In this document: one piece after another, positions 1-38,910 of the stretch | Layout of the letters: every line of letters begins with the position of its first letter | Position numbering within the stretch: the stretch's first letter is position 1 | Source of the DNA: Promethearchaeia archaeon | Lineage (GTDB): Archaea > Asgardarchaeota > Lokiarchaeia > Sigyniarchaeales > SOKP01 | DNA: 38,910 nt | Assembly: GCA_029856085.1 (NCBI GenBank) | Contig: JAHQWI010000089.1 | Span: forward strand, 1-38,910 | Direction: 5' to 3' | Made by a program: the position numbers and the translations under genes | The notes under the pieces: model-generated | The model's input: the letters and a program-made list of their open reading frames with translations, nothing else | What the model was told of the DNA's origin: nothing | Databases searched by the model: none

Positions 1-111
1 ATTCCAGCGTTAGTGTTACTCGTGGGAGTTCTGATTCTTTGGAAATTTTTCCCTATAACTCAAGAAAAGCTATTAAGTAATAAAGCTAAGATGAAAGAAC
101 TCGGATTTTAA
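1..111 (+). CDS. C-terminal tail of a probable GPH/MFS-type transporter (5' truncated by window edge)
   Basis: Frame 1 is open from base 1: IPALVLLVGVLILWKFFPITQEKLLSNKAKMKELGF*. A final TM helix plus charged tail resembles the C-terminus of the next transporter. Confidence 0.5.
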   Translation: MPALVLLVGVLILWKFFPITQEKLLSNKAKMKELGF

Positions 112-269
112 TATTATAACTCTTTTTTTTTTCTTATATTAATTTAAAGAATTATATTTTTATATTTTTATCTCATATCAATATTGGTATAAATAAAACG
201 TCGGAAAACAAAACGATAACTAAAGATGAGGATGCTAACACATTCTATCGCAAACAGAAGTTTTATTAT

Positions 270-1637
270 TTGATAATTAAGGCCCCATTTACCTTAATAC
301 CGGGAATATTTAACATGATATACGTGTATTTCTTTTGGGATATTCTGGGAATGGAAACACTTTTCTTTGTTATTGGAATGGTCATATATGGAATCTTCAA
401 CGCGTTAAATGACCCGTTATTAGGACAAATGAGCGATCGTGTTGATGTGAAAAAATGGGGCAGTCGCCGTCTTATCTTTATAAAATACGGAGGTCCGATT
501 TGGGCGTTATTTTTCTTCATTATTTGGATACCTTGGGGCTATAATAATCAAATTATCATTTTTCTCCATTTTGTAATAATGATGGTTCTCTACGATAACA
601 TGTTGACTCTGGTAATCTTGGTGTGGGATGCACTACTACCGGAAATCGCAGAAAGCATTGAAGACCGCAACAAGATTTTTTTCTTAGCAAATCTTGTAGG
701 TATTATCGGAGGAGTGCCTGTCTTATTTGCCTTATCAATAATGAAGGCTGGATTAATCACTTTTCAAATATTTTCTGGCATCTTGGCTGTAATAAGTGCT
801 ATAATATTCTTCATTGCAGCTACTAAATTGCGTGAACGCCCCGAATTACATCAAGAAAAGAACGTGCCAGGTTTTATAGAATCTATTAAACAATGTCTTC
901 AATCAAAATCCTTCGTTTCGTTCTCGTTCTATAGATTTTTCATTGAACTTAATAATTTCATGCTCATGTCTTTCATGTTTGCGTACGCTCTTCTATTTAC
1001 TGAAGGATTTGAAACGATTCTTCTTATATTATTCGGATTAGGAGGGATTATTGGTCAATGGGTTTTTGTCCGATTATCCGAGAAAAAAGAGATACAATCA
1101 TTAATAATGCACGGAAGGACGATAGGGATTTTCATTACAATTGTTGCGTTTCTCCTAAGCTTGCTACAAGGCACTGATTTAATATGGTTTGGATTATTAA
1201 TAATTAAAGTCATTTTGGGGGGTTATTCAGTCTTTATCAATCCTTATTTATTATTGGTGTGTGACGAAGACGAGATGAAATATGACACGCGCCGAGAAGG
1301 GATGTTCCTCGGTACAAATGCTATCTTCAATAAAATTGCAGAAACCCTGGGACCAATTATCGCTGTTACCGTTTTGGTTCTTTTTAATTTCAGACAAAAT
1401 GCACCAGAAGGATATATTCAGTCCGAAACTGCCATAATTGGCATTAAATTTTTGTTATTCATCGTTCCTTCAATAATGGATGTTCTTGGAATGATTGCTC
1501 TTAGATTCTATCCAATTAAAGGGGAGTATCTCAAAGAACTGAAGAGCTATATCAAAAAAGCTCATCAGGAAAAGTTGATTGAATATGAAAAAACTAAGGA
1601 ATCCCCTAAAAATGATAGTACAAGAGAAAGAATATGA
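270..1637 (+). CDS. GPH-family (MelB/XynP-like) MFS sugar:cation symporter
   Basis: 455 aa, about 12 hydrophobic segments, FNALNDPLLGQMSD motif typical of GPH transporters. The frame is open upstream (…KDEDANTFYRKQKFYYLIIKAPF) without ATG, so the true N-terminus may lie near 189-230. Confidence 0.8.
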   Translation: MIIKAPFTLIPGIFNMIYVYFFWDILGMETLFFVIGMVIYGIFNALNDPLLGQMSDRVDVKKWGSRRLIFIKYGGPIWALFFFIIWIPWGYNNQIIIFLHFVIMMVLYDNMLTLVILVWDALLPEIAESIEDRNKIFFLANLVGIIGGVPVLFALSIMKAGLITFQIFSGILAVISAIIFFIAATKLRERPELHQEKNVPGFIESIKQCLQSKSFVSFSFYRFFIELNNFMLMSFMFAYALLFTEGFETILLILFGLGGIIGQWVFVRLSEKKEIQSLIMHGRTIGIFITIVAFLLSLLQGTDLIWFGLLIIKVILGGYSVFINPYLLLVCDEDEMKYDTRREGMFLGTNAIFNKIAETLGPIIAVTVLVLFNFRQNAPEGYIQSETAIIGIKFLLFIVPSIMDVLGMIALRFYPIKGEYLKELKSYIKKAHQEKLIEYEKTKESPKNDSTRERI

Positions 1638-2458
1638 ATCGTATTCAAATAAAAGCACGTGGATTTACATTTGACGCTTTATCAGATGGACCGGAAGATG
1701 GTCCATTGCTACTGCTACTGCATGGTACGGCTCGAACGAGCTGGGAATGGCACAATCAGCAACCAAAATTAGCAGAGGCAGGATTTCGAACTGTTGCGCT
1801 TGATATGAGGGGTTACTCTCCGGGTGCGCGGCCTGAAGAGAAGAAGGCATATGATGTACGCGAGTATGTCAAAGATACACTTGCAATTGCCGATGAGCTC
1901 GGATGGGCGGATCGTCCCTTTCATCTCATGGCTATCAGTATCGGATCTACAACCGCATGGACTCTTACCGCGAAATATCCTAAGCGGGTAGCGACGCTAG
2001 CCTGTCTCAACCAACCTCATCCATTGGCAATTGTTGAGGTGCTGGAGACAGGGGACGCAAATAAGCAACGAGACGGGTATAGCTATTTTGCTGAATTCGT
2101 AAAAGAGGACAAAGAATTGGAAAATTTTGAGGGTATTTTTGAACGCTCGGGACTACCCGACGAAGAGCTCGCCCCATATCGTGAGGCGCTCGACAGCAAA
2201 GAAGCGATACGGGCTGTCTTTAACTGGTACCGAGTAATTAAGGTTCGAGCACTAAAGCCGGTTGTCGTGCCCACTCTCTACATTTGGCCTCGAAATATAG
2301 GAAATGTATCCCAGGAAGCGGCTGAAGCAAATGCGCATTATGTTACGGGGCCTTATCGATTCGAGATACTCGAAAAAGCGCGCAATTACTCGCTCCAAAT
2401 GGAGCCGGAAACAATAACCCGTCTGTTGCTTGAGCATCTGGCTGAACACGCTCAATAA
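1634..2458 (+). CDS. alpha/beta-hydrolase fold protein with atypical active site
   Basis: LLLLHGTARTSWEW oxyanion region and MAISIGS nucleophile elbow. ATGA overlap with the upstream transporter. Visibly higher GC than neighbours. Confidence 0.85.
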   Translation: MNRIQIKARGFTFDALSDGPEDGPLLLLLHGTARTSWEWHNQQPKLAEAGFRTVALDMRGYSPGARPEEKKAYDVREYVKDTLAIADELGWADRPFHLMAISIGSTTAWTLTAKYPKRVATLACLNQPHPLAIVEVLETGDANKQRDGYSYFAEFVKEDKELENFEGIFERSGLPDEELAPYREALDSKEAIRAVFNWYRVIKVRALKPVVVPTLYIWPRNIGNVSQEAAEANAHYVTGPYRFEILEKARNYSLQMEPETITRLLLEHLAEHAQ

Positions 2459-2590
2459 AACTATGCATTGAACATTGGCCGAAGCAGCCTTGGAAGCATA
2501 TTTTTGTACCAGGATTTATTTACCGATCTCTTCTGAAAGAAATAAAACTTAAAGATAACTCTTTTCTAAAAAACGATCAATATAATATAC

Positions 2591-2710
2591 ATGAATATAG
2601 GAATTCTAATCTGGGATGGTGTAGAACCATTAGATTTCTGCGGTCCATATGAAGTTATCACTGAATTTACCGGTCAAATTAAAAAACTAGGGCCATTACT
2701 TACTTTTTAA
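2591..2710 (+). pseudogene. N-terminal fragment of a DJ-1/PfpI (GlxA-like) family protein
   Basis: Short ORF MNIGILIWDGVEPLDFCGPYEVITEFTGQIKKLGPLLTF*. The first ~25 aa match the N-terminal strand/helix of DJ-1/PfpI proteins; the rest of the domain is absent. Confidence 0.6.
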
Positions 2711-2789
2711 AAAAATTAGTTATTCCTTTTCCAAAAAATTAAAAAATAGAGAGGAATTAAGAACAATAATTTCAAAACTTTATTAGATC

Positions 2790-3818
2790 GTGATAAATAT
2801 AACTGTAAATTTTTTAGATTTAATTCATATTGAATTATCAGTTCCTGATGCTGAAAAAGCTTATCAAATTCTACATAATGTCTTTGGGGCTGAGAAAGTT
2901 CAAGAAGAATTCGCGGGTTTTTTAGATGGTGAGTATAATAAAGTGATTCATGTTGGTCTAGGTGATGTAGTCTTACAATTTATCGAACCCCAAGTTGAAG
3001 AAGGCTCTTGGGATGCTCAATTAAAAACAAAGGGTCCTGGAGTCCATAATTTGACTTTTGGAGTGGAAAGTGCTGAAGAAACTGCAAAGGAAATGGAAAA
3101 ATTAGGGGGGTTTATACCTCTTTTTACATTTGATTTAGAATGGGATAATATGATCCCCCCTCAATTCTTGAAACCTGGGGTTAAGAAAGTTTTTATGATG
3201 GATACTATGGAAAAACTTGGATTCAACTTAGAATTCGGTGATAATCCTGTGAAAGAAGGGGTTAACGTATTCCCTCAAACACGATATGTGACAGGTCGAG
3301 ATGAATTAATTGGTACAGTATCACCTATGATGCATATCGAACTTGTTACGCCAGATTTAGAGGAGACATATGAACTTTTACATAAAGTTTTTGGCTCTGA
3401 AAAAGTGGAAATCGAGTTTGCGGACTTTTTAGACACACCATTTATGCCTATTATTCATTTAAATTTGAGTAATGTTGTTCTACAGTATTGTCAGCCTAAA
3501 GTTAAAGTTAACACACCAATGGGCAGTTGGTATAACCTTTTAGAAAAAAATGGAGCGTACGTGCACAATATTACTTTTATTGTAGATGATCTTGATGATG
3601 TTGTTGAAAAATTCAAGAAAGAGGGAATAGGACCTCTATTTACTTTTAATTTACAATGGGAAAAGTTGGATGAGAATATGAAATCTGAGATAAAACCAGT
3701 ACATATGATGAATACATTAGATCAACTAGGTTTTCATATGGAACTCGGTGAGTTACCTACAGAAGAAGAGAGTGAATCTTTTTCAGAATTATTATATATC
3801 GATTTAAAGCAAAAATAA
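2790..3818 (+). CDS. tandem VOC (glyoxalase/bleomycin resistance/methylmalonyl-CoA epimerase-like) protein
   Basis: Two homologous halves: LIHIELSVPDAEKAYQILHNVFGAEKV… and MMHIELVTPDLEETYELLHKVFGSEKV…. GTG start. Confidence 0.85.
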   Translation: MINITVNFLDLIHIELSVPDAEKAYQILHNVFGAEKVQEEFAGFLDGEYNKVIHVGLGDVVLQFIEPQVEEGSWDAQLKTKGPGVHNLTFGVESAEETAKEMEKLGGFIPLFTFDLEWDNMIPPQFLKPGVKKVFMMDTMEKLGFNLEFGDNPVKEGVNVFPQTRYVTGRDELIGTVSPMMHIELVTPDLEETYELLHKVFGSEKVEIEFADFLDTPFMPIIHLNLSNVVLQYCQPKVKVNTPMGSWYNLLEKNGAYVHNITFIVDDLDDVVEKFKKEGIGPLFTFNLQWEKLDENMKSEIKPVHMMNTLDQLGFHMELGELPTEEESESFSELLYIDLKQK

Positions 3819-3845
3819 AAAATTTAGGAAGTGTGAAAAACAGAT

Positions 3846-4247
3846 ATGATGTTTAAAGTATTTAATGAAGATTGGTTGGAATCTTTAGATACATTTGAAG
3901 AAATAATGTGGTTGTTAATACTATACCTGATTTTGCTCCTTGTTATAGCAATCTTCTTGAAAATAGCATTAGGATTTTTCAGTAAATCTAGACACACCGA
4001 TTTTGGACAAGTATTTTTAACTTCTTTTCTAATAACGATCGCTTTTGCAATAGTCTTTCTATTTTTTGGAGGATGGCTTGCATGGATAATAGCATTAGTT
4101 ATCACTTGGATAGTTATAAGTATTCGGCATAACGTAGGATTTCTAAGTGCAATTATAATTACGGTTTTAGCTTTCTTAATTTATGTGATTGTTGCTCTTA
4201 TTATCGGTGCAATTTTAGATGTCACACTGATTGTTTTACCATTTTAA
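3846..4247 (+). CDS. small multi-pass membrane protein, unknown function
   Basis: 133 aa, about four hydrophobic segments. Confidence 0.6.
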   Translation: MMFKVFNEDWLESLDTFEEIMWLLILYLILLLVIAIFLKIALGFFSKSRHTDFGQVFLTSFLITIAFAIVFLFFGGWLAWIIALVITWIVISIRHNVGFLSAIIITVLAFLIYVIVALIIGAILDVTLIVLPF

Positions 4248-4287
4248 TTCATTTTTTTTTATTTATCATTAGAGTGAGTTATATATT

Positions 4288-5790
4288 ATGAATACAAAAC
4301 CAAATATTATAATTTTTAATGTTGATCAATGGCGTGGAGACGTTTTAGGACATTTGGGAAATCCCGCAGCAGAAACACCCAACCTCGATAATATTATTAA
4401 GCAGGATGCCGTTTCTTTTAGCAATGCTTTTTGTCAGAATCCAGTTTGTACTCCTAGCAGGTGTAGTTTCATGACTGGTTGGTATCCTCATGTGAGAGGG
4501 CACCGTACAATGTATCATATGCTTCATTTAGAAAAAAATGAACCGAATTTATTAAGAGTTCTAAAAGATGACGGGTATTTTATATGGTGGGGAGGTAGAA
4601 ATGATTTAATTACTGCCCAACAGGAACCAAAAGATATTTGTGATGTTCGATATTGGCCTTCAAAGGAAGATCTTAAACGTTGGGGGCATAAATGGAAACC
4701 AAATTTGCACATGTCTACTAAATGGCGAGGAAAACCTGGAAGTGATGGATACTATAGTTTTTTTGCTGGCAGATTAGACACAAAAGGAGATGATATCTAT
4801 TTTGATTATGATTGGGGGATTATATTAGGCGCAATTGATTTTATACAAAATTATAAAGGGGATAAGCCTTTTTGCATGTATATTGCACTATCTAATCCAC
4901 ACCCACCATATGGTATCGAAGAGCCATGGTTCAGCATAATAAATCGTAAAAAGCTTCCTCCTCGTAAAAAGACACCAAAAGATTGGGAGGAAAAACCTTC
5001 ACTCTTAAAAGGGATATATGAACGGCAAAAGCTCCAAGGATGGACTGAGGATCGCTGGTCAGAGCTACGGGCGGCATATTATGGAATGTGTGCTCGTGTG
5101 GATCATCAATTTGGATTAATCATAGAAAAATTAAAAAGCAGAGATCATTATGATGATTGTGCGATATTCTTTTTCTCGGATCACGGTGATTTTACTGGTG
5201 ATTATGGATTAGTTGAAAAAACTCAAAATACATTTGAAGATTGTCTTACCAGGGTACCTTTTATCATAAAACCTCCTAAAAGAAAAGTTTTCAAACCTGG
5301 AATACGTGATGCTCTAGTGGAATTAGTGGATTTTTCCGCGACTGTATATGCTCTAACCGGTATAAAACCAGATTATTCTTATTTTGGTAAAGATCTATCA
5401 CCATTATTAAAGGGAGGATCTGAAATTCACAGAGATGCGGTTTTCTGTGAAGGTGGTCGACTTTATGGGGAAAAACAGGCCATGGAATTGCAGAGTATGC
5501 AGAATTTAAAACAAACGGGTCTTTATTGGCCTCGAGTTAGTCTTCAGACAACTGATGAGGGACCTTATCATGGTAAGGCAGTCATGTGTAGGACAAATGA
5601 TTTTAAATACATACGGCGTCTTTATGAAAAAGATGAATTTTATGATTTAACTAAGGATCCTGAGGAACTCAACAATGCAATTGATGATGACATATATGCT
5701 GATGTTCTTTCCACCTTAAAGGAAAGGATGCTAACATGGTTTATAAAAACATGTGATGTGGTTCCATTTGATACAGATAGACGATTTTAA
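4288..5790 (+). CDS. sulfatase (alkaline phosphatase superfamily, type I sulfatase)
   Basis: NVDQWRGDVLGHLGNPAAETPNLD, CTPSRCSFMTG (C-x-P-S-R formylglycine signature), FSDHGD metal-binding motif. Confidence 0.93.
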   Translation: MNTKPNIIIFNVDQWRGDVLGHLGNPAAETPNLDNIIKQDAVSFSNAFCQNPVCTPSRCSFMTGWYPHVRGHRTMYHMLHLEKNEPNLLRVLKDDGYFIWWGGRNDLITAQQEPKDICDVRYWPSKEDLKRWGHKWKPNLHMSTKWRGKPGSDGYYSFFAGRLDTKGDDIYFDYDWGIILGAIDFIQNYKGDKPFCMYIALSNPHPPYGIEEPWFSIINRKKLPPRKKTPKDWEEKPSLLKGIYERQKLQGWTEDRWSELRAAYYGMCARVDHQFGLIIEKLKSRDHYDDCAIFFFSDHGDFTGDYGLVEKTQNTFEDCLTRVPFIIKPPKRKVFKPGIRDALVELVDFSATVYALTGIKPDYSYFGKDLSPLLKGGSEIHRDAVFCEGGRLYGEKQAMELQSMQNLKQTGLYWPRVSLQTTDEGPYHGKAVMCRTNDFKYIRRLYEKDEFYDLTKDPEELNNAIDDDIYADVLSTLKERMLTWFIKTCDVVPFDTDRRF

Positions 5791-5817
5791 AAATGAAAAA
5801 AAGTGTTATTGAATTTG

Positions 5818-6711
5818 TTATGGATTATTTTTAATAAATTCTATCATTAATTCAGCTAATTCTGGTCCTTTATCCTCTTGTACAAAATGTGCTGCGTCTT
5901 TAATTGTTGTATGATTTTGTCCTTTAGCTCCTGGAATGTATTGTTGCAAAAATCTATCTCCACCGCGAGTAACTGGATCGCTATCTGAAAATGCAGTTAA
6001 AAATGGTTTTTCCCACTTCCCAAATTCTTCAAAGGCTTTCTTATTGGCTTCATGTTCTGGATCCTCAGTATTAATTGGCACTAAAGAAGGTAAAATTCGT
6101 GTGCCTGCTTTATACGTATCGTCAGGGAATGGGGCATCATAACCAGCCAAAATATCATCCGATAGTTTAGTAGTTGTTGCACCTTGAAGTATAAATTTTA
6201 TATCAAAATTAGGGGATTCTCTTGAAAATCTTCGCCAGTTCAAAAAAGCTTCACTCATAGGTTGTTCACCAGTGGGTAAACCTCCATTTGATAACACTAT
6301 TCGACTAAATCGATCTTGATTCTCAATAGCAACTCTTAAACCTATTAATGATCCCCAATCTTGACAAAAAAGAGTTATCCTTTTAAGGTCAAGAGATTTA
6401 ACTAATTTTGTTATCCAATTTACATGTTTAGCATATGTATGGTCCTCCTGTTTTGTCGGTTTATCAGAACGCCCAAAACCCACTAAATCAGGGGCAACAG
6501 TTCTAAATCCTGCCTTCACTAAAATTGGAATCATATGTCTATATAAAAAGCTCCATGAGGGTTCACCATGCATCAGTAAAATAACTTCTGCGTCTTTAGG
6601 ACCCTCATCTACATAGTGTATTCGTATCTCATCAACTTCAAAATAATGTGGTTCATAAGGAAAATCAGGAAGATTTTCGAATCTTTCATCTGGTGTACGT
6701 AATAATTTCAT
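5818..6711 (-). CDS. haloalkane dehalogenase-like alpha/beta hydrolase
   Basis: HGEPSWSFLYRHMIPILVKAGFRTVAPDLVGFGRSDKP, CQDWGS nucleophile (Asp) elbow, DAAHFVQED catalytic His; matches the HLD-I (DhlA-like) pattern. Confidence 0.83.
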   Translation of the reverse strand: MKLLRTPDERFENLPDFPYEPHYFEVDEIRIHYVDEGPKDAEVILLMHGEPSWSFLYRHMIPILVKAGFRTVAPDLVGFGRSDKPTKQEDHTYAKHVNWITKLVKSLDLKRITLFCQDWGSLIGLRVAIENQDRFSRIVLSNGGLPTGEQPMSEAFLNWRRFSRESPNFDIKFILQGATTTKLSDDILAGYDAPFPDDTYKAGTRILPSLVPINTEDPEHEANKKAFEEFGKWEKPFLTAFSDSDPVTRGGDRFLQQYIPGAKGQNHTTIKDAAHFVQEDKGPELAELMIEFIKNNP

Positions 6712-6841
6712 AATTTTAACCTTTTCACTTCTAAATTTCTTAATATTTATATCAAAAAGTAAATAAAGATAGTCATCTATAAAATAATAATATATAAGGA
6801 AATTATAGTGAAATAAATTTAACTATAGATGATGGTAGACT

Positions 6842-6985
6842 ATGATGGATTCTGAAATACAAGATTTAGGAAAAAGAAAGTCCAAAAGAATACTTATATT
6901 GATATTAGGAATAGCAGCTATAGCATCATTAATTTTAATAATTATAATCTTTACTTTACCTAACGATACTAGTAACGGTGTGTGA
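6842..6985 (+). CDS. 47-aa single-TM small ORF, possibly a remnant
   Basis: MMDSEIQDLGKRKSKRILILILGIAAIASLILIIIIFTLPNDTSNGV*; basic stretch followed by one TM helix; no downstream domain. Confidence 0.3.
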   Translation: MMDSEIQDLGKRKSKRILILILGIAAIASLILIIIIFTLPNDTSNGV

Positions 6986-7120
6986 CCTGGCGCAATCATT
7001 AATTTTCCATTCTTAGAACTATTGAGAAATTATATTGTACACATAAATTTTGGGCTTCTATTATAAAATTAAGAATCGAATTGAATGAGTCTTACAAAAA
7101 AATGATAGTTGTAAGAGGAC

Positions 7121-7146
7121 AAACCTAGCAATGGTTTCGGTTTTTT
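7121..7146 (+). terminator. possible hairpin plus U-tract terminator
   Basis: AAACC-tagcaat-GGTTT followed by cggTTTTTT. Confidence 0.25.
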
Positions 7147-7208
7147 GATAAAATAACTATTAATATATTAGGTAAAATTTTAAAAATTCAGTATGTTTAG
7201 GGATAAAT

Positions 7209-7361
7209 ATGCCAGATGCTTATCTTACAGTTAATGAAAAAAAGATCCCTTTAAAAGATTTCATGCAGGAAATGCTGATAAACATAATTCTTGGTTATCT
7301 AAAATCCACAAAAGCCGTTCCTGAAAATATTGAAACGATTGAGATTGAAATCAAGTTATAA
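7209..7361 (+). CDS. 50-aa conserved-looking small protein
   Basis: MPDAYLTVNEKKIPLKDFMQEMLINIILGYLKSTKAVPENIETIEIEIKL*; preceded by ttagggataaat; directly upstream of the DUF89 gene; amphipathic composition. Confidence 0.45.
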   Translation: MPDAYLTVNEKKIPLKDFMQEMLINIILGYLKSTKAVPENIETIEIEIKL

Positions 7362-7387
7362 CTTTTTTATTTTTTTATTTAAAATTT

Positions 7388-8326
7388 ATGACAGTTGTCC
7401 TAAACATAAATAAAATAAAAAATGTAAAATATTTTCTAGTTATGAAATTAGAACCAGAATGTGTAGGATGTATTTTTAATCAAGTATTAAGGGCTTTTAA
7501 TTTGGTTCGACCTGGGATTCCTCATGAGGTAATTATATCTGCTCAGAAAAAGCTAATGGCTTTTCTTTTAAATTTTGATGAAAATGCCAATGCTGCACCA
7601 ATCTTTGGAAAAGTAGCATATGGTATTATTTCAGAAATGTTGAATGATAAAGATCCTTATCGAACTCTAAAGCAAGAAAGTAATAAACTTGCTTTAGGAC
7701 TTAATGAAAAAGCTAAAGAGATTATCGATAAAGCTGATGATCCGTTATTTGAAGCAATAATAGTTGCGGCACTTGGAAATACTATTGACTTTGCGGGTCA
7801 ACACCAAATTAATTTGATTTCTGATATCAAGAATTTCACATCAGAAGATTTAGTTATCAATGATTATACATCTTTCAAGAAGTCATTAGAAAAAGCTCAG
7901 CATTTACTAATCATAGGAGACAATGCTGGAGAGATTGTATTTGATAAGCTATTAGTCTTAACACTCAAAGATCTTTATCCCGATTTAGAAATAGTTTATT
8001 CAGTAAGATCAGCACCAATAATAAACGATGCCACAATTGAAGATGCTAAATATATTAATTTAACAGATTTAGTTCAGGTTATTGAATCATGCGCAGCGCC
8101 AGGTGTTGACCTAACGTCCTCTACAAAAGAATTTAAAGAATTATTCTTTCGGAAAGATGGGGTGATTTTATCCAAAGGACAAGGAAATTTTGAAAGTCTG
8201 TACGGGATTGAAATTCCTGATAAAGATGTTTACTATTTGCTAAAAGCCAAATGTAATCTAATGGAAAGAATATTTAAAGTCAAAATTGGAGATTTAATTT
8301 TCAAGAAAAAAACCCAAGGATTCTGA
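7388..8326 (+). CDS. DUF89 (damage-control phosphatase/ARMT1-like) family protein; start likely at 7442
   Basis: MKLEPECVGCIFNQ N-terminal motif, IIGDNAGEIVFDKLL, GQGNFESLYG. The conserved N-terminus begins at ATG 7442. Confidence 0.85.
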   Translation: MTVVLNINKIKNVKYFLVMKLEPECVGCIFNQVLRAFNLVRPGIPHEVIISAQKKLMAFLLNFDENANAAPIFGKVAYGIISEMLNDKDPYRTLKQESNKLALGLNEKAKEIIDKADDPLFEAIIVAALGNTIDFAGQHQINLISDIKNFTSEDLVINDYTSFKKSLEKAQHLLIIGDNAGEIVFDKLLVLTLKDLYPDLEIVYSVRSAPIINDATIEDAKYINLTDLVQVIESCAAPGVDLTSSTKEFKELFFRKDGVILSKGQGNFESLYGIEIPDKDVYYLLKAKCNLMERIFKVKIGDLIFKKKTQGF

Positions 8327-8329
8327 AAT

Positions 8330-8854
8330 CTATTGTCTTAATTTTTTCAGTGCCTCAGTGAAGAACCCGAAATCTCCGATCTCAGCTTTCTCTTCCGAAT
8401 CTTGTATCCTTTTAAAGTATTCTTCAATCTGCTTTGATAATATGTTCTTAAAGGACTCAAATTGAGTAACCTCACAATCATTATTGGCAATCTCGCTTCT
8501 ATAAAGTGTATAGAACATGTCCAGTGTCTTTTCTGCTTCTTCTCTTATATCATGCTTTAGAAATTCCTTATCAAGAATCGCAACGAAAATTAAGTTGTAT
8601 TTATAGACAATAATCATATCTACATCAAGTCCTTTGATGTTAATCTCTTCTAATTCTCCCAAGTTATTTCCAAATAGACGTAATGCCCCAACAAAAGAAG
8701 ATAATAAAACTGGATCGATTTTTGAATCTAATATTAGATCAAGTAAATACTCTCCAGACTCTTTACAAATAACAATACCCTTTACTAACTTATTGTCTTT
8801 AATAGTAATCTTTATCCTATCCCTGTTATCAATTCTATTACTACCTAATTCCAT
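8330..8854 (-). CDS. longin/roadblock-like domain protein (GTPase-regulator type)
   Basis: GIVICKESGEYLLDLILDSKIDPVLLSSFVGALRLFGNNLGELEEINIKGLDVDMIIVYKYNLIFVAILDKE fits the layout of Asgard longin/roadblock proteins. Confidence 0.55.
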   Translation of the reverse strand: MELGSNRIDNRDRIKITIKDNKLVKGIVICKESGEYLLDLILDSKIDPVLLSSFVGALRLFGNNLGELEEINIKGLDVDMIIVYKYNLIFVAILDKEFLKHDIREEAEKTLDMFYTLYRSEIANNDCEVTQFESFKNILSKQIEEYFKRIQDSEEKAEIGDFGFFTEALKKLRQ

Positions 8855-8994
8855 AATATAAATATTGCCTAATAAAATCTTTTAAATTTTAATTTAAAAT
8901 TAGATGTAATATCTATGAAATAGATAGAGAAAAGAATACACACAATCTCTTACCATAATTAAAGTTTTATAAAAAAAAAGGTCTATAAATCAAA

Positions 8995-9846
8995 CTACTT
9001 CTCTAAAATCTCTCTCACTTTATTTACAATAGCTTTAAATGCTTTTGTAGCTTTATTATCAGGATATTTCAAAACGAATGGCAATCCTTGGTCTCCTTGT
9101 TGACTTATCTCAACTTCAAAAGGAATTTTCCCTAATAATTCAATATTAAAGTCAGTAGCTGCTTTTTCCGCCCCACCTGGAGGGTATAAATCAATATATT
9201 CACCACAATGAGGACAATTAAAGCCTGAATGGTTTTCAATAATCCCAAGAATTTTTCTTTTCATTACCATTGACATTTTTATTGTCTTTCTTGCATCCAT
9301 TAAAGCAACTTCCTGAGGAGTAGACACGATTACTACATTCTCATCAGGAATTAATTGTAAAATATCTAAAGTTTCATCAGAGGTCCCGGGAGGTAAATCG
9401 CATATTAGATAATCAAGTTCACCCCATTCAGCATCTCCTAGAAATTGTCTCACAGCACTCATTTTCATTGGACCTCTCCAAATTACTGGATCGTCAGGTG
9501 TGAGAGTTAAAAATGCCATACTCATTACTTTGATATTTAGGGGCCCATTTATAGGGTAAAATTTTTTAGTATCAGCATCAACCCTTGGTTTAAGTTCAGG
9601 ATCTACACCTAGCATTTTAACAACGTTTGGACCTGTTATATCAACATCAAGAATTCCTACTCTTAATCCAACACTAGCTAGGCTCATAGCAAGATTAACT
9701 GCAACGGTCGTTTTACCAACCCCACCTTTTCCGGAAATGATAACGATTTTATTTTTGATTTTTTCCATATTTGTTTTTATGTTCTTCTCTCTCTCATCCA
9801 CCATCATTTCTTTTAAATTGATTTCTGGAATCTTTTCTTCAGACAT
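8995..9846 (-). CDS. Mrp/NBP35/ApbC-family P-loop Fe-S carrier ATPase
   Basis: ISGKGGVGKTTVAVNLA deviant Walker A, DVDITGPNVVKMLG, DLPPGTSDE, CPHC. Confidence 0.95.
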   Translation of the reverse strand: MSEEKIPEINLKEMMVDEREKNIKTNMEKIKNKIVIISGKGGVGKTTVAVNLAMSLASVGLRVGILDVDITGPNVVKMLGVDPELKPRVDADTKKFYPINGPLNIKVMSMAFLTLTPDDPVIWRGPMKMSAVRQFLGDAEWGELDYLICDLPPGTSDETLDILQLIPDENVVIVSTPQEVALMDARKTIKMSMVMKRKILGIIENHSGFNCPHCGEYIDLYPPGGAEKAATDFNIELLGKIPFEVEISQQGDQGLPFVLKYPDNKATKAFKAIVNKVREILEK

Positions 9847-10073
9847 ATTCTTGAATCACTCTTTCTTTATGATATGAAAATAAGAAGCTGTTTTATTTTT
9901 TTCGATAATTATTTATGAATTATTTCGATGTTTCGCTTATAATTCTATTCTCATTATAAAAGAATTTATTTCGCATAAACTAAAGAAATTAATAAATTTA
10001 AATATATTATTCATCACTGAAAAGAGAAGAAAAAAAAGTTTGAAGGTGTTACCAAATTCCAGTTTCTAATTTC

Positions 10074-10541
10074 ATGGAGCTATATAAATTTCTACCAAAG
10101 ACAAATTGCAAGAAATGTGGAAAACCGACATGTATGGCATTTGCATTAGATCTATTACAAGGAAAAGTGAAAATTGATGATTGCCCACCGCTATTAGAGC
10201 CTAAATATAAAAAAAATTATAATACACTGAAGGAACTTATAGGCTCTGAAGAAGGTAAAGAGAAGGAACTAAGAATAGATGTAGAAACTGATTTATGTGA
10301 TGGATGCGGGATTTGTGTAACAGTTTGTCCTGTAAATGCTAGATATTGTCCCCCTACATTAAGTGGCAAAGCACCGGATTATCCCCCTGAAAAACATCAA
10401 TTATTTCAAGTAAAGGCTGGTAAATGCGAATTATTAGCGATAAAATATTGTCGAAGGATTGAAGCACAAGGTAGAGAAAGAGAATGCCGTGTATGTGAGA
10501 CTTATTGTCCTCGTGATGCTATAAAAATAGATTATGTTTAA
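10074..10541 (+). CDS. 4Fe-4S protein: N-terminal CdhE-like FeS domain plus ferredoxin motifs; first gene of the fwd cluster
   Basis: TNCKKCGKPTCMAFALDLLQGK (PF04060-like), CDGCGICVTVCPVNARYCPP, CRVCETYCPRDAIKI. Confidence 0.85.
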   Translation: MELYKFLPKTNCKKCGKPTCMAFALDLLQGKVKIDDCPPLLEPKYKKNYNTLKELIGSEEGKEKELRIDVETDLCDGCGICVTVCPVNARYCPPTLSGKAPDYPPEKHQLFQVKAGKCELLAIKYCRRIEAQGRERECRVCETYCPRDAIKIDYV

Positions 10542-10564
10542 TCCGCATTTAATTTTTTATAATT

Positions 10565-11887
10565 TTGAAAGGTGTTAAAAAACTGGTTAATAAACGTGTA
10601 AAATGTACAGGATGCTCCCTTTTATGTGATGATATAATTGTCAGAGGTGATGGTTTGTATATCGATGAAGTTATAGGAGCTTGCTTAAAAGGTAAAGAGA
10701 AATTTGAACAAATTACTGGTAAAAATCGTATATTATCCCCGCTTGTACGCGATAAAGGTGAATTAAAAAAAGTTTCCCTTGATACTGCATTAGAAAGATC
10801 TATTGAGATCATGAAAGAATCATCTAAACCATTATTATATGGTTTTTCTACTGTTAGTTGTCAAGCCCAATTAAAAGGAATTGAATTGGCAAAATCTATA
10901 AATGGATTTATAGATTCTAATTCAGTAATTTGCCAAGGTAAAGTTCTTAATACTGCAAAAGAAATGGGATTAACATTAGCCACAATATCAGAGGTAATTA
11001 ATAAAACAGATTTATTGATATTATGGGGTGCTAATGCCGCAGAATCAATACCTCGATTATTGAATAAAATCCTTTTTTCACGTGGTAAATTTAGAATGAC
11101 AGGGCGTGAAATTAAAACACTTATAATTATAGATCCTGTTAAAACTGCATCATTCGGGGTCATGGGTGTTCGAGATCTTTCGCTAAATATAGATCCAGGG
11201 AAGGATATTGAATTGATTCGTGTTCTAAAGGAAGAATGTTGTACACCAAGTGGTTTCCCTGCAGATGGTGTTGCGGGTATTGATCAAGATGATTTAAAGA
11301 GGTTATTGATTCAAATAACTAATGCTGAGAACGCTGTAATTTTTATTGGTCAAGGAATATTAAGTTCGCAGACAAGTGTCAATGTAGTTCATGAGTTACT
11401 TGATTTAGTGCATATGATAAATATAAAACAACAAAAAGGTCGCATGTCAATCATGATGTTAGGAGGTCATTATAATATGGCAGGTTTTGACCAAGTTGCT
11501 TTATCATTATTTGGTAAAAACCATAGTTTACAATTTTTTGATAATAATCTGGTCGAAACATCAGAGACAATAATATCCAAACTTAGTAAAGAGGATTTTG
11601 ATTGCTCTATAATTGTTGGAACTGATCCAATTTCACACTTACCGTGGAAACTGAGTAAAGCATTAATGTCAAAACCATTAATTCTTATTGATAATAAGAA
11701 GTCAGCAACCTTCAACGTAGCAGATGTTATTTTACCCTCTTCTCTCACAGGAATTGAATGTGAAGGATTAGCTTATCGGTTAGACCATGTACCAATCGAA
11801 TTGCAAAAAATAGTAAATCCACCAAATAATATAATTTCAGACGAGGAACTTCTATCTAAGTTAATTAGTAGACTAAACCCAATTTAA
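10565..11887 (+). CDS. fwdB: formylmethanofuran dehydrogenase subunit B-like
   Basis: VKCTGCSLLCDDIIV N-terminal 4Fe-4S motif, FIDSNSVICQGK (putative metal-ligand Cys), order fwdB-fwdD-fwdA. TTG start. Confidence 0.88.
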   Translation: MKGVKKLVNKRVKCTGCSLLCDDIIVRGDGLYIDEVIGACLKGKEKFEQITGKNRILSPLVRDKGELKKVSLDTALERSIEIMKESSKPLLYGFSTVSCQAQLKGIELAKSINGFIDSNSVICQGKVLNTAKEMGLTLATISEVINKTDLLILWGANAAESIPRLLNKILFSRGKFRMTGREIKTLIIIDPVKTASFGVMGVRDLSLNIDPGKDIELIRVLKEECCTPSGFPADGVAGIDQDDLKRLLIQITNAENAVIFIGQGILSSQTSVNVVHELLDLVHMINIKQQKGRMSIMMLGGHYNMAGFDQVALSLFGKNHSLQFFDNNLVETSETIISKLSKEDFDCSIIVGTDPISHLPWKLSKALMSKPLILIDNKKSATFNVADVILPSSLTGIECEGLAYRLDHVPIELQKIVNPPNNIISDEELLSKLISRLNPI

Positions 11888-11900
11888 GGAGGTTATAAAT

Positions 11901-12272
11901 ATGGAAATGTTAGTAAATACTGTAAGGATGGTTGACTACGATCAACTAAAAGAATACTCCTTTGGGGATGAAAATTCTTTAAAAGAAAATCTAGCAATTG
12001 GAATAATAAATCCTGAAGATTTCGAGAAACTTAACTTAACTACAAGTCTGAATTTAAAATTATCAAATGAGGATGGAAAAGTAATTATAAAAGTAAAACA
12101 AAAAGAAGATGTTCCAATTGGTACAATCTTGATGCCTGTATCTATTTGGGCAAATCAAATCACAGGAATTTCTAATGAACAACTAATTTTCAAAAATATT
12201 AAGGTCAATGCGGAGACTACCAGAGATAATGTTTTAGATATAGAAGAATTATTGAACATCATCAAAAAATAA
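11901..12272 (+). CDS. fwdD: formylmethanofuran dehydrogenase subunit D-like (molybdopterin dinucleotide-binding)
   Basis: Size, position, and the PIGTILMPVSIWANQIT segment typical of FwdD; AAGGAGG Shine-Dalgarno. Confidence 0.8.
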   Translation: MEMLVNTVRMVDYDQLKEYSFGDENSLKENLAIGIINPEDFEKLNLTTSLNLKLSNEDGKVIIKVKQKEDVPIGTILMPVSIWANQITGISNEQLIFKNIKVNAETTRDNVLDIEELLNIIKK

Positions 12273-12288
12273 CTTTTATGTAATTATT

Positions 12289-13971
12289 ATGGATAGGAAT
12301 AAAATAATTATAAAAAATGGTATAGTTTATGACCCTCTTAACAAAATAGAGGGAGAAAAAAAAGACATCTTGATAGAGTCAGGCCAAATTGTACAAAAAT
12401 TTTCTACTACAAAGGATATAAAAGAAATAGATGCAAACGGAAAAACAGTTATTCCCTCTGCTATTGACATTCATACTCATATCGCTTCCCAACAAGTTAA
12501 TTGGGCAAGACTTTTAGGATTCGATATTGATAAATTCAAAGAAGTTTGGAAAGGATTAAGATTAAAAAACATTGCTAAGGATTATATTTCAATGGGTTAT
12601 ACTTTTATACTTGAAGCCAATGTATTTCCATCTTTAGCAAAACAGACGATTTTCAACTTTCAACAAATACCCGTGTTAGATAAGGCGATGCTATTAAATA
12701 TCAGTAATCTATGGCCTTTAGAACTCGAGTTCCAAAGAGGTAAAATTAAAGAAATGGCTGTATTTTTATCTGATCTCTTATCTAAAACTTATGGTTTCGG
12801 ATTTAAAGTTTATAACCCCTTTGAATGCGAGACATGGGATTTTAAAGAATTAAGAGAAGATTTAACAAAACAAGGTAGATTATTTAATTTCTCCGCTTTA
12901 GATGTTTACGAAAGTGTTGTCAAATGTGTGGAATCACTCGGTATGCCTCATTCGGCTCATGTGCATATTGAAGGTTATGAAAATGAAGTAGGGAAAGAAA
13001 ACCTATTTAAAGTTTTAGAGAAGATTCGGTCATTAAATTTAGAGCCCAATCAGAAAACTCATTCAAAAATAAAGCGTCATCAAATATTACATTTAGCTCA
13101 TGCGAATGCTTATTCATTTGATGGAAATAATGAAACTTTAATTAATTTTCTGAACAACAATCAAAATTATAGCGTTGATTTGTCTTTTATCGGCTTCAAC
13201 AAGATAAATCCTATTATCACATCAGATAGAAGGTTGATTAATTCTATGTTAACTTTGGATGCGATCGATAATCAGTATAAATTAATAAGTTCAGCCGTAG
13301 AATTTGAAGGCGATTCATTTGTTTCAATGAGAACATTTAATAAGAGTAAATATCAAGATTGTATCTTATGGGCAAACGCATTGGATTTAGCTCTCAATGT
13401 TAAAAATAAATATCAGTTGTGTTTTTCATTAAATTTTCCAAACTATGCAAATCTAACAGATATCCCTGAAATTGCAACTTGGTTGACAAGTAAAGAAGCT
13501 AGAGACAATTATATGGAGGGAATGAACAAGGAATTTTTAAAAGATAGCATTCTAAAGAGTGATGATAAAGTTCTTAATTTCACTGAATTTCTTCAATTAA
13601 CAAGAGTGAGTCCAGCAATTTGCTTGGGATTTGGAAGCATAAAGGGGAATATTGGACAAGGTGCTGATGCGGACATTAATGTATTAAACTTAAATATTAA
13701 AGAAACAGATCTTTCGAAAGATTTTGGAAAATTCAAGAAAGAACTCTCCAATATTGAATATGTTATAAAATCTGGTGAAATTGTAAAAAAACAAGATAAA
13801 TTCAATTTAAGCCCGCAAGGTTCAATTTTTTGGGCTAATGGCAAAGCAGACACCGAAGGAAAGGATTTAATTATGTCGAAAAAGGAGGAATTCTACCGAA
13901 AGTACTCATCTATGTTCTATGATTCCTATCAAGTTTCGGTTGATAAAAATCTATTAAGAAAGATAGATTAA
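12289..13971 (+). CDS. fwdA: formylmethanofuran dehydrogenase subunit A-like amidohydrolase (divergent)
   Basis: NGIVYDPLNKIEGEKKDILIE, AIDIHTHIA, GFKVYNPFE (carboxylysine region), GMPHSAHVH, GQGADADINVLNL. Confidence 0.83.
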   Translation: MDRNKIIIKNGIVYDPLNKIEGEKKDILIESGQIVQKFSTTKDIKEIDANGKTVIPSAIDIHTHIASQQVNWARLLGFDIDKFKEVWKGLRLKNIAKDYISMGYTFILEANVFPSLAKQTIFNFQQIPVLDKAMLLNISNLWPLELEFQRGKIKEMAVFLSDLLSKTYGFGFKVYNPFECETWDFKELREDLTKQGRLFNFSALDVYESVVKCVESLGMPHSAHVHIEGYENEVGKENLFKVLEKIRSLNLEPNQKTHSKIKRHQILHLAHANAYSFDGNNETLINFLNNNQNYSVDLSFIGFNKINPIITSDRRLINSMLTLDAIDNQYKLISSAVEFEGDSFVSMRTFNKSKYQDCILWANALDLALNVKNKYQLCFSLNFPNYANLTDIPEIATWLTSKEARDNYMEGMNKEFLKDSILKSDDKVLNFTEFLQLTRVSPAICLGFGSIKGNIGQGADADINVLNLNIKETDLSKDFGKFKKELSNIEYVIKSGEIVKKQDKFNLSPQGSIFWANGKADTEGKDLIMSKKEEFYRKYSSMFYDSYQVSVDKNLLRKID

Positions 13972-14173
13972 TCAATAGATTTGTTAATTCAATTTAATTA
14001 ATTTGAGAGTATTTAGGAATTAAAATGTGTGCTTTCCACTAGTCATAGCTTTATTCCTATGTAAAATATATATAAAAACATTGTTCAAGAAAGAGTTATC
14101 TTAAATTTCAATAATTTTAATACTTTATTTTATTTTTTTATATTAATTTAAATTTTTAATAATAACTCAGATA

Positions 14174-15370
14174 ATGTCTAAATTACCTTTAGAAGGAATA
14201 ATAGTTATTGATTTTTCTACTCTTATTGCAGCTCCAGTTATTGGTTCTCTTATGGCTGATTTTGGTGCTGAAGTAATTAAAGTGGAATTACCTAAAATTG
14301 GTGATCCTCAACGAGGAGCTCAGCTTGTTGGAAAAGGGAAGAGCCCAACTTGGTTAGTTGGAAGTCGAAATAAAAAAACAATCACCTTAGATTTGCATAA
14401 TAAAGAGGGTCAAGATATTGCTAAAAAATTATGTGCTAAAGCGGATGTAGTTCTTCTAAATTTTCGACCTGAGGTTTTAGAAAAATGGAATCTTGGTTCT
14501 GAAGTTTTGCATCAAATTAATCCAGGATTAATAATTTGCTTAGTTTCCGGGTTCGGTCAGACAGGACCTTATAAAAACAGAGGTGGATTTGATCGAACTG
14601 TCAGTGCCTTTGCGGGTTTAACGTATACGTCTGGTTATCCCGAATATCCACCAGTTCGTAGTGGATATCCGTTAGTGGATTATTTAACAGGGTATCTTGG
14701 TGCGTTTGCAGTAATGATGGCTTTATATAATAGAGACGTGAATCATAATAGAGGGGAAGTGATTGATTTAAGTCTAGCAGAAGCTGCTTTTAAAGCAACT
14801 GGTGGTAGTTTACCAACTTATTCTTTAACGCGTTCTATTTATGAAAGATGCGGCAACCGAATTAAATTTTTTGTACCTGCTGAAAATTTTGAAACTCAAG
14901 ATGAAAAAATCATTGCTCTTAATGCAGGTACTGAGAAACTGTGGAAGCAATTAGTAAAAGCAATGAATCGAGAAGATTTACTCACAGATAAGAAATTTCG
15001 TAAATATTTAGCACGTATACAAAATCAAGATGAGCTTTATAAACTTATTGGCGATTGGGTAAAAAGTAAAACTACAGAAGAAGTTTTGGAAATTCTTGAA
15101 AAGGAAGGAGTTCCATGTGAAAAGGTAAATAGTATCGCAGATTTGGCATCTGATCCTCATATGCTCGATAGAGAAGCAGTATTAGAATTTATTGATCCTG
15201 ATTATGGTAAAGTATTAATTCCTGGTATTGTTCCGAAATTGAAAAATTTTCCAGGACGTGTAAAGTTTCTAGGTGCTAAGCTTGGGGAATATAATCAAGA
15301 GATATATCGAAAATTTCTTGGATTAACTACTGAAGAAATTAATAAATTAGAAGAACGAGAAGTAATATAA
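14174..15370 (+). CDS. CaiB/BaiF (family III) CoA-transferase
   Basis: LPLEGIIVIDFSTLIAAPVIGSLMADFGAEVIKVE, GDPQRG, VLLNFRPEVLEKW, LVSGFGQTGPY. Confidence 0.94.
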   Translation: MSKLPLEGIIVIDFSTLIAAPVIGSLMADFGAEVIKVELPKIGDPQRGAQLVGKGKSPTWLVGSRNKKTITLDLHNKEGQDIAKKLCAKADVVLLNFRPEVLEKWNLGSEVLHQINPGLIICLVSGFGQTGPYKNRGGFDRTVSAFAGLTYTSGYPEYPPVRSGYPLVDYLTGYLGAFAVMMALYNRDVNHNRGEVIDLSLAEAAFKATGGSLPTYSLTRSIYERCGNRIKFFVPAENFETQDEKIIALNAGTEKLWKQLVKAMNREDLLTDKKFRKYLARIQNQDELYKLIGDWVKSKTTEEVLEILEKEGVPCEKVNSIADLASDPHMLDREAVLEFIDPDYGKVLIPGIVPKLKNFPGRVKFLGAKLGEYNQEIYRKFLGLTTEEINKLEEREVI

Positions 15371-15383
15371 GTAAAATAATTTA

Positions 15384-16529
15384 CTATGTCGCTTCAGGGA
15401 TTAAAAAGACAAAATTACTCCCGTGTGAATAATCACCATTAACTCTATCTTCAATCCAGATTTCGCCCTTATAACTCTCTATGATTTTTTTCACGAGTGT
15501 TAACCCAAATCCCATACCCTTTGAACCTTTTTCTTTACTGAATCCTTCTTGAAAGATTACTTCTTTCCTTTTATCTGAAATACCAATCCCATTATCAATG
15601 AATTCAAATTTTATATATCCTATATTTACTTTAGTTTGTCTTGAAATCTTAATGAGAACCTCTTTTTTGGGATTTTCATTGTAATTAACAGCGTTGATTA
15701 ATATATTGTCGAATACATCTATTAAAAACTCATTAGCTCTGGTGATAATTTTCTTTTCAGATGTTATAATTCTTATATTAATATCCTTTGATGACCTACT
15801 GTTTTGGATAAATTTTATTGCTTCTTCTAGTACTTTAATTGCCTTAACAGATTTTAAAGATTTCTCTAAATTTTCAAGATTCGATAATTTACGGACATTA
15901 GTAATTAATTTTGTCCCTCTCGCAAATTGCCCTTTAATTAATTCATAAAGATCTTTAATTTCCTTTTCTTTCCCAGGCTCATTAAGATATTTCTCACTAA
16001 TATCGATTGAAAGTTTTATATTTGAAAGGATGTTGTTGATGTCATGATAGAATAAATCTTTATAAAGTTCAGCTCGGTTGTAAGCTTCTCGATACTTTTC
16101 CTCTGATTTTTTTAGTTTCTGGACAGATTCCTTAATCTTTTCTTCTACTAATTTTTTCTCTGAAATATCTCGAGTAAAACCATAAAAACCAACTTTTTTT
16201 CCACTCGTATCATATCTTAAATAAAATGTTCCTTCAAAAGTACGTTCTTGCCCATCATTTCTGATTACCTTACTTTCAAAAGTCCCTTTTGGAAGATTGT
16301 TTTTATATACAAGATTGAAGATTTCATATACTTCTTTATAAGTTTTCTTGTTTAACATAGAAGTATAACTCTTTCCTATTAGCTGTTTTTTCGAAAATCC
16401 TATGTACCTGCAAATATAATCATTTACATAAGTATAATTTCCTTGTAGGTCTACTTCAAAATATCCATCCTCGATATTTTCAATGATTCCTCTATATCGT
16501 TTATCTGGTTCATTATCAAACTTACTCAT
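15384..16529 (-). CDS. PAS-domain sensor histidine kinase
   Basis: PAS segment (GYFEVDLQGNYTYVNDYICRYIGFSKKQLIGKSY), FYHDINNILSN phospho-acceptor region, DNGIGI / GSKGMGFGLTLVKKI ATPase motifs. Confidence 0.93.
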   Translation of the reverse strand: MSKFDNEPDKRYRGIIENIEDGYFEVDLQGNYTYVNDYICRYIGFSKKQLIGKSYTSMLNKKTYKEVYEIFNLVYKNNLPKGTFESKVIRNDGQERTFEGTFYLRYDTSGKKVGFYGFTRDISEKKLVEEKIKESVQKLKKSEEKYREAYNRAELYKDLFYHDINNILSNIKLSIDISEKYLNEPGKEKEIKDLYELIKGQFARGTKLITNVRKLSNLENLEKSLKSVKAIKVLEEAIKFIQNSRSSKDINIRIITSEKKIITRANEFLIDVFDNILINAVNYNENPKKEVLIKISRQTKVNIGYIKFEFIDNGIGISDKRKEVIFQEGFSKEKGSKGMGFGLTLVKKIIESYKGEIWIEDRVNGDYSHGSNFVFLIPEAT

Positions 16530-16771
16530 AACGGAAACTCCTTTTTGAATGCCTTAAATGAAAATGTTAAAATTTGAAGGCAATTTCTTTGAATAAAACC
16601 CCGATAGTATTTGCAACTACTATTTTTTTAATAAAGCTCGAAATATACAATTATAATGATATTTAATGAATATATTTGTATTTGATATATCATATTTTTG
16701 TTCCCATAGTTCGAACAAGAGGGGAAAAAAGAATAAGGGGAATTATATGGGATAGACATATATTTAAGAAA

Positions 16772-17941
16772 CTATAATTTCAAAGGATATTTCCGATATT
16801 TCTCTATAGCTGCTCTGAATGCTAAAATATTCTCCCACGGAACATTTAAGATATTATGACTTGGACCCGCAAAATAACCTCCACCTATACCAGCTGCTTT
16901 AATGCATCTCTTTACTTCTTCTTCAACTTCTTTTGGAGTTCCGAAACTTAACACTCTTGTGGAATCCATACCACCCATAAAACTCAGCCGATCTCCCAAT
17001 GTTTCCTTTAAATGGGCTAAATCAACACCCGCAGCTGGTTCTAATGCTTGAATACAATCTAATCCCGCAGCAACCATATCAGGGAGCAATTTATCAATAT
17101 ATCCACAAGAATGCTGTATGATAAACATTCCATGTTTTTTGCATTCTTGATATATTCTTTTATAGTAGGGTAGCATAAATTTACGAAAATTCTCAAGAGA
17201 GAACATAGAACGCCCTTTATAGCCCAAATCATCGTAATAAAAAACAACATCTATTCCTGCTTCAGCATAACGTTTAATGTATTCTATATTTGTTTTAGTA
17301 TATTCCTCCATAACTTCATGGATAAATTGCGAGTTTTTTCGCATATGATATGTGACCCTACTTATTGTCATTCCTTCGAAAAGAGCTTCATTCATTGCAA
17401 TCATTAATCTAGCCATTGGATATAAGTATGGCGAGAAGGACTTTACGAATTCTTCCCAGATTTTGGGGGAATAATTAACCTCATCATTAATACATTCAGA
17501 AGGTTTTCCATATTCATCCCAATAAGAGTGTAAAATTTCAGGTGTTCTGAAATAGCCATCTATATACCATGCATAAGTTAAACCCGTTTTAACTTGTTCC
17601 ACTCGCTTAAATATTCTCCCTGATGTTGGGATTAAGTAACTTCCAGGATATTCCGGTGGACCCTCGGCAATCACAGTTTTCATTCGATGCCTCCAGGGGT
17701 CTATAGAATGGCAATCAACATTCCAGAATCTAAGCTCTGTTATATCCCCAGCCCACCTATAATCCTCTCTCGAATATGTATTTTCAATATAAGTCTTATT
17801 TGCTTTATATTCATCTGATTCAATAAATTGTTGATAAGAAGTACCAGTTCTTTCAAATCCAAGATAATGAATCGGTATCTTATCTGGTTCATCATCATGT
17901 TCTAAAGTTCGAATAACGCGTTCTCGTTTTGATAATACCAT
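16772..17941 (-). CDS. uroporphyrinogen decarboxylase-family (MtaA/UroD-like) methyltransferase
   Basis: HSCGYIDKLLPDMVAAGLDCIQALEPAAGVDLAHLKETLGDRLSFMGGMDS. Confidence 0.92.
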   Translation of the reverse strand: MVLSKRERVIRTLEHDDEPDKIPIHYLGFERTGTSYQQFIESDEYKANKTYIENTYSREDYRWAGDITELRFWNVDCHSIDPWRHRMKTVIAEGPPEYPGSYLIPTSGRIFKRVEQVKTGLTYAWYIDGYFRTPEILHSYWDEYGKPSECINDEVNYSPKIWEEFVKSFSPYLYPMARLMIAMNEALFEGMTISRVTYHMRKNSQFIHEVMEEYTKTNIEYIKRYAEAGIDVVFYYDDLGYKGRSMFSLENFRKFMLPYYKRIYQECKKHGMFIIQHSCGYIDKLLPDMVAAGLDCIQALEPAAGVDLAHLKETLGDRLSFMGGMDSTRVLSFGTPKEVEEEVKRCIKAAGIGGGYFAGPSHNILNVPWENILAFRAAIEKYRKYPLKL

Positions 17942-18063
17942 AGTAAAAAAATATCTTGATTATTTAAATAAATATTTAATTGAACTTGATTTGTAATTAA
18001 TATTATTCATTGAAATGAAATTAGGGAGAATTAAATAAATATTATAAAAATTGGGTTTATATT

Positions 18064-18696
18064 ATGGATTTTGAAGAATTAACTGAACTAATAGTTGAAT
18101 TGGAATTGGATGATATAGCCGATGCGGTAAAGAGTGCGCTTGAGGAAGATAAAAAGGATCCATTTGAAATTTTAACTGCTTTAACAAAAGGTATGGATGA
18201 AGTAAGCCGCCGTTATGAGGAATTTGAATATTTTCTAGGAGAATTAGTATTAGCTGGTGATACTCTGAAAGCAGGACTTGAAGTGTTAAAGCCTGCTCTA
18301 GTTGTATCAGATAGTACAAAGGAGAAAATTAAAGCCGTAATTGCAACTGTTAAGGGTGACCAACATGATTTGGGGAAAAACTTACTAGGTACAATGCTTT
18401 TGAGCGCTAACTTTGAAGTATACGATTTAGGAAGGAATGTGGAAGCTGAAGCTATAGTAGAAAAAGTTAGAGAGACTGGAGCATCCGTTGTGGCATTAAG
18501 CTCTTTATTATCCATGACAGTTGATCAAGTTGAAGTTGTTCATAAAGCGCTACAAGAAGCGGGATTAAGAGATAAAGTTAAATTGATTGTAGGTGGAGCT
18601 CCTTTCAATATGGAGCTAGCTAAAAAGTTTGGAGCTGATGATTATGCGGATGACGCAGTACATGCTGTTGAACATATTAAAAAGCTAATTCAATAA
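18064..18696 (+). CDS. corrinoid (B12-binding) methyltransferase protein, MtbC/MttC-type
   Basis: GDQHDLGKNLLGTML (DxHDxGKN cobalamin motif), VVALSSLLSMTVDQ, VGGAPFN. Confidence 0.95.
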   Translation: MDFEELTELIVELELDDIADAVKSALEEDKKDPFEILTALTKGMDEVSRRYEEFEYFLGELVLAGDTLKAGLEVLKPALVVSDSTKEKIKAVIATVKGDQHDLGKNLLGTMLLSANFEVYDLGRNVEAEAIVEKVRETGASVVALSSLLSMTVDQVEVVHKALQEAGLRDKVKLIVGGAPFNMELAKKFGADDYADDAVHAVEHIKKLIQ

Positions 18697-18697
18697 G

Positions 18698-19291
18698 TTA
18701 TCTCAAGAAGATTGCAACATAAAATCCAATTATACATATTATACTGATTGAAATCAATAAATTCCCTTTATATTTCTTAAAATGTTTTTTTTGTTTTTGT
18801 TTTTTCTCTTGTTTAGCTTCATAGAGTTGTTGTTCAAATCTTTCTTGTGCTTCAGGATCAGTTACTAAATATTGAACATTTGGATCATACCGTGCTCTAT
18901 ACATCCCCTCGAAAGCATATCCTGCATCTTTGAATAAAACCATTAAATAAAGGAGTTCCGGAAGGGTAATAATAAATATAATATAGTCAATAATACCAAA
19001 GCTGAAATTTTCCCACGGAATTATAAATAACCCCGGTAAGGTGTAAAAAGAACCACAGATGAGAGTTCCATATACAAAATAAATATAAAACGGATTTTCC
19101 TTCTTAAATGTAAAGACGATTCCAACCAACATAATTAAAGTAAAAACAAAAGCAAAAATGACTAAAATTAAATTCTCTTGCATTATTAATATAAGAAAAC
19201 CCATTACAAAAGAATTGAATAGGGCAAAAAATATATCATAATATTGGATAGTATCCCTTTTTTCTGAAGATTGATTTTGTTTAGTCTCCAT
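18698..19291 (-). CDS. multi-pass membrane protein, unknown function
   Basis: About five TM segments, Lys/Gln-rich cytoplasmic stretch, C-terminal TM. Confidence 0.6.
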   Translation of the reverse strand: METKQNQSSEKRDTIQYYDIFFALFNSFVMGFLILIMQENLILVIFAFVFTLIMLVGIVFTFKKENPFYIYFVYGTLICGSFYTLPGLFIIPWENFSFGIIDYIIFIITLPELLYLMVLFKDAGYAFEGMYRARYDPNVQYLVTDPEAQERFEQQLYEAKQEKKQKQKKHFKKYKGNLLISISIICIIGFYVAIFLR

Positions 19292-19362
19292 TTCAATCTG
19301 CTCAATTGCGGCTTCTTTGATGACTAATTAAAATTTTTATCTTATATGATTTCAAAATTATT

Positions 19363-20787
19363 TTAATAGTGCAATCCCTTAAAATAATTTACAGTTGTAA
19401 ACATGTTCTTACCACCTTTTCTAAGATAATTCATAGCATCCTCTATACCATCAATCGTGAGATCAAACATCGGAATAACACTAGAAATAATCTTGCGGGT
19501 CCACGGGCTCCATTCGGGTCTAATCAGCTCTGGGTTAAGCCAAACAATCCCATTTTTAAAATGATTAGCGAGTTCTCTGATATAGTATATCCCGGGCATC
19601 TCGTTTCTGTGGTAGTAATATATCGAACCATATTTTTCTGTCAGTTCCCAACTTGCCATTGCTGCGTCGCCGACCAGAACTACCTTGTATTTTTTATCGA
19701 ATTTTCGAATAAAATCCTCAAATTCAATTGCCTCATCGGGATTCCTTTTACCATTGAAATACAAAGTCTCATAAATGCAATTGTGAAAGTAATAAAATTT
19801 AAAATCTTTCCAATGTGACATATTGTTAGCTGCCGAGAAAAGTAGATTGACGAGATGAGCATACGGCGTCATACTCCCACCTACATCCATAAGCAGTAAT
19901 ATCTTTACATCATTTTTTCTACGTTTATCAAATACAATCTCAATCTCTCCCCCATTCTTTGCCGTTTTATCAATAGTCTCGTCAATGTTTAATTCATCTA
20001 GTTTTCCAATTTCTTCAAGTTTTTTTAGTCTTTTTAGAGCTACTTTAATTTGTCTAGTATCTAAAACGATATCTTTCCGATAATCTTTAAAAATTCTTTT
20101 TTCAGCTATTTGTACTGCTGTTCGCATACCAGAAGACCCCCCAATTCTCATCCCCATTGGATTTTCCCCAGAATGACCAAATGGTGATGTTCCTCGTGTC
20201 CCAATCCAATGATCTCCATAATTGTGCTCTTCATCTTGCTCCCGCATTAATTCTTCCAGACGTTTTTGCATTTCTTCTAGACTAAAGAATTGACTCATCA
20301 ATTCTGAAGGATTTCCATTCATCGCAGCAGCGTTAAGATTATTCTTCAGCCACTTTAGGATTTCCTCTTTAAGTGCGTCTGGTGTGTCAGTTATAATTCC
20401 TTTACGTAGCTCAGCATCATACTTCTCCAATAGTTCCTCAAGAAACTTTTGTAGATCTTCAATATTTAGGTATTGTTGATATTCTTTTAATAAAAGTTCT
20501 AACCCCTCGATTAACTCAGGGAGGGTAATCGGTTTATCTAACCAATCCCAGATTTCCTGTTTAAAATCTTCAGGGAATTGTACCATGGCGTTTTTGAAGA
20601 AATTTGCAAAGGAGATGTCAAAAATATCAAAGTGGTGTTCGTTTTTACAGAGAATTGACCTCGAAGTGTAGTAAAACTCGACCATATTGTGGATGAGCCC
20701 TTTATTTAGAGCTTCAATTAAGGTCATATATTCTGTGATGCTTACGGGCAACCTTTCTTTTAGGTAATAAAAAAATTCGACAAACAT
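19363..20787 (-). CDS. VWA-domain (CoxE-like) protein
   Basis: VKILLLMDVGGSMTPYAHLV (variant MIDAS), RGTSPFGHSGENPMGMRIGG, VVLVGDAAMASWEL. Confidence 0.83.
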   Translation of the reverse strand: MFVEFFYYLKERLPVSITEYMTLIEALNKGLIHNMVEFYYTSRSILCKNEHHFDIFDISFANFFKNAMVQFPEDFKQEIWDWLDKPITLPELIEGLELLLKEYQQYLNIEDLQKFLEELLEKYDAELRKGIITDTPDALKEEILKWLKNNLNAAAMNGNPSELMSQFFSLEEMQKRLEELMREQDEEHNYGDHWIGTRGTSPFGHSGENPMGMRIGGSSGMRTAVQIAEKRIFKDYRKDIVLDTRQIKVALKRLKKLEEIGKLDELNIDETIDKTAKNGGEIEIVFDKRRKNDVKILLLMDVGGSMTPYAHLVNLLFSAANNMSHWKDFKFYYFHNCIYETLYFNGKRNPDEAIEFEDFIRKFDKKYKVVLVGDAAMASWELTEKYGSIYYYHRNEMPGIYYIRELANHFKNGIVWLNPELIRPEWSPWTRKIISSVIPMFDLTIDGIEDAMNYLRKGGKNMFTTVNYFKGLHY

Positions 20788-20970
20788 CTGATAAAATAGA
20801 ATAATTTAATGATTATAAGATATAATAATTAAAGATCTTTTATAGCTTTATTGTAAGTCTGCAACCTCATAGCGTTAAATAATAAAATGTTATGATTGAT
20901 TAACACCTTGAATTTTCCTTTGAAATGTAAAATAGGAGAAATGATTTTAATTGTTGTTTAAATTGTTGAG

Positions 20971-21489
20971 TTGAGATTAAATATTATGTTTTATACGATA
21001 GCTGATGATCTGGTGTTCTATCAAATTTTGATATTTATCAAAAAGTATACAAATTCTGAACTCAAATTATACAAATATTTTCATAATAAGACGGAAGGAA
21101 TATATCCTGAATTTGTAGTAGTTATTGATCAGTTTATCTTTTTTTTTGTGAAAAATAAGAATTACTTTGATTCTAAACTCTATTTGAATAAAATGAGAAG
21201 AGAAATTAAGAATAAAAAGATCTTAATTATCAGAGCTGAAAATGTATTAATTAATTTATTGTTCAGTTTATTCCCGGATTTATACATTCATAATATCTCA
21301 TTGGAAATAAATGATTCCTCAAGGCAGAGAGAAATATCAGTATATTTTTTAACTTATAAGGAAAGGGGTATCGCAATCGGACGCGGTGCTGAGTATATCA
21401 AATGTGTTAATGAGTTGTTTAAAAGATGTATTAGATTTGAAAATGAAAGCACACCAATTGAAATTAGATGTAAAAATGTAAATCCATAA
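20971..21489 (+). CDS. protein with C-terminal NusA-like KH motif; start possibly ATG 20984
   Basis: ISLEINDSSRQREISVYFLTYKERGIAIGRGAEYIKCVNELFKR resembles the archaeal NusA-type KH segment (GLAIGKGG.NIK). Confidence 0.45.
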   Translation: MRLNIMFYTIADDLVFYQILIFIKKYTNSELKLYKYFHNKTEGIYPEFVVVIDQFIFFFVKNKNYFDSKLYLNKMRREIKNKKILIIRAENVLINLLFSLFPDLYIHNISLEINDSSRQREISVYFLTYKERGIAIGRGAEYIKCVNELFKRCIRFENESTPIEIRCKNVNP

Positions 21490-21586
21490 TTTTTCTCAAT
21501 GTTATTAATGTAATTTCTTATTAGTTTAGGTTATATGTGATTTCCATTCCTGTTTATACTCTTCATATTATAAAATTATATAAAAC

Positions 21587-21952
21587 TTAAAACCATTGTG
21601 TAGCGTCTGCCTCTAGAACTAAATCATTCAGAGTTGCTGCCCCGACAATTTTTACACCGGGAATTAAATCGACTTTTTCCAATCCTAACATTCTTTTTGA
21701 TGCTTCACATACCATAATTTCAATTCCCATATCCAACGTTTTATCTATCATTTCCTTTACGCTTGGAAATGTCCCTAGCTTTATTTTCTCCGCTTCCCCA
21801 GATTTTAATATCCTTAATCCTGTACCCAAATAATATACAACTGGTTTTATATCCATTGCTTTGGCGGTTTGAGCCAATACTAAGGGTGAATATTGTCGTT
21901 CTGGATCATGACTGGTTTGTACATATAAGATAAATTTCTCATTTTCGTTTAT
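21587..21952 (-). CDS. DsrE/DsrF-family protein; canonical start lacking (ATA at 21952-21950)
   Basis: Extending the listed ORF upstream in frame gives (ATA)NENEKFILYVQTSHDPERQYSPLVLAQTAKAMDIKPVVYYLGTGLRIL…, a complete DsrE domain; GAGGTGG lies just upstream. Confidence 0.7.
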   Translation of the reverse strand: MNENEKFILYVQTSHDPERQYSPLVLAQTAKAMDIKPVVYYLGTGLRILKSGEAEKIKLGTFPSVKEMIDKTLDMGIEIMVCEASKRMLGLEKVDLIPGVKIVGAATLNDLVLEADATQWF

Positions 21953-22204
21953 AATATACCACCTCTAAACCTATTAATATAATATTTTATGAGATAATCA
22001 AATTTTTAGTTAAATATGTGCTATACAAAATGTATATCAGTATCTAATAAATCTCACCTTTATGTTTCAGAAAAAAAGCTGAATTTTCTTAAAGATTTTA
22101 TAAGAGAATTTTAATTGAATTTATTAAATATTGAAATAATAGAGGAAATTTAAATATATTAAATTTCTTCTAATAGAACTTTCAAGTTTCTATTGAGAAA
22201 GGTT

Positions 22205-22843
22205 TTACAAATTCATAAATAAAATAAATCCCCAATTTACAATACCTCCAATAATTAAAGCAAGTGAAATTTCCAGAAAAGAAATTTGAAGTGCGTATTT
22301 CCAATTAGTTTGTTTCGCTATGATGATGATTGTCGCAAAACAGGGGATGTAGAGCATTGTGACTAAGCTGAATGTAATCATTTGAATAGGAGTTAATAAT
22401 TCTACAAGAGTTAATCCCATATTTTCTGCAAAAAGAGCAAGAAGTACAAGCGTTAGTTCTTTACGTAAAATTCCATAAATTAGGAATATTCCTACAGCTG
22501 TTGGAAGACCTAACCAGATTACAGATATTGGTGATAGAATAAGATTAACTGGTTCTAAAGCGTTAAAAATCAACAGAATTTCCAATGTAATTCCAAGAAT
22601 AATAATAATAGGAAGTGCTTTATACACAAATTCTTTAGATCTTAACCATGTTTGCTTCAGGATTACATTATAATTAGGCATCCTATATTCATGCATTTCC
22701 ATAATTAATTCTGTACAAGTTCCAGGCATTGTTTTGTTTAGAATTCTACCTACGATTAAAATAACTGAAAAGTTTATAATAAACAAAAATAGAACCCACG
22801 AAAGACCTAAATATCTCCCAACTAATCCCATAACTACTGTCAT
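22205..22843 (-). CDS. feoB: C-terminal part of ferrous iron transporter FeoB (separate frame)
   Basis: FeoB gate/TM segments: GTCTELIMEMHEYRMPNYNVILKQTWLRSKEFV…. The frame is open upstream as …SLIPCAAT-MTVVMGL. Confidence 0.85.
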   Translation of the reverse strand: MTVVMGLVGRYLGLSWVLFLFIINFSVILIVGRILNKTMPGTCTELIMEMHEYRMPNYNVILKQTWLRSKEFVYKALPIIIILGITLEILLIFNALEPVNLILSPISVIWLGLPTAVGIFLIYGILRKELTLVLLALFAENMGLTLVELLTPIQMITFSLVTMLYIPCFATIIIIAKQTNWKYALQISFLEISLALIIGGIVNWGFILFMNL

Positions 22844-24261
22844 TGTCGCAGCGCAAGGAATAAGTGAGCTAAAGCAATAGAAATCTTTTTTTCTCGCTCA
22901 GTTTCCATAATTCTACATCCCGCGCATGCTGGAACATTACATCCAAAACCTAAAATCATAGGTATAATAGATTTACCGTGAATTCCAACCGTATGCATAA
23001 CCCTATCCATCAAGAATGCTGCCCTTGGGAGATACCCTGAATCTTGTAGAATTTCAATAATTAAAAAAAATGGTATAACATAGACTAATACACCACCAAT
23101 TGCTCCGATTAAGCCTCCTACTCCTCCATCCCAAAGAATTTTGACCCCTAATAAGTTTTTTCCATATACTGAGTAAATTCTTTCGCTCCAAATTCCATAT
23201 CTTTCATCTAATATTCCCCCGAAAAAATTTCCAATGGAAAATGTAAACATATAGATCCCCAAAATAACCAGAATCAATATAACGTATCCCCAGATTGAGT
23301 GAGTGGTAAGATGGTCGATTTTATCAGCAAGAGTAATTTTCTTAGTTTGTTTTTCAGATTGAATTATTAAAACTTGTTCTACTATTTTATTAATGTTGTT
23401 GTAAATTTCAGAAGAAATTACAGTACTAATATCTTCGCCATGAATCTCTTCAAGTTCCTTACGAAAATTATCAGCTAATTGAATGGTATCTAAGGTTGAC
23501 TCATGATTTTCAAATATTTTGTTAATTTCTTCATCATTTTCTAGAAGTTTTATTGCTATAAATCTTGGGGGATAATGAGAGTTAACAACAGATTTTCTAT
23601 CAACACTAATATTTTTTATAAGATCATTGATTTTATTCTCAACTTCCTTTCCAAAAGAAAGGATTACGGATAAATCAGGAATTTCAAATCCACTTTTTTC
23701 ATTATTCAAATTAGGTTGGTGATATATAACCATTTCTATTGCTTTTTCAAGAAGTTGATGGACACCTACCCCATGAACCGCAACCACAGGCAAAACTGGC
23801 AACTTGAAAATCTTTTCTAACTTTTCGAAGTCAAGATCTATATTTCTTTTATGTAAAATATCCATTTGATTCATAGCGAGGATTATTGGAACGTTTAACT
23901 CTAATAATTGAAATGTAAAAAATAAATTTCGTTCAAGATTAGTAGCATCAATAACATTTATTATTAAATCAACTTCCTCAGAAATTATAAATGCTCTGCT
24001 TACTATTTCTTCTATCGTGTATGTTGATAATGAATAAATACCAGGTAAATCAACTATATTAAAGTGATATCCTAAGAAGTCTAATTTCCCTTCCATTTTT
24101 TCAACTGTCTTTCCAGGCCAATTTCCAATCGTCTGTGAAAGCCCTGTTAACTGATTAAATATGACTGATTTTCCCACATTTGGATTACCAGCTAAGGCTA
24201 TATTGATTGAATCTTTATGTTTATCTTTTTCTTTTCGTTTATTCGGTAAATGGTGACTCAT
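22840..24261 (-). CDS. feoB: FeoB N-terminal GTPase and first TM block; ends at TGA after frame disruption
   Basis: ALAGNPNVGKSVIFNQLTG G1 motif, DLPGIYSLS, AMNQMD, GFGCNVPACAGCRIMETEREKKISIALA then out-of-frame HLFLALRQ*. Confidence 0.93.
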   Translation of the reverse strand: MSHHLPNKRKEKDKHKDSINIALAGNPNVGKSVIFNQLTGLSQTIGNWPGKTVEKMEGKLDFLGYHFNIVDLPGIYSLSTYTIEEIVSRAFIISEEVDLIINVIDATNLERNLFFTFQLLELNVPIILAMNQMDILHKRNIDLDFEKLEKIFKLPVLPVVAVHGVGVHQLLEKAIEMVIYHQPNLNNEKSGFEIPDLSVILSFGKEVENKINDLIKNISVDRKSVVNSHYPPRFIAIKLLENDEEINKIFENHESTLDTIQLADNFRKELEEIHGEDISTVISSEIYNNINKIVEQVLIIQSEKQTKKITLADKIDHLTTHSIWGYVILILVILGIYMFTFSIGNFFGGILDERYGIWSERIYSVYGKNLLGVKILWDGGVGGLIGAIGGVLVYVIPFFLIIEILQDSGYLPRAAFLMDRVMHTVGIHGKSIIPMILGFGCNVPACAGCRIMETEREKKISIALAHLFLALRQ

Positions 24262-24337
24262 ATTTATTCCTAAAAGTTTTATTTTAGAATTTTAAAGTTT
24301 TATTTAACAAAATCACGGATATAATTTTTAAAAATGT

Positions 24338-24637
24338 TTATAAGTTACATTGTCCCTGACATCTTACCATGATTTTAGCGGCCAGACCTCGACCAATTAC
24401 TAAGGTAGTACCTTTCACAATTATTTTTAAAGGTCCTTTCAGGGGAGCAGTTTTTTTTTTTAATATTTTTACACCCGGAACGATTCCTAAGTTTGCAAGG
24501 CGTCTTTTAGCTTTGATTCAAGTTTTCACACTTAATACAGTAATTATTTCTCCTTTTTCACATTCTGTTAAACACCTAATTAATGGTGTCTGGAAAATTT
24601 CTTTTTTAATTTGCTTTTCAGGTATAGAATTGATAAT
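24338..24637 (-). pseudogene. feoA: FeoA-like gene with in-frame TGA at 24518-24520 and no ATG/GTG/TTG start
   Basis: Minus-strand translation: …TPLIRCLTECEKGEIITVLSVKT*IKAKRRLANLGIVPGVKILKKKTAPLKGPLKIIVKGTTLVIGRGLAAKIMVRCQGQCNL*. Clear FeoA pattern immediately upstream of feoB. Confidence 0.85.
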
Positions 24638-24776
24638 TCAAAATCATCTCAAATAAGACTTTTTAATTAATAAAATGAATTATTGAATTTAAATTTAGGC
24701 ATAACAAATTATAAATTATTTATTTTCTTTAAGAATCAATTATTTAATTCTTAATTGCAATTTTGAGACCATAATA

Positions 24777-25142
24777 CTAAATTTTAATATTTTCTCTGAG
24801 ATTGTCTATAAACGTGATTATTTCTTTTGGAATAGGTTTTTCATTAGCTATTTTTATAACTGCATTAATTAATTCATTTGTTAAGTTAGCAGGTATTCCA
24901 CATAATAATTCGCAATCACCGAATATTCCATTTTTTCTGGATTCAACGTACAGAAATGAAAAATTCACATCATTACGTTTAATTACATAAGTAGTTACTT
25001 CACTACACACACCGTTAATTATACTACATGCTATTTTTAACGGTTTCTTATAAAGCCTAACATAGGCTTGGATGATATTCGTACAATTACGAGGATTTAA
25101 GATTAGTATAATGCTGTCATAATCCTCGGAATTAGATATTGT
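24777..25142 (-). pseudogene. DUF169-like C-terminal domain, in frame with the upstream FrhB-TrmB ORF after its TAA
   Basis: In-frame continuation: *TISNSEDYDSIILILNPRNCTNIIQAYVRLYKKPLKIACSIINGVCSEVTTYVIKRNDVNFSFLYVESRKNGIFGDCELLCGIPANLTNELINAV…. Confidence 0.65.
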
Positions 25143-26579
25143 TTAAAAAATAATATAATCAAAATCTACATTTTCTAAGTTCATAAGATTGTTCTGGACA
25201 AAAATCGTTTTTAAACACTCTAAAGCTTCAGATTTAATTGTATTAATGTGTTTTTTGAAGTCATTTCTAAAATTGTTTATTTCTCTTTTAATAACGTGAG
25301 AGGGATTGATAGGGCTGTAAACTTGATCTGTTATTGATATCCATTTCCTCTGTTTTAAGGTTTTAAGAATATTATAAATTATTTCTGGTCTTTGCTTCAT
25401 AATTTCACACATCATATTTAAATCAGCTTCTCCTAAAGATAGAAGTGTTATATATGTATCAATTTGAGATTTAGATATACCTAAAAATTTTAAAGCAGAA
25501 TAAATGTTATTATTTGTTTGTGTAATCTGCAATTTCTTTTTCTTCGAAGCGTTTTTTATTTTTAAAAGATCAATTTTGTTGGAAACAAAAATTTTTCTTG
25601 TTGTCAAGGCATCATTAAAGAGCTGTTGACCCGCATTAGAGCGAACTATAACACTATTCCAATTATCATTCAAGGTTCCTACACTTCCTACTGAAATATC
25701 GGCAAATTCAGAAGTATAATCTTTACAAAATTTACAACTTGAAAAATGATATTTGCTTGTATCCTTTATTGAGACTTCTTTAATAGTTCCATCATTTAAA
25801 TAAGCAATAAACTTACCATGAGAAACATCAAATTTCTTAATTTCCATCATACTTACTCCAATTAAATCATGTACAAGGTTAATCATTGAATCGTATGAGT
25901 AATTAGATGAACAAAATAATCCAATAATCAATTTGAATTTTCCATATTTATTTGAAAGAGGTGGCCATAGTTGAAATTTTCTTACTGCTTGAATTTGACA
26001 TGGCAAACCGACAAAGGCAAGATTTTTAATTTTATATTTGTACACTGCCTTTTTATATATACTTAAAGTTGGTAGCATAGCATAGATTGAGCCTGCAGCA
26101 CTAATTACCTCTTCTGGAGTTCTTGCTATGAAGGGTTTAGGATACCAATTTTCATCCTTGTTGGTCATAAGAACTCCATCAATTAATCCAGTATTTAAAG
26201 CTTGGATAAGTAAAGTAGTTACAACTCCACCATTTTGGGCTTTCCTTAAAATATTATTACTTGTACTTTTAGCAGCAATAATTTCTTGATAATGTCCTAA
26301 AAGAAAATCTTTTTGAGTTTGTTCATTAAAAATTTCTTTTTCAAATAATTTTTTTGGAAAAAATGTTCTTGGGCAGTATTTAAAGCATAACGAACACTCT
26401 GGATCATAATCTATTAGTGTTGGTTTATTGTTTTTAATACCAATACGAGGACAGATTGAAAGACAAGCTCCACAATTTATACAATTGTTTTTGCTTATAA
26501 CTAAATCGTATAAATCTTGAAATCCAAAAGACGAAATATCACATTGCAAATAATCGATCATTTGCTCTTTTGTTATCAT
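25143..26579 (-). CDS. FrhB/FpoF-type (F420 hydrogenase beta) Fe-S flavoprotein fused to a TrmB-like winged HTH
   Basis: CINCGACLSICP, CSLCFKYCP, KAQNGGVVTTLLIQAL, LAFVGLPCQIQAVRKF, CKFCKDYTSEFADISVGSVG. The C-terminal LGISKSQIDTYITLLSLGEADLNMMCEIMKQRPEIIYNILKTLKQRKWISI is TrmB-like. Confidence 0.85.
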   Translation of the reverse strand: MITKEQMIDYLQCDISSFGFQDLYDLVISKNNCINCGACLSICPRIGIKNNKPTLIDYDPECSLCFKYCPRTFFPKKLFEKEIFNEQTQKDFLLGHYQEIIAAKSTSNNILRKAQNGGVVTTLLIQALNTGLIDGVLMTNKDENWYPKPFIARTPEEVISAAGSIYAMLPTLSIYKKAVYKYKIKNLAFVGLPCQIQAVRKFQLWPPLSNKYGKFKLIIGLFCSSNYSYDSMINLVHDLIGVSMMEIKKFDVSHGKFIAYLNDGTIKEVSIKDTSKYHFSSCKFCKDYTSEFADISVGSVGTLNDNWNSVIVRSNAGQQLFNDALTTRKIFVSNKIDLLKIKNASKKKKLQITQTNNNIYSALKFLGISKSQIDTYITLLSLGEADLNMMCEIMKQRPEIIYNILKTLKQRKWISITDQVYSPINPSHVIKREINNFRNDFKKHINTIKSEALECLKTIFVQNNLMNLENVDFDYIIF

Positions 26580-26613
26580 TCTTCAACATTCACTAGATTT
26601 TTTTTAATAATTC

Positions 26614-26630
26614 TATTATTTTTAATAATA
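26614..26630. repeat. AT-only inverted repeat (7-bp stem, 3-nt loop)
   Basis: TATTATT-TTT-AATAATA. Confidence 0.5.
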
Positions 26631-26654
26631 TAGTTATCAGTCTTCTATATATTA

Positions 26655-26674
26655 TATATGTAAACAAACATATA
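26655..26674. repeat. inverted repeat (7-bp stem, 6-nt loop)
   Basis: TATATGT-AAACAA-ACATATA. Confidence 0.5.
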
Positions 26675-26772
26675 AATGTTCTATTTGCATATATAATTAT
26701 TGGGTAAATAATATATGAAATATTATTAGGGCCTAAAACCTTAAGAGACAAATAATATGGGTATTTAAAAAT

Positions 26773-29700
26773 TTAATATGCTTTCATTTTTATCTTTCTG
26801 ATTTTTGTCGGGATCTTTGAATCTCCTAATTTACTTATTTTTTTTGTAAATGCTGTTATTTTTTCCGCAAATTTTTTTCCTTCACTTGCAGAGATTTGGT
26901 GAATCTCTAATCTCTCTTCTTCAATTCCAATCTTTCGCAATAGGGTTTTTAAATGATCCATTCTCAAATAAGCTTTTTCATTTCCACTAATATAATGACA
27001 ATCACCTATATGACAACCGGAGATAAAAACTCCATCAGCACCATTTAAAAAAGCTCTTAAAATATAACTCTTAGACATTCCTCCAGAACACATTGTTCTG
27101 ATAACTCTCACATTTGGAGGATATTGATAGCGACTGACACCTGCTAAATCTGCTCCAGCATAACTACACCAATTACAAAGAAATGCAACTATTTTAGGCT
27201 TACTCTCCTCAGTTAATGATTTTACCGCTTCATTAACCATTGGGTTAATCTGTTTACTTCCATAATGATTCATAATAATTGCAGATGTTGGACATTCGGC
27301 AAAGCACGTTCCACATCCTTTACAAACAGTCTTAATAACTTGAGCTTTTTTTATACTTTCTGTAAATAATCCCATAGGCTTAATAAAATCATATAATTGG
27401 ATAGCATTATAAGGACAGATTTCAACACATTTTCCTCATCCTATACATTTTTTTTCATCTATATAAGAAGTAATGCCTTCGGTTTTTAACATATCTTTAG
27501 ATAATATAGTTACGGCTCTTGATGCTGCTGAAATAGCTTGTGCGATACTCTCTTTTATATTTGCTGTTCCTCTTGCAGTTCCACATAAAAACACTCCATC
27601 TGTTGCAAAATCAGATGGTCTTAATTTAACATGAGCTTCTAAAAAGAAATTATCTTCATTTAAGGGAACTTTTAATATCTTGGCGAGATCAGAGTTTTCC
27701 TTGGGGGCAATAATCCCTGTACTTAATACAACTAAATCGGTATTAAATTTCAGCTCTCCAATATCGGATCTGCTTAATAAAACATTTAATGATTCATTTA
27801 TTACCTTCACTTCCGGAGGTTTATCTTCATTGAATCTAAGAAAGATTATCCCTTTATCTCTAGCTAGATTATAGTATTTTTCTTTAAAGCCATAAGTCCT
27901 AATATCACGGAATAAAATAATAATGTTAATATCTGGATTAAGTTCCTTCGTTTTCAAGGCATTTTTTATTGCTTCAGAACAACATATTCTACTACAATAG
28001 GGATGCTCTTCATTTCTAGAGCCAACACATTGTATCATAACCATTGATCTTATGTTTTTTAGTTTCTTTTCATCGGTAAAAAGAATATTTTCAAGTTTTG
28101 ATTGAATTATAATTCTATCATCTTGTCCAAACAAAAATTCATTATCTTCTGGCTGATATTCTTTTGCTCCAGTAGCCACAATAATAATCCCATGATTAAA
28201 ACTTGTTTGTATTTTTTCTTTGCTATAAATAATATTAGTAGTAAAATTACCAATATATCCGCTAATAGAAGTAATTTGAGCATCTAGAAAAACATTTATT
28301 AATTTATGATTATCAGTTTTTTCAATTAATTCTTTTATAAATATTTGAACATCATCGCTCTCTAAAGAACTAAAAATATTATTTGAGTAACCACCTAATC
28401 TATTATTTTTCTCTACGAGATATACTTCATATCCTTGTTCTGCCAAATTCAATGCCGCAGTCATCCCAGCAACGCCCCCTCCTATTATTATACCCTTATG
28501 AGTAACTTTAACTTTCTGTTCCTCCAAAGGAATTAAATTTCGAACTTTAGCAACAGAAATTCTTACTAAGTCTTCAGCTTTTTCAGTTGCGGCTTCAGGT
28601 TCATGCATATGCACCCAAGAACATTGATCCCTAATATTTGCCAAATCAAATAAATATTTGTTTAAACCTGCTTCTCTAATAGTAGCTTGGAACAATGATT
28701 CGTGTGTTCTAGGTGTACACGACGCCACAACCACTCTATTTATATTATACTCTTTGATTTTCTCTTTAATGTTAACTTGAGTGTCTGCTGAGCATGTATA
28801 TAAATTTCTTTCAGCATATACTACATCAGGTAAGGTTGCAGCATATTCAACAACTTCAGGAACGTTTACTACCCCTCCAATATTAATACCACAATGACAA
28901 ATAAAAACACCAATTCTTGGAGGCTCATTACTTATATCCAATTCTTCAGGAAGTTCTTTTTCTCTAACTAAGGTATTTCTCACATCAGACAAAAGGACAT
29001 TTACAGTCCCTGCTGCTGCACTAGCTTCAATAACAGTTTCTGGAATATCCTTTGGCTCTGAAAACATTCCACATACATATATTCCCTTTCTAGAAGTCTG
29101 GATGGAAAAAAAGGGATCTGTTTTACAGAAACCAAACTCATTCAATTTTATATTTAGCGTCCTAGCTAATTCTAGAGCACTATGGTGAGGTTTTGCTCCA
29201 ACTGAGAGTACGACTAAATTAAAACTTTCTTCTATAATTTTTCCATTTTCAGTTTCATATTGTAAAATAAGGTCTTTAGTATCTGAAACCTCTTTAATAA
29301 AAGATATTCTACTTCGAATATACCTTATACCATATTCATCTTTAGCTCGTTCAATATATTTATCAAAATCTTTTCCACAAGCCCTTATATCCATCGAAAA
29401 TATTGTTGGTTGAACAAGTTCCATATGCTCTTTTGCAATTACTGCTTCTTTTGTAGTATACATACAACATACAGAGGAACAATATTCTATTCCAATATGT
29501 CGATCTCTTGAGCCAATACATTGCAAAAATGCTATTTTTCTGGGAATTAATCCATCAGAAGGTCTGATTATCGTCCCAGAAAATGGGCCACTAGCACTTA
29601 GAATTCGTTCAAATTGAGTACTAGTTACAACATTGAAAAATTTCCCATAACCATAAGATTTAAGAGGTGTTGGATCGAACTCATCAAATCCAACAGCTAA

Positions 29701-30264
29701 AATAATCGCTCCAACATTAATCGTAATAATTTTATCCTCGAGAGTGTAATCTATGGCGTTTGCTTCACATCTACCTTCACATACTCCACATCCTATACAT
29801 TTATCTTTATCAATAGAATAAACTAAAGGCACTGCTTGAGGAAATTTTACAGATATTGCCGATCTTGTTGAAAGCCCTTCATTGAATATATCAATTGCTT
29901 CTACTGGACAAACACGAGCGCATAAACCACACCCTGTACATTTTTTTTGATCTAAAAATAATGATTTCTGTTTTATATGTGCTGTAAAATTTCCCGCTTC
30001 TCCCTCTACTCTCTCAACAGAGGCATTTATTAAAATATTTATATTCTCATGACGTCCGGCAGCGACTAGTTTTGGAGCTAGTATGCAGATTGAACAATCA
30101 TTTGTAGGAAAAGTTTTATCTAATTGAGACATAACCCCGCCTATACTCGTTGTGGATTCTACTATGTAGACTTTATAACCAGAATTCGCTAAGTCCATAG
30201 ATGCTTGAATACCCCCTATACCACCTCCAATGACTAAAACAGCACCAACTTTTTCCATTTTCAT
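26773..30264 (-). CDS. hdrA: HdrA-MvhD fusion with in-frame TGA (27436-27438) at a ferredoxin Cys; candidate selenoprotein, or two ORFs (27436..30264 HdrA; 26773..27375 MvhD)
   Basis: …SYIDEKKCIG-TGA-GKCVEICPYNAIQLYDFIKPMGLFTESIKKAQVIKTVCKGCGTCFAECPTSAI…FLCNWCSYAGADLAGVSR…; continuous frame over 1164 codons. Confidence 0.8.
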
Positions 30265-31031
30265 TCCTCTTTAATTGATATGAATTTTGGATAGATATCA
30301 ATAATTTTATCAAAATCAACTAATCCTCTTGATTTAAGACATATAATATGTTCTAATACTCTATTTGGTTCAACTCTGATTTCTTTTGAAATTTCAGGAA
30401 CAGATTTACTTTTATTTTTTATTTTCAATAAAATTTTATTGCGAATATATTCATCATAAATTGCTTGATCTAAAATCTTATCAAATTCCTCTTCAGAAAT
30501 CACTTCACCATATACATTTCCTTCTGTTATAATAGATCTCTTCCTTCCTATAAACACCCTTAATCTTATATCTGATAATGCTGATTTAATCACATTAAGT
30601 TCATCGGTTATATTTATTTTATATTTCTTATCTTTTATAGGGGAAGGACCTAAATCACGGATTTTTTCAGTAAATTCATTTACTACTTGAGCAAACCTAT
30701 TTCCCTCTGATGCAGATACCCAATCTAATATTAATCTTTCTGAGAATCCGATGAGTTTTAATAATTTATTTAACACACCTATCTTTATCTCTGCTTCATA
30801 ATTTCCGTTTATATAATGGCAATCTCCAAGATGGCAACCTAAAACCATAATGCCATCAATTCCTTTTAAAAATCCCTCAAGAATAAAAATAGGATCAATC
30901 CTTCCACTACACATTACTCTTATCACTCTAAGATTAGGAGCATATTGAATTCGACTCACTCCCGCAAGATCTGCCCCAGCATAGGAGCACCAATTACATA
31001 AAAAACCTAATATTTTAGGTTCATAATCCAA
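30261..31031 (-). CDS. MvhD-like hydrogenase delta subunit with C-terminal HTH-like domain
   Basis: ILGFLCNWCSYAGADLAGVSRIQYAPNLRVIRVMCSGRID…GCHLGDCHYINGN. The C-terminus ILLKIKNKSKSVPEISKEIRVEPNRVLEHIICLKSRGLVDFD is wHTH-like. Confidence 0.88.
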   Translation of the reverse strand: MDYEPKILGFLCNWCSYAGADLAGVSRIQYAPNLRVIRVMCSGRIDPIFILEGFLKGIDGIMVLGCHLGDCHYINGNYEAEIKIGVLNKLLKLIGFSERLILDWVSASEGNRFAQVVNEFTEKIRDLGPSPIKDKKYKINITDELNVIKSALSDIRLRVFIGRKRSIITEGNVYGEVISEEEFDKILDQAIYDEYIRNKILLKIKNKSKSVPEISKEIRVEPNRVLEHIICLKSRGLVDFDKIIDIYPKFISIKEE

Positions 31032-32690
31032 TTAATATCCAACTCCACATGATAATATTTCTGATATTATTTGTTCATCTGTAAAATGATGAATAGTTAT
31101 TGCTCCTACAGGACAACTTGCTCCACAAACACCACATGCCTTACAAAGTATTTTGTTTACTAAAATTTCCCCCTCTTGATTTTTAGATATTGCTGAAAAT
31201 GGACAAATTTTTATACAGATTTTACATTTTATACATATCTCTGTATCAACTTCAGCAGTAGCTCCCTCAACTTCTAGATAATCCTTTGATAAAAATCGGC
31301 TTGCTCTCGATGCTGCTGCATATGCTTGAGTGATACTTTCACGTACATCAGCAGGCCAATGTGCTGAACCACATACAAATATTCCATCTGTAGCAAAATC
31401 TACGGGTCTTAATTTAACATGAGCTTCTAAAAAAAATTTATTATCTTGCTGAGGAATTTTTAACATTTTTGCAAGCTTAGTTGAATCCTCATGAGCTATA
31501 AGAGGTGTTGATAAAACCACAAGATCATAAGGTATATTAATTATTAGATTTCTTAATTCATTATAAACTTCAACAACACTATTTTTTACTAATGGAGGTT
31601 TTTCAGGTGAGTATTTTACAAATAAAATTGCCTTCTCTCTTGCTTTTCTATAGTAATCCTCGTAAGTTGTTCCTTGCGTCTGAATATCTCTGAATAATAT
31701 TGTTATATTTGCATTAGGATTTATTTCTTTAATGAGCATAGCATTTTTTAAAGCAGTCATACAACAAATCTTTGAACAATATGGTCTTACATCATTTCGT
31801 GCTCCAACACATTGAATCATTACAATATTTTGGGCATTTACATTATTCTCTTTTAATAACTGCTCTAAGTCTAATTGAGAGATAACAGTTTTACCATTAT
31901 AGCCAAATAGACCCTCAGGAATCAGGGCTTTAGCACCAGTTGCTATAATTATGATTCCAGTTTTTATTTTAGAAATTTGTTTATTTTTTTTAATAGTTGT
32001 TTCGAAATTTCCTATAAATCCCTCAACTTTAACTGGAATACTTGAGGTTATAACATTTATATTTCTATGGCTTTCTACCATATAAATTATTTCTAATAAT
32101 TTTGAAGCGTCCACCTGAATGGGATACAACTTATTTAATAATTTTAAATTTCCACCTAATTCCGATTCCTTTTCTATAATAGTTGTTTGAAATCCCTGAT
32201 TTGCCAAATTTAGAGCAGCATGTATGCCAGAAATGCCACCACCAATTATTAGAGCAGATGGATTAATGTCGACTTTTATTTTTTCTAAAGGTCTTAATAA
32301 AATTGCTTTACTCAAACCCATTCGAATTAAATCTTTTGCTTTTTCAGTTCCTTTTTCAGGTTCTTTCATATGAACCCAAGAGTCTTGGTCTCGAATATTT
32401 ACCATTTCAAATAAATAAGGATTTAAACCTGCTTCTTGGCATGTATTTCTGAATAAAGATTCATGAGTTCGAGGAGTACAAGAAGCAACAATAACTCTAT
32501 TCAAATTAAACTCTTTTATTTTATTTCTAATCTCTGATAACCCAACTTCGGAACATGTATAAATATTGTCTGCGGCATAAATTACATTAGGTAATGTCTT
32601 TACATACTCTGTTATGCTAGCAATATCTAATACTCCTCCTATATTTGTACCACAATGACAGATAAATACTCCAATTTTTATATCTTCCAT
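31032..32690 (-). CDS. hdrA: HdrA (heterodisulfide reductase flavoprotein subunit A), C-terminal-type half
   Basis: IGVFICHCGTNIGGVLD, NRVIVASCTPRTHESLF, ALIIGGGISGIHAALNLA, VQCVGAR-type MIQCVGARND, two 4Fe-4S motifs (CIKCKICIKICP, CKACGVCGASCP). Confidence 0.95.
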   Translation of the reverse strand: MEDIKIGVFICHCGTNIGGVLDIASITEYVKTLPNVIYAADNIYTCSEVGLSEIRNKIKEFNLNRVIVASCTPRTHESLFRNTCQEAGLNPYLFEMVNIRDQDSWVHMKEPEKGTEKAKDLIRMGLSKAILLRPLEKIKVDINPSALIIGGGISGIHAALNLANQGFQTTIIEKESELGGNLKLLNKLYPIQVDASKLLEIIYMVESHRNINVITSSIPVKVEGFIGNFETTIKKNKQISKIKTGIIIIATGAKALIPEGLFGYNGKTVISQLDLEQLLKENNVNAQNIVMIQCVGARNDVRPYCSKICCMTALKNAMLIKEINPNANITILFRDIQTQGTTYEDYYRKAREKAILFVKYSPEKPPLVKNSVVEVYNELRNLIINIPYDLVVLSTPLIAHEDSTKLAKMLKIPQQDNKFFLEAHVKLRPVDFATDGIFVCGSAHWPADVRESITQAYAAASRASRFLSKDYLEVEGATAEVDTEICIKCKICIKICPFSAISKNQEGEILVNKILCKACGVCGASCPVGAITIHHFTDEQIISEILSCGVGY

Positions 32691-32695
32691 AAAAA

Positions 32696-34051
32696 TTACC
32701 TTTCAATTATTATTTCAGCTGCTCTTGCTGCAGCACTACTTGCATCTATAACTGACGTTGGGATATCCATGGGTTCCCTACATGCTCCGCATAAAAATAT
32801 ACCTTTTTTTGAAGTTATTTGAGGATGATAAGTTTCCCCCTTAAAGAAATTGTAATGATCAAGCTCAACTCCTAATACTTTTGCTAACTCTCCCGCATCT
32901 CTCTTAGGAACAATAGTATTTGCTAATATAACTATATCAAAAATTTCTTGTTTGATTTTAAACGTGTTTATATCTTCATAAATGACAATTGGGTTTTTCT
33001 CCTTATCTTCAATGATTTTAGCAACTTTTGCCTTAACGTAATTAAGATTGTAATCTCTAATTCCTCTTTTAATGTATTTTTGAAAATCTTTTCCTGGAGC
33101 CCTAAGATCTATATAAAAAATAGTGGATTTAAGTCCATTATCATGTTCATGAGCAATCATAGCTTCTTTTGTTGTATACATGCAACAACATGAAGAACAA
33201 TAAGGATTATTTTTAATATCTCGAGATCCTACACAATTAATAAATGCTAATTTTTTAGGCTCTTTCTTATCTGATGGTCTAACTAAATGTCCACCTAAAG
33301 GACCTGAAGCGCAAATTAATCTTTCGAATTCTAATCCCGTTACAACATTATTAATCCTGCCATATCCTAAACGAGGTATTAAAGACACATCAAACATATC
33401 ATATCCCGCTGCAATTATTATTGATCCTACAAAGAGTTCAATTTCTTTATCTTTTTGATCAAAATCTATAGCTTCTCTTTCACATACACTTTCACAAATT
33501 TTACAAGTTCCTTTTGTGAAAAAAAGACAATTTTCTTTATCAATTGTCATAATCGCGGGTACTCCTTGAACATAGTCGATATAAATTGCTTTTCGTTTCC
33601 TTAAATTCATGTCAAACTCATCATTTACCCTCATAGGACATTTTTCTACACATACACCACAATTTATACATCTATCTTCTTTTACATATCTAGCTTTCTT
33701 AAGTACTTTAACCTTGAAATTTCCAACATTACCAGATAGTTCTTTTACTTCTGATAATGTATGCAATGTAATTTTTGAATTATGTGAACATTCAGCAAGT
33801 TTCGGAGCTAATATGCATATAGAACAGTCATTAGTAGGAAAAGTTTTATCTAACTGAGCCATTCTTCCTCCTATACATGCATTTTTTTCAACTAATTCTA
33901 CATTTACTCCTCTTTCAGCTAAATCTAAGGATGCCTGAATTCCTGCTATTCCTCCACCAATAATTAAAACAGCACCGGTCTTTTCCATTAATCCATCTCC
34001 ATTTTTAAGCATAAATTTAATATTTCTTCTATTTTTTTCAATATAAGTCAA
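32696..34051 (-). CDS. hdrA: HdrA/QmoA-like FAD-FeS protein, N-terminal-type half; start probably the internal MEKTGAVLIIGG
   Basis: AVLIIGGGIAGIQASLDLA, QLDKTFPTNDCSICILAPKL, CINCGVCVEKCP, NCVGSRD, CCCMYTTKEAMIA. Confidence 0.92.
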   Translation of the reverse strand: MTYIEKNRRNIKFMLKNGDGLMEKTGAVLIIGGGIAGIQASLDLAERGVNVELVEKNACIGGRMAQLDKTFPTNDCSICILAPKLAECSHNSKITLHTLSEVKELSGNVGNFKVKVLKKARYVKEDRCINCGVCVEKCPMRVNDEFDMNLRKRKAIYIDYVQGVPAIMTIDKENCLFFTKGTCKICESVCEREAIDFDQKDKEIELFVGSIIIAAGYDMFDVSLIPRLGYGRINNVVTGLEFERLICASGPLGGHLVRPSDKKEPKKLAFINCVGSRDIKNNPYCSSCCCMYTTKEAMIAHEHDNGLKSTIFYIDLRAPGKDFQKYIKRGIRDYNLNYVKAKVAKIIEDKEKNPIVIYEDINTFKIKQEIFDIVILANTIVPKRDAGELAKVLGVELDHYNFFKGETYHPQITSKKGIFLCGACREPMDIPTSVIDASSAAARAAEIIIER

Positions 34052-34070
34052 CCAACTGATTAAAAAAAAT

Positions 34071-35321
34071 TTAATAAAGAAATAGGAATTTTCCCATAAA
34101 ACTTGCTAGATCCATTACTTTTATTTTATTTTTTAACTCTTCGTGATCCTCATTTGAATAAAGTTCATTAAGATAACATTTGAAATGCGTTAAGCACTTT
34201 GGACAAGGAACAATTAAATATTCTGCTCCTGTATTTATTGCTTCTTTAATACGGTTTTTCCTTAATAAACGAGAATATTCATTGCAGTTCATAAATCCTA
34301 CAACACCGCAACAATTGGCATCATCTTTGATATTATCCATTTCAATTAATTCAACCCCAGGAATCATTTTAATTAGTTCTCTTGGTGCGTCGTATAATTT
34401 ACCACCTAAACGCCCTATACGGCAAGAATCGTGATATGTAACTTTAATTTTTTTTCCCTGTGGAAATCTTACATTTTCGAGAATATTTTCTTGTAAAAAG
34501 TATTCTGAAAAATGCAGTATTTCAAAATTAAAATCTTTAATTACTTTTGGGTAATCATATTTCCAAGTTCTATATCCTTCAGCGCATCCAATTATAATCT
34601 TTTTAACTCCGGCATCTTTATAAAGTTGAACATTGTATTCTGCCAACTTTTTAAAAGTTTCGATATCCCCTCTTCCCCAAAGCGTGTCATGACCGCAACA
34701 TTTTTCATTTAATACAACCGGAATTTTATCTGCTTCATTTAATAAGCTTAATATAGTTTTTGCGGTGTTGGTATACTTAATTTCAAATTTATAAAGCATT
34801 TCTTCCATTAAGGGCAAGCATCCTACAAAGTAGGCAATTTCACCGGACTCACTTATTTTAATTTGAGTTCCTTTTAAAAAATCTAATTTATCTGGATGGA
34901 TAGATTTATCCGCCTGAATTTTTGGAATTATATCGAAAATTCCATCATGAGTTTCACATTGAGTCATTTTTGTTTTTTCTGTTTCATTGTGAAAAGATGC
35001 CTTTCGCAATTCTAAAATTAAATCAGGAATTCTTACACCTGCATTCTCTTGAGTCATTGGGCAATAAATTGTACATTGACCACACGTAAGGCAATTCCAT
35101 ATATTATGATTTTTTAAAACGTCTTCTATTGGTGAGAAAATTAAATCTGTTACTAAACTTCGGGGAGAAAAGATGTCTAGATGAGATAATGGACACACAG
35201 TATCACAGCGATTGCAGCTATAACAATAATTTGCCATGCCGATTACATTTTCTATTATTTCTCCTGAAATAAGATTATTTGATATATCAATAGATTTCAT
35301 GTTCGGAATAGAAACAAACAA
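34071..35321 (-). CDS. HdrC/HdrB-fused (HdrD-like) Fe-S protein with CCG domains
   Basis: CYSCNRCDTVCP, CLTCGQCTIYCP, then CCG-type NEKCCGHDTLWGRGD, ANCCGVVGF, VPCPKCLTHFK. Confidence 0.92.
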   Translation of the reverse strand: MFVSIPNMKSIDISNNLISGEIIENVIGMANYCYSCNRCDTVCPLSHLDIFSPRSLVTDLIFSPIEDVLKNHNIWNCLTCGQCTIYCPMTQENAGVRIPDLILELRKASFHNETEKTKMTQCETHDGIFDIIPKIQADKSIHPDKLDFLKGTQIKISESGEIAYFVGCLPLMEEMLYKFEIKYTNTAKTILSLLNEADKIPVVLNEKCCGHDTLWGRGDIETFKKLAEYNVQLYKDAGVKKIIIGCAEGYRTWKYDYPKVIKDFNFEILHFSEYFLQENILENVRFPQGKKIKVTYHDSCRIGRLGGKLYDAPRELIKMIPGVELIEMDNIKDDANCCGVVGFMNCNEYSRLLRKNRIKEAINTGAEYLIVPCPKCLTHFKCYLNELYSNEDHEELKNKIKVMDLASFMGKFLFLY

Positions 35322-35329
35322 ATTAGCAA

Positions 35330-35548
35330 TTATTTATCATCATAAAATTCAAAAAATCCACATTTAGAACATTGAAAACCGCTAAAAGAGGATGTACGTC
35401 TATAAATATAATCACTACATTCTAAAGTTGAACCACAGTTAGGACATATTTCTTCATTTTTGATATCTTTATTTTTTTTCTCTTCATTTTTGATATCTTC
35501 ATTTTTTTTCTCTTTTATTAACATGAATCCCTCCATATACTTTTTCAA
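35330..35548 (-). CDS. small zinc-ribbon protein
   Basis: ICPNCGSTLECSDYIYRRTSSFSGFQCSKCGFFEF (two CxxC), preceded by a repetitive charged N-terminus. Confidence 0.65.
   Translation of the reverse strand: MKKYMEGFMLIKEKKNEDIKNEEKKNKDIKNEEICPNCGSTLECSDYIYRRTSSFSGFQCSKCGFFEFYDDK
35451..35510. repeat. two direct 30-bp tandem units with one mismatch
   Basis: tcttcatttttgatatctttattttttttc / tcttcatttttgatatcttcattttttttc. Confidence 0.95.
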
Positions 35549-35961
35549 CTTTCAGTTTTCTAGTGTATTAAACTCAAAAATAGTATTGATATTTTTTTAT
35601 AAAAAATTTTCTAAAAATATTAATCACTATGACAAGAATAGTAATCATAATATAAAAGTTTTCACTCTTTATGCAGAAACTCAAACCTTTAATATAGAGA
35701 TTACTATATCATCATTTCCAATATCGGAGACTTTTGATTAATTAATAAATCAAATCCCCCATTATGATAATATAAATGATCAGAATAAGAAATTTATTTC
35801 CTTATTTATAAATCTTTTTAATAATTTTTTTAATATGTTTGAATAAAGATAAATCTGTTTTTCACTTTAAATTAAATCGTTAGCAAAAATTTCTATTACA
35901 TACAACCACTCTTATTTTTTCTTTTAAAAAATTTACTTTTAAAATTTTCAATTAAAATAAG

Positions 35962-37275
35962 CTAATGCGCAACACAGGATATGCAAGGGTCAAATGCTCG
36001 AATAACTGTCTGAATTTTTTTTTTAACTAAATTTATATCTCCAGTTTTATTGTATAATTCTTGAGCAAATTTTGTTATAATATCATTAATTATTGAAATG
36101 TTAATTTCAGTAGGGATGAAGATTTTTGCTTTTTTAATCAAACTATTATCATCTACGTAATAATGATGTAGTAACATACCTCTTGGTGCTTCAATAACTC
36201 CTACGCCCTCCGAATTTTTCAAAGAGGTAAGAGATGGGAGGATTATCCTCCTATTTAACACAGGCTCATCTAAAATTTTCAATCCTTGTTGAGATTCAAA
36301 GTACATTTCTAATAACCTAAGAAAGTTAGCGAATAAAACCCCATTTTGCCAAGATTTATCAAAATATTCAAGATATGTATTGATATTATCAATTTCATAA
36401 TTTTCGGTAATTTTATATCGGGAAATAGGACCAACTAAAAATCTTTTACTTTTATCAAAATGGAAATCAATTCCTCTAAGATTGATATCCTTTTCAAAAT
36501 AGGAAGAATAGTTTTTTTCTGCGAATTCGATTGAATTTCTTTCATTTTCTTTAATTTTTAAGGTCCCCCTGTATCTATCAAAATTATCGAAGTTATTTAA
36601 ACCCAAATACATTACATTTGGGAGATCATATTCTTTGGGAGGAACATGATTGGAAAATACATCAATAAATTTCTCAATTATCCATTCCAAATTGATTATA
36701 GCCCTTTGAAAATATTTTCGCGCTATAGAAATATTTTTTCGAGAAGGTAAATAAATAAGTCCTCCTGGAATTGGAGTAATTAAATGAACAGATCTTCCGC
36801 CAAAAATTCTTTCGATCTCGTTGCCTATTTTAATTAATTCATATACATTTGTCGTTAATTGAGAGTCATATCTGATCAATTCGTACGGAGAGAATGGTTT
36901 TTGACTAATCTCAAAAATTTGAAAAAGATCCGGTAAGGATTGGAAGAAAAAATGCATAGTATGTGATTTAATTAATTCTCCAAATAGTAATAGATACCTT
37001 AAAAGAATAGATTGTTCTGGTACAGCTATTTCAAACATATTTTCTATTGCTTTACAGCTAGCAATTGTTTGAGATGCATAACATAAACCACATATCCGAG
37101 ATACAATTTTAGGAACGTCGTTTAGTTTTTTTCCAATTAAAAAGCTTTCAAATCCTCGATTTGATCCAATTTCGAAATCAACACTTGAGATTTCATCGTT
37201 CTGAACTAAAATCTTTACAGTTCCGTGGCCCTCAACACGAGTACATACATCCACTATTTTTAACAGTACTATCAC
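35962..37275 (-). CDS. mvhA: [NiFe] hydrogenase large subunit, group 3 (MvhA/VhuA-like)
   Basis: RVEGHGTVKI, RICGLCYASQTIASCKA (L1 variant), C-terminal FDPCISCVAH (L2). Confidence 0.92.
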   Translation of the reverse strand: MIVLLKIVDVCTRVEGHGTVKILVQNDEISSVDFEIGSNRGFESFLIGKKLNDVPKIVSRICGLCYASQTIASCKAIENMFEIAVPEQSILLRYLLLFGELIKSHTMHFFFQSLPDLFQIFEISQKPFSPYELIRYDSQLTTNVYELIKIGNEIERIFGGRSVHLITPIPGGLIYLPSRKNISIARKYFQRAIINLEWIIEKFIDVFSNHVPPKEYDLPNVMYLGLNNFDNFDRYRGTLKIKENERNSIEFAEKNYSSYFEKDINLRGIDFHFDKSKRFLVGPISRYKITENYEIDNINTYLEYFDKSWQNGVLFANFLRLLEMYFESQQGLKILDEPVLNRRIILPSLTSLKNSEGVGVIEAPRGMLLHHYYVDDNSLIKKAKIFIPTEINISIINDIITKFAQELYNKTGDINLVKKKIQTVIRAFDPCISCVAH

Positions 37276-38030
37276 CTTCTTAATTTTGGTTTTGAAAAAC
37301 GATAAAATATTCCTTCATAATTTTTTAAGTCCTCAGAAAGACTAACCAAACTTAAAAAATTGATGATATTTGATGTAAAATCTTTTGAAACAGGACCCAT
37401 ACAACCTTCACATGGAAGTCCGAGTTTTATACATTTACTCTCGCATCCTTCTCGAGTTATCGGTCCCAAACATAGAATGCCTCTTTTCAAAAAACAATCT
37501 AAATTTTCTTCACCAAGAACAATTTCATCAGGATTAGGATTAATTTTAATTATATCTGCATCTAAATTCTCCTCCATATTTCCTCTTAATGGACAACTAG
37601 AGCATAAAACTTTTTCAGATAGGATTGTATCTTTATTTTCTATTAATCTAATCAAAATATTTCCTAATAATTTAGAGGGGGGAGGACATCCGGGAATAAT
37701 TCCGTCAATTTCAATATAAGTTGAGATTGGTTTTATATTTCTTGAATTCGAAAGGCTCAAAATCCCTCCATAAGCTGCACATGTTCCAAGGGCATACACT
37801 TTTTTAGCATGTTTTCTAACTTCTTTGAGGAGACCAATTTCCGAATCTTCAGAAATACAACCTTCTACTAAAGCAATATCACAATCTTCAATTTTTTCTA
37901 CATCTAAGATAAATGGAAAATGAATTATTTTTGTTCTTTCAAGGAATTGAGGAAAAATATCTAAGGAGATTAATGTTGAGATACAACCGCTGCACGATGT
38001 TAAAGAAATTATAATAATTCTAGGCTTCAA
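37272..38030 (-). CDS. mvhG: [NiFe] hydrogenase small subunit (MvhG-like)
   Basis: LTSCSGC, LVEGCISEDSEIGLLKEVRKHAKKVYALGTCAAYGGI, IPGCPPPSKLL, CLGPITREGCESKCIKLGLPCEGCMGP; ATGA overlap with mvhA. Confidence 0.94.
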   Translation of the reverse strand: MKPRIIIISLTSCSGCISTLISLDIFPQFLERTKIIHFPFILDVEKIEDCDIALVEGCISEDSEIGLLKEVRKHAKKVYALGTCAAYGGILSLSNSRNIKPISTYIEIDGIIPGCPPPSKLLGNILIRLIENKDTILSEKVLCSSCPLRGNMEENLDADIIKINPNPDEIVLGEENLDCFLKRGILCLGPITREGCESKCIKLGLPCEGCMGPVSKDFTSNIINFLSLVSLSEDLKNYEGIFYRFSKPKLRR

Positions 38031-38910
38031 ATTTGATCTCCTCCATCAAATGGTTATAGAATTTATTAACAATTTCAGCAAATTTACTGCCCTCAACAGC
38101 GTTCATATGCTCAAGAATAACACGATTACTGTATTTTGGACCTAAAATCTTTTTTAATAATTTGATTTTATTATTAATTCTTTCTACTCCATCAATATAT
38201 CGACATGCGTTCTCATTACATCCAATAACCATAACTCCATCAAATCCACGCTCAAATGATTTAATTATAAAATTCGTATCAACACGACCAGTACATGGAA
38301 CTCGCACGATGAAAATATTTGGATTATACGAAATTTTTTTAAGGCCAGCATCATCAGCTGCTGCATATCCACAAGAACCACAACAAAACGCGATAATTTT
38401 CGGACTTTTCTTATACTTTGAAAGCACTTCAATTGTCTTAAGAAACTTTTCAGAAGTGTCTATATTCAAATCTATTGCATTTGTAGGACACACACTTACA
38501 CATGTTCCACATCCTTTACATTTGAATTTATCAATGCTAATTTTATCAGATTCGATTGTTATTGCATTATATGGACAAATTTTAGAACATAAGCCACATA
38601 AGCCACATTTTTCCTCATTTATTTCTATTCCACTAAACTCTGCTATTAAGTAATCCTGTGAAAGTAATGAAATCACTTTTAAAGCGACATTATTAGCTGT
38701 AGAAATTGTGGAATTATAATCTAAAGGGCCAAAAATAGTTCCAACCCCATATATTCCTGAAGCTAAGGTTTCTTCACTCATAAAGCCATAATCATCCAAG
38801 GTAAAATCCATAGTCTTTCTAAATGCTTTTAAGTCTTTATTTGGAACTATTGCTAGATTTAATATGATCAAATCGCTCGGATATTCCATTGAATCAGCAA
38901 TAATCCGCTT
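38020..38910 (-). CDS. HdrA C-terminal plus MvhD fusion protein (5' part beyond window edge)
   Basis: CGLCGLCSKICPYNAI, CKGCGTCVSVCPTNAI, IIAFCCGSCGYAAADDAG…IVRVPCTGRVDTNFIIKSFERGFDGVMVIGCNENACRYIDG; frame open to the window end. Confidence 0.88.
   Translation of the reverse strand, partial: KRIIADSMEYPSDLIILNLAIVPNKDLKAFRKTMDFTLDDYGFMSEETLASGIYGVGTIFGPLDYNSTISTANNVALKVISLLSQDYLIAEFSGIEINEEKCGLCGLCSKICPYNAITIESDKISIDKFKCKGCGTCVSVCPTNAIDLNIDTSEKFLKTIEVLSKYKKSPKIIAFCCGSCGYAAADDAGLKKISYNPNIFIVRVPCTGRVDTNFIIKSFERGFDGVMVIGCNENACRYIDGVERINNKIKLLKKILGPKYSNRVILEHMNAVEGSKFAEIVNKFYNHLMEEIKFEA

Follow-up and report, generated by a model that had tools for sequence, protein, structure and literature searches.

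The described protein closest to the one analysed here is 8riu_B, the F420-reducing subunit of the ethanotroph CO dehydrogenase (PMC11493965), and FrhB of F420-reducing hydrogenase (e.g. 6qgr_B, 9r51_B) is likewise related to its redox module. For its C-terminal part, the described counterparts are TrmBL2/TrmB proteins (5bpd, 5bqt), which are DNA-binding proteins in which a winged helix is followed by a long helix (PMC4877046). In Asgard archaea, the recoding that has been described concerns UGA (Sec) and UAG (Pyl, Sifarchaeia) (PMC9723677, PMC11227280). The locus under study lies on the minus strand of a 38,910-nucleotide stretch of DNA from a Promethearchaeia archaeon, referred to below as the window. 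The initial annotation had read it as the remains of an ancestral FrhB-TrmB-DUF169 protein, interrupted by a single stop codon. Herein, the locus was found to hold, with high probability, two separate things: a complete FrhB-TrmB protein with its native stop, and a 5'-truncated, unrelated DUF169 remnant that follows it (Table 1).

Table 1. Features of the FrhB-TrmB locus and its flank, in window coordinates.
Feature	Position	Strand	Basis or remark
FrhB-TrmB two-domain protein, 478 aa, complete	25143..26579	-	ATG start, conserved stop, homologue identity
N-terminal ferredoxin-like region	26370..26501	-	C33, C36, C39, C43, C62, C65 and C69 invariant in 19/19
FrhB_FdhB_N, residues 101-174	26058..26279	-	PF04422, E=1.8e-25, 89.3 bits
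FrhB_FdhB_C, residues 185-332	25584..26027	-	PF04432, E=1.4e-39, 135.9 bits
TrmB-like winged helix-turn-helix, residues 363-426	25302..25493	-	Pfam, 19/19 orthologues, TrmBL2 profile match, model
Long C-terminal helix after the wing, residues 426-469	25173..25304	-	Model; as in TrmB-type proteins
TAA terminator of FrhB-TrmB	25143..25145	-	Stop position conserved among orthologues
Probable remnant of a DUF169 gene (C-terminal half), continuing the frame of FrhB-TrmB	24777..25142	-	Pfam-matched core 24864-25127
feoA remnant	24365..24586	-	Compared with FeoA of G001 (L063) and G016 (L060)
feoB, frameshifted	22205..24261	-	Two ORFs, 22840-24261 and 22205-22843

ORF analysis of 24777..26579 (-) found the single TAA in a frame that is otherwise open before its end, and the sequence facts first reported, namely a FrhB-TrmB frame ending at this TAA with DUF169-like sequence following in the same frame, are correct. 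Upstream of the stop, FrhB_FdhB_N and FrhB_FdhB_C both exceed the curated cut-off and are both present in 19/19 orthologues. Fe-S motifs were located by Pfam near residues 27-70; C194, C223, C282 and C285 of FrhB_FdhB_C are invariant in 19 sequences, as are all candidate Fe-S ligand cysteines of the FrhB module. The TrmB family (PF01978) is matched weakly in the window protein alone (24.9 bits, cut-off 25.6) and was recovered in all 19 orthologues (all E<=0.01, best E=1.3e-08), and a profile search of the PDB matched TrmBL2 (5bqt, E=0.0012). In the structure model (pLDDT 87), the C-terminal part is predicted to fold into a winged helix with a long helix of dimerisation type behind it, for which the best PDB structural matches are TrmBL2 chains, with TM-scores of 0.70-0.72 by query length at about 15% identity. 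Furthermore, non-Asgard FrhB homologues among the best 80 loci of a scan of 84,980 genomes mostly end near residue 350-370; some bacterial homologues extend for another 50-130 residues, with tails that are proline-rich and unlike the winged helix, judged by the tail ends alone. Taken together, the TrmB matches of the orthologues, the model and the ends of the non-Asgard homologues indicate that the FrhB-TrmB fusion is real, conserved and, in these data, restricted to Asgard archaea. The proposed joining of an F420-hydrogenase-beta module to a TrmB-like helix-turn-helix is thereby supported as an architecture, by the 19/19 orthologues and by the profile and model matches to TrmBL2. No description of this joining was found in a full-text literature search, whose coverage excluded most subscription papers; two papers that mention FrhB together with TrmB are unrelated, judged by their titles.

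The nature of the stop codon was addressed by comparison with homologues. The search covered 97 related genomes, and 18 full-length proteins plus one partial protein reaching the C-terminus were compared. Over the whole length, the 18 full-length homologues, from Lokiarchaeia and relatives, share 44-73% identity with the window protein. The stop codons of all 19, which may be TAA, TAG or TGA, fall in the range of -4 to +5 residues around the window's TAA. A second, independent scan, limited to the best 80 loci of the 84,980-genome collection and drawing on organisms partly shared with the first set, recovered at least 25 Asgard loci (Lokiarchaeota/Lokiarchaeia, Borrarchaeum, Sifarchaeum), and all 24 that reach the C-terminus end at the same stop position. 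In addition, the window protein's final residues, NLMNLENVDFDYIIF, align with those at which its nearest orthologues end, NLMDLENLDFMDIFF, NLMELKNLDFMESIF and NLMELENLDFMDMVF; orthologue C-termini thus account for the residues before the TAA, whose resemblance to DUF169 is incidental. Judged from these alignments, the TAA is the ordinary, native and conserved terminator of the FrhB-TrmB protein. It had been thought to stand in place of a Ser codon (TCA) and to split the DUF169 domain, which is not borne out, since the orthologues end there with various stop codons.

The sequence after the stop was examined in the same manner. Downstream of the TAA alone, DUF169 (PF02596) scores 50.5 bits (cut-off 27), and in the read-through product it scores 52.7 bits at residues 463-572. 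The residues before the TAA therefore add only about 2.2 bits, so that the expected DUF169 support on both sides of the stop fails on the upstream side. Of 209 profile positions, 121-208 are covered after the stop and 98-208 in the read-through product; the match is not full-length, and the N-terminal half (profile positions 1-97) is absent. All 121 in-frame codons after the TAA are open at 28% GC, and not one sequence out of 20,000 simulated with a Markov model of matching composition remained open. An open run beyond chance in this simulation marks 24777-25142 as real former coding sequence. The first 40 codons of the piece contain no ATG, GTG or TTG, and the C-x-G-x-R motif, whose C and G are kept in 21/21 relatives covering the site, reads Y-V-E-S-R. 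The remnant is as similar to its intact relatives as they are to each other, on a branch no longer than theirs, and with similarity still this high the damage looks recent. Its frame is also still open and its GC content by codon position is coding-like, which, together with the ordinary branch length, means that the piece may have functioned until recently or be translated somehow. The missing N-terminal half of the same gene was not found elsewhere in the genome, the assembly of which is about 80% complete. Sequence comparison makes it most likely that the DUF169 piece is what remains of an unrelated stand-alone gene which recently lost its 5' part.

Uninterrupted FrhB-TrmB-DUF169 homologues were absent from the 97 genomes and from the best 80 loci of the 84,980-genome collection. 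Likewise, the 600 bases that follow the stop contained no detectable DUF169 in any of the 14 orthologues with longer flanks. Two candidates were rejected. A DUF169 trace after the stop in G012, obtained as a long phmmer extension, was equalled by 51/200 shuffles. A frame in G024 beat 200/200 shuffles but found no support from intact DUF169 proteins, and it was therefore taken as chance among 42 tests.

Other DUF169 matches are stand-alone ORFs, mostly of 210-280 aa. Intact genes of the subfamily (L073, L074), two of the remnant's nearest relatives, adjoin ThiF, TusA, NifU-like and ThiI-like genes and one judged by eye to be CysK-like, not FrhB, and these neighbours suggest that this DUF169 subgroup takes part in sulfur transfer. 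A further match in the window's own genome (L002, G000:C10, 1501-2109, minus strand) contains an in-frame TGA (ASL-TGA-CYGCR), possibly a nonsense mutation, an error or recoding, and this gene seems to run on into cysteine-rich, ferredoxin-like sequence.

The adjoining feoA and feoB also look damaged. The feoA remnant has no ATG, GTG or TTG at its start and carries a TGA (24518-24520) where relatives have Gly, and the feoB frameshift lies between about 22861 and 22894. In G001, G012 and G016, by comparison, feoB is a single frame of 699-714 aa, and in G001 feoA and feoB are both intact. No second FeoB copy was found in the window's own genome (G000). The assembly is a draft MAG of 214 contigs, 79.7% complete with 4.45% contamination. 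None of its 40 ABC_tran matches has an internal stop, which argues against nonsense errors being widespread in the assembly; the feoB frameshift alone may possibly be an error. A truncated MoxR gene suspected near 21.6-21.9 kb was rejected, because the sequence there corresponds, along its full extent, to an independent ORF of G049 (L069).

Several explanations for the in-frame DUF169 sequence were weighed against the two-part anatomy. An ancestral three-domain FrhB-TrmB-DUF169 protein broken by a single nonsense mutation would agree with the common frame on either side of the TAA, and the DUF169 alignment can be extended for about 14-17 residues upstream of it. However, the FrhB-TrmB orthologues account for the residues upstream of the TAA; they all end there as well, by different stop codons, and no DUF169 follows in the 14 with longer flanks; the N-terminal half of the domain is missing besides. 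With no homologue of that order in the genomes and loci searched and no profile support for DUF169 upstream of the TAA, the claim is very improbable. Equally improbable is a recent, lineage-specific gene fusion in which readthrough of the TAA would yield a little three-domain protein. The 121 stop-free codons in frame directly after the TAA and their coding-like composition fit it, but recoding of TAA is not known in these archaea and the DUF169 half-domain has lost motif residues. A sequencing or assembly error producing a false TAA has a negligible chance: although the genome is a draft MAG and adjoining feoA and feoB are interrupted too, the stop is conserved in other genomes and the same assembly is free of internal stops in ABC_tran matches (0/40). 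Also unlikely, if less so, is a reading of the DUF169 piece as a short gene in its own right with a non-standard or internal start, for example an in-frame GTG giving about 77 aa. Its open frame and recognisable family match suit such a gene, whereas the 40 opening codons without ATG, GTG or TTG, the absent N-terminal half and the loss of the motif Cys and Gly speak against it.

With the TAA as native end and an unrelated remnant after it, the proposed three-part fusion does not exist. The fusion claim can be closed; left standing, it would lead to an annotation of gene disruption or of recoding at the stop codon. For the favoured two-part anatomy, a deletion or rearrangement would have brought the DUF169 remnant beside the FrhB-TrmB stop, and its in-frame position would be a 1-in-3 coincidence. 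The remnant would have been decaying recently beside the damaged feoA-feoB pair, giving a small decaying stretch that adjoins an intact gene.

Other features were observed among the redox genes around FrhB-TrmB. A TGA at 27436-27438 (-) lies in frame between an HdrA-like ORF (27436-30264) and a FlpD ORF (26773-27375), within a ferredoxin motif reading CIG-TGA-GKCVEICP. It probably encodes selenocysteine in an HdrA-FlpD fusion, a reading that agrees with the HdrA/FrhD selenoproteins described from Asgard archaea (PMC11227280). An Rfam scan of 22.0-31.1 kb returned no match, and accordingly no SECIS near this TGA. The ORF at 30261-31031 (-) encodes a FlpD protein with a weak C-terminal ArsR-like helix-turn-helix match, and G016 carries a FlpD-HTH-FrhB fusion (L060:3936-5852, minus strand). 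The joining of helix-turn-helix parts to Hdr/FrhB-type proteins seems to have happened repeatedly among these archaea. An ATTTATATG element lies at 26669-26677 (-), about 90 bases ahead of where FrhB-TrmB starts, with similar elements in several same-genus orthologues; it may be a TATA-type promoter element.

Regarding function, the FrhB module would exchange electrons with F420 through putative flavin and Fe-S clusters, and its redox state would alter the putative DNA binding of the winged helix. From redox-altered DNA binding follows the proposal that FrhB-TrmB controls redox/Hdr-type genes, its neighbours among them. That FrhB-TrmB acts as an F420/Fe-S redox-responsive regulator, with electron exchange, redox-gated DNA binding and control of neighbours all inferred, is a tentative reading that falls just short of an even chance. 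Somewhat more doubtful is the broader proposal of one-component regulation in Lokiarchaeia, Borrarchaeum and Sifarchaeum alike, whereby the F420-reactive flavin/Fe-S module of each FrhB-TrmB protein would act directly on its TrmB-type DNA-binding domain. If true, such one-component regulators would tie transcription to the redox state of F420 or ferredoxin. The main rival, itself conceivable at rather below an even chance, is that FrhB-TrmB is an ordinary electron-transfer subunit in which the winged helix serves as a protein-interaction module. All Fe-S cysteines are kept, the neighbours in several genomes include Hdr, Mvh, FrhB-like and methylene-H4MPT dehydrogenase-like genes, and other redox proteins here carry HTH-like parts too, all of which favour an electron-transfer subunit; among solved structures, however, the domain best matches the DNA-binding TrmBL2. 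Should the regulator reading be right, Asgard archaea would have in FrhB-TrmB a candidate for coupling gene expression directly to F420/Hdr redox state.

Compared with known systems, the nearest DUF169 relatives (PF02596, COG2043) are stand-alone genes of about 210-225 aa from three other genera of the same family (G021, G023 and G020), which share 46-54% identity with the remnant over the C-terminal half; compared with these, the window piece is missing the first half of the domain, has no start codon early on and deviates at two universal motif residues. The FrhB-TrmB protein is closest to 8riu_B (phmmer E=3.1e-63, about 35% identity), over residues 22-368 that comprise the Fe-S, FrhB_N and FrhB_C parts. 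Neither 8riu_B nor 6qgr_B and 9r51_B possess the approximately 110 extra residues that are predicted to form the winged helix in the window protein. The order of winged helix and long helix is that of TrmBL2/TrmB, whereas the window domain sits C-terminally on an FrhB redox module and is devoid of the large C-terminal part of TrmBL2. This lineage-restricted joining of an F420-type redox module and a DNA-binding-type domain is a variant combination of known families.
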